From contig JAJFVF010000021.1 in the NCBI GenBank assembly GCA_021371935.1, positions 1 to 64,000 on the forward strand: a stretch of 64,000 nucleotides of DNA, in the 5' to 3' direction. A model generated the notes under the pieces. That model ran no database searches, was not told the origin of the DNA, and saw only the letters and a list, made by a program, of their open reading frames with translations. Positions 1 through 64,000 of this stretch are shown in pieces; position 1 is the first letter of the stretch; each line of letters starts with the position of its first letter. The stretch is from a bacterium (GTDB taxonomy: Bacteria > Armatimonadota > UBA5829). Position numbers and translations under genes: made by a program.

Positions 1-360
1 AATGAACAGTGCCTGAACTATGTCATAGAGTCCGGCAGTGCCAGAGTCCTTTATGCCTCCGATACGGGCGATTATTGCAAGCAGACTCTGGATTATCTAT
101 CCGGTCTTAAGTTCGATCTGCTGATTGTGGAATGTACATTCGGGCTGATTAGCCCCCATTCTGCCACCGCACATATGAACCTGGACGCAGTGGTCTCGCT
201 GCGAAAACACCTCGAAAACGCCGGCGCCGTCTCATCATCGACACGCACGATAATAACTCACTTCTCACATAACATCGGCCTGCTACATGATGAACTCGAA
301 GAAGCCGCAGGCAAGTATGGTATAGAAGTGGCGTATGACGGTATCGTTCTGAATGTCTAG
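1..360 (+). CDS. MBL-fold metallohydrolase, C-terminal part (5' end outside window)
   Basis: The frame is open from base 1 and ends with TAG, giving the last 119 residues of a protein that starts upstream of the window. Visible motifs are YASDTGDY (about residue 18 of the fragment), a strand ending LLIVECTFG, an HMNLDAVV segment and THFSHN near the end. This order (Asp in a SDTGD-like strand, then Glu/Asp, then a late T-H-x-S-H) is typical of the C-terminal half of metallo-beta-lactamase-fold phosphodiesterases of the PhnP/RNase Z type, where Asp and His bind the metal pair. The N-terminal HxHxDH motif cannot be checked. Substrate is unknown. A terminator-like hairpin follows the stop codon. 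Confidence 0.7.
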   Translation, partial: NEQCLNYVIESGSARVLYASDTGDYCKQTLDYLSGLKFDLLIVECTFGLISPHSATAHMNLDAVVSLRKHLENAGAVSSSTRTIITHFSHNIGLLHDELEEAAGKYGIEVAYDGIVLNV

Positions 361-385
361 TATGCAGTAAATAAATTTGAAGATT

Positions 386-418
386 AAGGCAGAGCGGTTG
401 TATAATTGCTCTGCCTTT
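386..418 (+). terminator. Rho-independent terminator-like hairpin
   Basis: Arms AAGGCAGAGC and GCTCTGCCTT flank a 12-base loop, followed by a short T-rich stretch (TTTCT). It lies 25 bases after the stop codon of the preceding gene. The same GCAGAGC/GCTCTGC core recurs in the perfect palindrome at 35700, so it may belong to a repeated terminator type. Confidence 0.6.
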
Positions 419-437
419 CTCATATTTAGGTGATCGT

Positions 438-457
438 TTCGGGAACAAGTTCCCGAA
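438..457. repeat. Short perfect inverted repeat
   Basis: TTCGGGAAC and GTTCCCGAA are perfect arms around AA. It resembles other GGG(A)...(T)CCC hairpins in the window (19629, 56540, 56566, 61642) and lies between the terminator and the next gene. Confidence 0.5.
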
Positions 458-505
458 GCACCGAAATCCAGCAGTAAACACATAGTTCAAGGAAGATGGG
501 GCACG

Positions 506-1048
506 ATGGAGATTAAGATAGTCAGCATTGATACCATGACATTGTCCGATATCGTCGAGCCTTGCCGGACATGCTGCTATTGGGAGTGCCGGGAGCAGTT
601 TTCTCATGGCAAGCACATTGAGCAAGAAACGAAGCTTAAGGCGGAGTGGTTCGAGAAGACTCAGGTGGATTTCAATCCATGCGGGAAAGCGTTATATGTC
701 AATGACGTGCCTGCCGCATACTGCCAATACGCTCCACCGAAGTACATACCCGACATTTCCGAATATGATGAGCTGGTAAAGCATGTGGATATGAGCGGTG
801 TGTTCATATCATGCCTGTTTGTCCCAGCTCAGCGGCGTTTGGGGCTTGGTCGCCGACTGCTAGAAGAAGTGATCGACGAGGTCAGTGACCGAAGATTTAG
901 AGTTATCGAGACCTATGGGCGTAATGATTCCTCCGACTACTGCTCCGGTCCGACCCAGTTCTACCTTGCGCACGGCTTCACCGTAGTGGCAACACAGGTG
1001 TTCCCGAATGGGGTGTCGCTTTCGTTGGTGCGGCATGTACTTCCATAG
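506..1048 (+). CDS. GNAT-family N-acetyltransferase
   Basis: A 180-residue protein with the acetyl-CoA binding motif A of the GNAT fold at about residues 98-125: a strand FISCLFV followed by RRLGLGRRLLEEV, which fits the R/Q-x-x-G-x-G/A loop and helix. A later GPTQFYLAHGF matches motif B of GNAT proteins, where a Tyr-Phe pair precedes the last strand. The N-terminus carries a cysteine cluster (CRTCCYWEC, residues 20-28), a feature of one GNAT subgroup whose substrate is unknown. The ATG follows a GGAAG ribosome site. It probably acetylates a small amine or protein amine in the cytoplasm; the substrate cannot be read from the sequence. Confidence 0.8.
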   Translation: MEIKIVSIDTMTLSDIVEPCRTCCYWECREQFSHGKHIEQETKLKAEWFEKTQVDFNPCGKALYVNDVPAAYCQYAPPKYIPDISEYDELVKHVDMSGVFISCLFVPAQRRLGLGRRLLEEVIDEVSDRRFRVIETYGRNDSSDYCSGPTQFYLAHGFTVVATQVFPNGVSLSLVRHVLP

Positions 1049-1066
1049 ATGCCACAGACTAAGCCG

Positions 1067-1102
1067 CCTGAGCCAGAAAAGTTCTGAATGAGTCCAGCCA
1101 GG
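1067..1102. repeat. Dispersed repeat family G, copy 1
   Basis: The 36-base segment starting CCTGAGCCAGAAAAG and ending GAGTCCAGCCAGG recurs at 36532-36567 with one mismatch, and a decayed version (AAAAGTTCGATATGAGTCC) lies at 39005-39030 beside the dead IS element. It has no clear hairpin. Confidence 0.75.
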
Positions 1103-1159
1103 TAGCCAAGACAATCTGCTGCGCCTATTGGCGTTGATCCATATTTTTGTATATTCTCT

Positions 1160-1882
1160 TCAGATACGCTTGATTCCAATACTCTCGAAATATGCATTCG
1201 CTCTGTCTGCAAAAAACTTTTGGTCCTTTACAAGCGGCTGATCGAGGACAGATTGAGTTTCAGATGAAATCTGACCATTTTCTACGACTTCTCGACCAGC
1301 CAGTCTTGTCGCATCTATATACCATTGAATTTTCTCTTTCAACTCGGGAACCTGCAGCAGAACTCCACCGGCACAGCAGATTGAGCCTGCCATCTTGCGG
1401 TTTCCTCCGCGAACCCAGCATCGAAATGTCTCTTTTAACCCCGAGAAATGGTTCGGCTCTGGAAAACCGCTGTTTGAGATCAGAACGACCGAACGATTTG
1501 CTGCTTGCTCAAAACGTGGTGGATGAATGCTCAATCCATCCACAATGTCCACAAAAGGCTGTGATAGCGGAACCAAGCGATCTATAAAGTTCTTCATGAT
1601 TCCAGAGACAGTGTAAACATATAGCGGAACCGCATATACTACAATATCTGCATTCGGGACCTTCAACATCAGCTCAGGCATATCGTCCTGCTGAATGCAG
1701 ACACCAGGAGTCTTAAACCAATAGTTGAAACAGCCGATGCAAGAATGGATATTCTTATCCTTGAGATATATAGTCTCATACTCCGCTCCAGCCTCACGCG
1801 CACCCTCCAGAAAGGTTTTGACAAGCACTTCAGTATTGCCTTGAGCGCCATGAGGACTGCCGTTTATCACAAGTATATTCAT
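1160..1882 (-). CDS. Flavodoxin-fold NAD(P)H-dependent oxidoreductase (iron-sulfur flavoprotein-like)
   Basis: A 240-residue protein of the NADPH-dependent FMN reductase family. It begins with the FMN phosphate loop (MNILVINGSPHGAQGNTE), followed by a CIGCFNYW...GVC cysteine motif at about residues 48-62, as in iron-sulfur flavoprotein-like reductases, and the YAVPLYVYTVSGIMKNFIDR segment that contacts the flavin and forms the dimer. The ATG at 1882 is chosen because AGGGAGAG sits eight bases upstream; a TTG seven codons earlier would place the start before this site. The C-terminal half carries further cysteines (SICCAGG). It is likely a cytoplasmic electron-transfer enzyme; the physiological substrate is unknown. 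It is convergent with the acetyltransferase gene. Confidence 0.8.
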   Translation of the reverse strand: MNILVINGSPHGAQGNTEVLVKTFLEGAREAGAEYETIYLKDKNIHSCIGCFNYWFKTPGVCIQQDDMPELMLKVPNADIVVYAVPLYVYTVSGIMKNFIDRLVPLSQPFVDIVDGLSIHPPRFEQAANRSVVLISNSGFPEPNHFSGLKETFRCWVRGGNRKMAGSICCAGGVLLQVPELKEKIQWYIDATRLAGREVVENGQISSETQSVLDQPLVKDQKFFADRANAYFESIGIKRI

Positions 1883-2026
1883 CGATTTATCTCTCCCTTG
1901 CAAAAAATGAGCGTGAGACCCATATGAGCGATATTAAGTAGAGTCCAGGTCAAACTATACCGCCGCATGGAACACCTGTCAAGAAACCGGCAACATTAAA
2001 AAACTAAACACGCTACTACTGATGCA

Positions 2027-5000
2027 CTAATGCTCTGTTGTCGCATCCTCACGGCTTACCCACTTCACTACTTTCAGGTCCATTACACAGATCGCGAAGA
2101 TTACAGGCACCAGAAGCAGCGTGATGAATGTTGCCGCAGTCAGTCCGCCGATCTGAGCATAGCACATCGGCTCCCATAACGGTCCTCCATGCATAGCCAG
2201 TGGGAAGAGCGCGATTACTGTCGCCGCAACGGTAATCACCACCGGGCGCAGCCTCTGGATCCCGGCATCTATCACCGCATCACGGAACGGCTTGCCCAGA
2301 TCGTGCTGCTCCTCAATGAAGTCGAAGAGCACGATTATATGGCTTACAATGACACCAACCAGACTTACGACCCCAAGAAACGCCATGAACCCAAACGGAG
2401 CACCCATCAACCAAAGCACGAAAAGTGCCCCCGCAATTCCAAACGGGATAGCTGCAAAGACTATGAACGGCTTGACGGCATGCCTGAACTGAACCACTAA
2501 AGACATATAGATCAATCCCGCCGATATCAACAGCACGACTACGAGTTCTTTGAATCCGTCATCCTGCTCAGCCTTTTCACCGGCAATGTGCAGGTGATAC
2601 CCTACCGGCAGACTATGCTCAAATTCACTGAGCTTCGGCTGGATCGCAGTCATCACTTCCGACGACAGATGCCCATCGGTCGGGAAGCACGCTACCGTAA
2701 TGGTGCGAAACTGGTTGATCCGCCTGATCTTTGGTGTCTGGAGGCTGTAGGATAGATCCGACACCTGTCTCAAAGGCACTTTGCTTGTGCCCTGCAGGGA
2801 ATATACATAAAGGTTTTCAATATCCGATAGCTGAGACCTTTCGTCCATGCGAAGCCGTGCCACCACAGGTATCTGTTTGTCGCCCTGCCTCAGCGTCGTA
2901 ATCGGATAACCATACATGCCGAGCGCGGACGCCGCCGCTATGTCCAGATTTGTGATACCGGACATATTGGCACGGTCTGGGTCGGTCTTGAGCTTTACTG
3001 CAAACTCCGGCTCGCCCCAGTCATCCCTGATGCGCGCTGAGAGACTTGTGCTTCGCAAGACAGTTTTCGCCTTTTCTGCAAGGCTTCTGAGTGTTTTGAT
3101 ATCGGAACCGGATATCTCGAGAGCCACCGGCGTTCCTACCGGTTTGCCCGTCTCAAGCTGCTTGACATCCACCCTTGCCCCAGGCATCTGCGACGTAAGA
3201 GCATTCTGAAGTCGATCTACGAGCTTACTAGTGTCATGCCGGTCATTGACCTCCACTATTATCTGGGCATAATTCGTCTGCTGAATCACAGGCTCGACAG
3301 AAAACCAGAACCTCGGTCCACCTCCACCCACGAATGTGGTGAGAGACTTCAGTATGCCGTCCTGTCTATGCTCCTTTCCGGCATATTGAGCAATTGTTTT
3401 CTCGATGATCCATTCTGCCCGCGAGGCGGCAGCATTGGTTGTCGAGAAAGTGGCGTCCTCAGGCAGCCAGACATCTACATATGAAAGATATGACAGGTCT
3501 TTTGGGAAGAATTGCTGATTGAGTCTTGACAAGAAGAAGATCCCCAGCAGTAATATGATCATCGATGCCGCAAGCACCCGCCAACGGTGGTCAATTAACC
3601 GGCCTATGAGTTTGCTATAAAAAGCCCCGAACCCCTTTGACCTGAACTCAGCAGGAGATTCCATCCGTCCCGGCTTCATGATATACGAGCTGAGAAATGG
3701 AATGAATGTCGCAGATACGATAAAGGCGGCGATTAACGAACATGCTATTACGACTGGCAGGCTATATAGGAACTTGCCCACATTGCCGCTCAAAATCAGG
3801 AACGGCAGATATGCCACGACATTGGTGAGAGTCGCGAAGATCATCGCTTTACGCAGTTTGGTCGGGCCGAGCCATGCGGCTTCCGAGAGCGGCCTGCCCT
3901 CGGCCATGTGACGCTTGATGGCATCCCCAGCCACTACAGGCACGTCCACAAGCAGACCAAGCGCGACAATCAGCGTTGCAATCGAAACCTGCTGAAGATC
4001 GATGTGCAGCAGATGCATCATACCAAAGGTCATAAAGAGCGTTATGGGGATGGACAATGCCATCAGGAGAGCCGATCGCCAGTCCCAAAAACCGATCAAT
4101 GAGACCAAAACAACCAGGACAATCGCCTCATACAGGCTGTTCATAAACAGGCTGACATACTCCGTGACCTGCTTGGGCTGATCCGAAGTTCGGGCTAAAA
4201 TGATGTCGTCGGGCAGATGAGCCTTGATCTCATCGAGCTTTTGATCGACTTCTTTGCCAAACTGGCCGATCTGCTGGCCGGCTTTCATCTGAACGGCAAG
4301 AGTGATCGCGCGGGTGCGCCGCCAGTGACCGTCCTTGTCCTTGAATGAAAAGTAGTTCAAATACCTTGGGGTCTCGTAACCGCGAACCACACTCACTATG
4401 TCCTTTAAGTGCATTGGTACGCCGTTCTGCGACGGAACCAATACGTCACCAATCTCCTTTTCGGTCTTGAACTCTCCGCTCGGGTCTATCGTGACCCGCT
4501 TACCTCCGGCATCCAGTGAATCACCCTGCAGAGTTATGTTACGAGCATTCAAAATATCCGGCAGACGCGAAGGCTGCACTCCGTATGCCGCCAGTCTTTC
4601 CTGTGAATATAAAAGGCCGATCTGCTCGCCAAGCACCCCGCTTCGCGTGATTTTCGAGACCTGCTTGACACCCTTGAGGCTGCGCTCGATGTAGTCGGTC
4701 ATATCATCCATCTGGCGATATGAGTATTTGTCACCGGCGACCAGCCTTAGTGCAGTCAGCGTCCCTCCCGGACTGCGGATGATCGCAGGATACCATGCGT
4801 CCGGGTGGATCTCCGAGACCTGCAGCTTGTTATGGATGTAGTATTGCAGAGCGTCGGATATCTGCTTATTGGTGCGTGTCGAAAAGCCGTCCAGCCCGAT
4901 GAACCCTTCTCCCCGGAATAAACGCGGAGACGCAATTAAGCCGGACGTTCGCGCATACTCGGCAAAAGCTGCGCTGGTATCGTTGAGGACACCGGTCGAA

Positions 5001-5605
5001 ACCGATGAGGGCAGGCATACGACAATCGAAACCGGAGAACCGGACTGTGCTGTCGACCTGTTCGACCTCGCCCGTTTGATCGCGTCTGCTACCTCATGCG
5101 CTTTGATTGAAAGCTGCACATCGTCGACCTTTGGGCTTGCGACAGTGAGCATAAGCGCCGCAGTGTCGCCAAAATCACGTATAAAATTGACCGGACCGGC
5201 ACCCTTAGGCAGGTCATCCAGTCCCTGGAGGTTGAGCGCGATATCGTCCAACTGGAGCTTAGTGTCGTTTACATTGTCATCGATCTCGCAGAAAACAATT
5301 GAGAGGTTGTCTCTGGATATCGACTCTATCTTCTTTATCGAGGCGTTCTTGCCTATTGTCTCTTCGACCTTTTTGGTTACGAGCTGCTCTACTTTCTCGG
5401 CGTTTGCACCATACCACGGAGTGACCGCGACAGCCTTCCTGACCAGTATTTCAGGGTCCTTGCGCTGCGGCATGTTCACATATGAAAATATTCCCCACAG
5501 ACAGGTGGCGATCAGCAGCACCCAGGAGAGCTGCTTGTTCTCCACGAAGAAACGTGAGATATTGTTTTTGCTGTTGTCGATCACTTTGTTCTCTTTCCGA
5601 CTCAC
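2027..5605 (-). CDS. RND-family efflux transporter, inner-membrane permease
   Basis: A 1192-residue resistance-nodulation-division permease of the AcrB/CzcA superfamily. It has a first membrane helix near residues 25-45, a helix block at about 490-695 and a second block at about 1020-1180, with two large periplasmic loops between. Acidic proton-relay residues are plausible in the LGLLVDVPVVAGDA helix. The first periplasmic loop is roughly 150 residues longer than in AcrB (about 445 instead of 300), so the porter region carries an insertion. The start is GTG with an AAAGGCGG site just upstream. It lies 18 bases after the adaptor gene in a PadR-tolC-adaptor-RND operon, so it exports drugs, dyes or other amphiphiles across both membranes. 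The substrate is not known. Confidence 0.9.
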   Translation of the reverse strand: MSRKENKVIDNSKNNISRFFVENKQLSWVLLIATCLWGIFSYVNMPQRKDPEILVRKAVAVTPWYGANAEKVEQLVTKKVEETIGKNASIKKIESISRDNLSIVFCEIDDNVNDTKLQLDDIALNLQGLDDLPKGAGPVNFIRDFGDTAALMLTVASPKVDDVQLSIKAHEVADAIKRARSNRSTAQSGSPVSIVVCLPSSVSTGVLNDTSAAFAEYARTSGLIASPRLFRGEGFIGLDGFSTRTNKQISDALQYYIHNKLQVSEIHPDAWYPAIIRSPGGTLTALRLVAGDKYSYRQMDDMTDYIERSLKGVKQVSKITRSGVLGEQIGLLYSQERLAAYGVQPSRLPDILNARNITLQGDSLDAGGKRVTIDPSGEFKTEKEIGDVLVPSQNGVPMHLKDIVSVVRGYETPRYLNYFSFKDKDGHWRRTRAITLAVQMKAGQQIGQFGKEVDQKLDEIKAHLPDDIILARTSDQPKQVTEYVSLFMNSLYEAIVLVVLVSLIGFWDWRSALLMALSIPITLFMTFGMMHLLHIDLQQVSIATLIVALGLLVDVPVVAGDAIKRHMAEGRPLSEAAWLGPTKLRKAMIFATLTNVVAYLPFLILSGNVGKFLYSLPVVIACSLIAAFIVSATFIPFLSSYIMKPGRMESPAEFRSKGFGAFYSKLIGRLIDHRWRVLAASMIILLLGIFFLSRLNQQFFPKDLSYLSYVDVWLPEDATFSTTNAAASRAEWIIEKTIAQYAGKEHRQDGILKSLTTFVGGGGPRFWFSVEPVIQQTNYAQIIVEVNDRHDTSKLVDRLQNALTSQMPGARVDVKQLETGKPVGTPVALEISGSDIKTLRSLAEKAKTVLRSTSLSARIRDDWGEPEFAVKLKTDPDRANMSGITNLDIAAASALGMYGYPITTLRQGDKQIPVVARLRMDERSQLSDIENLYVYSLQGTSKVPLRQVSDLSYSLQTPKIRRINQFRTITVACFPTDGHLSSEVMTAIQPKLSEFEHSLPVGYHLHIAGEKAEQDDGFKELVVVLLISAGLIYMSLVVQFRHAVKPFIVFAAIPFGIAGALFVLWLMGAPFGFMAFLGVVSLVGVIVSHIIVLFDFIEEQHDLGKPFRDAVIDAGIQRLRPVVITVAATVIALFPLAMHGGPLWEPMCYAQIGGLTAATFITLLLVPVIFAICVMDLKVVKWVSREDATTEH

Positions 5606-5623
5606 GTTTGTCCGCCTTTCCGT

Positions 5624-7171
5624 CTATTTAACTACCTTAACGAACCCACCGTCTCGCACGAGAGTGGCTCCATTCGTTATCACCCTGTCTCCGTACGATA
5701 TCCCGGATTTGATCTCGATCTTGTTGCCATATGTCTCGCCAAGCACAACCTTATGCACCCTTGAAACCAGCTTTCCGTGTTCTTTTTGCACGACATATAC
5801 TGCATAGTCACTGCTGCTCTTAGGCCAACGCACAACAGCAGAGAGTGGAACTTTGATTCCACTGAAACCGGGTCTCTCGGGTCCCGCAAATTCCACTTTC
5901 GCGATCATGCCGACTTTCAAGGTCCGTGTATTGTTTGGGAGAGTGACTTCGACCTGAAAAACATGGCTCGCAGCATCGGCAGCAGGAGATACGGCAGTCA
6001 CCTTGCCCGTGAATACTCGGTCATCATAAGCCTGGATGCGCACCGTCGCAGGATCACCAATATGAACGCTGTTTACCGCAACATCCGACACGCCAAAGAC
6101 CACCTTCACGGAAAAATCGTCAGCCATAATAAATCCGGAAGTGCCTGGACCGACCAGGTTGCCTATCTCCACATTTCTCTTCAGCACAATCCCATCTATT
6201 GGAGCCTTGAGACGGGCATCGCCCAGAGGAGTCTCCGCCTGATTGAGTTGAGCCTTGGCTGCACGAATGCTTGCGGCACTGGCCTCGACTTGAGCCTTCG
6301 CGCCCTTCACGGCAGCCAGAGCCGCACTGCGCTGAGCGACAGCGCTCTTCATTGCCGCATCGCTGCGCGCGATAATGGCTTTGGTCTCGTCCATCTTGGA
6401 CCTGTCTGCATCAATCTGCACCTTCGCCTGCTCGATCTTGGTATTCGCGACGTTGCGCTGTTCTTTTGCAGCCTTCACCTGCGCCTCCGCAACCTTTAGC
6501 TGCGCCTTTGCGGCATCATAGTCGGCACGCGTAAGGCTTTTTGACGAATACAGGCGCTCAGCCCGTGAAAAGTCATTCTGCGCCTTTTCCCTGCCCGCTT
6601 CTGCCTGATCCACAAGCGCATCGGCTGCCTGGGAAGCGGCTTTTGCTTCGACAAGTTGAGACTGAGCGGCTGCCAACCCTGCCCTGGCCTGCGCATAGCC
6701 TGTTTGAGCCTGGTCGCGAGCAGCCTTTGCATCGTAAATGCCTGCAGTTGCACGGTCGAGAGATGCCTGTGCCTGCTGCATGCCATACTGAGCCTGTTGT
6801 GTGAGTGCAGCTTTGCCGGTGACCTGTGCAGCGGCCTGGTTCACCATTGAGGCGTAATCGACATCTCTTATGTGAGCAAGCATCGTCCCCTTTTTCACTC
6901 GATCACCCTGCTGCACCAGCCTTGGTTGGCCGTCGCCTCCGGTCACATTCAGAATCTCGCGAACATAACCCCCGACCGTGAATGCCACCGGCACCATGGC
7001 TCTCGGCTCGATGGTGCCTGAGTAAATTCGGCCGGTTTCAGCACTCCCTGAATAACCGACCTGAGAGACCATGACGGGTGTGACCTCTTTATTACCGGCA
7101 TCTTTTGAACAACCCGCCGCCAAAAGCGGAATAAGTATCAAAGGTAATGCAATAAGCTGCTTTCTGCGCAT
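5624..7171 (-). CDS. RND efflux periplasmic adaptor (HlyD/AcrA-type lipoprotein)
   Basis: A 515-residue membrane-fusion protein. The N-terminus is a lipoprotein signal with lipobox LLAAGC, so it is anchored to the inner membrane and faces the periplasm. A lipoyl/barrel-sandwich half (VAFTVGGYVREI) follows, then an unusually long, Ala/Gln/Lys-rich coiled-coil hairpin (about residues 95-330), then the second lipoyl half (APIDGIVLKRNVEIGNLVG), a beta-barrel and a membrane-proximal domain. The coiled coil is longer than in AcrA and recalls HlyD/EmrA-like adaptors that span more periplasm. Its ATG abuts the stop codon of the tolC gene with no gap, so the two are translationally coupled. It couples the RND pump to the outer-membrane channel. 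Confidence 0.92.
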   Translation of the reverse strand: MRRKQLIALPLILIPLLAAGCSKDAGNKEVTPVMVSQVGYSGSAETGRIYSGTIEPRAMVPVAFTVGGYVREILNVTGGDGQPRLVQQGDRVKKGTMLAHIRDVDYASMVNQAAAQVTGKAALTQQAQYGMQQAQASLDRATAGIYDAKAARDQAQTGYAQARAGLAAAQSQLVEAKAASQAADALVDQAEAGREKAQNDFSRAERLYSSKSLTRADYDAAKAQLKVAEAQVKAAKEQRNVANTKIEQAKVQIDADRSKMDETKAIIARSDAAMKSAVAQRSAALAAVKGAKAQVEASAASIRAAKAQLNQAETPLGDARLKAPIDGIVLKRNVEIGNLVGPGTSGFIMADDFSVKVVFGVSDVAVNSVHIGDPATVRIQAYDDRVFTGKVTAVSPAADAASHVFQVEVTLPNNTRTLKVGMIAKVEFAGPERPGFSGIKVPLSAVVRWPKSSSDYAVYVVQKEHGKLVSRVHKVVLGETYGNKIEIKSGISYGDRVITNGATLVRDGGFVKVVK

Positions 7172-8551
7172 TTAGTCCTCCCCTACTGCCTGGTCCAGTT
7201 GGGCTCTGGCCGTTGCGGCGTCGAGCTGGTCCTGCAGATACTGGCGATTGGCGTCGGCAAGCGAAGTATCCACTTCGAGGACATCTTTCAGCAGGCTCGA
7301 ATTCTCTTTATAGCGATTCATAGTAACTCTGCGCTTCTCTTCCTGAGCTTTTACTTCAAGGCGGTCCGCATCCAGCAGAGAAAGCGCATCCTGAAGGTTT
7401 CTATATTTCATATTCACGTCCACAAGGACCTGAGATTTGGTCTCCTGAAGCCCGTTGTTCGCTTTCTCGACGATCCTCGACTTCTCCGACCGTTCGAGCT
7501 TCCTCCGACCCCAGTCAAATGGGTCCTGCCATGAAACTATGACACCGGCAGTAATCAATTCCTGCGGAACGACATCAATATTTTGCTGACGGGTGTATGT
7601 GAGCCCGAGGCTGATGTCGGGCGTCGATTCGCTTCGCTTTGACATTTCATCATCACCGGCGATCCGAGCCTTGAGCTTTGCCTGCCGGACCTCAGGTCTG
7701 CATTCCAACGCCTGAGACTGAAGCTCGGCCAGAGATTTGGCGGGAGCAGCGGCTTCCGGCACACTGGTGATGGAAAAATCAGTGGATATTTCGCGTCCGA
7801 GAACAACATTCATCTTTTCTTTTGTGCCGGCGTATGAGCTGTTAAGGGTCGCAAGTTCGTGCTGCTGCCTGGCCAACTTGGCCTGGACCTCAAGCAAATC
7901 CGAATCGAGCGCAGTCCCGTTCGTGACATTGTCGCTTACAAACCGCTCCAGTTCAGTTAGGAACTTGATGCTCTCCTTTACGGTATCCTGCGCACTCTGG
8001 ATCTGGGCAAGCCCGTAATAAAGCTGCTTTACGTTCGATACCAGGCCATTACGCTGCGAACGCCAGTCTTCCTGAGATATCTGGGCTGCAGCCTTTTTCA
8101 TCCTGACACCAAGATGCACGCGCCTGAGCTGCGTCAGAGGCTGCAAAAGAGTGGCGTTCGCAATCACAGAAAATGTCGCGGGAGAGGTTACGGTTGTGTT
8201 TGTCGGCGGTATGGGACCGATCACGGGAAAATCACCGAATATGCCTTGGGAAAAACTGAAATGGACCGGCGCAAGCAATTGAGAGCCGGCAGCCGTAATC
8301 GCCATGTTTGGCTTTCCCTTGATCCTGGTGGTCGCTATCTCAGATTTTGCATTGCTCACATCTAAACTGGAGTTCTTGAGCAGTCTATTACCGGTAATGG
8401 CCATGTCAATCGCCTGCTGCAAGGTGAGCGTTGGCGGCGCCGCAGCGGCATTACCGTCAGTCTGCGCCCACAGCGAAGACGAAAATATGATAACAAACCC
8501 TGCAATTAGAGCAAATGTTGTTACATGCTTTGGATTATCTTCTCTTCTCAT
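7172..8551 (-). CDS. TolC-family outer-membrane efflux protein
   Basis: A 459-residue protein with a Sec signal peptide (hydrophobic stretch FALIAGFVIIFSSSLWA, cleavage near AQT) and two repeats of the outer membrane efflux protein fold. Each repeat has amphipathic, Gln/Ala/Glu-rich helices typical of the TolC alpha-barrel, such as QLYYGLAQIQSAQDTVKES and the ADANRQYLQDQLDAATARAQL segment near the end. It forms the trimeric exit duct for the RND pump encoded downstream. It sits nine bases after the PadR gene and directly before the adaptor, so all four genes are probably one transcript. Confidence 0.92.
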   Translation of the reverse strand: MRREDNPKHVTTFALIAGFVIIFSSSLWAQTDGNAAAAPPTLTLQQAIDMAITGNRLLKNSSLDVSNAKSEIATTRIKGKPNMAITAAGSQLLAPVHFSFSQGIFGDFPVIGPIPPTNTTVTSPATFSVIANATLLQPLTQLRRVHLGVRMKKAAAQISQEDWRSQRNGLVSNVKQLYYGLAQIQSAQDTVKESIKFLTELERFVSDNVTNGTALDSDLLEVQAKLARQQHELATLNSSYAGTKEKMNVVLGREISTDFSITSVPEAAAPAKSLAELQSQALECRPEVRQAKLKARIAGDDEMSKRSESTPDISLGLTYTRQQNIDVVPQELITAGVIVSWQDPFDWGRRKLERSEKSRIVEKANNGLQETKSQVLVDVNMKYRNLQDALSLLDADRLEVKAQEEKRRVTMNRYKENSSLLKDVLEVDTSLADANRQYLQDQLDAATARAQLDQAVGED

Positions 8552-8560
8552 CGAGTCATC

Positions 8561-9136
8561 TCACTGCTTTGACGGTTCTTTGTGATCTTCTTCCTTGGAC
8601 TTAAGTGTCGCAATGGTCTCATCACACCAGGCAATGTAAGCGTTGCCGAGGTACATACCGCAGTTGACGGCCATCAGCCAGTAAGGCAGATGGTGATTAT
8701 TTTCATATTCGGAATGCAGGTCAGCACGGATTTCGGCATAGCTCTTGAGATGATTTTGCCATTCATCGCGAAACCGCTCGATCAGCCGGATATTAGCCTC
8801 GATTGGCATGTGCGCTCCGCACATCAGCTTTAGCAATACCTCCAGCCGCTCCTTGTGCGGCTCAGTCGGTTGAGCAAGCCATTCTCGCAATTCCTCCATC
8901 CCCTTGTCGGTAATGGAAAACACATGACGGTCAGGCTTGCCGTCAGACCGCTCGACCTCGCAAGTGGAATAGCCTTCATCAACCAGAGATTTGGTCGCAG
9001 GATATATTTGACCGTAGCTCTCACTCCAAAACTTGCCGATGTAATGCTCATAGGCTTTCTTGATGTCGTATCCCGAAGCAGGCTGATGCGACAACAACCC
9101 CAATATGGCATATTTCGTTTTATTCTTTCTAATCAT
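8561..9136 (-). CDS. PadR-family transcriptional regulator
   Basis: A 191-residue PadR-like protein. The winged helix-turn-helix is at residues 8-90: KYAILGLLSHQPASGYDI, a recognition region near SYGQIYPATKSLVDEGY, and the wing KPDRHVFSITDKGMEEL. The C-terminal helical PadR domain (about 95-180) forms the dimer. PadR proteins repress efflux or detoxification genes and are released by small ligands. Here it is the first gene of the efflux operon, and a palindromic operator overlaps the promoter just upstream, so negative autoregulation with induction by a pump substrate is likely. Confidence 0.93.
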   Translation of the reverse strand: MIRKNKTKYAILGLLSHQPASGYDIKKAYEHYIGKFWSESYGQIYPATKSLVDEGYSTCEVERSDGKPDRHVFSITDKGMEELREWLAQPTEPHKERLEVLLKLMCGAHMPIEANIRLIERFRDEWQNHLKSYAEIRADLHSEYENNHHLPYWLMAVNCGMYLGNAYIAWCDETIATLKSKEEDHKEPSKQ

Positions 9137-9166
9137 ATTGGCACCTTTAGGTATCTCTCTTGAAGT

Positions 9167-9211
9167 TATATATCTAATAGATATATATCATATCGGCATA
9201 TATCTTGTCAA
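9167..9211 (-). promoter_or_regulatory. Promoter and PadR-type operator of the efflux operon
   Basis: On the minus strand TTGACA (9206-9211) is followed, after 17 bases, by ATATAT (9183-9188), a good sigma-70-type pair. A 21-base near-perfect palindrome, TATATATCTAATAGATATATA, covers the -10 and the start region (9167-9187), and a partial third copy of GATATAT lies in the spacer. A regulator bound here would block RNA polymerase, which fits PadR autorepression. Confidence 0.75.
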
Positions 9212-9319
9212 TACTTAGTGAGACAACCTGCCATAATTTTTTTGTGCGGGACTAAACGTTAATTGGCAGCAACCCTTGACATAGAGCTGCTGCCATTCGA
9301 GTTTTTTTGAGGTATTTCT

Positions 9320-11227
9320 CTACTTTGTGGTCTTTGTTTGAGAATCTGAGGCGGGCGCAGTGGCTTTCTCACCCTTGTCCTGAGCTTCTGGAGTCTCAGG
9401 CTCAGGTTTGGGCGGTTCTTTATATTCAAGCAGCCACAATGACCATTTTCCAAGCAGATTGTTGTTTGCGGCACCATATATTGAAAAGACATACTTATTG
9501 GGAGCCATTCTGGAGCTGCGCAGAAATGTCAAAAGCACATTTGGATCAAAGTTAATATCATATATTCTGCGCATCAGTTGCCACTGGTCCTGTGTAAGCG
9601 CAAATGTATTCAAACCCATGTCCGAAAATACGTCTTTTCTCTGAGTTGTGGTTAGTGAGGCATATAGTCTCAACAGCCAGATATCCCTTGACCCATCGCG
9701 GAACAAACCGGACTGTGACAGATCGCTGTCCGTGTGAATGTTTTCCTCTATCTGGGGGGTGGTGAGCGCCGCGATTTGCGCGCCGTCCTCAAGAGGCATA
9801 TAACCCAACTTTTTGAGATCGGCTCTCCACGTCTCGATCCACTCATCCGGGATTTGGGTTGTTCTCTTCTTGAACCATTCCTTGCTCCTAAACTCGATAA
9901 TGTCGCCATGTTTGTCCCAGTTATAGCGGTATCCGTCTCCGATTGTGGTCAAGACGTCCTTTAGCTCGGTCTCCGAGTCACTGACGGCAGCATAACCATA
10001 AGTAATCTTGTAGCTGTCCGAAACGACCGCAAATCCGCTCGCTTTGGCCACAGCAGCCTCAAGATCGACTAGATCCACACGCCTGTTTGGCTCAGGCTCA
10101 GGCTTGACCTTGATCTTAATGTGCAGATCGGGCTCGTCCGCAACGTCGGGCTGGGGCTCGGTTGGAAAATACTTTTCGAGCATTTGTGTTTCTGCAATCC
10201 TTGCTTGAACCCTGTCTTCACTGTGATCCCAGGCATGCTGTATCGAGACCCCGTTTTCAACGGCCTGAAGATTGTTCTTCGCAAAAGCCTGCACCCATGG
10301 GTCGGAAGGATCCCCTAAATAGCTGTTCAGGCAAAAGAAACGGCCGTTGATATACAGCCCCAAGCCTGCCAGCTTGCTGAACTCATATGATTTCCAACCA
10401 AGCTCGTCCGGCGATATGTCGAAATACACTTCTCCCTTGGAAAATGCCTTTTCGCAATCCTCTGGAAATGCTCCCCCACTGCCTGCAACACCGTCATCTT
10501 TTACAGAAAACGAAAGCTTCGCTGCGTTCAGAAGCGCTTCCTGTGTCTCGGGAGAAAAAGACGAGACTTTGGACAACATGTCGTTTGTTCTGCTGAGGAA
10601 TTTGTCCTTAAAGCCGGGAATGTCTCTGATCACTCCCTGCATAAGTGCGCCTATACCTTGCGTATTCAACATATACGCATATGGGTTGTCGTCTCTGAGA
10701 TTTGCAAGTTCGCCCGAAGTCAAGTCATCATCCCAGTTCTCAAACATATTCAGGAAGTTTTCACGCCGCCGATTTACCTCTCGGTCATATTCTTCCTGGC
10801 TCTTGCTGAGCTCCGCATTCGCAGAAACAAGGGCCTTTCTGTCCATATACAGCCTGTAAGTCCAGGGAACATCGGTCTTGTTGATGCTCCATTTGAACTT
10901 CATTGTCCGAGCGATGGAACTCATCAGATCGGTAAGAGCAATATCTTTGGCAAAGATATTCATCTTGCGATCGCGGACCTGCCAGTCCTGCTTATTGTAA
11001 CCTGCGTTGAACGTGACACCGGTCATATCAGACAGATCAGCAAGTATGACCTTGACAGCCTTGTGCCGGGCTTCATACGTCACTTTCTGAGCAAGACGAG
11101 TGTCGCTCTCCCACTCCTGGATTGCAGCCTGATCCGAGGCATTCGGGTCTACAGTAATCTTGCCGGTTGCCCATGCGCTTCCGCAAATTAAAAGGGCAAG
11201 GGCAGAAATAAATAAAGCATTCCTCAC
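9320..11227 (-). CDS. Secreted protein with two STN-like domains, paralog 2 of a tandem pair
   Basis: A 635-residue exported protein of unknown function. The signal peptide is ALFISALALLICGSAWA. A first secretin/TonB short N-terminal-like (STN) unit covers about residues 40-115 (KAVKVILADLSDMTGVTFNA, then NIFAKDIALTDLMSSIARTM). A charged Glu/Arg-rich linker follows, then a second STN-like unit near residues 380-450 (DLEAAVAKASGFAVVSDSYK, then DVLTTIGDGYRYNWDK) and a segment beginning EWFKKRTTQIPDEW. The tail is rich in Pro, Glu and Lys. The GTG start is chosen because GGAGGGAG lies just upstream. It is clearly homologous along its length to the preceding gene, 28 bases away, and to the protein at the right edge. 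No beta-barrel secretin domain is present. STN units act in partner recognition at the outer membrane; the role here is inferred only. Confidence 0.72.
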   Translation of the reverse strand: MRNALFISALALLICGSAWATGKITVDPNASDQAAIQEWESDTRLAQKVTYEARHKAVKVILADLSDMTGVTFNAGYNKQDWQVRDRKMNIFAKDIALTDLMSSIARTMKFKWSINKTDVPWTYRLYMDRKALVSANAELSKSQEEYDREVNRRRENFLNMFENWDDDLTSGELANLRDDNPYAYMLNTQGIGALMQGVIRDIPGFKDKFLSRTNDMLSKVSSFSPETQEALLNAAKLSFSVKDDGVAGSGGAFPEDCEKAFSKGEVYFDISPDELGWKSYEFSKLAGLGLYINGRFFCLNSYLGDPSDPWVQAFAKNNLQAVENGVSIQHAWDHSEDRVQARIAETQMLEKYFPTEPQPDVADEPDLHIKIKVKPEPEPNRRVDLVDLEAAVAKASGFAVVSDSYKITYGYAAVSDSETELKDVLTTIGDGYRYNWDKHGDIIEFRSKEWFKKRTTQIPDEWIETWRADLKKLGYMPLEDGAQIAALTTPQIEENIHTDSDLSQSGLFRDGSRDIWLLRLYASLTTTQRKDVFSDMGLNTFALTQDQWQLMRRIYDINFDPNVLLTFLRSSRMAPNKYVFSIYGAANNNLLGKWSLWLLEYKEPPKPEPETPEAQDKGEKATAPASDSQTKTTK

Positions 11228-11255
11228 AATAATCTCCCTCCAACCTATGGATCCA

Positions 11256-13130
11256 TCACTTTTTCTCAGTAGTATCAGCCGCGCTTGAACCGGATGCGCT
11301 GTCAGTCTTTTTCTCCTCAGCTTTCGGCTCTTCAGGCTCCGGCGGTTCATATTTGAGCATTGAAACAGTCCATATTCCCAGCCGGTCGCGTGTTTCCGTA
11401 TCGGTCAACCGGAATGCATATGCGGGAGTCCCATTCTCATCGGTTGAAGCGGAACAGCGTAATATTGTGGACTTGCCACTGGTAATCTCCCGGCAGGTCC
11501 TGTGCACATATTCCCATTGATCTGTACCGAGCGTCAATACGTTCAGACCTATATCGGAAAACAATTCCTTCTTCTGGGACGCACTTAAGGTTGCATATAA
11601 CCTCATCAACCATATCTCTTTGGAGCCGGGGCCGGTAAAAATTCCCAATTTGTGAAAATCATTGTCCGTCTGAAAATTCTCTCTGATCTGTTCCGTAGTG
11701 AGAGTGGCTATCTGAGCATAGTCATCGATGGACATATAACCATTCTTTTTGAGATTAGCCCGCCACTTCTCAACCCACTCATCGGGGATTTGAGCCGTGC
11801 GTCTTTTGAACCAGTCCTTGCTCCTGAACTCGATTATCAAGCCGTGCTTGTCCCAGTTATATCGATATCCCTCACAAATCGCGGAAAGAACGTCCAGCAG
11901 TTCGGTCTCAGACTTGCTGATTCCGGCATAGCCCTCAATAAACTTGTAGCTGTCGGATACTACTGCGAAATCACTTGCTTTTGCAGTTGCAGCTTGATAG
12001 TCGACAAGATCGAGCCATTTCTTCTCCTCCGGCTCCACTTTAATCTTCTTGTGCAGGTCCGGTTCATCAGGCACATCGGGCTGAGGTTCCGTCGGATAGT
12101 TCTTTTCAGTCTGCTTGGCATCCTCAATGCAGGCATCAAAATATCGGTCCCGCATCTGTTCCCAAGCCTGTCTTGAAGACAAACCCTTTTCTTGCTTGAG
12201 CAAGTTCTTCTCAGCAATCCATTGAACCATCGGATTGGATCGATCGCCTAAAAAAGCATCCAATACAAAGAACTTTTTATAGATGTTGATGCCTATGCCG
12301 GCAAATTTTTTGTCCTCGTATGCCTTCCAGTCAAACTCGTCCGGTTCAAGATCGAGACCCACACCTCCGAGTGTGAATTTGGATTCGCTATCCCCCGAGA
12401 AGTCTTCGCCATACTCAGACTTTACGACATTCAAAATAAGCTGTTGCGTCTCAGGCGAGAGTTCTGCGATCGGATATGCCTTGTCCTGCTTGTTGAGGAA
12501 ATTCTCCTTCATACCCGGCACGTCATTGAGCAGCCCCCTAAAAGCAGCGCCCATACCAGAAGTATGCAGCCTATATGTATAGGGATCGTCCTCTCTTAAT
12601 GCTTCCAGTTCATCATCCGTGAGGTCGTCATCCCAGCTTTCCATCGTATTAAGGAAATCTTCGCGCCGCCGCTGCACTTCCTTGTCATACTCCCCCTGTG
12701 CCTTACTGAGTTCAGCGTTGGCTGATGCCAGTGTCTTTCTGTCCATATACAGCCTGTATGTCCATGGGACATCGGTCTTGTTGATGCTCCACTTGAACTT
12801 CATCGTTCGAGCAATGGAACTTATCAGATCGACAAGATGAACATCCTTGGCGAAGATGTTCATCTTGCGGTCGCGGACCTGCCAGTCCTGCTTATTGAAA
12901 CCGGCATTTAGGGTAACGCCGGTCATATCCGATAGGTCGGCAAGTATGACTTTTACTGCCTTGTGTCTGGCTTCATATGTAACTTTTTGAGCCAGGCGGG
13001 TATCGCTCTCCCACTGTGCGATCACGGCCTGGTCCGAGCTGTTTGGATCAACAGTCGTCTTGCCGGCTGCCCAAACACATCGGCCTACAAGCAGAAAAAT
13101 AACAAAAGCATACGCAAAAACCTTCCTCAC
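11256..13130 (-). CDS. Secreted protein with two STN-like domains, paralog 1 of a tandem pair
   Basis: A 624-residue exported protein, first of a tandem duplication. It has a signal peptide (FAYAFVIFLLVGRCVWA), then the same order as its neighbour: STN-like unit 1 (AVKVILADLSDMTGVTLNA, NIFAKDVHLVDLISSIARTM), a charged linker, STN-like unit 2 (DYQAATAKASDFAVVSDSYK, LDVLSAICEGYRYNWDK), the DWFKRRTAQIPDEW segment, and a Glu/Lys/Pro-rich tail ending in KK. The N-terminal 110 residues are nearly identical between the two copies, while the middle is divergent, suggesting constraint on the STN part. The start is GTG with a GAGGGAGGG site. I do not recognise the family; it is not a secretin because the C-terminal pore domain is missing. 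Confidence 0.72.
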   Translation of the reverse strand: MRKVFAYAFVIFLLVGRCVWAAGKTTVDPNSSDQAVIAQWESDTRLAQKVTYEARHKAVKVILADLSDMTGVTLNAGFNKQDWQVRDRKMNIFAKDVHLVDLISSIARTMKFKWSINKTDVPWTYRLYMDRKTLASANAELSKAQGEYDKEVQRRREDFLNTMESWDDDLTDDELEALREDDPYTYRLHTSGMGAAFRGLLNDVPGMKENFLNKQDKAYPIAELSPETQQLILNVVKSEYGEDFSGDSESKFTLGGVGLDLEPDEFDWKAYEDKKFAGIGINIYKKFFVLDAFLGDRSNPMVQWIAEKNLLKQEKGLSSRQAWEQMRDRYFDACIEDAKQTEKNYPTEPQPDVPDEPDLHKKIKVEPEEKKWLDLVDYQAATAKASDFAVVSDSYKFIEGYAGISKSETELLDVLSAICEGYRYNWDKHGLIIEFRSKDWFKRRTAQIPDEWVEKWRANLKKNGYMSIDDYAQIATLTTEQIRENFQTDNDFHKLGIFTGPGSKEIWLMRLYATLSASQKKELFSDIGLNVLTLGTDQWEYVHRTCREITSGKSTILRCSASTDENGTPAYAFRLTDTETRDRLGIWTVSMLKYEPPEPEEPKAEEKKTDSASGSSAADTTEKK

Positions 13131-13305
13131 AACAACCCTCCCTCGTCAATTGGCGTGCAGCGCTTCCCATACTATATAGAATAGATGTCGGCAAATGCAA
13201 TATGGTTCACTCAATTCACCTGAATTTATTCGATATATGGGCAAGCAAGACCTTTTGAAGTGAGGATTGTGAGATTTTGGGTTAGTGCGCATAGAGGTGT
13301 GTTCG

Positions 13306-13370
13306 GCTGCTCCGGCAGCAAACTCGGCCAAGATCGCAAAGTCACTAAAGACGACTTCTGCCGGAGCAGC
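13306..13370. repeat. Long-armed inverted repeat in an intergenic region
   Basis: GCTGCTCCGGCAG (13306-13318) and its exact complement CTGCCGGAGCAGC (13358-13370) are separated by 39 bases. It lies between the STN gene pair and the prepilin-like genes and could act as a terminator-like structure for the latter. Confidence 0.65.
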
Positions 13371-13387
13371 ATTCGCACTGGAGCAAA

Positions 13388-14167
13388 TCAGAACTTATCC
13401 CAACACTGACCCGGATCGATATATCTTGCCTGTTTGTCCTCGGCCAAAGGCAGTGGGGTTTGCCCATCTGGTGAGAGTTTGCAGTTGAAATAAGCCGGTT
13501 CGCCTGCGCTTGGAGCGGGAGTCGTGATGTATTTGCTCCCGCTGTTGCGAAGGCGGATTGTCTCTATGTGAGAATCAAGATAAGCGACACTAATACACAG
13601 GCTATCTTTGAGACCATTAGTGTCACCGAAGTGCCAGCCGGTCCGTTCATACAAGAGAATTTGACTGGAAATGTAGACGAAGTCGGCCTCATTACGGCAG
13701 GGCTTCTTGCACCCCTCGCCATACCAGGCCTTGTCCACAGCCAGTTTCCACCAGTATGAACACGGCGCATTTTTATCGGTGGGATAAACAGAATCAGATG
13801 GACAATGCCATATATCCCTATCCTTGTATCTAATGTGATCGTAGATAACTTGGACATACGTACGTGGCCTGGATGTGGGTGGAAGAGTGCCTGTAGTCTT
13901 AGTGAACTTGAGAAAATCGCTTCTGTTCCACTTCTTGGAGTGGTTCACTAATGCCGATGATGGCAGCTGACCGTCGTAGTCCTGGCAGTAGAGCAGCAGA
14001 GCAACAGCAAGACTCTTTAAGTTGTTTTGGCACGACTCTTTTCTTGCACTGTCCGAGGTTCGTGCAAAAAAAGCAGGATACAATATTGCCGCTAAGACAA
14101 GAACAATGAAGACAATCAGCAGCGCTTCCCATATAGTGATACCTCGGCGGGTTTGCAGTGTGCGCAT
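13388..14167 (-). CDS. Type IV pilin-like/pseudopilin protein (DUF1559-like)
   Basis: A 259-residue protein with a prepilin leader: TRRG followed by ITIWEALLIVFIVLVLAAILY. Cleavage after the Gly puts Glu at position +5, as prepilin peptidase and pilin assembly require. The next segment (SCQNNLKSLAVALLLYCQDYDG) is the typical start of the DUF1559/H-x9-DG group of pseudopilin-like proteins of Planctomycetota, Verrucomicrobiota and Armatimonadota. The C-terminal half lacks a clear H-x9-DG motif but has AYLDSHIETI near the matching place. The ATG has AGGAAGG upstream. It lies 18 bases after the next gene and forms an operon with it. Its role, perhaps in a type II secretion-like fibre or envelope assembly, is inferred. 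Confidence 0.78.
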   Translation of the reverse strand: MRTLQTRRGITIWEALLIVFIVLVLAAILYPAFFARTSDSARKESCQNNLKSLAVALLLYCQDYDGQLPSSALVNHSKKWNRSDFLKFTKTTGTLPPTSRPRTYVQVIYDHIRYKDRDIWHCPSDSVYPTDKNAPCSYWWKLAVDKAWYGEGCKKPCRNEADFVYISSQILLYERTGWHFGDTNGLKDSLCISVAYLDSHIETIRLRNSGSKYITTPAPSAGEPAYFNCKLSPDGQTPLPLAEDKQARYIDPGQCWDKF

Positions 14168-14185
14168 AACAGGATTCCTTCCTTT

Positions 14186-15094
14186 CTATGGCGTGATTGC
14201 AATGCTGGTGGTGTCTACCGGGACATGGTTATACCACTGAGATGTCTCGGGGTCCCAGCATTTTTCTTTTGTGATTTCGCCTGGGAATTCGGTGCTGTTA
14301 AAACGCTTTACATGGCCGTCTGCAAATAGAATCATCGAGCCATCTAAATGAATCTCAAAACTGGTGCTGCCTATCAGATCATCGTGCTTAGTGAGAAATG
14401 GGCATATGGGAACCTTTTTACTGGTCCAGGTGGTGTTGTTTGTAGGGCGGAGGTCAGACTCCATCAGACGGTCGGATTCGCGGATCATCATCAAGTTTGA
14501 AGCCCATTTGCTCTTTTTCTCAATCAGATTACGATTGAACACATAGGAAACGTTGGCTGTTTTGGAGTCTGGGGGGTATGGTTTTAGTGTGCTTACGGGA
14601 CACTTCCAGATTGATTTTTCGTCATATTGCTCGGTTACTGGCTCCACGTAATTGTATAACCCCTCCACCCAGTTTACGCCATATTTGAACCTTACAGGCT
14701 TGTTGTTTTTGTTGACTGCAGGTGGAGTGAGTTTTACACTGGATTGTATCTCACCGAGCTTATCATTGCCCTCCAGTGGTCGATTTGTGGGAAAATGGTA
14801 ATCCCAATCAGACAAATACATCTTAACCGCATTGCCTATTTGCTTCATGTTGGACATGCAGTTTGAAGCCGAAGAATAGTGACCATGTGGGGCAAATACC
14901 GGAAGTAATACAGCACCTAACACGAAAATCAGTGCGATTATTATCAGAGCATTTACTAGCCAGGAACCACTAACTCGCTTGTGAGCCCCCAGTGGGGGTT
15001 GCCCACCTGTTTCGATTATAAAAACGTCTGGATGCGAACCGTTTGTTTGTCGTCCACACGTAGACATTTCCTTAGGAGCTGATTGCGTTTGCAT
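14186..15094 (-). CDS. H-x9-DG-type pseudopilin-like protein with atypical leader
   Basis: A 302-residue membrane-anchored protein. After about 40 hydrophilic residues comes one hydrophobic helix (WLVNALIIIALIFVLGAVLL), then SASNCMSNMKQIGNAVKMYL and DWDYHFP, both hallmarks of the DUF1559-like group. The H-x9-DG signature is present as HLDGSMILFADGH near residue 255. Unlike the neighbour, the leader is odd: the Gly before the helix is followed by SWLVN, so the conserved Glu +5 is Asn and the RRG-F/I-T-L/I signature is lost. It may therefore not be processed by prepilin peptidase. The ATG follows AGGAGG. It is the first gene of the two-gene operon. Confidence 0.78.
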   Translation of the reverse strand: MQTQSAPKEMSTCGRQTNGSHPDVFIIETGGQPPLGAHKRVSGSWLVNALIIIALIFVLGAVLLPVFAPHGHYSSASNCMSNMKQIGNAVKMYLSDWDYHFPTNRPLEGNDKLGEIQSSVKLTPPAVNKNNKPVRFKYGVNWVEGLYNYVEPVTEQYDEKSIWKCPVSTLKPYPPDSKTANVSYVFNRNLIEKKSKWASNLMMIRESDRLMESDLRPTNNTTWTSKKVPICPFLTKHDDLIGSTSFEIHLDGSMILFADGHVKRFNSTEFPGEITKEKCWDPETSQWYNHVPVDTTSIAITP

Positions 15095-15184
15095 AACACA
15101 TTTCCTCCTTAGCAGGCCTGCTGATACATAATAGACTTCAAAATTAACAGAAATGTTCGCGGGGCGGCTAAGTGGAATAGTGCG

Positions 15185-16396
15185 TTAGGGACTGGTTACC
15201 CTCCGCAAAACAGCATAAGGCGGCAGAGCATTATCAAGCAGTATGGTATCTTGATTATTTGCATGGTCAACACTCTCGCCTTCGATGGTAATCAATGGAA
15301 CCGGCAGGCTGTAATCCGATATTCCATCAGGTGTCAGCAGTTCCAATTGTTCGCCTGCCTTGAGCGTGTTTTTCACTCTGCACACTCTCATGCCGTCATG
15401 GACTCGATCCGTGGTGCTGGCTACCATAACGGAAGTCGATTGATATTTATGTGTGGCTGTTTCATAATCCTCTGGTGTTATCCGGCCCTTCATGAACCCG
15501 AATGTGTAACCGCGGTTGCTCACACGCCCCAACTGCTCGTAAACAGTATCTTCGGGTACGGATTTCCCATTTAAAATGGCTCGATAGACGGAAAGCACTG
15601 CAGCCAGGTAGTGCACGTTCTTCATGCGCCCCTCTATCTTGAGTGAGGCGACTCCACAACCCACCAAATCCTGCACGAATGGAAACAGAGCCAGGTCGCG
15701 GCTGTTGAAAAGATACAGGCCGCGATTGTCCTCGAAGACAGGGAAATACTGGCCTGGACGTTTTTCCTCCATGAGGGCATAGCTCCAGCGGCATGGCTGG
15801 GTGCATTCCCCACGGTTTGCCCTACGGCCCGTCAGGTAATCACTGATCGCACACCTGCCTGAATAGGAAAAGCACACGGAACCATGGATAAAGACTTCAG
15901 TCTCGACATCTTCGCCATTAAGGTTATGCTGGATTTCTCTGATCTGATCCATAGAAAGCTCACGGGCAAGGTTCACACGTTTCGCGCCCAGGTCACGATA
16001 GGCAAGAACTGCCTGCCAACTGGTAGTGTTGGCCTGGGTGCTGACATGAATAGGCGTATGTATGTTCAACTGACGCAGTGAGCGCATTACACCCACGTCA
16101 GAGACGATGAATGCATCTGCGCCCATCTCGTCGAGAGCGGCTGCTGTGCGCATAAGCTCATCATACTCGTTGGAAAATGGATATATATTGAGAGTGGCAT
16201 ACCCCTTACGGCCATTTTTGTGAAGATAGTCCAGCCCTATGCCGGCGTCCTCAAGTGTAAAATTGCCTGCGTAGCTCCTCAGGGAGAAGTCAGTGACACC
16301 GAAGTATACGGCATCAGCGCCATATGCGACAGCCCACTTGAGTCTTTCGAGATTTCCGGCCGGTGCAAGTAGTTCCGTCTTTGCCAATTCGTCCAT
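15185..16396 (-). CDS. Peptidase U32 family protein (TrhP/YegQ-like tRNA hydroxylation)
   Basis: A 403-residue U32-family protein. It starts with ELLAPAGNLERLKWAVAYGADAV, the first strand and helix of the family, and has the signature around GSVCFSYSGRCAISDYLTGR followed by NRGECTQPCRW (residues 172-205), whose cysteines are those proposed to bind an iron-sulfur cluster. A C-terminal beta domain follows (residues 320-403). Members such as TrhP and RlhA do not act as proteases: they hydroxylate tRNA U34 or 23S rRNA using prephenate-dependent chemistry. The length fits TrhP. No strong ribosome site is visible before the ATG, but the conserved N-terminus supports this start. Confidence 0.85.
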   Translation of the reverse strand: MDELAKTELLAPAGNLERLKWAVAYGADAVYFGVTDFSLRSYAGNFTLEDAGIGLDYLHKNGRKGYATLNIYPFSNEYDELMRTAAALDEMGADAFIVSDVGVMRSLRQLNIHTPIHVSTQANTTSWQAVLAYRDLGAKRVNLARELSMDQIREIQHNLNGEDVETEVFIHGSVCFSYSGRCAISDYLTGRRANRGECTQPCRWSYALMEEKRPGQYFPVFEDNRGLYLFNSRDLALFPFVQDLVGCGVASLKIEGRMKNVHYLAAVLSVYRAILNGKSVPEDTVYEQLGRVSNRGYTFGFMKGRITPEDYETATHKYQSTSVMVASTTDRVHDGMRVCRVKNTLKAGEQLELLTPDGISDYSLPVPLITIEGESVDHANNQDTILLDNALPPYAVLRRVTSP

Positions 16397-16587
16397 ACCT
16401 CTGGAGATAATGTGGGATCATGTTACCAAGAACATGCAGAGACGTCCAACAAGTGAAACAACGGGTAATGATAGCGGGCGGTCTATACCATGACAAATCA
16501 TTTCTGCACAGTGGAAACAAAAGTTGGAAAGGCAGGCGTATAGACATTAAATCCTGTTACTAATAATGATATTGGGCGGTGACAATT

Positions 16588-18963
16588 ATGAGCGAGTCGT
16601 TGGAAAGTGATCTAACTATTACCAGCAACAAGAAACCGATCAGTCGAAACTGGATGCTTTTTGTTGTGCTTGCAGGCGTTGCGTTTCCTGCGTTTGTATT
16701 CTGCTTTGAACTTGCAACCCGATTATGCTCCAGCATCTTCTTCGATCCTATCCCCACTGCATGGCATGCCGTTTTCCTTGCGCTCGTGCCGATTACGAAT
16801 ATAGCCGTTCTGATTTTATATAGCAAACGTTCGGACCGATATGTGACCCTGCTCACATTTATGGCAGGCGCATCTATCGGGATCGAATTCTGCTACAGTA
16901 TCGTATTTGTTCCGCTCGCTCCAATTTCAATTATCGGAACCATGGCGTATGGGATTGGCCTGTGCGGACTCAGCCCATTCCTTGCATTTGCAGCATCAAT
17001 AGTAAGCGGCAATCGGCTAAAAGAGCTTTATCCGCAGCCGTCAAGAAAGCGCGCTTGGGCATTGTGGTCGGGAATTATTGCAGCCTCATTAATTTTGATT
17101 GTGTATGCCGTCTCAAACTATGTCACATACAGTGGTCTAGATATTGCTTCCTCCGCCAACGAAAAGAAAAGCCTGCGCGGCATCAGAATGATCAGGACGT
17201 TCGGCAACAAGAACGCATTACTGCGCGCATGCTATGGCCTGCGTGCCGGTCCTGATGATGGGCTTTTCTCCAATACAACGCCTGCAGACAGAAACAAGGC
17301 GCGCGAAGTCTATTACAGAGTCACCGGTGAATCATTCAACTCGGTCCCCCCGCCAAAGATGTTCGGCTCCCGCGCAAGACTTGTCGAAGATTCGGAATGG
17401 GATTCGGACGTCGGCGGGACAGCAGTCAACGGCATAGTCAAAAATCTGTCGCTGGCTTCATCGAGAATGGATGCGTCTATTCAGCCGGACTCACTCACTG
17501 GATATACCGAGTGGACAATGACATTCTCCAATTCATCATTCACAGAACGTGAAGCCAGAGCGGAAATTGCACTGCCGCCCGGCGGAGTAGTCTCCCGTCT
17601 GACTTTGTGGGTTGCGGGCGAAGAGCGTGAGGCAGCGTTTTCTTCAAGGGGTAAGGTCCGTCAGGCTTACCAGCAGGTTGCAGTGGTGCAGCAGAGAGAC
17701 CCGGTGCTGGTAACCACCTGTGGTCCCGACAGAGTGCTGATGCAGTGCTTCCCTGTCCCGGCGAATGGAACAATGAAAGTCCGAATCGGAATAACCTCAC
17801 CCCTCGTGCCTCAAGGTTACTCGAAGGGATTGTTTGTACTTCCGCATTTCATTGAGCGTAACTTTAAGATCGATGAAAGTATAGAGCATTCATTAGTCGC
17901 TTCATCGCCAAAAGAAATGAGATTTGCTAATGGAAATGGTTTAGTGCAGAACTGTTTGAGGGCGACAATTGACGATAGTGCGCTTGGCAGTTCAAAAAGA
18001 GTCATCGTCTGCTCGCGTAATGCGGATGTTCGCTCACTTTGTACAGACGATATTGTGCAACCTAGTGTTTGCCATATTGTCGAGAAACTTGTGGAGTATA
18101 CCCAACCGGCACCATCGAAAGTGGTTGTTGTGATAGACGGCTCAAGGAAAGTCGGCGAGTATAAGAATGAGATAGCCCAAGCTCTTAGGGGATTGCCCCA
18201 TGCCTGCAAATTTTCAGTGATTCAGGCCGGCGAAAAAGTGGAGACACTATCCGACTCATCTGATTCGGTCGATAAGGCATCCGATATGGTTTCAGATATG
18301 AGGTTTGTCGGCGGCATCGATAATAGACCTGCTCTGATCAAGGCCTATGACGCCACGAAAGACAGCGGAAGCGTCATTGTCTGGATACACGGTCCGCAAC
18401 CTCTCTCCTCCGGCCAAAATGCAGATAAACTTATGCAGTTATGGGAAAGAACCTATGCACCGCAGATAATATCAGTCGAGGCTGTTGCAGGCCGCAACTC
18501 GATCCTCGCAGATATGGAAAAGACGGGTGCTGTAACAGTTCATCCGCGAATGGCGAGTCTTAGGCAGGACCTTGAAGCGCTGTTTGGGCAGTGGAAAGGA
18601 CATAAACAATTAAGAGTCGTCCGCACCAAAGAGCCATGTCCAAAACAGACTAGAGAGGGATCACTTGACATAGCCAGGCTTTGGGCAGCAGAGGAAGTTG
18701 CCAGAGTGTGCCGGTCGAGAAATGAAACCCAGTTAATAAACATCTCACGCCTTGCAGCTCTTTACAGAATAGTTACTCCCATAAGTGGAGCCGTCGTGCT
18801 CGAAACTGACGAGCAGTACCGGCAAAACGGATTGAACCCTGTCGACCCGACGAGTGTGCCGTCAGCAGTGCCAGAACCGGCTACATGCATCGGTCTTGCA
18901 GTGGGAATCGCTGCTCTGATAGGAAAGCAGCATATCAGACTAAAAAGACGCAGCAAGCAATAA
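16588..18963 (+). CDS. Membrane protein with VIT domain, degenerate VWA-like region and PEP-CTERM sorting signal
   Basis: A 791-residue protein. Four or five membrane helices fill about residues 20-185. A VIT (vault/inter-alpha-trypsin) domain follows at about 285-420: TEWTMTFSNSSFTEREARAE, then PPGGVVSRLTLWVAGEE and KVRQAYQQV. A region at about 510-640 starts with VVVVIDGSRKVGEY, which resembles a VWA domain, but the DxSxS metal site is reduced to DGSRK. The C-terminus is a complete PEP-CTERM signal: VPEPAT, a hydrophobic helix (CIGLAVGIAALIG) and a basic tail (RLKRRSK). PEP-CTERM proteins are processed by an exosortase; none is encoded here. The ATG at 16588 is preferred over a GTG nine bases earlier because GGGCGG lies eight bases upstream of it. 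It may relate to the PEP-CTERM integral membrane proteins that accompany exosortases; this is inference. Confidence 0.75.
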   Translation: MSESLESDLTITSNKKPISRNWMLFVVLAGVAFPAFVFCFELATRLCSSIFFDPIPTAWHAVFLALVPITNIAVLILYSKRSDRYVTLLTFMAGASIGIEFCYSIVFVPLAPISIIGTMAYGIGLCGLSPFLAFAASIVSGNRLKELYPQPSRKRAWALWSGIIAASLILIVYAVSNYVTYSGLDIASSANEKKSLRGIRMIRTFGNKNALLRACYGLRAGPDDGLFSNTTPADRNKAREVYYRVTGESFNSVPPPKMFGSRARLVEDSEWDSDVGGTAVNGIVKNLSLASSRMDASIQPDSLTGYTEWTMTFSNSSFTEREARAEIALPPGGVVSRLTLWVAGEEREAAFSSRGKVRQAYQQVAVVQQRDPVLVTTCGPDRVLMQCFPVPANGTMKVRIGITSPLVPQGYSKGLFVLPHFIERNFKIDESIEHSLVASSPKEMRFANGNGLVQNCLRATIDDSALGSSKRVIVCSRNADVRSLCTDDIVQPSVCHIVEKLVEYTQPAPSKVVVVIDGSRKVGEYKNEIAQALRGLPHACKFSVIQAGEKVETLSDSSDSVDKASDMVSDMRFVGGIDNRPALIKAYDATKDSGSVIVWIHGPQPLSSGQNADKLMQLWERTYAPQIISVEAVAGRNSILADMEKTGAVTVHPRMASLRQDLEALFGQWKGHKQLRVVRTKEPCPKQTREGSLDIARLWAAEEVARVCRSRNETQLINISRLAALYRIVTPISGAVVLETDEQYRQNGLNPVDPTSVPSAVPEPATCIGLAVGIAALIGKQHIRLKRRSKQ

Positions 18964-19084
18964 AGGATCATTGCATCCCAAAGGAGCTTGCCTGGCAGCT
19001 TTCGGCAGTAAATGTGAGCCTTATAGAGGAGAACCATACATAACTGTTGAAGTGACTGATTATATTTCATTGGGGGAGGCTTGT

Positions 19085-19594
19085 ATGAATAGATTGGGAA
19101 TCGTTGCAATTGCATTGATTCTGATCGCAGTTATCTCGGCGGGATGCGCGAAAAAGCAAACCTATATTGCTCCGGGCGGCAAAGTGACCGTAAGTGAGAA
19201 GCAGGGAAAAGCAAAAAAGGTTGAGGTTCAGACAGCCGACGGTAAAGCGACCATTGAAGTCGCTAAAAAGAAAATCACTGAAAAAGAGCTTGGAGTGCCC
19301 GTGTATACCGGTGCAAAGGTTGAGACTGCCGGCAGCTATGAAGGCAGCAATAAGGGCCAGAGTGAAAAAATGCACAATTGTATGCTGACGACTTCGGACG
19401 ACTTTGAAAAAGTCTATGAGTTCTATAAATCGAATCTCAAGAATGTAAAGAACTCATTCAACCAGAACACCGACGGCAACAAAATGGCTGTATTCTCAGT
19501 TGCCGGCGATAATGGCGAAGAGATCGCAGTCAATATTTCGACAGACAAAGAAAAGAAGATTACCAGAATTCAAGTCGTGAGAGTTCAGAAATAA
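19085..19594 (+). CDS. Small lipoprotein of unknown function
   Basis: A 169-residue lipoprotein. The signal peptide is IVAIALILIAVISAGC with a clear lipobox (ISAGC). The mature part starts with a Lys-rich segment of short beta repeats (GKVTV, KVEVQTADGKATIEV), followed by GVPVYTGAK and DDFEKVYEFYKSNL, a pattern seen in many small exported proteins where a 'YPGAK' strand precedes a 'FYK' helix. A strand-rich end follows. The ATG has a GGGGGAGG site five bases upstream, and 120 bases separate it from the VIT gene. Function unknown. Confidence 0.75.
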   Translation: MNRLGIVAIALILIAVISAGCAKKQTYIAPGGKVTVSEKQGKAKKVEVQTADGKATIEVAKKKITEKELGVPVYTGAKVETAGSYEGSNKGQSEKMHNCMLTTSDDFEKVYEFYKSNLKNVKNSFNQNTDGNKMAVFSVAGDNGEEIAVNISTDKEKKITRIQVVRVQK

Positions 19595-19628
19595 TAGTTG
19601 AGGTCGATTGGAAGTCGCCGTATATGTA

Positions 19629-19653
19629 GGGTCGGGGAGAGATTCCCCGACCC
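19629..19653. terminator. Hairpin between convergent genes
   Basis: GGGTCGGGGA and TCCCCGACCC are near-perfect arms around a short loop. There is no long T run, but it lies between two convergent genes and could terminate both. It also resembles the GGGG...CCCC hairpins listed as repeats elsewhere. Confidence 0.5.
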
Positions 19654-19701
19654 ATCAATTTACCTGAAATATAAAATATAAAATCCCAAATACTAAATTG
19701 C

Positions 19702-20937
19702 TCAGGCTCCTAGTCCTGCGCCGGAGCGGAAACCGCGCTCTTTGCTCACTTTCGCCCAGTAGCCGCTTGCACGGAATGCTTCAAGCGGGTTCGGGTCCAG
19801 ACCCATCTCCTCACGAACGACCTTCAGCAGCGGCTCGATATCCGTATTGAAAGCATCCTGCATGCATGACTCAGCAGTCACAACATCCTGGCCGATCTGC
19901 GCATCATAGAGCTTCTTGCGGTCTATGCACATGGCCTTGGCATAGGCGCTCTGGATATGCATGATCGTCTGGATCATGGCGTCGATCTTGGCTTTGGTGA
20001 CGTGCGCCTGGTCGACCATATAGGCAACCGGCGGATTGTTGTTCGGATTATCCTCAGCCTTGACCAACTCGTTGTAGATCAGGAAGAGTTCATACGGGTT
20101 GATCGAGCCGACAGTCAGGTCGTCATCGGCGTATTTGTGGTTGTTGAAGTGGAAGCCGCCCAGCCGCTGCTCATCGATCAGGAAGGAGACCAGGTGCTCT
20201 ATGTTCTGGCCGATGAAATGGTGACCGAGGTCTACCAGCACATGTGCGTTGGGGCCGCACTTGTTGGCGAAAGAATAGCTCATGCCCCAGTCGCCGAAGT
20301 CGGTGTGATAGAACGCAGGCTCGAAAGGCTTATACTCTATGAGCATACGCATATTGGCCGGCATGGCGTTGTATACTTCTTTGAGACATTCTTCGGCATA
20401 ACGCTTTCTGCGGCGGAAGTCGCCCTGGCCGGGATAATCGGTGCCGTCGGCGAACCACAATGAGAGCACGTCGGAACCGAGCTTCTTGCCTATCTCGATC
20501 GAGTCGATCATATGCTTGACGGCCTTCTTGCGCACAGCCGGGTCCTCATTGGTGACCGAACCAAAAAAGTAGTCTCGATCCTGGAAAACATTGGGGTTGA
20601 TCGCGCCTATTTGCACACCCAATGACTTGGCATATGCGGCGAGTTTGTCGGCATCCTGCAGGCCATTGGGAAAGTCCCAGAGGACATGGACTGCCACTGT
20701 CGGGGCTATGCCTGTAAACTTATTCACCTGAGCTGCGTCGGCGATCTTCTCTTCGATGGTGACTGCCGAGCCGGGCTGTTTATATGGTCCGAACCTTGTG
20801 CCGGAATCGGCAAAACCCCAGCTCGGGGTCTCTATCTTCTGCGATTTGAGTTTCGATTTGACTTTATCAACGTCGACGCCTCGCGCGGCGAGCTTGTCGA
20901 CTAATAGGTTATATTCGGCTTTGTAGTTGTCGGCCAT
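19702..20937 (-). CDS. rhaI: L-rhamnose isomerase
   Basis: A 411-residue xylose-isomerase-like TIM barrel matching the RhaI type of L-rhamnose isomerase (the Pseudomonas stutzeri/Gram-positive form), not E. coli RhaA. It interconverts L-rhamnose and L-rhamnulose in the cytoplasm, the first step of rhamnose use. Metal ligands are visible in order: Glu in MLIEYKPFEP, Asp in LVDLGHHF, His in GGFHFNNHKYADDD and the Asp residues after it. The N-terminal WGFADSGTRFGPYKQPGSA is characteristic of this family. The start has AAAGGAAT upstream. No rhamnulokinase or aldolase gene is nearby, so the rest of the pathway lies elsewhere. Confidence 0.9.
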   Translation of the reverse strand: MADNYKAEYNLLVDKLAARGVDVDKVKSKLKSQKIETPSWGFADSGTRFGPYKQPGSAVTIEEKIADAAQVNKFTGIAPTVAVHVLWDFPNGLQDADKLAAYAKSLGVQIGAINPNVFQDRDYFFGSVTNEDPAVRKKAVKHMIDSIEIGKKLGSDVLSLWFADGTDYPGQGDFRRRKRYAEECLKEVYNAMPANMRMLIEYKPFEPAFYHTDFGDWGMSYSFANKCGPNAHVLVDLGHHFIGQNIEHLVSFLIDEQRLGGFHFNNHKYADDDLTVGSINPYELFLIYNELVKAEDNPNNNPPVAYMVDQAHVTKAKIDAMIQTIMHIQSAYAKAMCIDRKKLYDAQIGQDVVTAESCMQDAFNTDIEPLLKVVREEMGLDPNPLEAFRASGYWAKVSKERGFRSGAGLGA

Positions 20938-21005
20938 CTTGATATTCCTTTCAACAATGGTAAGTCACTCTATGACTGCTTAGGCATTCGTGGGATTCTT
21001 CCTTC

Positions 21006-21563
21006 TTATGGATGGGGCAGCGCTGACCGAGTCTTTTGGGCAAGCGATTTGAAATTGAGCAGCTGTTTTCGCATCATTATGAGATCCCCCCATAACAGAA
21101 ACTTGTGCGACAAACGACCCAGAGGATCATCTGTAAAGTTGCAATACCCCTTTACCAGTAATCTGCAATTCGCATCGGACCGGGGAACGATCATGTAGGT
21201 GACGACCATATCCAGGAGCCTCATGTATTCCATTTTGCGTGGGATTGCGCGCACAGTGATACTCCGATCGCGCTCGAAATCGATTACCTCGAACATTTCC
21301 TGTATATGCATGCCGATTGACAGGTCATCAATACCCGGAGTGAGGGTCCGTGGGCTGCGCCTGCACAGGTTGTCTATCCAGTCGTAGCTGTATGGCGCCA
21401 CGCGTATCTGGCAGAGCCATTTGTAGATGACCTCCGGCGAAGCATTTATGGTCACGCCTCTATAGAATGCGCACTCCCGGCCCTTCTTTTCCCAAAACCG
21501 GTCACAGGCATATTCCAGCTTTCGTTCTTCGGGTGTGGTTCCCCAGGTGTATGCAACTGACAT
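21006..21563 (-). CDS. SRPBCC-family (START-like) ligand-binding protein
   Basis: A 185-residue protein with a helix-grip (Bet v1/START) fold: YRGVTINASPEVIYKWLCQI at residues 39-58 is the typical entry strand and helix, and IMMRKQLLNFKSLAQ at the end fits the long C-terminal helix. An internal DDLSIGMHIQEMFEVIDFE matches the central strands. Such proteins bind hydrophobic ligands or act as cyclases. No enzyme residues can be named. It stands alone, upstream of the rhamnose isomerase gene on the same strand. Confidence 0.75.
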   Translation of the reverse strand: MSVAYTWGTTPEERKLEYACDRFWEKKGRECAFYRGVTINASPEVIYKWLCQIRVAPYSYDWIDNLCRRSPRTLTPGIDDLSIGMHIQEMFEVIDFERDRSITVRAIPRKMEYMRLLDMVVTYMIVPRSDANCRLLVKGYCNFTDDPLGRLSHKFLLWGDLIMMRKQLLNFKSLAQKTRSALPHP

Positions 21564-21593
21564 TATCGAATACCATCCTAATTCGGGACTCAG

Positions 21594-21947
21594 TCAATCA
21601 CGGTGAGCGCCATCGTTCCCAAAAGCAGGGATGCAGACTGAGATGTATTCAGCGCATTCCGGCGTGCTGTAGCGGACCCACTCGCCACGTCCGGCCATAA
21701 CCGCCTGACCTGCCTTGACATGCAATGTAGTGTCCTCTGTCTCGATCACCAGTTCGCCTTTCAGCACCACTGTGTATTCATCAAACTCAGGACATTGTCC
21801 AGGCTCAGACCAGCCTGCCGGGCTGACCATGCGAGCTATGCTTACGCCATTTTCTTTAGTGCTTGCGCGCCCAAAGAATTCTTCTATCTGCTTGGGTGGG
21901 TCTCCCGCTGCATTGATAATGACAGGATTTTGCACGAGATTAACCAT
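21594..21947 (-). CDS. Single-domain cupin protein
   Basis: A 117-residue cupin. The beta-barrel core is visible: CPEFDEYTVVLKGELVIE (motif 1) and VKAGQAVMAGRGEWVRY (motif 2). The motif 1 metal ligands are modified: instead of HxH the segment reads P-E-F-D-E-Y, so Glu or Asp would have to bind metal, as in EutQ-like cupins. The ATG at 21947 follows AAAGGAGA by six bases; a longer upstream frame exists but has no site. It shares a 77-base divergent promoter region with the Nudix gene. Confidence 0.75.
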   Translation of the reverse strand: MVNLVQNPVIINAAGDPPKQIEEFFGRASTKENGVSIARMVSPAGWSEPGQCPEFDEYTVVLKGELVIETEDTTLHVKAGQAVMAGRGEWVRYSTPECAEYISVCIPAFGNDGAHRD

Positions 21948-22024
21948 CAGATTCTCCTTTGTTGCTATCTGAATTTCTGTCAGCCATCTGGGAAATACCT
22001 CCTTTTTTGGCAGGGTAATTGCAA

Positions 22025-22474
22025 TTGACGAACGAAGATTGGTATATGCGATATGTAGACGGTTTCCTGTTTGATGATGAAGGGGCAAACGTTCTGCTGA
22101 TCCGTAAGGCCAGGCCGCAATGGCAGGCTGGTTTGCTAAATGGGATCGGTGGCAAAATCGAGGATGGCGAGTGCCCGGTGGACGCCATGTGCCGTGAGTT
22201 TGCGGAGGAAACCGGCATCACCTTCAATTTGTGGAAACACACGATCCGACACGAAGGACCGGATTGGACTGTCTTCTACTATCGCGCTTACTCAACAAAG
22301 ACTATTAATGCTGTTCTCGATCAGGGGTCTTACCCGACTGACGAGAGGCCTGAACTTTGTCCGGTGATGAGACTGGAGCAATGCGTTCGGAATATCAAGT
22401 GGGCTATTCCACTTTCCAATGACAGGGATGGCTTAGTATTTCCGGTATTGATTAGAGACGACAGTCCGGTATAG
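22025..22474 (+). CDS. Nudix hydrolase
   Basis: A 149-residue Nudix protein. The Nudix box is complete: GKIEDGE, then CPVDAMC, then REFAEETGI, fitting G-x5-E-x7-R-E-U-x-E-E-x-G-U, so it should cleave a nucleoside diphosphate linked to another group, using Mg2+. The N-terminus (MRYVDGFLF, VLLIRKARPQWQAGLLNGIG) resembles NUDT/MutT-like housecleaning enzymes. Two TTG codons six bases apart could start it; the second (22025) is better spaced from AGGG. No ATG lies near, except an internal one eight codons on. Substrate unknown. Confidence 0.8.
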   Translation: MTNEDWYMRYVDGFLFDDEGANVLLIRKARPQWQAGLLNGIGGKIEDGECPVDAMCREFAEETGITFNLWKHTIRHEGPDWTVFYYRAYSTKTINAVLDQGSYPTDERPELCPVMRLEQCVRNIKWAIPLSNDRDGLVFPVLIRDDSPV

Positions 22475-22487
22475 AAGTCGGGCGGAT

Positions 22488-22543
22488 GAAGCATTTGCGA
22501 CATTAATTGAGAAGCATTGTCTAGTGCAAAGGGCAAATGCTTC
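22488..22543. repeat. Dispersed repeat family D, copy 1
   Basis: GAAGCATTTGC and GCAAATGCTTC are exact 11-base inverted arms around a variable 34-base loop. Copies at 44337-44382 and 54087-54150. It lies between convergent genes and may serve as a terminator. Confidence 0.8.
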
Positions 22544-22581
22544 CTCCCTACAGTTTGCTGGTTTGAACAAGCACCCAAATA

Positions 22582-23124
22582 TCAGGCATTTACGCTCGTG
22601 CGAATAAAGCCGTGCATCACTCCATTGGGCACATTCTCACCCAAAGCAGTCATGGCTGCTTGCATATCTGCATTGCTGTAATAAAATGGCTCGCTCGACC
22701 TGGCGGCTGGGTCAAGACACAGGATATAATCAGTATCAAAACCGACTGCAGCGACATAATGGCCGCCTGAAAACTCATAATTCCGATTTGTCAGAAAGCC
22801 CGAATGCAGACCCACGATCATCGGCCTGCCGACCGCTATCTCTGATCTGATCTCATCGAGACCCCACATCTCTTTCGCAAGACCATCAAGACCGAAGACT
22901 TCTTTGCCAGCGCTCAATAGCTCGGTCCAGCGCGTGCCGCCGCCCGTGCCGTCGAGCCTGTGGTTCAGGCTTGCCAGGATTGATAAGATATCGCTCGACC
23001 GTGGATTCCTGCCGAGGGCATAACATGCGCACATCGTAAGGGATGCCGGGCCGCAGCAGCCGTTCTTGTCATCCGGGCAGCCGGGCAAGAATTGTTGGAT
23101 ATATTCAACATCAAGGAGTGTCAT
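22582..23124 (-). CDS. C39-like cysteine peptidase-fold protein
   Basis: A 180-residue protein of the papain-like C39 (Peptidase_C39_2) type. The catalytic triad is in place: Cys in NGCCGPASLTMCACYALG (residues 21-38), His in GGHYVAAVGFD (about 120), and Asp in ILCLDPA. This resembles bacteriocin-leader peptidases and other C39-like proteins. No signal peptide or ABC-transporter domain is attached, so it is a stand-alone cytoplasmic protein. The target is unknown. Confidence 0.75.
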   Translation of the reverse strand: MTLLDVEYIQQFLPGCPDDKNGCCGPASLTMCACYALGRNPRSSDILSILASLNHRLDGTGGGTRWTELLSAGKEVFGLDGLAKEMWGLDEIRSEIAVGRPMIVGLHSGFLTNRNYEFSGGHYVAAVGFDTDYILCLDPAARSSEPFYYSNADMQAAMTALGENVPNGVMHGFIRTSVNA

Positions 23125-23238
23125 TAAGTTAATGCCTCAAAATTGTTTGCAGCGGCAAGCTAAACCTGGCCACAGCCTATGTTAAGTATAGCACAGGAAC
23201 ACATGCAATCCACGTTTGTGGATTATTCATCAAAACAA

Positions 23239-23263
23239 GGCTCGGCAGGAGCCTCGCCCTCCC
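23239..23263. repeat. Dispersed repeat family A, copy 1
   Basis: GGCTCGGCAGGAGCCTCGCC followed by CTCCC. GGCTC...GAGCC and GGAG...CTCC parts can pair. It lies upstream of amtB. Other copies at 32391, 32443, 44270, 56646 and 59956. Confidence 0.8.
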
Positions 23264-23383
23264 GTCACGCTCGTTACGAGCTTATCTGTAACACCTTCGC
23301 AAACAAAGCGTAACTATGCCGAAACTTGCCGGAAACATGTGTTACCTAGACTTTAAGCAGAGATTACATGAGGAGGAGCGTGG

Positions 23384-24691
23384 ATGAGAAGGCTATTTAA
23401 CTTTAGGACGGCCGCTGCAACAATATTGTGCATGCTGGTAGGCATGCAAACAGCTTTTGCGGAATCGGCAGGCAAAATAGACAGCGGAGACACGGCATGG
23501 GTGTTGGCGTCGAGCGCGCTGGTTATGTTTATGACGCCGGGTCTGGGACTGTTTTATGCAGGTATGGTGCGAAAGAAAAATGCCCTGGCCACAATCTTGC
23601 AGAGCTTTATGATGTGCGGGTTGGCTGCCGTTATATGGGTGTTGTGGGGATACAGCCTTGCCTTCGGCACCGATCATGGCGGGTTCATTGGATCGCTGGA
23701 ATATGTCGGTCTCAGAGGTGTCGGAATGACTCCACTCGACGGGCAGACAATCCCTCACCAGGCATTTATGATATTCCAGGCAATGTTCGCCATCATTACC
23801 CCTGCCCTGATAACAGGCGCTTTCGCAGAACGCATTCCCTTCAAAGCGTTCTTCATATTCATGATAGTCTGGCTGACCGTGGTATATTGCCCGGTGGCGC
23901 ACTGGGTCTGGGGACCCGGAGGATGGCTCCTCAAAATGGGCGCACTCGACTTTGCGGGCGGCACCGTAGTCCACATATGCTCGGGTATCGCGGCTCTGTG
24001 CTGCGCAATAGTGATAGGCCGCAGAAAAGGCTATGGACACGAAGAGTTCAAACCCCATAACCTCACTATGACACTCATGGGAACCGCACTGCTCTGGTTC
24101 GGATGGTTCGGGTTCAACGCGGGAAGCGCACTGGCGGCAAATGGACTTGCGGTCAATGCATTCGTGGTCACCAACACAGCCGCCGCAACTGCCGCGATTG
24201 CATGGGTCATCATAGAATGGATACACAGAGGCCAACCTACCGCTCTCGGATTCGCCAGTGGAGCTGTGGCGGGACTGGTCGCGATTACGCCGGCTTCCGG
24301 GTTCGTCGGGCCGATGGCGGCTGTGATCCTCGGCGCAATTGTCAGTCTTGTCTGTTACGGAGCGATCATGCTCAAAGGCAAGCTCGGATACGATGACTCC
24401 CTGGACGTCTTCGGGGTGCACGGAGTCGGTGGAACATGGGGCGCAATCGCGACGGGTCTGTTCGCAAGTGTGGCGATAAACCCGGCTGGAGCAAACGGCC
24501 TCTTCCATGGAAACGCCGCCCTGCTCGGCAAACAGCTTATCGCAATCGCCTCTGTGATGGCATACTCGTTCATCGTGACATTCGTGATCCTGAAAGTCAT
24601 CAACATATTCACTCCGATTCGAGTCAGCAAAGCCGACGAGGATACCGGTCTCGATTTGAGTCAGCACGGTGAAGTCGGTTATAATCTGTAA
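23384..24691 (+). CDS. amtB: Ammonium transporter
   Basis: A 435-residue Amt/Rh-family channel. A cleavable signal peptide (residues 1-27, ending TAFA) precedes eleven membrane helices, as in E. coli AmtB. Conserved parts are visible: the FMTPGLGLFYAGMVRKKN segment in helix 1-2, HWVWGPGGWL, the twin-His pore (FAGGTVVHICSGIAAL and DVFGVHGVGGTWG). It conducts ammonium into the cell under nitrogen limitation. The ATG follows AGGAGGAG. The PII gene begins 12 bases after its stop, so the two are co-transcribed; PII proteins plug AmtB when nitrogen is sufficient. Confidence 0.95.
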   Translation: MRRLFNFRTAAATILCMLVGMQTAFAESAGKIDSGDTAWVLASSALVMFMTPGLGLFYAGMVRKKNALATILQSFMMCGLAAVIWVLWGYSLAFGTDHGGFIGSLEYVGLRGVGMTPLDGQTIPHQAFMIFQAMFAIITPALITGAFAERIPFKAFFIFMIVWLTVVYCPVAHWVWGPGGWLLKMGALDFAGGTVVHICSGIAALCCAIVIGRRKGYGHEEFKPHNLTMTLMGTALLWFGWFGFNAGSALAANGLAVNAFVVTNTAAATAAIAWVIIEWIHRGQPTALGFASGAVAGLVAITPASGFVGPMAAVILGAIVSLVCYGAIMLKGKLGYDDSLDVFGVHGVGGTWGAIATGLFASVAINPAGANGLFHGNAALLGKQLIAIASVMAYSFIVTFVILKVINIFTPIRVSKADEDTGLDLSQHGEVGYNL

Positions 24692-25042
<351 letters not shown>

Positions 25043-25128
25043 AGCTGAAAGTGGAAAGCGGAGAGTGGAGAAGTCCAGACTCTCTACCGGACAATTAGCG
25101 TATAGATGCGATGAGACATCTGTTATTG

Positions 25129-25214
25129 TAACGTCAGGTTCAAAGCAGATTCCTCGCGCAGCTACATCTCCACAAATAAAATTCTGCAATTCGGATTACA
25201 AGCTCGGAATGACT
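25129..25214. repeat. Dispersed repeat family E, interrupted copy
   Basis: ACGTCAGGTTCAAAGCAGAT with TCCTCG, and later CTCGGAATGAC, are the two halves of a unit seen intact at 58580 (GTCGGGTTCAAAGCAGATTC then TTCGGAATGAC). Here about 45 foreign bases separate the halves, so this copy has been interrupted. Confidence 0.55.
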
Positions 25215-25256
25215 AAGTCAGTAACGTCTGCTTTTATATAATCAGTTTCGCAATCT

Positions 25257-25306
25257 GAAATTGCGAGATTTCTGTTTCGGGCGCGATCGGATATCGTGCC
25301 CGAACA
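25257..25306. repeat. Dispersed repeat family C, copy 1
   Basis: GAAATTGCGAGATTTC forms one small hairpin and TTCGGGCGCGATCGGATATC with GTGCCCGAA a second, longer one. Copies at 27933 and 51517. It ends 22 bases before the glnD start, so it lies in the leader of that gene. Confidence 0.85.
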
Positions 25307-25328
25307 TTTTCCTCTACAGGGTATTGAA

Positions 25329-27896
25329 ATGGACCTAACTAAAGCCGCACTCGAAGCACGGTTCGAGACCTCATCCGACGCCAGACAACTGGCCGATAGA
25401 CTATCGGACGCCCGCGAAGAACTGGCGGGATGTCTGGCCGAAATGGGCGGCATCGAGATGATGCATGCCTACAGCAACCTCACTGATGCTCTCGTCCGAA
25501 GAATTTTTCAGATAGCCGCAACAGCCGCCGAACAGGACGACCCCAACACTGCGAAAAAAGCTCTGCGTGAAATCGCTATAGCAGCGGTCGGCGGCTATGG
25601 GCGAAGAGAGATGTCGCCGTTCTCGGACGTCGATGTCACGTTCATCGCAGGCACTGGCGATGACGATGAGATAGACCTGGTCGTTAAGCGCGCATTTAGG
25701 ATATTGATGGATGTGCTCGAACATGCGCAGCTCAAGGTCGGATACTCATACAGGCGGGTTGACGACGTTGAAAACCTGCCTTTGGAGACAGAGACAGCTC
25801 TGCTCGACGCAAGATGGATATCCGGCAATAAGGCGCTCTTCAATGCATTCGAGTCGGCACTGCGCAGAGCAATCACCCCAGCAGCATTCGTGATCGGACA
25901 TATAAACGCCAGGCACAGTTCAGGATCATCGGCCAACACACCATACCTTGTGGAGCCGAACATCAAGGAAGGCCGCGGCGGCCTGCGTGATTTGCATGCG
26001 GCTCGCTGGATTGCGCAGGTGGCATTCGATCTTGCCGGGACGGACGTGTGGGATGGGTTAAGGTCCAGAGGGATCGTCTCCGACGGCGATATCGAAGACG
26101 TGCTTGGAGCAACCGAATTCCTGGCCAAGACTCGTAACAATCTCCATCTACTCACGGAACGTGGGATGGATGTGCTCAGTGCGGGCAGACATCTGGAAAT
26201 CTCTCAGAAGATGGGCTGCTGCAGCGATAATGACCCAACACCGAACAAATTCCTGGCGGCATTCTATGGTCATGTGCAAAAGATATGGCATGTCTATCAT
26301 AAAGTCGCGCAGGCATGCCTCGAACAACAGCTGGAAATTGAACCGGGGATGTTCGCTCACGCGGGGATGCTGCGAATTCTCGACCGTAGCCTGTTGACCC
26401 GTGAGCCTGCCGCACTGCTGAGAGTCTTTCAACATTCACGCACATATGACCTGCGCATCCATCGTGAAACGAGTGACCTGATAACCGGCAGCACCAATGG
26501 CCGCAAGTCCGGCACGGAAGCCCTCCGCAGCTTTATCGATGTCATATCCTCTCCGGGAGCCGGGGCAGTACTACGTTCCATGGCAGAACTTAACGTATTG
26601 GAAGCCGTCGTTCCATCATTCAAAAATTTGATGACCATCGTTCCGGGTGATGCAGCACATAAATACACCGTCGGGGAGCACTCTCTGCGGACTGTCGAGC
26701 AGCTGGATGCGCTCTTTACAGACTCCGACGAGATGTTTTCGGATGTGTTCTCCCGCGTCCAGAAGCTGGAGGTGTTGTACCTGGCTGCGCTGCTTCATGA
26801 CGTTGGAAAAGCCAACTCAAAAGGAGACCATGCAAAAGTCGGCGCATCGGTCGCACGTAAAGCTGCTGCCGCGCTCGGCATGCCCGAACAGTCGCAGGCA
26901 ATCGTCGAATTTCTGGTCAAGAATCATCTGAGGATGGCTGAGACCGCCAGGCTTCGCGACCTGCACCAGAAACGCACGATCAGAGACTTCGTCGCGGTCG
27001 TCAAAGATACACAACTGCTGGATATGCTCTTTCTGCTGACTGTGGCAGATAATAGAGCGGTCGGAACACGCAATTGGAGCCAGGTCCAAGTGCGGTTTTT
27101 GATGGAACTTCATGAGCGCGCAATGGCGGCTCTGCGCTCACCCGAATCTGCCACACCGGACCTGGACAGACACAAACGTAGAGTACGCAGAGAACTCTCC
27201 CTTGCAAACCTGCCGCTTGATGAGGTAGACGAACACTGCGCATCCATGCCCGCCAGCTATCTGCTCAACACTCCGCCTGATGAGCTTGCGGCCCATATCG
27301 GTTATGTGCGCAATGCACGTGATGGCTCACCCGCTATAGAGGTCAGGGATGACCGGACCGGCCAGTTTACGCTGCTGACGGTGGTAACAAAAGACAAAAA
27401 GGGACTTTTGAGCGAGATTGCAGGGACTCTCGACGCAATGCACATAGACATTCATGCGGCGCAGATATTCACCCGCCACTCGACCGACCATATCGCAATC
27501 GACATTCTCTTCATCGACTTCGAGGGACGCCAGCTAACTCAGATGAAAAAGTGGCAGCTTGAAGGCGAGTTGACAAGCGTGCTTACGGGTCAGGTGAGCG
27601 TTGACGAACTGCTGAGCCGCTGGGGCAAGAAACGGTTCGAGAAGTCCGAAAAGCTGACGATGAGCGTGCTCGATAATCTCTCTGACCATGAGAGCGTGAT
27701 TGAGGTCCGGGCAATCGATGCGCATGGGATATTGCACTATCTGACGCGGAAAATCTCAGAGTTGGGGTTCGACATACATTCCGCGCGAGTGGCAACATGG
27801 GGGCATGAGGCGCGTGATGTCTTCTACATCACCAGCAAAGATGGCCAAAAACTCAGCGAGTCTGAAATGGAGAATCTCGGGCAGGCGCTGGTTTGA
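25329..27896 (+). CDS. glnD: [Protein-PII] uridylyltransferase/uridylyl-removing enzyme
   Basis: An 855-residue bifunctional GlnD. Domains in order: nucleotidyltransferase (motif GGYGRREMSPFSDVD near residue 87), the PII-uridylyltransferase helical region (NIKEGRGGLRDLH near 210), an HD phosphohydrolase domain (ALLHDVGKANSKGDH near 490) for removal of UMP, and two C-terminal ACT domains (from about 680 and 790) that bind glutamine. It uridylylates PII at Tyr51 when glutamine is low and removes the group when high. The ATG at 25329 follows AGGG; a GTG eleven codons earlier lies inside a repeat and is unlikely. It is downstream of amtB-glnK but separated by 286 bases of repeats, so it may have its own promoter. 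Confidence 0.95.
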   Translation: MDLTKAALEARFETSSDARQLADRLSDAREELAGCLAEMGGIEMMHAYSNLTDALVRRIFQIAATAAEQDDPNTAKKALREIAIAAVGGYGRREMSPFSDVDVTFIAGTGDDDEIDLVVKRAFRILMDVLEHAQLKVGYSYRRVDDVENLPLETETALLDARWISGNKALFNAFESALRRAITPAAFVIGHINARHSSGSSANTPYLVEPNIKEGRGGLRDLHAARWIAQVAFDLAGTDVWDGLRSRGIVSDGDIEDVLGATEFLAKTRNNLHLLTERGMDVLSAGRHLEISQKMGCCSDNDPTPNKFLAAFYGHVQKIWHVYHKVAQACLEQQLEIEPGMFAHAGMLRILDRSLLTREPAALLRVFQHSRTYDLRIHRETSDLITGSTNGRKSGTEALRSFIDVISSPGAGAVLRSMAELNVLEAVVPSFKNLMTIVPGDAAHKYTVGEHSLRTVEQLDALFTDSDEMFSDVFSRVQKLEVLYLAALLHDVGKANSKGDHAKVGASVARKAAAALGMPEQSQAIVEFLVKNHLRMAETARLRDLHQKRTIRDFVAVVKDTQLLDMLFLLTVADNRAVGTRNWSQVQVRFLMELHERAMAALRSPESATPDLDRHKRRVRRELSLANLPLDEVDEHCASMPASYLLNTPPDELAAHIGYVRNARDGSPAIEVRDDRTGQFTLLTVVTKDKKGLLSEIAGTLDAMHIDIHAAQIFTRHSTDHIAIDILFIDFEGRQLTQMKKWQLEGELTSVLTGQVSVDELLSRWGKKRFEKSEKLTMSVLDNLSDHESVIEVRAIDAHGILHYLTRKISELGFDIHSARVATWGHEARDVFYITSKDGQKLSESEMENLGQALV

Positions 27897-27932
27897 TTTG
27901 AATTGCAGAGGTGCGGAAGTAATTTGCGATTT

Positions 27933-27981
27933 GAAATCGCGAGATTCTCTTTCGGTCGCGATCAGATATCGCGCCCGAACA
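27933..27981. repeat. Dispersed repeat family C, copy 2
   Basis: GAAATCGCGAGATTCTC followed by TTCGGTCGCGAT and ATCGCGCCCGAA arms. It lies between glnD and mnmE, which converge here, so it flanks glnD on both sides together with copy 1. Confidence 0.85.
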
Positions 27982-28009
27982 TAGCGATGCATCCTTTGTT
28001 ACTCAGCCT

Positions 28010-29371
28010 TCACTTGCCTATGCAGAACTCTGAAAATATCCTGTCGAGCAGGTCTTCACTTGCGGTTTCACCTGTGATGAGGCCAAGGCTGCTTCGCGCT
28101 GATGTAAGGTCCACACTCAGCAGGTCAATTGGTTGGCCACCTTTCAGCGTCGCAATGGCGTTCTTGATGCTCTCATGGGCAGAAATAAGTGAGCGCTGGT
28201 GACGGACATTGCTGACCAGCACACTTTCGCTCGATATTGATGAGACTGCAATATCAGCAATCTTTTCTTCCAACTCGTCGATCCCTTGACTGGTCGATGC
28301 ACTCGTCATGACTATGGGCATCGGGCTGTCTACAGATAATTTCCCGCATTCGCTCTCAGGCATGAGATCGACTTTGTTGACCACCACTATCGCGGGTTTG
28401 CCCTCGCACTCTTTAGGCAGAGTAACATCAAGATCGCCTGTCGCATCCAACACCATCAAAACCAGATCAGCCGACAAGATCGACTCCCTGGACCGCTCGA
28501 CACCTATCTTTTCCACCGGGTCATCCGTCACTCTCAGCCCCGCAGTGTCCATTGCGACAATCGGGATGCCGTGGATTTCCAGGCTCTCTTCGATCACGTC
28601 GCGAGTGGTGCCGGGAATAGGGGTCACTATCGCGCGCGCATGCCGCAGCAGAGCATTGAGCAAGCTCGACTTGCCCACATTCACTCGACCCGCAATAACC
28701 AGCCTCATGCCCTCTCTATAGACACGCCCACTGCCGAATGACTTTAGCAAATCATCGACATCATCCCGCGCTGATTCGAGTCCGGACATGATCCAGCCCG
28801 TTTCAGGCTCGGGAACATCGTCGGGGAAGTCTATGGCAGCCTCTATGGCGGCAATCACACCCAATATGCGTGCATTGATATCCCCCACCCGCTTCGAGAG
28901 CGCTCCGTCCAGTTGGCGCAGGGCCATTTTGCGCGCATCATCCGTCCGGGCACGGATCAGGTCATTGACCGCCTCAGCCTGTGCCAGATCCATCTTGCCA
29001 TTGAGGAATGCCCGCTTGGTAAACTCACCTGGTTCGGCAAGTCTCGCACCCGCATCCAATACCGCAGAGAGAGCATGCTTCAATATCGCGATCCCGCCAT
29101 GGCAGGATATCTCGACGACATCCTCACCTGTATAGCTTGCGGGCGTGCGAAATATCGTGAGGACCACATCGTCTATCGCGCTTCCGGTCTTGGGGTCGAT
29201 CAGAGCGCCATGGTGGGCGGTATGTGTGGGCAGTTTCGCTATATCTTTGTCGCCGGAGCTAAATATGCGCGAAGCCGAGACGAACGCCTCGGGTCCGCTT
29301 ATGCGTATCACACCTATACCTGCGGACCCTATAGCAGTGGCTATTGCGGCAATAGTATCAGTAAATTGCAT
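28010..29371 (-). CDS. mnmE: tRNA uridine-5-carboxymethylaminomethyl(34) GTPase
   Basis: A 453-residue MnmE. The N-terminal folate-binding domain starts TDTIAAIATAIGSAGIGVIR, followed by a helical domain and an inserted Ras-like G domain from about residue 220: GRVNVGKSSLLNAL (P-loop), IPGTTRDV (switch I), DTAGLR, NKVDLM. The C-terminus ends FCIGK, the conserved F-C-I/V-G-K whose Cys is needed for activity. With MnmG it modifies U34 of several tRNAs. MnmG is not in the window. It is the last gene of the rpmH-rnpA-yidD-yidC-jag-mnmE cluster. Confidence 0.96.
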   Translation of the reverse strand: MQFTDTIAAIATAIGSAGIGVIRISGPEAFVSASRIFSSGDKDIAKLPTHTAHHGALIDPKTGSAIDDVVLTIFRTPASYTGEDVVEISCHGGIAILKHALSAVLDAGARLAEPGEFTKRAFLNGKMDLAQAEAVNDLIRARTDDARKMALRQLDGALSKRVGDINARILGVIAAIEAAIDFPDDVPEPETGWIMSGLESARDDVDDLLKSFGSGRVYREGMRLVIAGRVNVGKSSLLNALLRHARAIVTPIPGTTRDVIEESLEIHGIPIVAMDTAGLRVTDDPVEKIGVERSRESILSADLVLMVLDATGDLDVTLPKECEGKPAIVVVNKVDLMPESECGKLSVDSPMPIVMTSASTSQGIDELEEKIADIAVSSISSESVLVSNVRHQRSLISAHESIKNAIATLKGGQPIDLLSVDLTSARSSLGLITGETASEDLLDRIFSEFCIGK

Positions 29372-29431
29372 GATTTTGTCGGCAGTCGGCGCAGCGCCGG
29401 CATAGCCGACGGTCCTGCAGACCGCCGACTG

Positions 29432-30151
29432 CTATTTCTTTGGTGAAATCACAACGTGGCGATAGTCGCCTTCGCCCTCGCTGTAAGTATATACATCCGG
29501 GTCGTCCGCCAAAGTCATGTGCACGATCCTGCGGTCGCGAGGATTCTGCGGGTCCAACACAGCTTCCCTGCCCTCGGCTCTGACTGCATCGGCATACTCG
29601 CGAGCCTTGGCCTCGATTATTTCCTGGTGGCGAGCACGGTAGTTTTCAGCATCTAGAATCAATCTTCGGCGCGAATCGGAATACTTGGCGACGGCAAGAC
29701 CGACAATGTACTGCAGCGCGTCGAGAGTCTGACCATGCTTGCCTATCAGGATCGCGACGTCGTCACCTGCTATGTTTATCACGACTTCTTCGTCATCCGC
29801 GGACTTCAAGACCGGTTTGGCATTGACCTTCATCGCCTTGAGCACGTCACCGACTATGCGCAGCGTCTCGTCCACATAGACATCGCCCTCACCTGAAAAA
29901 CCAGCCGGCTCTTCGTCCGACAACACTTCCACCGGCACCTCTTCAGCTATTTCAACAGACGCAGTACTGGGCGTGTAACCCTCTTTAACCCGCGCTTTGA
30001 TCGTGGTCGGCATCTGACCCAGGCCGAGAAAACCCTTGGTGCCCTCCTCCACTATCTCATACTCAACACCGTCAACACTCACGCCCAACTGCTGGGCGGC
30101 TGTCGTCACGGCCTCTTCTATTGTTCTTCCACTAGCCTCAACTGTACTCAA
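29432..30151 (-). CDS. jag: KhpB/Jag RNA-binding protein
   Basis: A 239-residue protein with the Jag N-terminal domain (EASGRTIEEAVTTAAQQLGV, GTKGFLGLG at residues 38-46), a linker, a KH domain (IAGDDVAILIGKHGQTLDAL, about 130-155) and an R3H domain (residues 170-239; R-R-I-V-H motif in PRDRRIVHMTL). It binds RNA and, with KhpA, affects cell wall and division in Firmicutes. The start is TTG: the first codons read TTG-AGT-ACA and a GGAGG site lies six bases upstream. It sits between yidC and mnmE, the order found in many bacteria. Confidence 0.93.
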   Translation of the reverse strand: MSTVEASGRTIEEAVTTAAQQLGVSVDGVEYEIVEEGTKGFLGLGQMPTTIKARVKEGYTPSTASVEIAEEVPVEVLSDEEPAGFSGEGDVYVDETLRIVGDVLKAMKVNAKPVLKSADDEEVVINIAGDDVAILIGKHGQTLDALQYIVGLAVAKYSDSRRRLILDAENYRARHQEIIEAKAREYADAVRAEGREAVLDPQNPRDRRIVHMTLADDPDVYTYSEGEGDYRHVVISPKK

Positions 30152-30274
30152 TTGACGCCTCCATATCAGGTTATAGGTGTTGGGAGCTTAGGTATTGGGG
30201 CTATAACGCCCAACTCCGTTATATACATTTACGAACCATGAAACTAGAAACTATCAGACTATCTGACCAAACGG

Positions 30275-31543
30275 TTATCTTCTCCGTCTGCGCCTGGAAC
30301 GTGATGCCCTGTCTGTCGTATCGGTAGGAGCAGGCGCGCTCGGCTCGCCAGGTGCCCCAGCACCCTCGGCGGGCGGTTCTGGAGCATGCAGTATCAGATA
30401 CTGCTGCCCAGTCTGCAAAATGTTTAGCACCAGCCAGTAAAGCAAAAATGCAGCGGGATAACCAGCAAAGATAAACGCAAACATAAGCGGCATCATTATC
30501 GACATCATCTTCTGCTGCTCTGCCTGCGTCGGGTCGACTGCGGACATTTTCGTCGATATATACATGCTGAACAGATAGAGCACCACCAATATCAGGTCGG
30601 CTTCGGCCAGGTTTCCGGCGGTAAACCATACTTTGCCCCCCACCGGACCAATCGGCAGAGTCTGTCCCCACAAATGCGATAGCTTGCTCCCAATCCAGAA
30701 AAATGACGCCTGCTCAAACTGGAACTTGTAGGCATTTATCATATAAAAGAGCATCATCAGTATCGGAAGCTGAATCAGCAGCGGCAGACAGCTTGCAAAT
30801 GGATTGACGCCATGCTCTTTATACAAGTCCATCGTCTTTTCGCCGAGTGTCTTCTGATCGCCCTTATATTTCTCTTGAAGCTGCTTAACAAGAGGCGCAA
30901 TCTTTTGCATCTCTTTCATACTCTTGAATTGCGCCTTGGTGAGCGGCGTGATCAGAATCTTGATGATGATCGTTATCAGGACTATCGCAAACCAGTAGCT
31001 GAATGACGGCACACGACCAGTCAGGGCCACAAAGAAATCGATAATCTTGTACAAGATTCCAGTGGAGTTATGCTTGTCAAGCTCTTTCGCAAACTTTAGA
31101 CGCATCTTCTTCGCGTCGGCTACATAATCAAGAACCTGCTTGGCCTCGGGCTCTTCCATGTCATTGAGCAATTCCGATTTTGGCCGGTCATAATTGTTTA
31201 TCAGCCTCTTGAAAGTCTCTACGGATGTGTTCAGATTATAGGTCTTCGTACGCTTGTCGGCAGTCCCATAAATCATAGCCATCTCATAGAGAGCCTTCGC
31301 ACCCTCCGGCATGCCGGAATATTTCTTATCACCAGCTATGTCATTGAGGCTGCGGATCGCATTCTGATAATTGTCATTCTTATCAGAAGTGCGTGTCGAT
31401 TTCTCTGCAGCCGCAATCGTTTTCTCTGCCTTAGCGAAGAGTACATCCGCCTTGGAGGCAAAGCTCACATTCGCCGCGCCGAAAGCAATCAGGAGGATAA
31501 ATATTGATGCGAGTGATTTCTTCAGAAGTCTCATAGTTTGCAT
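30275..31543 (-). CDS. yidC: YidC membrane insertase with helical N-terminal extension
   Basis: A 422-residue Oxa1/YidC protein. A signal or first membrane segment (IFILLIAFGAANVSFA) precedes about 120 hydrophilic, mostly helical, Lys/Asp-rich residues with TPR-like spacing (ADVLFAKAEKTIAAAEK, SLNDIAG, AKALYEMAMIYG). The insertase core with five helices starts near residue 165 (YWFAIVLITIIIKILITPLT), with the conserved NPFASCLPLLIQLP. The tail is Pro/Ala-rich and ends in eight basic residues, likely to contact the ribosome. In diderms YidC usually has a beta-sandwich P1 domain; here it is replaced by the helical region. No strong ribosome site is seen. Confidence 0.93.
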   Translation of the reverse strand: MQTMRLLKKSLASIFILLIAFGAANVSFASKADVLFAKAEKTIAAAEKSTRTSDKNDNYQNAIRSLNDIAGDKKYSGMPEGAKALYEMAMIYGTADKRTKTYNLNTSVETFKRLINNYDRPKSELLNDMEEPEAKQVLDYVADAKKMRLKFAKELDKHNSTGILYKIIDFFVALTGRVPSFSYWFAIVLITIIIKILITPLTKAQFKSMKEMQKIAPLVKQLQEKYKGDQKTLGEKTMDLYKEHGVNPFASCLPLLIQLPILMMLFYMINAYKFQFEQASFFWIGSKLSHLWGQTLPIGPVGGKVWFTAGNLAEADLILVVLYLFSMYISTKMSAVDPTQAEQQKMMSIMMPLMFAFIFAGYPAAFLLYWLVLNILQTGQQYLILHAPEPPAEGAGAPGEPSAPAPTDTTDRASRSRRRRRR

Positions 31544-31558
31544 TGAACAGGTAGATGA

Positions 31559-31774
31559 CTACTTGACCGGGTCATAGCCCCCGTCAGACCATGGGTGACA
31601 GCGGCATATCCTGCAGATTCCCATCCAGATGCCCTTAAGGCAGCCATATTTTTCTATCGCCTGAGCCGTATACTCGGAACAGGTCGGCAAATATCTGCAG
31701 GTCCGTGGCCATAATCGCCTTGAAGCCTGTTGGTAAACACCCCTTATAAGCAGTAGGATTATCTTTCTAATCAC
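31559..31774 (-). CDS. yidD: Membrane protein insertion efficiency factor
   Basis: A 71-residue YidD. Conserved parts are present: IRGVYQQASRRLWPRTCRYLPTCSEY shortened here to the Cys-containing RTCRYLPTCSEY (residues 24-35), the AIEKYGCLKGIWMG helix and RCHPWSDGGYDPV at the end. It assists YidC/SRP insertion at the inner membrane. Its ATG overlaps the rnpA stop by four bases (ATGA), so the two are translationally coupled. Confidence 0.95.
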   Translation of the reverse strand: MIRKIILLLIRGVYQQASRRLWPRTCRYLPTCSEYTAQAIEKYGCLKGIWMGICRICRCHPWSDGGYDPVK

Positions 31775-32109
31775 TTCAGAATACCCAGCTTCCGAAAAAG
31801 CCTGTCGACAGACACTTCAAACTCGGCCAGTGCCGCCTCAGCAGCCCTTCGCCGCGCCACAATCACAACATCGTATCCATCGGCGATATCCGCAAGCCTC
31901 AGCCTGACTGTCTCCCTTAAGAGCCTTTTTACCCGGTTGCGTTTGACAGCGCCACCAAGTTTCTTGCTCACAGAAAAACCCACACGCGTTATCGATTCGT
32001 TATTGACAAGCGTGTACACTACAATGAGGTCCGTTGCAGCGGACCTCCCTTTTGAATACACTTTCGCAAACTGCGACTTTAGCCGCAATCGCCACGCCGA
32101 GGGTAACAT
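31771..32109 (-). CDS. rnpA: Ribonuclease P protein component
   Basis: A 112-residue RnpA. The RNR signature is KRNRVKRLLRE at about residues 55-65, after the FSVSKKLGGAV strand. The C-terminal YDVVIVARRRAAEA is typical. It binds the P RNA and helps 5' processing of tRNA. The ATG at 32109 is chosen because GAGG lies eight bases upstream and the protein then begins with LPSAWRLRLKSQF, in line with homologs; a 14-residue upstream extension is possible in frame but basic and unsupported. Confidence 0.94.
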   Translation of the reverse strand: MLPSAWRLRLKSQFAKVYSKGRSAATDLIVVYTLVNNESITRVGFSVSKKLGGAVKRNRVKRLLRETVRLRLADIADGYDVVIVARRRAAEAALAEFEVSVDRLFRKLGILK

Positions 32110-32173
32110 TAATCTGCCTCGCCGCTTTGGGCGACCGCGCGCCCCAACCATAAGGGCGCGCCACCGCGCATCA

Positions 32174-32308
32174 TTATACAGTAAGTTCCCAGCGGCCTTT
32201 TGCGCGCCTTGATTTTAATACCCTTCGCCCGTTGCGCGAAGACATGCGTGACATAAAACCATGCTCACGCTTGCGCGCTCGGCACTTGGGTTGGTATGTG
32301 CGTTTCAT
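32174..32308 (-). CDS. rpmH: 50S ribosomal protein L34
   Basis: A 44-residue protein read directly from the minus strand: it starts [18 protein letters not shown], continues [20 protein letters not shown] and ends RWELTV. This is L34 with its usual MKRTYQP start and R-x-S-S-x-x-G-R-x-V-L-x-x-R-R-x-K-G core. The usual QPS/N-x-x-R-x-x-x-HGF becomes [13 protein letters not shown], and the last six residues (RWELTV) replace the common R-K/L-S-x end. A GGGGG site lies 12 bases before the ATG. It is the first gene of the cluster, 64 bases before rnpA. Confidence 0.95.
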
Positions 32309-32336
32309 TCGTTTACTATACCCCCTAGCTTGAGCA

Positions 32337-32366
32337 ATTATATCATACCGATCAACTATCTTACAA
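32337..32366 (-). promoter_or_regulatory. Promoter of the rpmH-mnmE cluster
   Basis: On the minus strand TTGTAA (32361-32366) and a consensus TATAAT (32337-32342) are separated by 18 bases. The start of transcription would fall about 20 bases before the rpmH ATG. Confidence 0.65.
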
Positions 32367-32390
32367 GTAAGGTCGGATTACCGAATATAT

Positions 32391-32466
32391 GGCTCGGCAG
32401 GAGCCTCGCCCTCCCACAGTCTTGTTTTATGAAAACAAACAAAGCTCAGCGGGAGCCTCGCCACCC
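32391..32466. repeat. Dispersed repeat family A, two copies in tandem
   Basis: A good copy (GGCTCGGCAGGAGCCTCGCC, 32391-32415) is followed by CACAGTCTTGTTTT and ATGAAAACAAACAA and a worn copy (AGCTCAGCGGGAGCCTCGCC, 32443-32466). GTTTT..AAAAC between them can also pair. The pair lies between ychF and rpmH. Confidence 0.75.
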
Positions 32467-32481
32467 ACTGCAGTCATACGA

Positions 32482-33570
32482 TCAAACCTTGAAACGTATA
32501 TACATCACATCGCCGTCCTGAACGACATAGTCCTTGCCCTGGAGAGAGACTATGCCCTTTTGCTTGGCGGCGTCCCAGCCACCTGCCGCTTTTACATCCT
32601 CAAAATTGGCTATCTCGGCACGGATAAAACCCCGAGCGATATCAGAGTGGATCGTCCCGGCAGCATCAACCGCTTTATCGCCCGCATGGATTGTCCAGGC
32701 GCGCACCTCAGGCTCACCGGCGGTAAGAAATGATATCAGACCCAGAGCCTTATAGCAAGCCCGTATCAGAACATTTCTGGCAGGCTCCTCGATACCCATT
32801 GACTGCAAAAACTCGGTCTCTTCTTCATCGCTCAACTGCGAGACCTCCATCTCGACCTGCGCACACAGCTCGATCACGGGCACTCCAGCCTCTTCACATG
32901 CCTTTCGGAACGCAAGTATCTGATCGTCAGTCGAGCCGATCTGATCCTCCGCAATATTGAGCACCGCGATCATCTGCTTCAGGGTGAGAAAGTCGTAGCC
33001 GCGAATCGTCTTCTCTTCCTCGGAGGTGAAATCCAGTGCCTTGAGAGATTTGCCCTCCTCCAAGGCCGACTTGATGCGTTCGAGCAGGTCCATCTCCATG
33101 GTCGCAGGGGTTGCTGCACCCTTCTTGACCCCATGAAGCTGTTTCTCCACGCGCGGGATGCGGTTTTCAACAAGCTGCAGATCGGCAAGCATAAGTTCAT
33201 TCTGCAGATTTTGAAGATCGGCCACAGGACTCGCTTCCTCGCCAACAGATCCGGTGAAGCCACGCACCACATGCACAAGAGCATCCACCTGACGCACATC
33301 CGCAAAGAAATCCGAACCGAACTTGGTCCTGCCCTGGTCAGTCGCTATCTTTGCTGCGCCATCTATAAACTCAATGCTTGCGTATGTTATCTTTTTGGGA
33401 TGATATTCCTCGACGAAATAGTCCACGCGGCTGTCCGGAACGCTCACCACACCGATATTGGGTTTTGCCGACTGACCGTAGCTCTCCTCGATCTTTACCG
33501 TGCCCCTCGTCAGAGCCTTAAATAAAGTGGTCTTGCCGGACGACGGCAGCCCCACGATCCCTACTCTCAT
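32482..33570 (-). CDS. ychF: Redox-regulated ATPase/GTPase of the Obg-related YchF family
   Basis: A 362-residue YchF. P-loop GLPSSGKTTLFKALT at the very N-terminus, the VPDSRVDYFVEEYHPKK insert typical for YchF, a coiled-coil helical domain (residues 130-200) and the C-terminal TGS domain with RGFIRAEI and the final strand VQDGDVMYIRFKV. The usual NKxE-like specificity loop of YchF, which favours ATP, is LNIAEDQIG. It associates with ribosomes and stress responses. The ATG at 33570 is chosen from homologs; a 20-residue in-frame upstream extension is ignored. Confidence 0.95.
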   Translation of the reverse strand: MRVGIVGLPSSGKTTLFKALTRGTVKIEESYGQSAKPNIGVVSVPDSRVDYFVEEYHPKKITYASIEFIDGAAKIATDQGRTKFGSDFFADVRQVDALVHVVRGFTGSVGEEASPVADLQNLQNELMLADLQLVENRIPRVEKQLHGVKKGAATPATMEMDLLERIKSALEEGKSLKALDFTSEEEKTIRGYDFLTLKQMIAVLNIAEDQIGSTDDQILAFRKACEEAGVPVIELCAQVEMEVSQLSDEEETEFLQSMGIEEPARNVLIRACYKALGLISFLTAGEPEVRAWTIHAGDKAVDAAGTIHSDIARGFIRAEIANFEDVKAAGGWDAAKQKGIVSLQGKDYVVQDGDVMYIRFKV

Positions 33571-33666
33571 TGCATCACCTGAATCCGTATTTTCGCCCCA
33601 TTGTATCACATTCAAGGCTGTGTGCGCCAAAATGGACGAATCTGGTCGATATACGGTCGGAAGCCA

Positions 33667-34344
33667 CTACAATATCGCGTAGACCATGGTGACGGATGCG
33701 GTAACAGTCAGTTCGCCGGGTATGACAGGGGTCGGCGCTGCCTCGGACTTGGCCAAGCCTGCCAGCATCGGTCTGGGGGTGTAGCCTCCGGCCTCTGACA
33801 TGGAGATGAGCCTGCCAAGTTTCACACCCGCTGCCTCGGCCATCGAATTCGCCTTGGACTTAGCCTGAGCTACCGCATTCGACAAAGCTTGACGGCAAAG
33901 CGTGGTATCATCCTCGATTGAAAAGTCGATGCCCTGAACATTGTTCGCACCTGCTTTGACGCCGATATCGATTATTGAGCCTACTTGCGTCATGTCTCTG
34001 ATCGTAAGGCGTACCCGATTGGACACGTTGTAGCCCACAGTCATAGGCGGCGATTTTTTGTAGTCCATAATAGGATTGACGGAATAGTCGGCGGTCTCAA
34101 TATCGTCCTTGGCAATCCCCGCTTTCATAACCGCGGCGATTACAGCGTTCGTTATCCCGGCATTATCCTTTGCAGCCTTTGCAGCATCGCCGGACTGAGT
34201 ATTCACACCGAGTGTCACGTAAGCAATGTCAGGTTGAGCCTTGACCTCGCCCGAGCCGGTTACCACTATGCCTGTCGCATCCGCAGCAGCAATCGCAGGC
34301 AGCAGCAGCATTGTCACAACTGCACAAATGTAAATACGGTACAT
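33667..34344 (-). CDS. SIMPL-domain (DUF541) exported protein
   Basis: A 225-residue protein with a Sec signal peptide (ICAVVTMLLLPAIAAADA) followed by a full SIMPL domain: GIVVTGSGEVKAQPDIAYVTLG at the start, AAKAAKDNAGITNAVIAAV, YSVNPIMDY, and the late QALSNAVAQAKSKANSMAEAAGVKLG helix. It is probably periplasmic. SIMPL proteins such as BP26 assemble into ring-shaped oligomers; their function is mostly unknown. The ATG follows GGAGGTG. That site is covered by a strong hairpin in the leader (see next entry). Confidence 0.88.
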   Translation of the reverse strand: MYRIYICAVVTMLLLPAIAAADATGIVVTGSGEVKAQPDIAYVTLGVNTQSGDAAKAAKDNAGITNAVIAAVMKAGIAKDDIETADYSVNPIMDYKKSPPMTVGYNVSNRVRLTIRDMTQVGSIIDIGVKAGANNVQGIDFSIEDDTTLCRQALSNAVAQAKSKANSMAEAAGVKLGRLISMSEAGGYTPRPMLAGLAKSEAAPTPVIPGELTVTASVTMVYAIL

Positions 34345-34349
34345 AAAAA

Positions 34350-34391
34350 CACCTCCGAGTAATAGCGGTCTGCCGCTATTATACCCGGAGG
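34350..34391 (-). promoter_or_regulatory. Leader hairpin that covers the ribosome site of the SIMPL gene
   Basis: On the minus strand CCTCCGGGTATAATAGCGG is followed by CAGA and CCGCTATTACTCGGAGG; the arms pair nearly perfectly and the last GGAGG is the ribosome site. The hairpin would block translation when folded. The TATAAT inside the first arm could instead be a -10 box, in which case only part of the hairpin would be in the RNA. Confidence 0.55.
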
Positions 34392-34411
34392 CGCTAAAAC
34401 TCATCCTGAGA

Positions 34412-34963
34412 TTATCGCGTGCCGAACCTGGATTTGTTGAATTTAACTACATAGCCCAACTTCTCTTCATTCCAGAGCGTGTTCGCCAAAAAATGCTTGC
34501 CCGCCGCATCCTCATCATATACCTCGACGATGACTCTCTGGCGGAACTTCTCCAAGATGATCTGAGCAGCCATTCTGGCGGCGTAGTCGATCTCATCGGC
34601 GCTCACACCCTGGCTCACTATTATCTCAAAATGCTCCTGGTCGACAAACTGAGCTGTGTCGATGGCCGTGCCGTATGACTTGCTCTTGGCAAAACTAACG
34701 GCGAATTTGGTGTGGTCGGAATCATTATAAGTACCCTTGCCGCTGTAACCCGGCTGGCCGCCATACTCCTGCGGCGGCTGCACACCTCTTGAAGACGTCC
34801 AAACAAGAATAATCGCCAGTAAGCAGACGGTAATTAAACTACCTACCCAGAGTTTGTTGTTATCCGATATGCGCTGAAGACATCCGACATTCTGACGCTC
34901 GTCGTTCGGATCGACATCCATCGCCCAGCCTTCCTGTCTCTTGCGCCGCTTTAGTCCCAGCAT
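34412..34963 (-). CDS. Hypothetical protein with one membrane helix
   Basis: A 183-residue protein I do not recognise. A basic N-terminus (GLKRRKRQEG) and about 25 further residues precede one membrane helix (LWVGSLITVCLLAIILVWTS, near 38-57). A Gly/Pro-rich linker and a mixed domain follow, with DEIDYAARMAAQIILEKF and QRVIVEVYDEDAAGKHFLAN. It is probably anchored in the membrane with the C-terminal domain outside. The ATG at 34963 has GGAGG twelve bases upstream. An extended -10 promoter (TGGTATAAT on the minus strand, 35035-35043) lies about 70 bases ahead. It is 67 bases upstream of the SIMPL gene on the same strand. Confidence 0.7.
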   Translation of the reverse strand: MLGLKRRKRQEGWAMDVDPNDERQNVGCLQRISDNNKLWVGSLITVCLLAIILVWTSSRGVQPPQEYGGQPGYSGKGTYNDSDHTKFAVSFAKSKSYGTAIDTAQFVDQEHFEIIVSQGVSADEIDYAARMAAQIILEKFRQRVIVEVYDEDAAGKHFLANTLWNEEKLGYVVKFNKSRFGTR

Positions 34964-35034
34964 GATCGAAACATGCCTCCCCAGAAAGAAGTAAGAGGTT
35001 AGAAACCTTTGCCCCACAAAAACTCTAATGTAAT

Positions 35035-35043
35035 ATTATACCA
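35035..35043 (-). promoter_or_regulatory. Extended -10 promoter element
   Basis: TGGTATAAT on the minus strand fits the extended -10 consensus (TGnTATAAT). No good -35 box is present. It would drive the hypothetical gene ending at 34412. Apart from this, the repeat at 35275, the terminator at 35700 and the foldback at 35760, I see no gene between 34964 and 36015. Confidence 0.45.
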
Positions 35044-35274
35044 GAGTCAATACGTCTTTTGCGAGACTGCCGGTTCCTAAGTAAATCACGTCATTGAACT
35101 TGTATTAGAGATATGTATTCTGAATATACGAAATTCAGACCAAGACGTACAATTTACATGGCGTAAATTGCTTGGGTTCCATGCTTCATTTTGGCGGATT
35201 TGGAGCATGTCATGAGGGTGGTAAGCTCAATTGACCGGCCGCATAGAGCATGAATGATGATATTGTGAGACCTA

Positions 35275-35347
35275 ACCCGAATTATGCTTGTCGAGCATAT
35301 TTCGGGTCCGGGCCGCGCATCATTCACGTTTCTCGTGAATAATGCGC
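35275..35347. repeat. Dispersed twin-hairpin repeat family B, copy 1
   Basis: Two hairpins side by side: ACCCGAATTATGCT...AGCATATTTCGGGT (35275-35308) and GCGCATCATTCACG...CGTGAATAATGCGC (35315-35347). The order of the hairpins is reversed relative to copies at 36770 and 44153. Confidence 0.8.
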
Positions 35348-35699
35348 GCTAAAGCACAGTGCCGACATCGATTCATTTTGTGATAGGTGACAGCAGCAGG
35401 GTCACAGTCAAGTGCTGCATGCCGAGTGAGGCAGGGACTACTATACATTCAGTGGATCAACATATATCAGTTATAGATGTCGGCAGGTTCGCGGATACGG
35501 CTTATCCTGATATGCAACAAATACGATATTGTCGCATTCTAAGAGGGAGTAGACGTGAATGTTGCTTCGGCATCGAGGCTAGCTACTGGAGGCTGGCCAG
35601 TTTCGGAAAATAAAGTGGCATATGACGGTGTGGTATGGTTCGAGTCCAGCCAGTGGAGCCAACACATTTTGGATTTGAAATTTGATATTGAGTATTGGA

Positions 35700-35733
35700 A
35701 GCAGAGCAATTATATAATTGCTCTGCTTTTTTG
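35700..35733 (+). terminator. Palindromic terminator
   Basis: A perfect 28-base palindrome, AGCAGAGCAATTAT and its complement (35700-35727), followed by six T. The core matches the terminator at 386. No gene clearly ends just before it, so it may mark the end of a lost or unrecognised transcript. Confidence 0.65.
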
Positions 35734-35759
35734 TTTATGTGTCTCGAGCTACAATCAAA

Positions 35760-35871
35760 AGGTGTGTAAATTGCTGATTTGAGAAGGCGGTGGTATCCTT
35801 TCTCTGATGAAAGAGCCCGGTCGGTAAAGGCCGGGAAAGGAGACCACTTGATGCAATCTATTTACACACCT
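35760..35871. repeat. 112-base foldback element (MITE-like or decayed IS end)
   Basis: Three nested inverted repeats: AGGTGTGTAAATTGC (35760-35774) with GCAATCTATTTACACACCT (35853-35871); GTGGTATCCTTTC (35790-35802) with GAAAGGAGACCAC (35835-35847); and CCCGG...CCGGG in the centre. The whole folds into one long hairpin. A frame that begins ATGCAATCTATTTACACACC at its right end and stops after 26 codons resembles the start of an IS256-like transposase, so this could be the remains of an insertion sequence; this is weak. Confidence 0.6.
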
Positions 35872-36015
35872 ATTGACAAGAGCTCTGTGTCTCAGATGAA
35901 ATATGCAGCTGTTTTCGCAACAAATGTGCCTTGAAGATCAGAAGTAGCAGGCACAGGGCAGGCGTTTTGATATTACTAGCAGATGCGGCATGCTGCATTC
36001 TTGGAGATATAAGTT

Positions 36016-36489
36016 GTGAATAACGGTGATTCCCACAAAGAAATACATTTCACTTGGACGGATGCCTGGCTTTTGCAGGCAATAGCAATGGCTGCCAGAA
36101 AACAACCTGCGACGATTGAAAAAATAATCGCTGCCGGAGACGCAATAATGCATGCAGTCTTCACTTTCGAAGAGTTCGGCCTGGGTCTAGCGAAACTTAC
36201 AACTGGCGGTTACGTTGCGGAGGAAGCAGGAAAATTCCAGCTGTCACCGCACTTTTCTTCCGCATTTATGCGTCTAGCTAGACAAGCCCGTAGTTGGAGG
36301 GAAGTTAACGAAACACTGCTGGCGTTTCTTGTAAGGGAATATGGCAAAGTGGATGCAGCCACAAAACAGCAGCCAGGCCCCAGCTTAAGCCTGGCAGACT
36401 TCGAAGAAGCAGTTATACATTACATTCATCCAACGCCCACACTTACTCGCCTGATGAATCTATTCAAAAGACTTCGAAACCAAAATTGA
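36016..36489 (+). CDS. Conserved hypothetical protein, winged-helix-like
   Basis: A 157-residue protein. The N-terminal part (TDAWLLQAIAMAARKQPATIEKIIAAGDAI then HAVFTFEEFGLGLAKLTTGGYV and GKFQLSPHF, shown here as separate pieces) has the helix-helix-helix-wing pattern of a small DNA-binding or protein-binding winged helix and matches, from memory, an uncharacterised family in Planctomycetota and related phyla. The C-terminal 60 residues are helical with a Lys/Arg-rich end. The start is GTG with GGAGAT seven bases upstream. It stands alone. No function is claimed. Confidence 0.68.
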   Translation: MNNGDSHKEIHFTWTDAWLLQAIAMAARKQPATIEKIIAAGDAIMHAVFTFEEFGLGLAKLTTGGYVAEEAGKFQLSPHFSSAFMRLARQARSWREVNETLLAFLVREYGKVDAATKQQPGPSLSLADFEEAVIHYIHPTPTLTRLMNLFKRLRNQN

Positions 36490-36531
36490 GATAGTTGGCG
36501 TTTAGGCAGTAATTATCAAGTTGATTATATA

Positions 36532-36567
36532 CCTGAGCCAGAAAAGTTCTAAATGAGTCCAGCCAGG
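36532..36567. repeat. Dispersed repeat family G, copy 2
   Basis: CCTGAGCCAGAAAAGTTCTA followed by AATGAGTCCAGCCAGG; 35 of 36 bases match copy 1 at 1067. It follows the winged-helix-like gene. The stretch from 36490 to 36932 otherwise holds only the twin hairpin at 36770 and a promoter. Confidence 0.8.
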
Positions 36568-36769
36568 GGGTCACTCCTGCTTTCTCGTTACAATAGCACG
36601 AAGTTAACCAGCCGCCGGAGACATATCTGGCGGTTTTTGCGTATCTGTGAGCTCAAATTGGTTCTCTGCAAAGATGTTGGCTGTCTATAACTCTGAATTG
36701 AGCATCTGGTCATTCCCCTGGAAGAATCTCCACGAATCCCCAGATTCTCTCCGGCAAAAAGAAACCTCA

Positions 36770-36849
36770 CTAGCCCACATTATTCACGTTCCTCGTGAAT
36801 AATGCTCTCAGAGACCCGGATTATGCGGTAAGCGCATAATCCGGGCTAG
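36770..36849. repeat. Dispersed twin-hairpin repeat family B, copy 2
   Basis: Hairpin 1 is CATTATTCACG-TTCCT-CGTGAATAATG; hairpin 2 is CCCGGATTATGCG...CGCATAATCCGGG. Outer arms CTAGCCC (36770-36776) and GGGCTAG (36843-36849) close the pair into one unit, as in copy 3. Confidence 0.85.
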
Positions 36850-36878
36850 CTGCACTCACTACACAACAAGAGAGAATG

Positions 36879-36908
36879 TTGCAGCTTGCGGTAGAGCAAC
36901 TGTATAAT
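36879..36908 (+). promoter_or_regulatory. Promoter upstream of the MerR remnant
   Basis: TTGCAG (36879-36884) and TATAAT (36903-36908) are 18 bases apart. It would have served the MerR fragment and could now drive the methyltransferase gene 220 bases downstream. Confidence 0.55.
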
Positions 36909-36932
36909 TTGGTAATGAGGGCTGCTCTTGAA

Positions 36933-37049
36933 ATGCAAACTTACAGAACCAATGATATTGCCAAAGCGGCTGGTCTTCACAAAAACGATCCGGTTACCCG
37001 TCACGACCGGGCTGCATCGCTACATCCGATTGAAAAATACCATTTCTAA
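36933..37049 (+). pseudogene. MerR-family regulator, N-terminal remnant
   Basis: A 38-codon frame begins MQTYRTNDIAKAAGLHKN, which is the first helix-turn-helix part of MerR-type regulators (TY-R-T-N-D-I-A-K-A-A-G-x-H-x-N). The expected wing (x-I-R-x-Y-E) is missing: after HKN the frame reads DPVTRHDR, then IEKYHF and a stop. The rest of the gene is deleted. It lies in front of the methyltransferase gene, a common pairing in acquired gene cassettes. It is too short to work as a regulator. Confidence 0.65.
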
Positions 37050-37131
37050 CGAATAGATCGATATAATTAAAATAAATTTGCAGAGCTTCATCTCGAGCTT
37101 GGCTTAGCCGGATATAAAACGGAGGAATACC

Positions 37132-37971
37132 ATGAAGAGCATTGACAAAGACGTACTGGCTAAATATAACGCTGGAATCGAAAAAGGCCGGTTACACACC
37201 AACTTGGGGTTGATCGAATTTGAGCGCACAAAAGAAATCCTAAAACAGACGCTGCCACTGCCTTCTGCCGTAATATACGACATCGGCGGCGGGTACGGTG
37301 AGTATTCTTTCTGGCTGGCGTCATTGGGGTACGAAGCTTACTTGTACGACATATCAGAAAAGAATATAGAAATGTCAAAGGAATTATCAAAAGAATATTC
37401 GGCGAATCTGAAAACGATGGAGGTTGCCGATGCGCGGAGTATCAACCGTCCTGACGAAAGCGCCGATGCGGTTTTGTTTTTCGGTCCATTATACCATATC
37501 GTCGATTACGGCGAGAGGCAACTCGCGCTCAACGAGTGCCGCCGTCTATTGAAACCGGGTGGGTTGTTGTATACGGCGGCGATTAGCCGTTATGCAACCA
37601 CACTTTGGGCGGTAACGACGTATGGCACAAAACACCATCTTCTTGATGAACATGGATTTTTTAACATGATAGAACACGAAATTAAAACAGGACAGCATAT
37701 CAAAAATCCGTCATCAAGCTATAATGGTATGGGTAGATCATATTTTCATCTGCCTGATGAGCTGAAAATGGAGATCGAGGCGGCAGGATTTATCGGAACG
37801 GATGTACGCGGCATAATCGGCCCGGCATGGCTTGTGCCTGATTTGGACGAAGTATGGAAAGACGAAACAAAACGGGAAAGCGTTATGCGTGTTGTGCGAA
37901 TGTGCGAAAAAGACGAAAGCATTATGGGATTGTCAACGCATTTACTGGCTATTTCAAGAAAAGAAGCATAA
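37132..37971 (+). CDS. Class I SAM-dependent methyltransferase
   Basis: A 279-residue methyltransferase. Motif I is VIYDIGGGYGEYSFWLA (residues 47-63, the G-x-G-x-G SAM loop), motif II ends AYLYDIS, the acidic ADARS follows at about 102, and ADAVLFFGPLYHIVDYGER with RLLKPGGLLY give motifs IV-VI. Such a Rossmann enzyme methylates a small molecule; the C-terminal half (FHLPDELKMEIEAAGF) fits the UbiE/methyltransferase_11 group. GGAGG lies seven bases before the ATG. Base use (AT-rich, AAA and ATA codons) differs from the surrounding genes, suggesting acquisition, perhaps from Firmicutes, together with the MerR remnant. Confidence 0.85.
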   Translation: MKSIDKDVLAKYNAGIEKGRLHTNLGLIEFERTKEILKQTLPLPSAVIYDIGGGYGEYSFWLASLGYEAYLYDISEKNIEMSKELSKEYSANLKTMEVADARSINRPDESADAVLFFGPLYHIVDYGERQLALNECRRLLKPGGLLYTAAISRYATTLWAVTTYGTKHHLLDEHGFFNMIEHEIKTGQHIKNPSSSYNGMGRSYFHLPDELKMEIEAAGFIGTDVRGIIGPAWLVPDLDEVWKDETKRESVMRVVRMCEKDESIMGLSTHLLAISRKEA

Positions 37972-38257
37972 CAATGGCCATTGCATACACTAAGCATATG
38001 GGATATGGAGAGAATCAGGAGAATTTTGGGGACACAACACCGAATATGTGTTTGAGATAACTATTAGATGTGTACCAGAAAATGCTATCTGAAAACAAAC
38101 TCTCCACACTTATCAACTACGTCTACTAGATTTCGATATTTGAAGTCTACGTTACAGAATGCAGACATCACAGGCTATCTGATGGAACTTGTGGAGAGAA
38201 AATAGCGTCCGACCATTGAGAATAGTATATGTATTTTAAGATGGGAGACAAAGGCGA

Positions 38258-38959
38258 TTGAAGCAATTAGTCCGAGCACTAATGCGGATTTGCGTGTCAC
38301 TACTTATAGGAATTGTGGGAGTTGCAACAATAGTTGGTTGTGGAGGTTCCGGTGGCAGCATAGTTGTCAGCGACGCATCCGTAAGCATCACTGCATCAGG
38401 CCTTTCACCAAGAGACTTCTCGCTTGCAAGGGGCGGCAGTGTCACTTGGACAAACAATACATCGCGCACAGTGAAGATCGTAAGCGGCGGAATATTGGTC
38501 CCATCGCCGTCGACGGACGAATGTGCATTGCCTCCTCCTCTACCAGATTTTACAATCGCAGAGGACGGCTCGTTTACTCCGACTACTAAAAATCTCTATA
38601 TAAGCACACGCGCAGTCTTGTGGTCGAACTTGAGTAGTAAAACTGTTGAACTACATATTATCGATGAAACCGGCACTCAGATATTTTGCAAGGATATTCT
38701 GAAATGTTATGTCGATGGGTGCTATTTTTCGAGGGTGGGTGAATATACATTCTACCTTTCAGATACTCCGGAAACGACCTGCACGTTCACACTGAGCGGA
38801 ACTCCTGATACGGACGGTAAGTTCGAAAGCCCATACTTGAGCCCTGGTCAAAGCTACTCGACAGTTGTTAATCAAGAAGGGCAGTATCAGGACTACTGCG
38901 TAATAGATCAAGCTGACCCATACACGAGTCATATGTCAGGGTCAATCGCGATGCAATGA
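38258..38959 (+). CDS. Lipoprotein with degenerate cupredoxin-like domains
   Basis: A 233-residue exported lipoprotein: a hydrophobic signal (CVSLLIGIVGVATIVGC) with lipobox. Mature part: VSITASGLSPRDFSLARGGS and VTWTNNTSRTVKI, which match the first sheet of plastocyanin/cupredoxin-like domains, where the first copper ligand is the His of an H-T-V motif; here it is Arg (SRTVKI). Near the C-terminus YQDYCVIDQADPYTSHMSGS recalls the Y-x-C-x-x-H-x-x-x-M-x-G ligand loop, with Cys, His and Met kept but spaced more widely. A second similar strand set lies between. The start is TTG with GGGAG ten bases upstream. It may no longer bind copper; function unknown. Confidence 0.6.
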   Translation: MKQLVRALMRICVSLLIGIVGVATIVGCGGSGGSIVVSDASVSITASGLSPRDFSLARGGSVTWTNNTSRTVKIVSGGILVPSPSTDECALPPPLPDFTIAEDGSFTPTTKNLYISTRAVLWSNLSSKTVELHIIDETGTQIFCKDILKCYVDGCYFSRVGEYTFYLSDTPETTCTFTLSGTPDTDGKFESPYLSPGQSYSTVVNQEGQYQDYCVIDQADPYTSHMSGSIAMQ

Positions 38960-39073
38960 TCTAACTGTCTCGATAAATCCTTTCAAAGTTTGTTGCCCAT
39001 GCAAAAAGTTCGATATGAGTCCTGCCAGGGGAGCCAGCAAATTTGACCTGTCCCCGTTTGTACGGGCACTTTG

Positions 39074-39544
<471 letters not shown>

Positions 39545-39995
39545 TCACCTTGAACTTGCGCTTCGTCTTAGGACGAATCCCGTGTTTCTTCATCAGTCTG
39601 GCAACACGCCATCTGGAACAAGTCCCGCCGTCAGCTATCAGCTGATGCACATTCGTCGAGAGCCGTAACTCTCCCCGCTTGCCTTGAAGACCTCTTTGAT
39701 CTTCTCGGCGAGCCGGTTGTTTTCAGCATCACGAGAGCTTTTCGGACGGTTTCGCCACTTGTGGAACCCGCTGGCAGAGACTTTAAGCACCCAGCACATC
39801 GATCTAGGTCGGAACTCGACTCTATGAGCAGCAATAAATCGTACTTCACACTGCTCTTTCGCGAAGTACGCAGCTGCCTTTTTAGTATATCACGCTCCTC
39901 TGTAACGCGTCTGAGCTCGCGACGCAGCTAAATCAGTTCATCGTGCTCATCTGGGGTCGTACGCAAGCCGTTTGAGTTCTTTCCGAACTTGCGAA

Positions 39996-40121
39996 TCACT
40001 TGTATAACACCGTCTCGCAAATCCCGAGGTCTCGCGATAACTGCGCTACTGAAACGTCGCCTCGCTCGGCCATCTTCACTGCTGCCAGTTTGAACTCGTT
40101 TGTGTATTTTCGTCGTTTCAT
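39996..40121 (-). pseudogene. IS3-family transposase orfA, truncated by a stop
   Basis: Starts MKRRKYTNEFKLAAVKMAER and continues GDVSVAQLSRDLGICETVLYK, the helix-turn-helix of IS3 OrfA, then meets TGA where homologs have Trp (TGG) in the Y-K-W motif. The frame is 41 codons instead of about 90-100. The remainder of orfA follows in frame after the stop. Confidence 0.8.
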
Positions 40122-40186
40122 CTTTCACCTCATCAACTATGATAACACTAGCTAACAAGGTGTCAGCCAAAAAGGGTACACGTCAA

Positions 40187-42085
40187 CTATACGAGGCTCT
40201 TGACTTTGAGCAGCCTTCTGGCTGTCTCCGCAATCTTGTCTGCAGCCAGACCAAGCATTTCATGCAGGACTTCCGGGCTGTCGTGCTCGATAAAGGCATC
40301 CGGTACGCCGATCCTGCGGACGGTGTTGAGCGGATAGCCTTTGGATGAGGCCAGTTCGAGTATGGCTGAACCGAAACCGCCGACTATGGTGTTATCTTCT
40401 ATCACCAGCACAGGCAGCCCGCGCTCGAATACGCTCAGGATCAACTGCTCATCGAGGGGTTTGACAAACCGCGCGTTGATAACCTCAACGCTCAAGCCCT
40501 GCTTATCCAGAATCCCGGCTGCTTCGAGTGACGGATAGACTGTCGAGCCAACAGCTATTATCGCGAGGTCGTCACCGTCAGTGAGCTTCTCACCCTTGCC
40601 TATCGAGAGAATCTGAGGCTCGCCCGGTTCATAAACGCTTGGTCCACCGCCGCGCGGGTATCGCACAGCCATCGGACCGTCATGAGTGATAGCCGTGGCC
40701 ATGAGATCGCGAAGCTCCATCGTGTCCTTGGGAGCTGCCACTACCATGTGCGGGATATGCCTCATGTAAGAGAGGTCGAAGACGCCATGATGGGTCGGAC
40801 CATCTTCACCCACCAAGCCAGCCCGGTCAATCGCAAATGTGACGGGCAGGTTCTGCAGGCAGACATCGTGTATGACCTGGTCGTACGCCCTCTGCAGGAA
40901 TGTTGAGTAGAAAGCTACCACCGGGTGCAGCCCGCCTGCGGCAAGGCCTGCCGCAAAGGTGACCGCATGCTCCTCCGCGATGCCGACATCGAAAAACCTG
41001 TCCGGGTATGCTTCAGCAAATTTGGCAAGGCCGGTGCCGTCGGGCATGGCAGCTGTGATCGCGACTATCTTATCGTCTCGACCAGCCATCTCGACCAGAG
41101 TCTCAGAAAAAACCTTTGTATAGCTGATGTTGCCTGCGGCGCGCTCTATGTTGCCGTCGGCCACGTCAAAACCTGAGATGCCATGGAATACGCGGGCGTT
41201 GTTTTCGGCAAACTCATAGCCCTTGCCCTTTTGGGTCACCACATGGATCAGCAGCGGACCCTTGAGACGTTTGGCATTCTCAAAGACGTCCATCAAAACC
41301 TCGGTATTGTGACCGTCAATCGGGCCGAGGTATGTAAAGCCCATCTCTTCAAAAAGGACTCCTGTTTTGGAACCGAGGAGACGTGTCACGCCGTGGCTCA
41401 AGCCCTCGGCGGTGCGTGTAAGAGTCTTGCCGGCGGGCATCTTGCCGACAACTTCCTTGGCGCGTGTCTCGACCCTCTTATATAGCTCGGCCATCCGCAG
41501 TTTGCTCAGGTGTAGCGCCATAGCGCCGACGTTTTCGGAGATAGACATCTTATTGTCGTTTAGTACGACTATCACGTCCGTCTTGAGCTGCTCGGCGTTG
41601 TTCATACCCTCCAGAGCAAGGCCGCCGGTCAATGCACCATCACCTGTAATTGCGATCACATGCTCACTGCTTCCGCGCAGATCACGCGCCTTGGCCAGAC
41701 CCAGAGCAGCCGAGATAGAGGTGCTGGCATGACCCGCGCCCATAGGGTCATACTCACTCTCTTCGCGCTTGGTGAAGCCCGAGAGTCCTCCACCCTGGCG
41801 CAGGGTCGAGAAAGCCTCACGCCTGCCTGTGAGCAGTTTGTGTGCATAGCTCTGATGGCTGACATCCCAGATCATCTTGTCGGCGGGTGAGTTGAACACA
41901 CTGTGCAGAGCAATAGTCAGCTCGACCACACCCAGGTTGGAGGCAAGGTGACCACCGGTCTTGGAAACCGTATCGATTACGGTCGCCCTGATCTCATCGG
42001 CAAGCTGCTTTCGCTGTATGTCGTTAAGCCCCTTAAGATCAGCCGGGGTGTTTATTTTGTTAAGGACCGAGTAATTCTTATCCAT
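40187..42085 (-). CDS. dxs: 1-deoxy-D-xylulose-5-phosphate synthase
   Basis: A 632-residue DXS, the first enzyme of the MEP isoprenoid pathway: it joins pyruvate and glyceraldehyde 3-phosphate using thiamine diphosphate. The N-terminal HLASNLGVVELTIALH, the ThDP motif GDGALTGGLALEGMNNA (about 150-170, with VLNDNKMSIS), GIAEEHAVTFAAGLA with the catalytic Glu, and RAGLVGEDGPTHHGVFD are all in place. It is the last gene of the operon ispE-nucleotidyltransferase-dxs; its start is one base after the previous stop. The stop codon is directly next to the IS3 remnant, and the last residues (KVKSLV) may be affected by that insertion. Confidence 0.97.
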   Translation of the reverse strand: MDKNYSVLNKINTPADLKGLNDIQRKQLADEIRATVIDTVSKTGGHLASNLGVVELTIALHSVFNSPADKMIWDVSHQSYAHKLLTGRREAFSTLRQGGGLSGFTKREESEYDPMGAGHASTSISAALGLAKARDLRGSSEHVIAITGDGALTGGLALEGMNNAEQLKTDVIVVLNDNKMSISENVGAMALHLSKLRMAELYKRVETRAKEVVGKMPAGKTLTRTAEGLSHGVTRLLGSKTGVLFEEMGFTYLGPIDGHNTEVLMDVFENAKRLKGPLLIHVVTQKGKGYEFAENNARVFHGISGFDVADGNIERAAGNISYTKVFSETLVEMAGRDDKIVAITAAMPDGTGLAKFAEAYPDRFFDVGIAEEHAVTFAAGLAAGGLHPVVAFYSTFLQRAYDQVIHDVCLQNLPVTFAIDRAGLVGEDGPTHHGVFDLSYMRHIPHMVVAAPKDTMELRDLMATAITHDGPMAVRYPRGGGPSVYEPGEPQILSIGKGEKLTDGDDLAIIAVGSTVYPSLEAAGILDKQGLSVEVINARFVKPLDEQLILSVFERGLPVLVIEDNTIVGGFGSAILELASSKGYPLNTVRRIGVPDAFIEHDSPEVLHEMLGLAADKIAETARRLLKVKSLV

Positions 42086-42086
42086 A

Positions 42087-42842
42087 TCAACTACCTAAAA
42101 TTCTTCTCACTACTTCCAGATCGGAGGGCTTATCCACATCCTCGCCGATCTCGGGATATGCGCTGACAACAGCGGCTACCTTCGCATCGAGCATTCGAGA
42201 GACTGCCTTCTCAAGCATAGATATTCTCAATACCTGCGGGATCATCTGGGCAATGATGACCCTCAGCAGCACTCCCAGCCCAATCATCCTGGCAAGGTCG
42301 ATAACGTGCTTCCTTGCGGCATATGCCCCGGCGATGGCATCCCAACTGTGCTCAAAAAAGTGTCGGCTTGCAAGCATAAGGTTGCCGCCGGTAAACACTC
42401 CATCACCGGTCTTTAGATATGTTCGGCGAAGCTCGGGGTATCGCTTGATGCAGTGCGCCTTGGGCAAGACCGGAAACGCAAAATCCACATTCAGCCTCAC
42501 AGCGCGTTCCAGAAAGTCTTCGATACCCTCTGGAGTGATGAGCGGGATATCCGAACTCACAATAAGCACACTGCCCTCGGACTTGAGCGCATCTATACCC
42601 AGCTTGATGTTGCTCACCAGACTGTCGCCGGGCTTGATAACCATATCCAGACCGTCTGCGACAACATCGCCAACAGCCGCTATTTTGCCGATTGACGGCG
42701 AAGCCTTGAGTGCATCGACAATCCAGCCGAGCATGCTCTTGCCGCAAATATCGACCATGGCACGGCTCTTGGAAGGATCGGTCGGGTTCAAATCTTCGCC
42801 CGCAGGCGCTCCAGCCAGTATTATCGCGTCTATTTTACTCAT
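42087..42842 (-). CDS. MobA-like nucleotidyltransferase in the MEP operon
   Basis: A 251-residue NTP_transf_3-type protein. It begins IDAIILAGAPAGEDLNPTDP, a worn version of the LAGGxSxRMG-x-x-K nucleotide loop (Lys present in SKSRAMVDICGKSMLGW), then VLIVSSDIPLITPEGIEDFL with the metal-binding SSD-x-P. A helical C-terminal region of about 100 residues follows. It is between ispE and dxs with gaps of five and one bases, so it is co-translated with them. MobA-like proteins attach nucleotides to small molecules; a link to isoprenoid synthesis, even as a divergent IspD, is possible but unproven, since the sequence is closer to MobA-like proteins. Confidence 0.8.
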   Translation of the reverse strand: MSKIDAIILAGAPAGEDLNPTDPSKSRAMVDICGKSMLGWIVDALKASPSIGKIAAVGDVVADGLDMVIKPGDSLVSNIKLGIDALKSEGSVLIVSSDIPLITPEGIEDFLERAVRLNVDFAFPVLPKAHCIKRYPELRRTYLKTGDGVFTGGNLMLASRHFFEHSWDAIAGAYAARKHVIDLARMIGLGVLLRVIIAQMIPQVLRISMLEKAVSRMLDAKVAAVVSAYPEIGEDVDKPSDLEVVRRILGS

Positions 42843-42847
42843 AATTA

Positions 42848-43732
42848 CTACCAGATCAGAGATGACTTGTCCCTGCCAACCGTGCGCGTCAAAAACACCT
42901 GCGCAAACTCGCCCATAAGGTCCATCGCTGCCTGCCGTGCAGCATCGTAGGTGTCGAACACTCCGAAAACTGCCGATCCCGACCCGGAGAGCATTGCCCT
43001 CTGAGCACCCGTCTCAATCAACCTGGACTTTGCCAGCCTCACCTCGTCAAATTCGGCAGTGACCACTGGATCGAAGTCATTGCACATACCTGCGATAAGG
43101 CCGTCACGATCGGATTCACGAATCGCTCTCTCAGCCCTTTGACTTGCCGACTCGCATCTGCTGATATTCGACTTGTCCAGTTCAGCATATGCCCAGGCAG
43201 TCGAAACGCCAACTCCGGGCTTGACCACTACTATATGCATCTGCGGAGCATCCGGCAGCGGATCGATTATCTCACCCCTGCCTCGCATGCGGATCGTGCC
43301 GCCGTATATAAACAACGGCGCATCCGAGCCCGCAGCAGCAGCTATCTCCGCAAGCTCCTTCGCCTCAAGACCACATTCATACAGCCGATTGAGCCCTGCT
43401 ACTGCCGCAGCAGCATTTCCGCTCCCGCCGCCGAGACCCGCCTGCATGGGTATACGCTTCCGCAGCAGGCATTCGACTCCCGCATGCAGTCCTGATCGAG
43501 TAAAAAATTCTTTGCAGGCTGCATATATGATGTTGCCGCTTCCCTCAGGCACACCAGCCGTATCACAGGTAACACTTATCACGCCCGGCTCGGCCTTGGT
43601 CATTATAAGGTCGTCCGTGATGTCTATAGTCTGGACGATGCTGTCGATCTCATGATAGCCGTCAGCACGTTTGCCCGACACCTCCAGAGTGAGGTTCACT
43701 TTGGCGTAAGAGACAAGCTCGACTTTGTCCAT
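42848..43732 (-). CDS. ispE: 4-diphosphocytidyl-2-C-methyl-D-erythritol kinase
   Basis: A 294-residue GHMP kinase. N-terminal YAKVNLTLEVSGKRADGYHE is the IspE signature (Lys in the active site), the ATP loop PMQAGLGGGSGNAAAAVAGL lies at residues 94-113, and AMLSGSGSAVFGVFD is the third GHMP motif. It phosphorylates CDP-methylerythritol in the MEP pathway. The gene follows the SdpI-like gene by one base and precedes the nucleotidyltransferase, forming a tight operon with dxs. Confidence 0.96.
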   Translation of the reverse strand: MDKVELVSYAKVNLTLEVSGKRADGYHEIDSIVQTIDITDDLIMTKAEPGVISVTCDTAGVPEGSGNIIYAACKEFFTRSGLHAGVECLLRKRIPMQAGLGGGSGNAAAAVAGLNRLYECGLEAKELAEIAAAAGSDAPLFIYGGTIRMRGRGEIIDPLPDAPQMHIVVVKPGVGVSTAWAYAELDKSNISRCESASQRAERAIRESDRDGLIAGMCNDFDPVVTAEFDEVRLAKSRLIETGAQRAMLSGSGSAVFGVFDTYDAARQAAMDLMGEFAQVFLTRTVGRDKSSLIW

Positions 43733-43733
43733 A

Positions 43734-44069
43734 CTACAACCTGCTCAAGTTTATAAAGCTGAGCACTACCGAAATAACAACAGCCGCCACAAATACAACC
43801 AGACATACAATACCGTATACCGCGATGCTCACCTGCGGTATGAAAGCCAGCAATGTCGTCATAATCAACGTTGTCACACCAGCCCATAACATCGCCCATC
43901 CGGCATACTGGTTTGCCGGATACCAAATATCCGGGCTCTCAAGTGTCTTTTTTACTCGGAGACCATACATCTTATTAGGCGGTATCTTACCTAAGATCAG
44001 CGGAATAGACATAAAAACCAACACCAGTGCAGGCCCCAGCCATAGCAGCGCCGCAATAGCCAATTTCAT
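43734..44069 (-). CDS. SdpI/YfhL-like small membrane protein
   Basis: A 111-residue membrane protein with three or four helices. Between the first two lies GKIPPNKMYGLRVKKTLESP then DIWYPANQYAGW, the hallmark of the SdpI family (P-N-x-x-x-G-x-R-x-x-x-T...W-x-x-x-N-x-x-x-G). In Bacillus SdpI gives immunity to the toxin SdpC and regulates SdpR; most members are uncharacterised. The stop is one base before the ispE start, so it heads the MEP operon by position, but a functional link is not evident. Confidence 0.82.
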   Translation of the reverse strand: MKLAIAALLWLGPALVLVFMSIPLILGKIPPNKMYGLRVKKTLESPDIWYPANQYAGWAMLWAGVTTLIMTTLLAFIPQVSIAVYGIVCLVVFVAAVVISVVLSFINLSRL

Positions 44070-44152
44070 CCGGTTACCTCACCTGAAAGAAAGGCGACCG
44101 ATTTTTCGGACGCCCTTGGGTAGTTTATCAGTGCCAGCTTGTTATGTCAAAT

Positions 44153-44232
44153 CTAGCCCGCATTATTCACGAGGAACGTGAATAATGCTCTCGGAGACCC
44201 GTATTATGCGCTTCCCGCATAATACGGGCTAG
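44153..44232. repeat. Dispersed twin-hairpin repeat family B, copy 3
   Basis: CTAGCCCGCATTATTCACG and CGTGAATAATG make the first hairpin; CCCGTATTATGCG...CGCATAATACGGG the second; outer arms CTAGCCC and GGGCTAG close it. GTA/TAC replaces GGA/TCC of copy 2 in both arms of hairpin 2, a compensatory change. Confidence 0.88.
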
Positions 44233-44269
44233 GGCATCGTGAAGTGGTTAAGTTGTGGGAAGCAAATAT

Positions 44270-44294
44270 GGCTCGGCGGGAGCCTCGCCCTCCC
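44270..44294. repeat. Dispersed repeat family A, copy 4
   Basis: GGCTCGGCGGGAGCCTCGCC then CTCCC, identical to copy 5 at 56646. Confidence 0.85.
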
Positions 44295-44336
44295 AGATTT
44301 TGCTTCCAGATTTCAATATACTCATAGACGGCGGTC

Positions 44337-44382
44337 GAAGCATTTGCGGCGTAATTTACCCGAAGTACAGGGCAAATGCTTC
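44337..44382. repeat. Dispersed repeat family D, copy 2
   Basis: GAAGCATTTGC and GCAAATGCTTC arms, flanked by TC and GACCC. With families A and B it fills the 375 bases between the SdpI and radical SAM genes. Confidence 0.85.
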
Positions 44383-44444
44383 GACCCTACGGGTTCGTTA
44401 TACGACTTGCCGTTGTTGTTACCTGATCGACAATTTGAACACGA

Positions 44445-45782
44445 TCAATCAACAGAAACTTTATCACGCGGGTTCTTGCCGCCCAGGCGGAGCCGGAGAT
44501 TGTGTATGAACTTATTGAATATACTTGCTATTCTGGCCACTTTCCATGCGAGTTCGGTCTGTGGGTCTTTGAAACGATAGTCCAGGTTCAATCCGTCTTC
44601 AACCAACAGCCCGTCTTCACGAATCTTATCCACCAGAGGCACACCATGATAGAGAAGGACTTTCGACATGGGCACCGGACCATGATAAAGCCCGGTCTCT
44701 TTTATAAACCTCATATTCTCCTGGATCTCGTCGATGGTGGCATATGGATCGAACATGATGAAACCCGGTTCCACTCGCACGCCTGCATTATGGCATATCT
44801 CGATTGCTCGCCTGTTCTGCTCGACGCTGATGCGTTTGCCATATGTGTCCAGTTGGCGCTGCACCCCGGACTCGATCCCCAAAAACAGACACAGCAGACC
44901 AGCCCGCTTGAGTATTTTTAGAGTCTCCTCGTTCATCTCATCGGCGCGAGCCTCTGTGTTGAACTTGATCTTGAGGCCGCGGTCTATTATCTCCTGGGCT
45001 ATCTTAACCACACGAGCCTGGCTTTTTTCTCCCGGTCCTATAAAATCATCATCAATGAACTCAAAGTCACGGTGACCTGTCTCCTCGATCACACTCTCGA
45101 TCTCATCGACGAAATTGGCCGGGCTGCGAAACCGTGGACCATGCCCGCCCGAAACTGCATAAAACGAATTGATAGAACAAAAAGAACAGTTGTTATAGCA
45201 CCCTCTGCTGCCCGCAATCAGAGCCTGGGTCATCACGGAACGGTGCTTCTGCTTAAGGGCATCGCGCGCTGGAAATGGCAGGCTGTCCAGGTCTTTTATC
45301 AGAGGTGGAGGCTGATTGACTACAACACGCTCGCCATCAAGAAACGCTACGCCCGGCGCATCGTGCCAGTCCTCGCCCCTGTCTATCCTGCCGAAAACAT
45401 CGCGGGTAACGTTCTCGCCCTCACCTCGCACCATAAAGCTGATCTCAGGACATGCCTTCAGAAAAAGCTCGGTGGCAAGTGTCGGCAGATAGCCGCCTAA
45501 AATAATCGGCAGGCTTGGTCTGGCTTTGCGGATGGCACGCACAGTCTCCATAACGGAGTCCTTGTGCTGGTGCATGGCAGTGATTCCAAGGCAATCATAT
45601 TCTCTGGAAAGCAGCTCGTTGATAACTGCGCCCGTCTTCAGGCACCTCATATGAGCGTCGAATACTTCAACTTCGTGGCCATCTGCCCTTAACACAGATG
45701 CTATATATCCTATGCCAAGGCTCTCGGTCCTGTAATTGCCCACCTTGCCCGCCGTTGGCGGATGCAAAAGTAGAACTCTCAT
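44445..45782 (-). CDS. B12-binding radical SAM protein
   Basis: A 445-residue protein with an N-terminal cobalamin-binding-like domain (LLLHPPTAGKVGNYRTESLG, GHEVEVFDAH, LGITAMHQH, IILGGYLPT at residues 1-130) and a radical SAM domain. The [4Fe-4S] motif is GCYNNCSFCS near residue 195 (CxxxCxxC), followed by FEFIDDDF and EARADEMNEETLKIL. The usual D-x-H-x-x-G of B12 domains is not clear, so cobalamin may not be bound in the base-off way. These enzymes methylate or rearrange unreactive carbons. No substrate can be inferred, and the neighbours (HD-GYP genes) give no clue. Confidence 0.87.
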   Translation of the reverse strand: MRVLLLHPPTAGKVGNYRTESLGIGYIASVLRADGHEVEVFDAHMRCLKTGAVINELLSREYDCLGITAMHQHKDSVMETVRAIRKARPSLPIILGGYLPTLATELFLKACPEISFMVRGEGENVTRDVFGRIDRGEDWHDAPGVAFLDGERVVVNQPPPLIKDLDSLPFPARDALKQKHRSVMTQALIAGSRGCYNNCSFCSINSFYAVSGGHGPRFRSPANFVDEIESVIEETGHRDFEFIDDDFIGPGEKSQARVVKIAQEIIDRGLKIKFNTEARADEMNEETLKILKRAGLLCLFLGIESGVQRQLDTYGKRISVEQNRRAIEICHNAGVRVEPGFIMFDPYATIDEIQENMRFIKETGLYHGPVPMSKVLLYHGVPLVDKIREDGLLVEDGLNLDYRFKDPQTELAWKVARIASIFNKFIHNLRLRLGGKNPRDKVSVD

Positions 45783-45867
45783 TTACTACTCCATCAAAAA
45801 CAGCTGAGGACGGAGGGTCCAGACCCACTGTCCAACAGTAATACACTACAATTCAGATCATTTCCAT

Positions 45868-46572
45868 CTACAGTGATGAAGCCGGAAGCTTCATGGACGA
45901 TTCTCGCTCACTCTGCATCTGAACAAACGCTTCGGCCACGTCGGGTGCGTATTTTGTGCCGCTGTGACGCTTGATCTCAGCCAGAGCCTCCTCGCGGGTC
46001 ATCGGCACCGGGTGATACGGCCTTTCAGAGATCATCGCGTCATAGTCCGATGCTACTGCCAGAATCCTGCTCGGAAGAGGTATGTCTTCACCCCGTAGAC
46101 CTTCCGGGTAGCCGGAACCGTCCCAATACTCATGGTGATGCAAGATGTATCGCTCCAGGTCTGTTAGAAACGGAACCGCAGCTACCATTTCAGCGCCCAT
46201 GGCAGGGTGACTCTTGACCATATCCCACTCCTCGGCGGTGAGCGGATCCTTTTTGTTCAAGATCGCCTGCGGTACATTTGCTTTGCCTATGTCCATCAAT
46301 AAAGCGGCATACTCGATGCGCTCGAGTATCCTGCCGCGCATGCCCAGTCTGCGGGCTATCGCAACAGTCAACTGCGCAACACGCTGGGCATGGCCCACCG
46401 TACCTGAATCCCGCGTCTCAACCGCAGCCGCAAGGACCGTGATCGATTTCAAATAAGCGCTCTTCATTTTCCTGGGCAGGAAAATACGCGATACATACAG
46501 GCTCAGCACCGATATGCTCAGCGACATGAATACAAATATCAATACACCGGGGGTCAAACTTATATTAGACAT
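45868..46572 (-). CDS. HD-GYP-type protein with altered HD motif
   Basis: A 234-residue membrane-anchored HD-GYP protein: one N-terminal helix (VLIFVFMSLSISVLSLYVS), then the HD-GYP domain. Conserved parts are HAQRVAQLTVAIARRLG, SHPAMGAEMV, HHHEYWDGSGYPEGLRG and SDYDAM. The catalytic HD pair, normally HDIGK, reads MDIGK: the metal-binding His is Met. In HD-GYP enzymes this His binds the iron or metal centre, so c-di-GMP hydrolysis is doubtful. The ATG overlaps the stop codon of the next HD-GYP gene by eight bases, so the two proteins are made together and may form a heteromer in which this one is regulatory. Confidence 0.85.
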   Translation of the reverse strand: MSNISLTPGVLIFVFMSLSISVLSLYVSRIFLPRKMKSAYLKSITVLAAAVETRDSGTVGHAQRVAQLTVAIARRLGMRGRILERIEYAALLMDIGKANVPQAILNKKDPLTAEEWDMVKSHPAMGAEMVAAVPFLTDLERYILHHHEYWDGSGYPEGLRGEDIPLPSRILAVASDYDAMISERPYHPVPMTREEALAEIKRHSGTKYAPDVAEAFVQMQSERESSMKLPASSL

Positions 46573-48139
46573 TTGTCTTCACCCCGTCCCGGTCGATCAT
46601 TGTCAAAAATGCCTTCACTACCGTCGGGTCAAACTGACTGCCCGAACCACGCCTGAGTTCGTCAATCGCAGCATCCAGAGTCTTCGGTTCACGATATGTT
46701 CTGCGCTTGGGCGCGCCGCAGACCGGGCATATGTCGGGACGCTGACCATCAGCGGGCACATAACCGCACGAGTCACACTTCCATGCCAGAGTCAGCTCGC
46801 GATCGTCAGTCATGGCGTCAAACGCATCCACAGTCGCTATTATCATCGCCTCAAGAGGGATTGATGAACCATTTCCATTCGTGACCGGGTAACCGCTGCC
46901 GTTATACCACTTGTGGTGATACTTGATCCAGTCCACTATCGAGTCCAGGAACTCCAGATGGCTGATGATCTCGGCGCCCTTGACTGGGTGCTCCTTGATC
47001 TGCTGCCACTCGTCATCAGTGAGCTTGCCGGTCTTATCCAGAATCTCCTCGCTTACACCGATTTTGCCGATGTCATGAAGCATGCCTGCTGTGCCGATAA
47101 ACCGTATGCTCTCAATGGGCAAATTCAGCTCCCGCGCAAGCCTCTCCGATAAGTCGGCTACACGCTTCAGATGTCCTCTGGTGTACGGGTGATAGTGCTG
47201 CATGTAGGTCGCTAGGGTCGTGATTGTGCCTACGTATGCCTCACGCTCAGCTACCCACTGATTGAAAAAGTCCCTCAGAGCTATCACCGGTGTGGCAGCT
47301 ACCAGGAAACCAAGCAGGTGCAGATTGGCATACAGATAGGCTAGAGAGAGAGCCACGACACTCAGGAAAAGCTGGGGCTTGACAAGCGGAACGAACATTT
47401 CCACCGCTATTAATTTTGCACTGAGAATTATCTCGCGGAAAGATGCTCTACCGTCAGGTATGTTTACAGCGACCACTATAGGTATTGTTGTAAATACATC
47501 TGTAAAAACAGACACAGTTACGAGCGCAATAAAAGGCAATAGAAAATTATTAATAGTTGAAAAATCAGAACCTGTGGCAGTTAAGTTTTGTCCGCCGACA
47601 TAATAATAAGCCAAACCAGCGGGAGCAACAAACAGTACCAGGCAGCTAATAAACTGAAAATGCATTACAATATCTGCCCAGAATGAATTCTTTGATCGAA
47701 GCTGACCAGCCAAATCCTTCATATAGGAAATAAGTGAATGCAAGAACCTGATGAACAAACGAGGTAGGATTTTGCGCTTGCTATTGAGAAAATGTGAGAG
47801 GCTCTTTTCGTCAATACGCTCGATCACAATATGGGAAATATGTTTACTCAGGGAAACGGCAAGACCAGTTATAATGGCACATATTACTGCAGGAAATGGC
47901 CCAAGCACACATATTGCTGCCCAAAATAATGGGCAGCTTGGCGAAACAATATAACCCTTCTCCTGGTCAACATACACCGCCAAAAATTCTGCCAGAGCGA
48001 TCGCAATAGAAAACCATGCAACACCTGACCAAGGGTTTCCGATTATTGGTGTCTTGTAATATACAATAACAGTAAGTGCGGCAGCCATTATGAACAATGA
48101 CGCACATACTGCTATGTAATACCTCATCTGATTGCTCAT
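46565..48139 (-). CDS. Multi-helix membrane HD-GYP protein with inserted zinc ribbon
   Basis: A 524-residue protein. About eight to ten membrane helices occupy residues 1-290 (a MASE-like sensor). The HD-GYP domain has intact ligands: HTRGHLKRVADLSERLA (written here with Y-T-R-G-H), MLHDIGKIGVSEEILDK (near 355), KEHPVKGAEII, YHHKWYNGSGYP and TVDAFDAMTDDREL. Directly after this last motif an insert of about 33 residues contains CDSCGYVPADGQ then PDICPVCGAP: a rubredoxin/rubrerythrin-like ribbon with two CxxC pairs. The domain then resumes with TLDAAIDELRRGSGSQFDP. It probably hydrolyses c-di-GMP, with metal or redox input through the ribbon; this is inference. No good ribosome site precedes the ATG. 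Confidence 0.88.
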   Translation of the reverse strand: MSNQMRYYIAVCASLFIMAAALTVIVYYKTPIIGNPWSGVAWFSIAIALAEFLAVYVDQEKGYIVSPSCPLFWAAICVLGPFPAVICAIITGLAVSLSKHISHIVIERIDEKSLSHFLNSKRKILPRLFIRFLHSLISYMKDLAGQLRSKNSFWADIVMHFQFISCLVLFVAPAGLAYYYVGGQNLTATGSDFSTINNFLLPFIALVTVSVFTDVFTTIPIVVAVNIPDGRASFREIILSAKLIAVEMFVPLVKPQLFLSVVALSLAYLYANLHLLGFLVAATPVIALRDFFNQWVAEREAYVGTITTLATYMQHYHPYTRGHLKRVADLSERLARELNLPIESIRFIGTAGMLHDIGKIGVSEEILDKTGKLTDDEWQQIKEHPVKGAEIISHLEFLDSIVDWIKYHHKWYNGSGYPVTNGNGSSIPLEAMIIATVDAFDAMTDDRELTLAWKCDSCGYVPADGQRPDICPVCGAPKRRTYREPKTLDAAIDELRRGSGSQFDPTVVKAFLTMIDRDGVKTNV

Positions 48140-48371
48140 AGATAGACACCATACGCCAAAAAGAAGGGAATATGAGCTAATTTATGTCGATGAAGCAGAT
48201 TGTGCCACAGCTCATTACTATTCATGGTTGTACTGTACTGATAGATCGTGATTTTGTAGACAATATGTCTATTAGTAATTATGGCACGAAATACTGATGT
48301 ATGCAGGATTTACTTGAGCCAACGGCGGGCAGAGTCACAATCGTTTTTTTCAACAGCAATGAACCACACAA

Positions 48372-48461
48372 TTATCCTCTTGGAGGAAGAATGGTCCAGG
48401 GTGCTCCAGCAGATGCTGCAAGAGCGGCCAGCCCCAAAAGAACCTTGAACAAGCGACTCAT
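48372..48461 (-). CDS. Possible 29-residue secreted micropeptide
   Basis: The frame reads MSRLFKVLLGLAALAASAGA followed by PWTILPPRG and TAA. It looks like a signal peptide (basic start, Leu/Ala core, A-S-A-G-A cleavage region) with a nine-residue Pro-rich tail. A strong ribosome site (GAAAGGGG) lies nine bases before the ATG, and a structured leader precedes it. It may also be the remains of a larger exported protein cut by a stop. No homolog comes to mind. Confidence 0.4.
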   Translation of the reverse strand: MSRLFKVLLGLAALAASAGAPWTILPPRG

Positions 48462-48595
48462 GATTTTCAACCCCTTTCGGTCTTTGCTGGTCTGTATCGC
48501 TCAACAGACCGCGATAAAACCGCTTCGCTCGGGTTGAGTTTTCGCTTACTGCCTTCTCGCTATCGCCGTTGGCTCAAAAATTTGAAGAAGCGATA
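48462..48595 (-). promoter_or_regulatory. Structured leader upstream of the micropeptide
   Basis: On the minus strand the leader holds a hairpin GGTCTGT-TGAGCGAT-ACAGACC (48489-48510), a stem-like GCGAAAAC...GTTTTATCGC region with a GCGAAGC loop, and TCAACCC (48531-48537), which can pair with GGGTTGA (48467-48473) at the ribosome site. The ribosome site can thus be open or closed, as in a riboswitch or regulatory leader. It matches no class I know. The rest of the 48140-48651 gap holds the micropeptide frame, the hairpin at 48612 and no other gene I can support. Confidence 0.4.
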
Positions 48596-48611
48596 TACCT
48601 GTTTAGTCTGA

Positions 48612-48642
48612 TGGTTTGACTGTCCTCTACAGTCATCAAACC
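48612..48642. terminator. Hairpin after the conserved hypothetical gene
   Basis: TGGTTTGACTGT and ACAGTCATCAAACCA are arms with one bulge (plus strand), ten bases after the stop codon at 48652. No T run follows, so termination is uncertain. Confidence 0.45.
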
Positions 48643-48651
48643 ACAAACCAA

Positions 48652-49293
48652 TTATTCAGCAACACAAAGACGCCGGTTTATCGCATCCAATGTAGCATTC
48701 ACCACGCCCTTCCAAACATCCTGCTTGATTAGTGCACTTCCTGTCAATAAATCTTCACCACGGTTCGCAATCATACTCACCAGCACAACCGCGGCTCTGC
48801 GGCCACCTATCTGTGCTTCGACTGCATCCTCTAAAACGAAACTGCACTCCGCCTGCCCAAAATCCTCGACTGCTCGAAGAGTGGCACTTGCAATGAGCTT
48901 CATTTGACCATTCGGCGTTGGTGTGCCGCTGGCGGAACCAGAACATATGATGCCGTCCTTGGTGAGACGGACCGTGGCCTCCGTCCTGCTTCCATTGAGG
49001 GATATTGATACGTCGGTGAACTTCAGTCTTGAGTGATCGTAGCGGGGCGATGAACTGCCCGCCACTTGCGCTACAGATACTTTCTTATGGTCTATTGCGA
49101 TGCCTAAACGTGCCATTACAGCCGACTCGACATCGCGCACAACTTGTTTGGCAGACCTGTCCGAGCCTGTGAGCACATGTATCTCGGCTATCTCCCCCCG
49201 TTCATCCTCCACAACGCTGGCCGCAATAACATCCCTGAGTCTGCTTATTATAGACTCGATGTCGGCTGCGCTAACCTGGCGTTCCACTGCCAT
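48652..49293 (-). CDS. Conserved hypothetical protein
   Basis: A 213-residue cytoplasmic protein. The N-terminal half contains GEIAEIHVLTGSDRSAKQVV, RDVESAVMARLGIAIDHKKV and SVAQ, a pattern I recall from an uncharacterised family in Firmicutes-like and related bacteria in which the H-V-L, K-Q-V-V-R-D-x-E-S and I-D-H-K-K-I-S-x-A-Q motifs are conserved. The C-terminal half has beta strands and the QMKLIASATLRAVEDF helix. Ribosome site GGAGG lies eight bases before the ATG. It follows pheT by 34 bases on the same strand, so it may be co-transcribed with it. Function unknown. Confidence 0.72.
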   Translation of the reverse strand: MAVERQVSAADIESIISRLRDVIAASVVEDERGEIAEIHVLTGSDRSAKQVVRDVESAVMARLGIAIDHKKVSVAQVAGSSSPRYDHSRLKFTDVSISLNGSRTEATVRLTKDGIICSGSASGTPTPNGQMKLIASATLRAVEDFGQAECSFVLEDAVEAQIGGRRAAVVLVSMIANRGEDLLTGSALIKQDVWKGVVNATLDAINRRLCVAE

Positions 49294-49327
49294 GTTGCGG
49301 ACCTCCTTCCTCTAACTGCTATCCCAA

Positions 49328-51412
49328 CTAGCGGAAGCTGGCTCCTAACTCTCCCGTCAGGACTTCCTTGATGCCAGTCAGGACTGAGTTTACTTCGTCG
49401 TCCGTCAGAGTCTTTTCTTGAGATCGGAACACAATAGATATTGTTAAACTTCGACGCCCCAACCCAATCTGCTCGCCCTTATAGACATCCAGCAGATCGA
49501 CGTCCGCAACCAAACCCTTGCCCGATCCTTGGACAAGACGCTCAAGCTTAGTATATTCCACCTTATCATCAACTACAACTGCAAGGTGCCTGTATAGAGC
49601 CGGAAATCGTGCCGGCTCCTTGTATTTTATAATCTTGGGAGATGCCGCAATCAGAGCGTTGAAATCCAGCTCAAAGACGTATGGCCTTCCCCTAAGATCA
49701 AACGATTCCCTCACATCCGGCGCGACCTCGCCAAGTATTCCGACTTCGTTATCTTCAATGATAATCTTTGCCGCGCGCGTTGCATGCAACATCGGGACCT
49801 CAGCCGCTTTATATTCGGCTTTCTCGATCCCCAATCCATCTAACAGATTCTCGACAATGGCCTTACAAGTATAGAAATCCACCTGCAATGCCTCTTCGGG
49901 CAAACTCCAGGCGCTTGTCGCCATATTACCTATCATTGCCCCCGCAATCGAGAGCCGCTCGCCATGATCCGCATTCTGCGTCTTGAAGTAGACCTTGCCT
50001 ACCTCGAACACCGAGACGTCGTTCGTGCCGTATGACTGGTTCCTCGCGATGACCTGCAGCAAATTTGGAAACAGGTCCGTGCGCATAGCATCCAGGTCTT
50101 CGGTCAGCGGATTTCTGACCCCTAGACTAATATCTGACTTGCCGGTCATTGCGGTCAGCGAGCTGCTCACCAGTGAATGGGTGAGAGCTTCCTGACACCC
50201 GCAGGTCATCAGTATCCGTCTTACTCTGTCTCTGAAAAGCCCCTCGGGGCTATCTTTGCCCTGCAAAGAAGACTTCGGCAGCGTGGCAGCAAAGCTTTCG
50301 TAGCCGTATACCCTGCCGACCTCTTCGACTATGTCTATCTCACGAGTTATGTCTACCCTGAAAGTCGGCACCCGGCAGATGAGCAAACCATCCTGCAGTG
50401 ATGCCTCAATTTCAAGGCTGTTCAGGTAATCGACCATCGAAGACGCATCGATGTCGGTCCCTAGTATATCATTCACACGCTTCGGCCTGGCTGTGATCTC
50501 AAGCGGTTCCACCCGAGACGGATATATATCCACCATCCCCTTTGAAACCGTGCCATTCCCCAACTCGCCTATCAACTGCGCAGCCCTCATGGCCGCTATA
50601 GGAGCAATTGAAGGATCGACCGAACGCTCGTACCTGTATGACGACTCCGTTACAAGCCCAAGGTGCTTTGAGGTGCGCCTTATACTTGTACTATTAAAGT
50701 TAGCCGATTCTATTAAAATATCCTGCGTCTGCTCGCTAATTTCTGAATCAATTCCACCCATGATCCCCGCAAGAGCTACGGCGCGGTCCGAATCGGCTAT
50801 CACAAGCATGTCCTCTTCGAGCTTTCGCTCCTGGCCGTCGAGCGAGACAATCACCTCACCTGGCTTTGCGCGGCGGACAATTATCTGAGAATCGTGCAGC
50901 AGTTTATAGTCGAATGCATGCAGAGGCTGGCCGAGTTCGAGCATTACGTAATTGGTGACATCAACGACATTATTGATCGGGCGCATGCCTGCCGCAATCA
51001 GACGGTCTTTGAGCCAACCAGGAGACTCCTTTATCTCGACTCCCCTGACTACTATGCCGACATATCGCCTGCACAGGTCCGGGTCGTCAATGCGAATCTT
51101 GATATACTCCGAAGTCGGCGGCTCGCTGCCCTTGACGTCTGTCGCAGGCATTTTCGCGTTCGCGCCGACAAGAGGCGCGCACTCCCTGGCTACACCAAGC
51201 ACTGAGAGCCAGTCGCCCCTGTTCGGAGTGACCTTGACGTCCCAGACAACGTCATCAGATGTGCCGCTGCCGCCCGCCTTGGCGATGGCCTCTTTGCTCA
51301 GAGGGATCGTCTCCTCCACTTCGAGACCAGCCATAGTGAGCTTCGTGGCAAGCTCGTCGAGCGCGTAGTTTATGTTTATATATTCTCTAAGCCAATTAGT
51401 TGATAGTTTCAT
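49328..51412 (-). CDS. pheT: Phenylalanine-tRNA ligase beta subunit, without the OB-fold tRNA-binding domain
   Basis: A 694-residue PheT, about 100 residues shorter than usual (E. coli 795). It begins MKLSTNWLREYININYALDE and GLEVEETIPL, after which bacterial PheT normally has the EMAP/OB-fold tRNA-binding domain (with phPnADRLkvc). Here the sequence goes directly to VVWDVKVTPNRGDWLSVLGV, so the OB domain is missing. The B3/B4 editing domain (RRYVGIVVRGVEIKESPGWL, NNVVDVTNYVM, QPLHAFD), B5, catalytic-like core and the C-terminal anticodon-binding FDX-ACB domain (YKEPARFPALYRHLAVVVDD) are complete. It pairs with PheS to charge tRNA-Phe. Confidence 0.95.
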   Translation of the reverse strand: MKLSTNWLREYININYALDELATKLTMAGLEVEETIPLSKEAIAKAGGSGTSDDVVWDVKVTPNRGDWLSVLGVARECAPLVGANAKMPATDVKGSEPPTSEYIKIRIDDPDLCRRYVGIVVRGVEIKESPGWLKDRLIAAGMRPINNVVDVTNYVMLELGQPLHAFDYKLLHDSQIIVRRAKPGEVIVSLDGQERKLEEDMLVIADSDRAVALAGIMGGIDSEISEQTQDILIESANFNSTSIRRTSKHLGLVTESSYRYERSVDPSIAPIAAMRAAQLIGELGNGTVSKGMVDIYPSRVEPLEITARPKRVNDILGTDIDASSMVDYLNSLEIEASLQDGLLICRVPTFRVDITREIDIVEEVGRVYGYESFAATLPKSSLQGKDSPEGLFRDRVRRILMTCGCQEALTHSLVSSSLTAMTGKSDISLGVRNPLTEDLDAMRTDLFPNLLQVIARNQSYGTNDVSVFEVGKVYFKTQNADHGERLSIAGAMIGNMATSAWSLPEEALQVDFYTCKAIVENLLDGLGIEKAEYKAAEVPMLHATRAAKIIIEDNEVGILGEVAPDVRESFDLRGRPYVFELDFNALIAASPKIIKYKEPARFPALYRHLAVVVDDKVEYTKLERLVQGSGKGLVADVDLLDVYKGEQIGLGRRSLTISIVFRSQEKTLTDDEVNSVLTGIKEVLTGELGASFR

Positions 51413-51434
51413 TTTTTTAACCTATAACGCTAAA

Positions 51435-51468
51435 AGCAGATTCCTCGTCGTTCCTCCTCGGAATGACA
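51435..51468. repeat. Dispersed repeat family E, copy 2
   Basis: AGCAGATTCCTCGTCGTTCC then TCCTCGGAATGACA. Between pheT and pheS. Confidence 0.75.
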
Positions 51469-51516
51469 GAGGGCGAACACATCGCGCATATTATTCAAAG
51501 ATATGTTTAGCGATCA

Positions 51517-51566
51517 GAAATCGCCGGATTCTTTTTCGGTCGCGATCAGATATCGCACCCGAACAT
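51517..51566. repeat. Dispersed repeat family C, copy 3
   Basis: GAAATCGCCGGATTCTTTTT followed by CGGTCGCGATCAGATATCGC and ACCCGAACAT. It separates pheS from pheT, which are normally adjacent. Confidence 0.85.
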
Positions 51567-51601
51567 GTCAATACTCAATATAAAATACTCAATACTGAAT
51601 T

Positions 51602-52627
51602 TCAGAACTGTCTCAAGAATCTGAGGTCGTTTTCCATAAACAATCTCAAGTCGCCTATGCCATGCATAAGCATCGGCATTCGCTCGATTCCAAACCCGAA
51701 TGCAAAGCCCGTATATTCCTCGGAGTCGATGCCTGCACCTTCAAGGATATTGGGATGGATCATGCCAGCTCCCGCCAGCTCAAGCCACCCGCTGCCCTTG
51801 CATACGTTACAGCCCGACCCGCCGCATATGGTGCAAGTGACAGCAACCTCAGCGCCCGGCTCGACGAATGGGAAGAAGTCCGGCCTGAACCTGACATTTA
51901 CGTTCGCGCCGAACATCTGGGTCGCGAACTGCTGCAGAGTGCCCTTGAGATCGGCCATCGTGATGCCATGGTCGATGGTGAAACAGTCGACCTGATGGAA
52001 TGTGTGGCCATGAGTGGCATCTACCGCATCTACGCGATAGCACTTGCCGATCGTGCACACCCGCATCGGAGGCTTTCGGCCCTTCATGACCCGATGCTGA
52101 TACGCGGTGGTGTGGGTGCGCAGAAGCACTTCATCATTCACATAAAATGACATCTGCTCGTCCATTGCCGGGTGCTCAGGCGGGTAGTTTAGCGCCTGGA
52201 AGTTATACGCATACTCCTCCACTTCGGGAGAGTCGAACATCTCATAGCCCAGACCGATGAATATGTTCTTGATCTTGTTCATCGTCTCGATCAATATATG
52301 TGGCCGGCCTGTCTGATAGAAGCGGCCCGGAAGTGTGACATCCACTGCTTCAGCCGCAAGAGCAGCCTTTGACTCCACTGTCGAAAGAGCCTGCTTCCTG
52401 CTCTCAATGGCAGAAGCAAGCTCGTTCTTTATATCGTTGACGGCCTGGCCGAAGTCTTTGCGCGCGTCGGGTGCAAGTGAACCTATTTTTCTGAGCTGGA
52501 GAGTCAGCTCACCCTTGCGGCCAAGATAGTCGGTCTCCAATGCGTCAAGCTCGCCGCTTGAAGATGCCGCGCGTATCTTGTCCAATGCCGTGTTACGTAT
52601 GCCTGTCAATTCGTCTTTTTCACTCAT
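51602..52627 (-). CDS. pheS: Phenylalanine-tRNA ligase alpha subunit
   Basis: A 341-residue PheS. An N-terminal coiled coil (residues 1-90) is followed by the class II core: motif 1 near HILIETMNKIKNIFIGLGYE, motif 2 FHQVDCFTID, and motif 3 GFAFGFGIERMPMLMHGI. A small cysteine-rich segment (CTICGGSGCNVCKGSGWLEL) precedes GMIHPNIL, as in one group of bacterial PheS, where it may hold a metal. The ATG at 52627 follows AAGGCGG; an upstream extension of 13 residues is not supported. A 189-base spacer with repeats separates it from pheT. Confidence 0.96.
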   Translation of the reverse strand: MSEKDELTGIRNTALDKIRAASSSGELDALETDYLGRKGELTLQLRKIGSLAPDARKDFGQAVNDIKNELASAIESRKQALSTVESKAALAAEAVDVTLPGRFYQTGRPHILIETMNKIKNIFIGLGYEMFDSPEVEEYAYNFQALNYPPEHPAMDEQMSFYVNDEVLLRTHTTAYQHRVMKGRKPPMRVCTIGKCYRVDAVDATHGHTFHQVDCFTIDHGITMADLKGTLQQFATQMFGANVNVRFRPDFFPFVEPGAEVAVTCTICGGSGCNVCKGSGWLELAGAGMIHPNILEGAGIDSEEYTGFAFGFGIERMPMLMHGIGDLRLFMENDLRFLRQF

Positions 52628-52788
52628 TTTGTAACCGCCTTGCCGTAATAAGCAACCAGCGCCCAATTGCAGAAGCTCAGTAGATCCCGATCGACGTTAT
52701 CAATCCGGACCTTCCGACCTCGAGCTATTGGACGCTGGGCGATAATCTAAATTTATTATTGATTATTTGATATTGAGTAATTTATTTA

Positions 52789-53151
52789 TTAAGCGCTCGC
52801 CAACTGGGTCTTGGCCCTCTCGACAAGAGAAGCAAAACCCTGTGCGTCTACAACCGCCATCTCTGCAAGAACCTTGCGATCCAGATTTATTTCGGCCTTG
52901 TTCAAGGCCTCGATAAACCTGCCGTAAGGCATCCCGTTCATGCGGCATGCGGCGCTGATGCGCGTGATCCACAACCTGCGGAAATCGCGCTTCTTGGCTC
53001 TTCTATCGCGGAATGCATAGTTGCCCGACTTCATGACCTGCTCTTTGGCGGTCTTGAACAGTCGGCTCTTTGCACCCCAATATCCGCTTGCTTGCTTTAG
53101 TATCTTAGCATGACGCTTATGCGTCATAGTGCCGCGTTTCACCCGTGGCAT
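52789..53151 (-). CDS. rplT: 50S ribosomal protein L20
   Basis: A 120-residue L20: PRVKRGTMTHKRHAKILKQA at the start, GYWGAKSRLFKTAKEQVMKS, YAFRDRRAKKRDFRRLWITR and the globular end. It binds 23S rRNA early in assembly and in many bacteria represses the infC-rpmI-rplT operon. The order infC-rpmI-rplT is kept, with pheS-pheT downstream. Confidence 0.98.
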   Translation of the reverse strand: MPRVKRGTMTHKRHAKILKQASGYWGAKSRLFKTAKEQVMKSGNYAFRDRRAKKRDFRRLWITRISAACRMNGMPYGRFIEALNKAEINLDRKVLAEMAVVDAQGFASLVERAKTQLASA

Positions 53152-53190
53152 ATCTTAAATCCCCTTACTTAGAATTAATTATTTGGTAAG

Positions 53191-53388
53191 TTATAGACCA
53201 GGGATGAGACGTCTGATTACGCGCTTCTCACCTGTGGTCACTTCACTCTTCATAGAAAGGCGCCGCTTGGCACTCGAAGACTTTTTCATCTTCAAGTGGT
53301 TCATACCGGTGTTGCCTCGGCGAATCTTACCATTTGCGGTCACTTCAAACCGCTTCGCCGCCGTTTTTCTTGTCTTGATCTTAGGCAC
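53191..53388 (-). CDS. rpmI: 50S ribosomal protein L35
   Basis: A 65-residue L35: PKIKTRKTAAKRFEVTANGK then RRGNTGMNHLKMKKS and the RRLIPGL end. It lies between infC and rplT as usual. Confidence 0.98.
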   Translation of the reverse strand: MPKIKTRKTAAKRFEVTANGKIRRGNTGMNHLKMKKSSSAKRRLSMKSEVTTGEKRVIRRLIPGL

Positions 53389-53432
53389 GTGTATACCTCG
53401 TTATCTTACCCCATGCGGAGTCTATACTTTCA

Positions 53433-54008
53433 CTATTTTATCGGCGTCTCGACAATCGGAGCAAGAACCATCGTCATAGTCCTGCCCTCCATCAGGGCCG
53501 GCCTCTCGACAGTACCTGCGCCCTCTTCCTTGACGATCTCGGCCATACGGTTCAGAGAATCCCGCGCGAACTCGGGATGAGTAAACTCCCGACTGCGGAA
53601 GATTACCGTGATCTTCACCTTGTGCCCGGCCTTGAGAAACTTAATGGCATTTCTGAGCTTGAACATAAAGTCATGCTCGTCCGTACCCGGTCGCATGCGA
53701 ATGCCCTTGAGCTCAGTCATCTTCTGTTTCTTCTGGGCGTCCCGCTCGCGCTTGCCCTGCTCATATCGAAACTTGCCGTAGTCCATTACCCGACATACGG
53801 GCGGAGCCGCATTACCGGCAACCTCGATGAGATCCAGGCCGCGCTCTCTGGCATAAGCCAGAGCCTCGCGAAAACCTATTACACCGACCTGAGCGCCGTT
53901 CTCGTCGATGAGCCTTACTTCCCGCGCACGAATGCGTTCATTTACCCTGAGGTCCTTTTGTATAACTACATCACCCCGTAAGAGTCTCTGCCGGTCGAGC
54001 GCATGCAT
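53433..54008 (-). CDS. infC: Translation initiation factor IF-3
   Basis: A 191-residue IF-3 with the N-domain (RVNERIRAREVRLIDENGAQ, VCRVMDYGKFRYE), a Lys-rich linker (EQGKRERDAQKKQKMTELKG) and C-domain (MRPGTDEHDF, KAGHKVKITVIFRSREFTH). The start is uncertain: the ATG at 54008 has AGAGGGG only two bases away and adds 15 residues (HALDRQRLLRGD) not found in homologs. A second site, GGGGTG, precedes GTT-ATA-CAA-AAG, so an ATA codon at 53963, which fits the homologous start and the rare codons used by infC, is possible. Confidence 0.95.
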   Translation of the reverse strand: MHALDRQRLLRGDVVIQKDLRVNERIRAREVRLIDENGAQVGVIGFREALAYARERGLDLIEVAGNAAPPVCRVMDYGKFRYEQGKRERDAQKKQKMTELKGIRMRPGTDEHDFMFKLRNAIKFLKAGHKVKITVIFRSREFTHPEFARDSLNRMAEIVKEEGAGTVERPALMEGRTMTMVLAPIVETPIK

Positions 54009-54086
54009 TCCCCTCTTCCGACAGGCCGACCTTAAGTATAGCGAAAATACCCGGTCGTTGTCAAGTAATAATTTACACTTATATCA

Positions 54087-54150
54087 GGGCGATGCATTTG
54101 CTGCTTGTATTGGCAGTAAAACCGTCTTGAATGGCAAATGCTTAGCCCCT
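54087..54150. repeat. Dispersed repeat family D, copy 3
   Basis: GGGCGATGCATTTGC and GCAAATGCTTAGCCCC arms around 30 bases. It lies between the GH3 gene and infC. Confidence 0.75.
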
Positions 54151-54155
54151 ATAAT

Positions 54156-56510
54156 TTACCAAACAAACGAGCCTTCCAGCGGCAAATTCCTGGATGACGA
54201 ACCGACATACACATTGAAGTTGCCAGGTTCGACAACCCATGACTTGCTACCGACGTCGTAATATGCAAGGTCGTCTTTGCTGAGCGTAAAGCTCGCTGTC
54301 TTCGTTTCGCCAGGCTCGAGCACAAGCTTATTAAAACCCTTGAGTTCGCGTATCGGACGGGGAACACTGCACTCTACATCGCCTACATAGAGTTGAGCAA
54401 CTTCAGCCCCTGTTAGGCTGCCTGTATTTTTGACGGAGCACGTGATCTCGATTGTCCTTGAATAGCCGCTGCCCTTTTCGGCAATCTTCAGATCGCCAAA
54501 CTCAAATGTCGTATAGGAAAGGCCATGACCAAAGCAGAACTGCGGCTCCACTTCGTTCTTATCATATCCCCTGTAGCCGACAAATATTCCCTCGGTGTAT
54601 GGAGTCTTGCCGTCGTCATTAACGTTGTAATATGGAGCAGTCGGGTTGTCCTGCTCGCGCTTTTCATAGGTGGCGGGAAGTTTGCCGGACGGATTCACAT
54701 CGCCGAATATGACCTCCGCGACTACCCTGCCGACCTCCTGGCCGGGATACCACGCCTCGATGACCGCCGGGACATGCTCCAGCCAGCCAGCCCATGCCAC
54801 ACCGCCGCCCGTGTTGAGAACGACTATTACTTTTGGATGTGACTTGGACAATACGCAAATCTCATCAATTTGCTCTTGTGGAAGCTCGAAGGGTCTGTCG
54901 TATCCCTCGCCCTCGGTTTCCCGGCTGAAACCTGCGCAATAAACTATTGCATCTACGTCCTTGAGACTGTCGGCCAAACCTGTCACATCCAGCGCACGCT
55001 TCCAACCAAACGAGACTTGAGCGCCTCCCTCGGCCTGGAAATACTCGACGCGAATATCGTAATCGCGCTCCTCCAGATCAAGCGAAGCCTGCGACGAACG
55101 AGGTTCGTGCGTTTTCCAATCGTCGATTATGAGTTTGTCATCGACATACACCCGCACTCCATCGTCCGACTTCGTATTGAACGTGTATTTGGCCGCAAGC
55201 GGAGGCCGTATTTTGCCTGTCCATCGCACTGAATAGTTGTACAGCCCACTCGTGCCCTCGGGAGGATTTTGACACCAATCGAAACTGATGTCGCTTGCCT
55301 GGGTGACTTTTGTCGGAGTTCCATCCAGATCTCGATTGTCGAACACTTCCATCTTGAACGGACATGCAAAGCCGAGATATTGAGGACGGGGCACATCGAC
55401 GGAATTGCCGACGATGCCTCGAATGCCGTCGAGGATGCTGGTAGAGTGGAATGTATCGGTGAATGCGCTGCCGCCCGCACAATAGACTGCAGGATGCGCA
55501 TTCGGACCCACCACGGCCACCGACTTGACTTTGTTTCGATCAAGCGGCAGAACATCATCCTCGTTCTTGAGCAATACAATGGACTCGCGCGCGACTTCAA
55601 GAGCTGCTTTTGCACAATCGGGATTGTCCTTGGCAATGGACTCGTCGAGTTGTGGTCGATCAAAGAAACCGGCGGCGATAAATATACGCAGCATCCTGCG
55701 CACCTTCTCATCTATTGTCGATTCCTTGACCCTGCCGTCCTGGATCGCAGGCATTAGGTTCTCTTTGTTCATGAACTTGCCGACGGGCATCTCCAGGTCC
55801 AGACCATGGTTGGCCGGGTTTACGGCGTCATATACTGATTCCCAGTCCGACATAACGAAGCCGTCGAAGCCCCACTCGTCTCTCAAAACCTTGTTGAGCA
55901 GCCAGTCGTCTTCGGAGCAGTGGGTGCCGTTGAGCAGGTTATACGAGTTCATAAGGCACCTAGATTTGGCCTTCTGGATCGCTGCTTTGAATGCGGGCAT
56001 ATATATCTCGCGAAGGGTGCGCTCATCGACTTCTGAGCTGATGTTGTGGCGGTCCCACTCCTGGTTGTTGCAGACGAAGTGCTTGATCGTCGCCAGTACT
56101 TCCTGCGACTGGATGCCCTCGATAAGCGGCACGACCATCGTGGAGGACAGATATGGGTCTTCGCCCATATACTCGAAATTTCTGCCGCATTTGGGCGAAC
56201 GGTATATATTTACGCCGGGGGCAAGCAGGATGTGTACGCCGCGAGAACGGCAGTCTTTGCCCAAACATTCGCCTATTCTGCGGGCGAAGCTCGTGTTCCA
56301 CGTGGCCGCAAGAGCAATGCCTGCCGGATATGCGGTGGTCTTGCCATAGCATCGGCAGCCCATAGGGCCATCGGACATAATAATCTCGGGAATGCCGAGC
56401 CTTTCAACGGCTCTTACAGAGAAGCCCGTCCCACCAATATAGTCTATCTTTTCATCGAGTGTCATCTGAGCAAGCAGCTCATCTGCGCGCTTTTCAGAAC
56501 TTTTGGCCAT
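54156..56510 (-). CDS. Glycoside hydrolase family 3 beta-glycosidase with PA14 domain
   Basis: A 784-residue GH3 enzyme. The (beta/alpha)8 domain contains GRNFEYMGEDPYLSS, ATIKHFVCNNQEWDR (substrate-binding Lys-His) and GFVMSDWESVYDAV with the nucleophile Asp near residue 220. The second domain holds CAGGSAFTDT. A PA14 domain is inserted at about residues 400-505 (SGLYNYSVRWTGKIRPPLAA, VYVDDKLIIDDW, ERDYDIRVEYFQAEGGAQVS), as in fungal and bacterial beta-glucosidases where it shapes substrate length. A fibronectin-III-like domain ends the protein (CSVKNTGSLTGAEVAQLYVG). No signal peptide, so it acts in the cytoplasm on imported oligosaccharides, likely beta-glucosides or xylosides. It interrupts the thrS-infC order. 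Confidence 0.93.
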   Translation of the reverse strand: MAKSSEKRADELLAQMTLDEKIDYIGGTGFSVRAVERLGIPEIIMSDGPMGCRCYGKTTAYPAGIALAATWNTSFARRIGECLGKDCRSRGVHILLAPGVNIYRSPKCGRNFEYMGEDPYLSSTMVVPLIEGIQSQEVLATIKHFVCNNQEWDRHNISSEVDERTLREIYMPAFKAAIQKAKSRCLMNSYNLLNGTHCSEDDWLLNKVLRDEWGFDGFVMSDWESVYDAVNPANHGLDLEMPVGKFMNKENLMPAIQDGRVKESTIDEKVRRMLRIFIAAGFFDRPQLDESIAKDNPDCAKAALEVARESIVLLKNEDDVLPLDRNKVKSVAVVGPNAHPAVYCAGGSAFTDTFHSTSILDGIRGIVGNSVDVPRPQYLGFACPFKMEVFDNRDLDGTPTKVTQASDISFDWCQNPPEGTSGLYNYSVRWTGKIRPPLAAKYTFNTKSDDGVRVYVDDKLIIDDWKTHEPRSSQASLDLEERDYDIRVEYFQAEGGAQVSFGWKRALDVTGLADSLKDVDAIVYCAGFSRETEGEGYDRPFELPQEQIDEICVLSKSHPKVIVVLNTGGGVAWAGWLEHVPAVIEAWYPGQEVGRVVAEVIFGDVNPSGKLPATYEKREQDNPTAPYYNVNDDGKTPYTEGIFVGYRGYDKNEVEPQFCFGHGLSYTTFEFGDLKIAEKGSGYSRTIEITCSVKNTGSLTGAEVAQLYVGDVECSVPRPIRELKGFNKLVLEPGETKTASFTLSKDDLAYYDVGSKSWVVEPGNFNVYVGSSSRNLPLEGSFVW

Positions 56511-56539
56511 TAAATATCCCCTATTACAACAGTGAATCA

Positions 56540-56585
56540 GGGACTAAAGTCCCACATATGCTACGTCGGGGATTCAAATCCCCGA
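56540..56585. repeat. Two small hairpins of the GGG...CCC type
   Basis: GGGACTAAAGTCCC (56540-56553) and TCGGGGATTCAAATCCCCGA (56566-56585). Like the elements at 438, 19629 and 61642 they read as a 'GGGx-ATTCAAAT-xCCC' type. They lie upstream of the GH3 gene. Confidence 0.65.
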
Positions 56586-56645
56586 TGATCAGCAAAGATA
56601 ATTAACACAAAACAGTAAAGTCATTGTCCAGTTTACATGGAATTC

Positions 56646-56670
56646 GGCTCGGCGGGAGCCTCGCCCTCCC
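56646..56670. repeat. Dispersed repeat family A, copy 5
   Basis: GGCTCGGCGGGAGCCTCGCC then CTCCC, identical to copy 4. It lies between thrS and the GH3 gene. Confidence 0.85.
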
Positions 56671-56704
56671 ACTTATTTTTTACAATGCCTATCTGCGTAT
56701 GGTT

Positions 56705-56742
56705 GCGCCCTCACCCTTGCCCTCTCCCCCGGGAGAGGGAAC
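56705..56742. repeat. Dispersed repeat family F, copy 1
   Basis: GCGCCCTCACCCTTGCCCTC then TCCCCCGGGAGAGGGAAC; CCCTCTCCC pairs with GGGAGAGGG in a tight hairpin. Copy 2 at 58680. The same kind of unit is known as a dispersed repeat in many bacterial genomes. Confidence 0.8.
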
Positions 56743-56776
56743 AGCAAATAATCAATACAAAATATCAATTACTAAA

Positions 56777-58510
56777 TCAGGACAGTTCCTGCTTCAGTTG
56801 GATTATCAGGTCACTGACGGAAACTGCACCCTTATCGCCCTCAGCGCGTGATCTGACGGAGACTGCGTCCGCTTCGGCTTCACGGTCGCCGACTACCAGC
56901 ATATACGGTATCTTTTGCATCTGAGCCTCACGGATCTTGTAGCCGGTCTTCTCATTGCGGTCATCGACCTGCACACGAAGACCCTCGGCCTTGAGCTTTG
57001 ACGCAACCTTTTCGGCATATTCGACGTGTCTGTCGGCAATAGGAATCACCACTGTCTGGACAGGCGCCAGCCAGAGCGGGAATGCACCCGCATAGTGCTC
57101 GATAAGGACGCCCATGAAGCGCTCCAGTGAGCCGAAGAGCGCTCGGTGGATCATAATCGGCCTGTGCTGCTGGTTGTCCTGGCCGACATAGGTGATGTCG
57201 AACCGCTCTGGTTCGTTAAAGTCGACCTGGATTGTGCTGCACTGCCACACGCGGCCAATTGCATCTTTGATCTTGACGTCGATCTTGGGACCGTAGAACG
57301 CTCCGCCGCCCTCGTCGATCTTATACTCGAGACCGGAACTGTCCAGAGCCGCTTTGAGCGAATCCATTGCCTGTTCCCAGACATCGTCCTCGCCGACGGA
57401 TTTCTCCGGTCTGGTGGACAGATATATCTCGAACTGCTCGAAGCCGAAACGCTTCAGGATCATCAAAACAAAGTCCAATACACGCTTTGTCTCGGAGTCG
57501 AGCTGGTCGCGTGTACAGATGATGTGCGCATCGTCCTGTGTAAAGCCTCGCACGCGCATAAGGCCATGCAATACCCCGGAGCGCTCATAGCGATATACCG
57601 TGCCTAGTTCGGCCCAGCGGATCGGCAGCTCACGATAGCTGCGCACGGTCGACTTATAGATCAGCAGATGGAACGGGCAGTTCATCGGTTTGATAAGATA
57701 CGGCTGTCCCTCGACCTCCATCGGCTGGAACATGTTCTCGGTGAAGAAATCCAGGTGGCCGCTGGTCTTCCAGAGGTCCTGACGGGCGATATGCGGTGTG
57801 TAGACCAGTTCATAGCCGTTGGCATAGTGCTCGTTGCGCCAGTAGTCCTCTATGATCTTGCGAACGAGCGCGCCCTTGGGATGCCAGAACACAAGTCCTG
57901 GACCGGCCTCTTCCTGAATCGAAAACAAATCTAACTCTCGACCCAGCTTCCTGTGATCGCGCTTCTCGGCCTCTTCGAGCTTGAGCAGGTATTCGTCGAG
58001 GTCTTTCTGAGTGACAAAGGCCGTACCGTAAATCCTCTGGAGCATAGGGTTGCGCTCGTCACCGCGCCAATACGCTCCAGCCGCATGCAAAAGCTTATAT
58101 GCCTTGACCTCGCCGGTATTGGCAATGTGCGGACCACGGCACAAATCCACGAAGCCGTTTTCCTCGTAGATGCTGATGGTCTCGCCATCGGGCAGTTCTT
58201 TGATAAGCTCGGTCTTATATGGCTCGTTTTTGAATATCTCCAGAGCCTCGTCGCGGCTTATCTCCTTTCGGACAAACTCGCTCTTGCCTGCGATTATCTT
58301 TGCCATCTCCTCGGAAATGCGCTCCAAATCTTCAGGAGTGAACGCGCGGCTGACCCCGAAATCGTAATAGAAACCGTCCTCAATCGACGGACCTATCGCG
58401 ATCTTGGCATCCGGAAATAGATTTTTGACCGCATGCGCCATTACGTGCGATGTGCTGTGTCTGAGCGTTGATAGTTCCTCTACCGTCATCTTCTTGTCCA
58501 TTCCCCTCAT
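56777..58510 (-). CDS. thrS: Threonine-tRNA ligase without TGS domain
   Basis: A 577-residue ThrS. It starts with the editing domain ([20 protein letters not shown], with HSTSH and later [10 protein letters not shown] holding zinc-like His/Cys of the SAD part), followed by the class II core (motif 2 [21 protein letters not shown], zinc ligands in [17 protein letters not shown]) and the anticodon domain. The N-terminal TGS domain of about 60 residues is absent: an in-frame TGA lies 48 bases before the ATG, and only repeats lie further upstream. Starts at 58510, 58501 and 58489 are possible; GAGGGG (58503-58508) is part of a small hairpin (58504-58524) and fits none well. Confidence 0.95.
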
Positions 58511-58579
58511 ATACGAATTGAGGGATACTATATATGATTTTTCGGCATCCCCAGTTCAAATTGCTAAAAATCTGCTTTT

Positions 58580-58626
58580 TGTAATGTCGGGTTCAAAGCA
58601 GATTCCTCACATTCGTTCGGAATGAC
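58580..58626. repeat. Dispersed repeat family E, copy 3
   Basis: GTAATGTCGGGTTCAAAGCA then GATTCCTCACATTCGTTCGG and AATGAC, the most complete copy. Confidence 0.8.
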
Positions 58627-58679
58627 TGCCATTGAAACGCTTGAATAATCAATACAAAATATCAATTACTAGATCAGCT

Positions 58680-58746
58680 GCGCCCTCACCCTAACCCTTT
58701 CCCCCAGGAGAGGGAACAAGGCCGGCATTCGCTCGGAATGACAGAT
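58680..58746. repeat. Dispersed repeat family F, copy 2, next to a partial family E copy
   Basis: GCGCCCTCACCCTAACCCTT then TCCCCCAGGAGAGGGAAC (58680-58717) is followed at once by GGCATTCGCTCGGAATGACA (58723-58746), the right end of family E. The two families sit together between thrS and galE. Confidence 0.75.
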
Positions 58747-58824
58747 TTGAACACTTATCTGCAATACATGCAGTTTTGCAATCTTCTCCAAAATACTCAA
58801 TATAACATCTAAATTACTAAATCG

Positions 58825-59811
58825 CTAACTGCCGTAACCGTTCGGATGGCTGCTGTGCCAGTTCCAGGCGGTCTCAATTATTGTCTTGAGATCGGGATAC
58901 TTCGGTGACCAGCCCAATTCGGCCATGATCTTCTTTGAACTCGCCACAAGGACCGCAGGGTCTCCCGGACGCCGCGGAGCATCGACTACTTTTATCTTTT
59001 TCCCGGTCACCTGCTCGGCTGTAGCAATTACTTCACGGTTTGAATAGCCGCTGCCGTTGCCCAGATTATATACGGTAGTCTGCTTGCCGTTACGCAATGC
59101 ATCGAGCCCAAGAACATGCGCCTGGGCGAGATCGGTGACATGGACGTAATCGCGAATGCATGTGCCATCGGGGGTCGGCCAGTCCGTGCCGAACATATTG
59201 AACTGCTCTCTCTTACCTGACGCCACCTCAAGCACCAGCGGAATTATATGATGTTCGGGCTTGTGGTCCTCGCCTATCAGGCCGGATGGGTCTGCGCCTG
59301 AAGCATTGAAATATCGAAATGAGATCGACCGCAGGCCATATGCATGCTCATACTCCTTCAATATCTCTTCGAGCATAAGCTTTGAACGACCGTAGGGGTT
59401 GGTAGGGTCTTTGGGATGGTCCTCGGGAATAGGAATCTCCTTGGGTTCGCCGAATGTGGCTGCGCTGGATGAAAAGATCATCATCTTTATATCAAACTCA
59501 AGCATCATATCGAGCATGGCAAGGCTCTTGGAGACGTTGGTGACATAATACTTCTTCGGGTCGGCAACGGACTCACCTACGTCCGCAAACGCGGCAAAGT
59601 GCATCACCGCTTCGATCTTATGACTCGAAAAAATCTGCCGGAGCAAATCCTTATCGCCAATATCACCGATTATTATCTCGCTGCCGGATGCGGCCTCTTT
59701 GTGGCCGAACACAAGGTCATCGAGGCTGACAACGCTCTCACCGCGCTCCATCAGCATCTTTACGGCGTGGCTGCCTACATAGCCCAGCCCGCCTGTCACC
59801 AGAATAGACAT
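58825..59811 (-). CDS. galE: UDP-glucose 4-epimerase
   Basis: A 328-residue short-chain dehydrogenase of the GalE type. The NAD loop is LVTGGLGYVGSHAVKML, the catalytic Ser is in MIFSSSAATFGEP, and Tyr-Lys in NPYGRSKLMLEEI (about residue 140). The sugar-binding YFNASGADPSG, NMFGTDWPTPDGTCIRDYVH and NLGNGSGYSNREV are typical of GalE. It interconverts UDP-glucose and UDP-galactose for envelope polysaccharides and galactose use. It follows no obvious partner; thrS lies 314 repeat-filled bases downstream. Confidence 0.95.
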   Translation of the reverse strand: MSILVTGGLGYVGSHAVKMLMERGESVVSLDDLVFGHKEAASGSEIIIGDIGDKDLLRQIFSSHKIEAVMHFAAFADVGESVADPKKYYVTNVSKSLAMLDMMLEFDIKMMIFSSSAATFGEPKEIPIPEDHPKDPTNPYGRSKLMLEEILKEYEHAYGLRSISFRYFNASGADPSGLIGEDHKPEHHIIPLVLEVASGKREQFNMFGTDWPTPDGTCIRDYVHVTDLAQAHVLGLDALRNGKQTTVYNLGNGSGYSNREVIATAEQVTGKKIKVVDAPRRPGDPAVLVASSKKIMAELGWSPKYPDLKTIIETAWNWHSSHPNGYGS

Positions 59812-59955
59812 TCACATCTCCCGAGTACACAACGTAAACTGGTAGAGTGGGCACTCTACCAGTTCATGTTAACTGTGGTCATTATAGCACTTAGGATAAA
59901 TGGATATCAAGAAAACGCATCTACAACAATAGAGTTCAGTTATCAGATAGTTTTC

Positions 59956-59980
59956 GGCTCGGCGGGGGACTCGCCCTCCC
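59956..59980. repeat. Dispersed repeat family A, copy 6
   Basis: GGCTCGGCGGGGGACTCGCC then CTCCC; the central GAGCC of other copies is GGGAC, so this copy is worn. It lies between galE and the tRNA gene. Confidence 0.75.
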
Positions 59981-60044
59981 AAGGCATTCATGCTATAGGC
60001 AATCAAAAACAATATACGATCGACTATCAGACAATACACGTTTC

Positions 60045-60072
60045 TTGACAGCCCTCACTCAGGTGATATAAT
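60045..60072 (+). promoter_or_regulatory. Promoter of tRNA-Arg
   Basis: Consensus TTGACA (60045-60050) and TATAAT (60067-60072) are separated by 16 bases. The tRNA begins 13 bases after the -10 box. Confidence 0.88.
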
Positions 60073-60085
60073 CATAGGGTCAAAG

Positions 60086-60161
60086 GCACCCGTAGCTCAG
60101 TGGATAGAGCGTCTGCCTCCGGAGCAGAAGGCCGCGCGTTCGAATCGCGCCGGGTGCGCCA
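60086..60161 (+). tRNA. tRNA-Arg (anticodon CCG)
   Basis: A 76-base cloverleaf: acceptor GCACCCG/CGGGTGC, D arm GCTC-AGTGGATA-GAGC, anticodon arm TCTGC-CTCCGGA-GCAGA with anticodon CCG, five-base variable loop, T arm GCGCG-TTCGAAT-CGCGC, discriminator G and an encoded CCA. It reads the arginine codon CGG. Confidence 0.97.
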
Positions 60162-60172
60162 TACACGCAAAA

Positions 60173-60200
60173 AAGCCCGCTGAAAGGTTTCAGCGGGCTT
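60173..60200. terminator. Bidirectional Rho-independent terminator
   Basis: AAGCCCGCTGAAA and TTTCAGCGGGCTT are perfect arms around GG. T runs follow on both strands (TTTAT after the plus hairpin; TTTTTT on the minus strand), so it ends both the tRNA and the convergent GH130 transcripts. Confidence 0.9.
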
Positions 60201-60211
60201 TTATAACTTAT

Positions 60212-61351
60212 TTACACCGCCGAGGCAGTGGCTGTTGAAGTGTTTGACCTTGAGCCGGATGTCCTCAGGTAGTCGACCAGTTCACTGCGATCAAAACGCG
60301 CACCAAGAACATATGCGTCCGCACCTCCATAGAGCAATACGACCTCATCACCATACTCAAAACTGCCCGAGGAAAAGACACAGTTCAGGTTCTTCTCATG
60401 AGGCCAGGGTGAATGCATCTCATACGGCGTCTGAGGCTCAACTATACTGCTGCATCGGCATTCGACTATGCTGGATGGATTGTCCGCATCAATGTCACTG
60501 AAGTTCAAGATGGCATAGCCGGAATAATAGTCTCTCTCACCGGTTGCGAGATAATTGCCTGTGTGGAAATCTGTCAGGTAGCGATTATCACCCAATGGAA
60601 TAGGCGCGGAACCTGCACCCATCCATGACTTGCAATAGCGCGGGTCTGATTCGGCCTTCATCACATTTCCAAGGTCCTTCCACTCGCCGGTCGGGCAGTC
60701 GCTGACGGCTAGGGAGACACCGTAATCGTTCTGGGAGCCGATCATCGGCCTGTGAAACATCATATACTTGCCGTCCACCATATCCGGCAGCAGCACACCG
60801 TCCTTGTTGGGATAGCTGTTCACATCGCCATTTATCGGACCCAATTTCGTCCAGCGAAGCAGATCGGTGGAGACAGCCATGCAAATGTGTATGTTGTGCT
60901 CTATCGGCAGATTGGGATTGTAGCCGCAGTAGAGCATATAGAAAGTATCGCCGATACGGGTTATGCGCTGGTCCTCGACACCGTTATAATCACAGCCCAT
61001 CGGATCGTCTGTGGGAACGACGACTGGATATGCAAACCTCTTAATGAGCTGCATGGTCGGTGTGAAAACCGCCAATCCCACGGATGATCTGAGGAGCGGA
61101 CGTCCTGGAATTTCCTTTGGTATGCCGCGATAAAACACTGCAATCACACCGTCCTGAAGGCCGCCGCCATCCAGGGCATGCTGACCCAGCAGACCCCTTA
61201 TCAGGTCGTCGTTGACGGGTGAACGCTGCAGACGTACTGCAGTCGGGTTGAGGGTGAATCCGTTATCCCAGCCATTGGGATCGGCGGAAATTAGCGGAAG
61301 TCCGTGATTTATGCGCTCAACATTGAGCCTTGTTCTCAAGCTTTGTGTCAC
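60212..61351 (-). CDS. Glycoside hydrolase family 130 (beta-mannoside phosphorylase or mannosidase)
   Basis: A 379-residue five-bladed beta-propeller of GH130. The catalytic acid lies in NGVEDQRITRIGDTFYMLYC (Asp in the E-D-x-R motif), and KDGVLLPDMVDGKYMMFHRP, SWMGAGSAPIPLGDNRYLTD and DFHTGN are typical binding-site blades. The first-line phosphate residues (R in E-D-x-R, H-R) seem present, so phosphorolysis of beta-mannosides is likely, but beta-1,2-mannosidases of GH130 cannot be excluded. No signal peptide. The start is GTG at 61351 because AAGGAGG is seven bases upstream and would lie inside any longer frame. Confidence 0.9.
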   Translation of the reverse strand: MTQSLRTRLNVERINHGLPLISADPNGWDNGFTLNPTAVRLQRSPVNDDLIRGLLGQHALDGGGLQDGVIAVFYRGIPKEIPGRPLLRSSVGLAVFTPTMQLIKRFAYPVVVPTDDPMGCDYNGVEDQRITRIGDTFYMLYCGYNPNLPIEHNIHICMAVSTDLLRWTKLGPINGDVNSYPNKDGVLLPDMVDGKYMMFHRPMIGSQNDYGVSLAVSDCPTGEWKDLGNVMKAESDPRYCKSWMGAGSAPIPLGDNRYLTDFHTGNYLATGERDYYSGYAILNFSDIDADNPSSIVECRCSSIVEPQTPYEMHSPWPHEKNLNCVFSSGSFEYGDEVVLLYGGADAYVLGARFDRSELVDYLRTSGSRSNTSTATASAV

Positions 61352-61429
61352 GTTTACCCTCCTTGTCAATGGGCGATACTCAGCCCATTGGTCCTGATAT
61401 TTAATTGACTGCCTGATTGCTCAGGTCGG

Positions 61430-61467
61430 TTACCCGGATTATGCGCTTCCCGCAAAATCCGGGTTAG
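61430..61467. repeat. Dispersed repeat family B, copy 4 (second hairpin only)
   Basis: TTACCCGGATTATGCGCTTC then CCGCAAAATCCGGGTTAG. Only the CCCGGATTATGCG hairpin is kept; the ATTATTCACG hairpin is missing. With the GGGG...CCCC repeat at 61642 it fills the gap 61352-61672, which holds no gene I can see. Confidence 0.75.
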
Positions 61468-61641
61468 TATGTCAATATTCTGCAAATGCCATACCAGAGG
61501 GGCTTTGATGAGGTGGAAACAGGTATTTGGAGGTGAAAACAGGCGTTATTAACAGGTTTTTGGGCTAGTAATCGGGCTAGTTCCAGGTATAGTTACCGGG
61601 GGCTGGTGGTTTGAGAATTTGAGGGTTCTAGTGGAGAAAAA

Positions 61642-61667
61642 TGCCGGGGCAGGAATGCCCCTTACAA
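61642..61667. repeat. Dispersed repeat family H, copy 1
   Basis: TGCCGGGGCAGGAATGCCCC then TTACAAG; GGGGCAGGAATGCCCC is a hairpin. Copy 2 at 62766. Confidence 0.7.
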
Positions 61668-61672
61668 GATCC

Positions 61673-62557
61673 TCAGAACATGGACAGGTATTCTTCAAAC
61701 CACTGAAATAAATATGGCAACGGATTAATGTAGAAAGCAAATGTGGCGTGGCTGGCATCGAACCATGGCGGCTGAACTAACTTAGTGATCGCTTCTCGAG
61801 ATTCACCCCAGACCATCTCGAAATGCAGATGCGGCGTGGTGTTGGTATTTTCAAATCCGCTTTGCCCGGAAAGACCTATTTGATATCCGGTGGGTATTGT
61901 ATTACCCTCCCTGATTTCTTCGCCGATGACACTCATATGACAATAGAGATAACCAAGCCCATCTTCTCCGATTATCGAAACTACGATACCCTCGCTGCCA
62001 ATCTCATCCGGCTCCTTGTAACCTCCGACATATACAATCTCGCCTCCAATGACGGCTTGCACATTGCCCACACCTATCGGGCAATCAATATCGATTCCAT
62101 AATGAGTGGGATTCAGCCCAAGTGTGCCGGAGTATTTACTAAGCCAATTATGCGTATAGCCCCATGACCATGCATCACTGACCATTGGAAAAACATACTT
62201 CTTGGCAGGAGTCAACGATCTCATATTATCACTGAGCATTAGGCGTCCATCATGCTCTAACCGCCAGTAGTCCTGCTCCCAACGTTTTCTACTTGCCTCA
62301 GAGTTGTAGACCGCATTCAGCTCGGCTGCGATGCGCACGCCACCGATGACTCGCCACCATCCCAATGGAATATCCATTATCTCCGTTCCTATCGCGACTT
62401 TTAGCCAGCCAAGTTCAGCTCTGCCGGGTTTACCCACAGGACCTTGGTAGCCGATATCAAGAAGCTGAACCGGCATGGCATTGCCGCGAGCGAATGATTC
62501 ACCAATGTTGAGGTCGACATAGACTGGGCCATTCTCAAATGTGTTGTAAATTTTCAT
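61673..62557 (-). CDS. M23-family (LytM-type) metallopeptidase-domain protein
   Basis: A 294-residue protein. The C-terminal 130 residues form a LytM/M23 domain: HYGIDIDCPIG (His and Asp zinc ligands, H-x-x-x-D), AVIGGEIVYVGGYK, VSIIGEDGLGYLYCHMSVIG with the catalytic region, and TPHLHFEMVWG (HxH). These are the ligands for cleaving Gly-Gly or peptidoglycan cross-links. The N-terminal 150 residues are unfamiliar (beta-rich, RWEQDYWRLEHDGRLMLS). There is no visible signal peptide, which is odd for a cell-wall enzyme. The ATG at 62557 follows GAGGAC. It lies downstream of the STN-family gene at the right edge on the same strand. Confidence 0.82.
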   Translation of the reverse strand: MKIYNTFENGPVYVDLNIGESFARGNAMPVQLLDIGYQGPVGKPGRAELGWLKVAIGTEIMDIPLGWWRVIGGVRIAAELNAVYNSEASRKRWEQDYWRLEHDGRLMLSDNMRSLTPAKKYVFPMVSDAWSWGYTHNWLSKYSGTLGLNPTHYGIDIDCPIGVGNVQAVIGGEIVYVGGYKEPDEIGSEGIVVSIIGEDGLGYLYCHMSVIGEEIREGNTIPTGYQIGLSGQSGFENTNTTPHLHFEMVWGESREAITKLVQPPWFDASHATFAFYINPLPYLFQWFEEYLSMF

Positions 62558-62765
62558 ATAAGTCCTCAATACAATTAAGATCAATGCACCTATCGTTCAT
62601 TGCTATTGCTTTATTAAACAAGAACACATTCTATATAGCATTTGCAGCACTTATAGCTAAAGGACAGGATATCGATATGCCGACACAAGCTGACGTGCAT
62701 TTATCCGTGGGGGTGTTACGGGTGAATGGCGGACAGGGACAAGCAAGATGCATCTCACAAGACAA

Positions 62766-62792
62766 ATGCCGGGGCAGGAATGTCTCTTACAA
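62766..62792. repeat. Dispersed repeat family H, copy 2
   Basis: TGCCGGGGCAGGAATGTCTC then TTACAAA. The right arm is worn (TCTC for CCCC). Confidence 0.65.
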
Positions 62793-62829
62793 ACTTCGTC
62801 CGAGGCAAGAATACATCGGACGATCTTTT

Positions 62830-62895
62830 CATTTTCTATTTTCTATTTTCTATTGCCTATTTTCTATTGCCTGTCTTCTATTGTCTGTTTCCTGC
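62830..62895. repeat. Tandem short repeat at the 3' end of a gene
   Basis: About six imperfect copies of TTTTCTATT and CTATTGCCTA-like units stand head to tail. The run overlaps the stop codon of the minus-strand gene. Replication slippage could change its length. The region 62558-62877 holds this, repeat H and no gene I can support. Confidence 0.7.
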
Positions 62896-64000
62896 CGATG
62901 TGGCTTTGACTACTTCGGCCTCATGTTCAGCAGACCAGACAGGAAAAGCGAGAAGAGTACCGTATATCGGTATGCTTCGCTCTTCGCCATTCAACTTATA
63001 AGTTATCACCATATCATAGCGGGAGAGATTGAGCCCTTTAGGAATTTCGACTGATGTACCCACTCCATTAACTTCTGCATATCTTTCCTTTGCCGGCTTC
63101 TTCTGAATACGCATTACCATGGTCGAAATTATCGCCGGATCACTCAGAGCCAGATTGTTCTGCTTGACGCCATCTCTGTAAGCTTCAATGTCCATTCCGG
63201 GAGAAGCGAAGTATGCAGGCTCGAGAGATGGAAGTTGTCGCATCTTCTCAGCCCGGAAGAAGTCGGCTATCCAGGTCGAATCGAACTTGCCGAGCGGGAG
63301 ACCATCATTTGACTTGGCAAGTTGCTTGTCTTCCAGTGTGAGCGCGTCATAAAGTCTCCACGCAGGATCCAATTTCCACTGATACAAATCCTTGAAATCA
63401 TCCGTGTAGACCACCCATTCCTTGGCTGATGGCTCCGGAATATTCGACATATGAATTACATCTTCCAATGTGAGGCCTTCGCCGTTGAGTTTTGTCATGA
63501 GCCCATTCAGGTATTCCTCAGGCAGCAGGTTGGCATGGTGTTCCCGCCAGTTTTGCCGCCTATTCTGCCAGCCTATGATCAGACTGTCATCTTCATTAAC
63601 AAACCAAGTGCTGCCACCAAACATATTTAGTATGTCTGAGACTGATTTTTTTGTATGGTCTCTGAGGTTGCTGTTGAGCCACTGATATTTTTGGGCTTTT
63701 TGGCTTGTGAAATCCTCGGTCACGATGTTACACTGACCGGTTTGCGCAATGGCTTGGATTGCTTTCGCAAACGTTAAGTCTGTCGCACTCAACGATTCTT
63801 CAAGGGTAATTTTGGTCATAAGGAATGAGTCGTTTGTTGTGTCATCGGGCATACGGCCTGATAATGGAGTCATTTCAGGGTTGGCAATTTCGTCATCCAA
63901 GCTCGGTGTTGGCGCTGCTTTTGGACGCGGCGGCAAGCCTGTGACCTTGTCCTGCAGTGCTCCAGCATCGTGAAGATTGCCTCCAATGGAAAAGCCGATA
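62878..64000 (-). CDS. STN-like domain protein, third family member (5' end outside window)
   Basis: The frame is open to the right edge (the visible start reads IGFSIGGNLHDAGALQ), so the N-terminus lies outside. 373 residues are seen. A Pro/Asp-rich linker is followed by an STN-like unit (LTFAKAIQAIAQTGQCNIVT, DILNMFGGSTWFVNEDDSLI) and NRRQNWREHHANLLPEEYLN. These align in order with the second STN unit of the tandem paralogs (DVLTTIGDGYRYNWDK, then EWFKKRTTQIPDEW), and with the helix that follows. The C-terminal part has a beta-rich region (YDMVITYKLNGEERSIPIYG). The similarity is moderate, and the first part of the paralogs cannot be compared. Function unknown. Confidence 0.68.
   Translation of the reverse strand, partial: IGFSIGGNLHDAGALQDKVTGLPPRPKAAPTPSLDDEIANPEMTPLSGRMPDDTTNDSFLMTKITLEESLSATDLTFAKAIQAIAQTGQCNIVTEDFTSQKAQKYQWLNSNLRDHTKKSVSDILNMFGGSTWFVNEDDSLIIGWQNRRQNWREHHANLLPEEYLNGLMTKLNGEGLTLEDVIHMSNIPEPSAKEWVVYTDDFKDLYQWKLDPAWRLYDALTLEDKQLAKSNDGLPLGKFDSTWIADFFRAEKMRQLPSLEPAYFASPGMDIEAYRDGVKQNNLALSDPAIISTMVMRIQKKPAKERYAEVNGVGTSVEIPKGLNLSRYDMVITYKLNGEERSIPIYGTLLAFPVWSAEHEAEVVKATSAGNRQ

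Follow-up and report, generated by a model that had tools for sequence, protein, structure and literature searches.

A rubrerythrin-type four-cysteine ribbon inserted in the HD-GYP domain of a membrane-anchored protein from one class of Armatimonadota

HDGYP1, a membrane-anchored HD-GYP protein of 524 aa encoded in a member of the Armatimonadota, carries a rubrerythrin-type C4 ribbon inside its catalytic domain, where it adjoins a motif that in a characterized homologue contacts the substrate. The gene lies at 46565..48139 on the reverse strand of the window, i.e., the whole 64,000-nucleotide stretch that was analysed, and is supported by its ORF, Pfam, PDB sequence matches and fold matches. 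Genes of the same locus that lack the ribbon are found in related genomes, and HDGYP1 is followed by a second, degenerate HD-GYP gene, HDGYP2. The original prediction, made from the sequence of the window, was of a rubredoxin/rubrerythrin-type ribbon of about 33 residues with two CxxC pairs lying inside an HD-GYP domain, and this proved correct.

Domain layout of HDGYP1

All segments of HDGYP1 are given on the reverse strand. The N-terminal part (residues 1-295, 47255..48139) is a multi-helix membrane region defined by hydropathy. It had been described as a large membrane sensor: the multiple transmembrane segments are indeed present, but the Pfam search matched the region to no known family and thus to no recognized sensor family. 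The HD-GYP catalytic core ahead of the insert (residues 301-446, 46802..47239) is delimited by Pfam, PDB matches and alignment with PmGH, the HD-GYP phosphodiesterase of Persephonella marina (4mcw; PMC4159591), and contains H323, H355, D356, K359, H384, H408, H409, the GYP motif G416-Y417-P418 and D438. In particular, Pfam assigns HD_5 at 1.6e-30 (residues 315-446) and HD at 8.6e-20, while in the PDB sequence search the solved HD-GYPs 5z7c and 4mcw match the first part of the protein and rubrerythrins match the insert. The ribbon itself (residues 448-480, 46700..46798) stands in place of the PmGH loop L10/11, as indicated by a RUBY_RBDX match above cut-off, by invariant cysteines and by its absence from syntenic orthologues. 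It is followed by R480-T-Y-R483 (46691..46702), the equivalent by alignment of PmGH R314-P-Y-K317, whose role is known from PMC4159591, and by the C-terminal part of the HD-GYP domain (residues 484-524, 46568..46690), defined by orthologue comparison and the AF2 model.

Upstream of HDGYP1 there is a gene-free stretch of about 510 nt (48140-48651), of similar length in several relatives. An RNA switch ahead of the gene was considered, but the stretch gave no Rfam match.

Identity and conservation of the ribbon

The insert comprises about 33 residues flanked by T444-D-D-R447 and R480-T-Y-R483, and its cysteines are C455, C458, C471 and C474. It matches the Pfam family RUBY_RBDX (PF21349) over residues 452-478 at 9.3e-8, scoring 31.8 bits where the cut-off is 26.5, and the same profile also matches 12 of 15 relatives at an E-value of 0.01. 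A profile of the ribbon in turn matches rubrerythrins of known structure at 3.7e-6. The top PDB matches of this profile, C2H2 finger arrays (2i13, 1mey), were discarded because their scores were summed over repeats, one half of the profile being matched repeatedly. Ribbons of the C4 type take up Zn just as easily as Fe.

Conservation of the four cysteines in homologues had been set as a test of the prediction, and they are indeed kept in every one of the 17 carriers: they are invariant in 16 of 16 aligned sequences and present in the 17th carrier (L009). A chance CxxC pattern, a frameshift or an assembly artefact is ruled out by this conservation in 17 genomes. Besides the cysteines, the 16 aligned sequences share the Asp that follows C455, two Pro (one three residues ahead of C471, the other just behind it) and the R-x-Y-R flank; most of the remaining positions vary freely. 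The insert is under purifying selection, with a dN/dS of 0.08-0.24 in the comparisons whose synonymous changes are unsaturated, and evolves faster than the HD-GYP core; exceptions are the cysteines and a small number of Pro, Asp and Arg residues. This faster evolution would suit a purely structural role, in which the ribbon staples an already lengthened variable loop and regulates nothing; indeed, in the insertless orthologues this loop is already several residues longer than in PmGH. However, the stapling of a short loop hardly explains why a whole ribbon is kept in four families with R447 and RxYR invariant among the ribbon proteins, which makes a role of this kind quite improbable.

Whether the insert would be ordered or disordered had likewise been put forward as a test. 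In the AF2 model of residues 280-524 (mean pLDDT 80, pTM 0.80), the insert has a pLDDT of about 70-80, in favour of a predicted ordered ribbon. The model matches DvhD (9rbz_D; Z 19.5, 198 aligned, rmsd 4.7), PmGH (Z 18.0, 206 aligned, rmsd 5.0) and PA4781 (Z 17.7, 192 aligned, rmsd 3.2). A ribbon-only model has a modest pLDDT of 67, and its Foldseek matches, none under an E-value of 0.001, are largely four-cysteine knuckles. These weak matches include RanBP/NZF fingers, rubrerythrins and LapB and are mostly Zn fingers; upon VIA re-alignment, only RanBP-type and related fingers were listed, at Z 2-2.8, too weakly to be of use.

Position of the ribbon relative to the substrate pocket

In PmGH the metal ligands are E185, H189, H221, D222, H250, H276, H277 and D305, and R314 and K317 contact guanine base-1 of the substrate, the loop L10/11 being better defined when c-di-GMP is bound (PMC4159591). 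The motif R-x-Y-R (R480, Y482, R483), invariant in ribbon proteins and insertless orthologues alike, aligns with R314-P-Y-K317, and the ribbon is therefore placed in L10/11. Two alignments differ on the counterpart of R314, which is R447 by pairwise alignment and R480 by MAFFT with the insertless orthologues; R480 is preferred because the insertless orthologues also have R-x-Y-R. Under either alignment the ribbon adjoins the substrate-contact motif, its last cysteine being 6 residues before R480 and its first 17 residues after D438, the equivalent of D305. This proximity, by sequence and by homology to PmGH (PMC4159591), would agree with the expected closeness to the active site.

This placement suggests that HDGYP1 may be a membrane phosphodiesterase with a metal-ribbon lid on its substrate loop L10/11, working with HDGYP2 as a pseudoenzyme, a reading that we favour tentatively and hold at somewhat less than an even chance. 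According to it, HDGYP1 would be a membrane-anchored c-di-GMP phosphodiesterase in which a four-cysteine ribbon derived from rubrerythrin extends L10/11. Bound Zn or Fe would fold the ribbon into a rigid lid, the metallated lid would fix L10/11 and position R480 and R483 at the guanine base, and substrate binding or turnover would in this way depend on ribbon metallation. HDGYP2 would join HDGYP1 in one membrane complex, as a pseudoenzyme with a regulatory or c-di-GMP-binding role. A lid over R480 and R483 need not matter for turnover, however, because in PmGH the R314A and K317A substitutions do not substantially lower activity (PMC4159591).

The catalytic site

Ligands were mapped on an alignment of PmGH with 22 HDGYP1 and 18 HDGYP2 sequences. 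HDGYP1 has the HD-superfamily fold (fold matches at Z 18-19.5). The HD dyad and the ligands H...HD...H...HH...D, the full set of seven binuclear metal ligands, are invariant in the 22 HDGYP1 orthologues, as are the counterpart of K225 and the GYP motif (G416-Y417-P418). The signature of the trinuclear subgroup (E/D-T-G, with an eighth ligand of the E185 type) is absent from HDGYP1, in which the counterpart of E185 is Y in 22 of 22 sequences. This Y places HDGYP1 in the Y/F, probably binuclear subgroup of PMC4159591. As judged from its family, HDGYP1 would be a c-di-GMP phosphodiesterase in both substrate and activity.

A caveat to the lid on L10/11 comes from D183, which is essential in PmGH. 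Its counterpart, residue 317 of HDGYP1, is His in all the ribbon proteins and in most insertless orthologues, and the catalytic competence of HDGYP1 is questioned for this reason. The same His would agree with HDGYP1 being a c-di-GMP receptor and not an enzyme, with a ribbon that aids binding or output; indeed, DvhD shows that a metal-free HD-GYP can serve as a membrane c-di-GMP receptor (PMC13090378). Yet HDGYP1, unlike DvhD, has the seven binuclear ligands, K225 and GYP without variation, so that a receptor of this type is very unlikely.

The degenerate partner HDGYP2 and the neighbourhood

HDGYP2 (45868..46572, reverse strand; ORF, Pfam, alignment) is a small HD-GYP protein with one predicted N-terminal transmembrane helix and a degenerate site, and its gene overlaps HDGYP1 by 8 nt. 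In the window, H221 is replaced by M93 and D305 by S175. None of the 18 HDGYP2 sequences has the complete set of metal ligands of an active HD-GYP phosphodiesterase: the HD histidine (H221) is lost in 18 of 18 (M in 8, R in 8, A in 1 and E in 1), and 16 have also lost the D305 ligand. In PmGH, the H221A substitution essentially abolishes activity (PMC4159591). Of 28 genomes of the class, 20 have both HDGYP1 and HDGYP2 and 7 have neither; in the last one (G018) the contig breaks off behind HDGYP1. Because retention and loss go hand in hand for the two genes, we infer that they form a functional pair. The genome also encodes 8 GGDEF domains and about nine HD_5 proteins, and c-di-GMP signalling is therefore present.

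This co-encoding with HDGYP2 can also be read in favour of the ribbon as a docking module, i.e., a knob held together by Zn that recruits a partner, be it HDGYP2, a GGDEF protein or a different one, and leaves the pocket unaffected. C4 ribbons often bind proteins, and the ribbon-only model has RanBP/NZF fingers and LapB as structural neighbours. On the other hand, the family with a ribbonless HDGYP1 retains HDGYP2 as well, so that the ribbon is not needed for the pairing of the two proteins, and by homology the ribbon sits in the substrate loop and not on a remote surface. A docking role thus appears rather unlikely.

Further features were observed around the pair. Between pheT and HDGYP1 lies u213 (48652-49293), a conserved protein of 213 aa with no Pfam match. 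Its position does not change across the examined part of the class, and in another family of the phylum a homologue likewise adjoins HDGYP1. The pair is directly followed by a gene for a B12-binding radical SAM protein (44445-45782), which also adjoins the pair in a congener (G002), but no such gene was found at this place in the remaining relatives examined.

Distribution and origin of the ribbon

The insert was found in 17 of 291 Armatimonadota genomes, all in the class of the window and all with the four cysteines. The carriers make up three families of the window's order and part of a fourth family of the class, while a fifth, sister family has an HDGYP1 orthologue without the insert. The gene order pheS-pheT-u213-HDGYP1-HDGYP2 is common to carriers and insertless members, and the insertless genes can thus be taken as true orthologues. 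In a tree built without the insert columns, one change is needed (support 93/99, and in 92% of bootstrap trees), which reads as a gain because the insertless family f8 is the outgroup. The distribution is therefore best explained by a single acquisition of the ribbon.

A scan of contigs returned at least 80 loci, and among the matches listed one has the insert, in an Armatimonadota MAG (L031, JAUSGG010000024.1). Using a search that recovered all known carriers at an E-value of 5e-45 or better, the insert was absent from 1193 sampled genomes of three other phyla: 0 of 400 in the phylum sample of L037 (Dehalococcoidia), 0 of 398 in that of L033 (Desulfotomaculum) and 0 of 395 in that of L035 (Desulfacinum). 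With 0 of 1193 in these samples, a widespread but overlooked insert is not supported.

Distribution also bears on a redox or iron sensor, in which Fe would occupy the C4 site and its oxidation state, or loss of the metal, would switch c-di-GMP hydrolysis, possibly through electron exchange with the catalytic iron pair. The best family match of the ribbon is indeed a rubrerythrin Fe ribbon, with the pattern C-x2-C-G-Y ... P-x2-C-P-x-C-G-A-x-K, and redox dependence has a precedent in Bhr-HD-GYP, which is active only in its ferrous form (PMC9388753). However, D or E replaces the Gly after the first knuckle in the fourth family, Bhr-HD-GYP senses via a separate hemerythrin domain, and no link was found between the insert and aerobic respiration, carrier genomes being found both with and without haem-copper oxidase. 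Such a sensor is accordingly judged unlikely, and distinctly unlikely is its wider version, in which an Fe(SCys)4 ribbon within the substrate loop would sense redox state or the supply of iron or zinc right at the active site and so gate c-di-GMP turnover, the enzyme being in complex with a dedicated pseudo-HD-GYP subunit.

Comparison with known systems

PmGH shares with HDGYP1 the catalytic fold, the metal-ligand set, GYP and the RxYK/R motif, but has a short L10/11, E185 and a triiron site; in HDGYP1, E185 is replaced by Y and D183 by H, and the ribbon is present. The rubredoxin-like domain of rubrerythrin (PF21349; 1ryt, 1b71) has the same two CxxC knuckles (CxxCGY...PxxCPxCGAxK); there, however, it is a C-terminal electron-transfer domain that follows a diiron four-helix bundle, whereas in HDGYP1 it is embedded in the HD-GYP domain. 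LapB (YciM), which does not carry electrons, also has a rubredoxin-like C4 ribbon attached; there the ribbon comes after TPR motifs and has its role in LPS regulation. LapB (9up5, 7t6d), a weak Foldseek match, has no link to cyclic dinucleotides. Bhr-HD-GYP of Ferrovum sp. PN-J185 (PMC9388753) likewise joins an HD-GYP domain to an extra iron-protein-type module, but this is a separate N-terminal hemerythrin domain with no C4 ribbon, unlike the insert within the catalytic domain of HDGYP1. For HDGYP2, a model is offered by DvhD of Desulfovibrio vulgaris (9rbz, 9rc0; PMC13090378), a degenerate HD-GYP in a membrane protein. In DvhD, HD is SQ and HH is substituted, whereas HDGYP2 retains D222 and HH and stands alone as a small protein with a single transmembrane helix.

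No description of an HD-GYP with such a ribbon was found in the open literature searched; an earlier mention elsewhere is possible. Within that literature the initial impression that no such protein had been described holds, and the design is apparently undescribed.

Biological meaning

HD-GYP proteins are usually regulated by separate sensor domains, while here a second, predicted metal site is grafted beside the substrate-contact motif, and the graft has been kept across four bacterial families. The insertless orthologues at the same locus provide a natural before/after pair for the function of the insert. In parallel, the conserved pair of an active and a degenerate gene, as predicted, lends itself well to the study of an HD-GYP protein with a pseudoenzyme as its partner. 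If the proposed role of the ribbon is true, signal breakdown in these bacteria may depend on metal or redox state.
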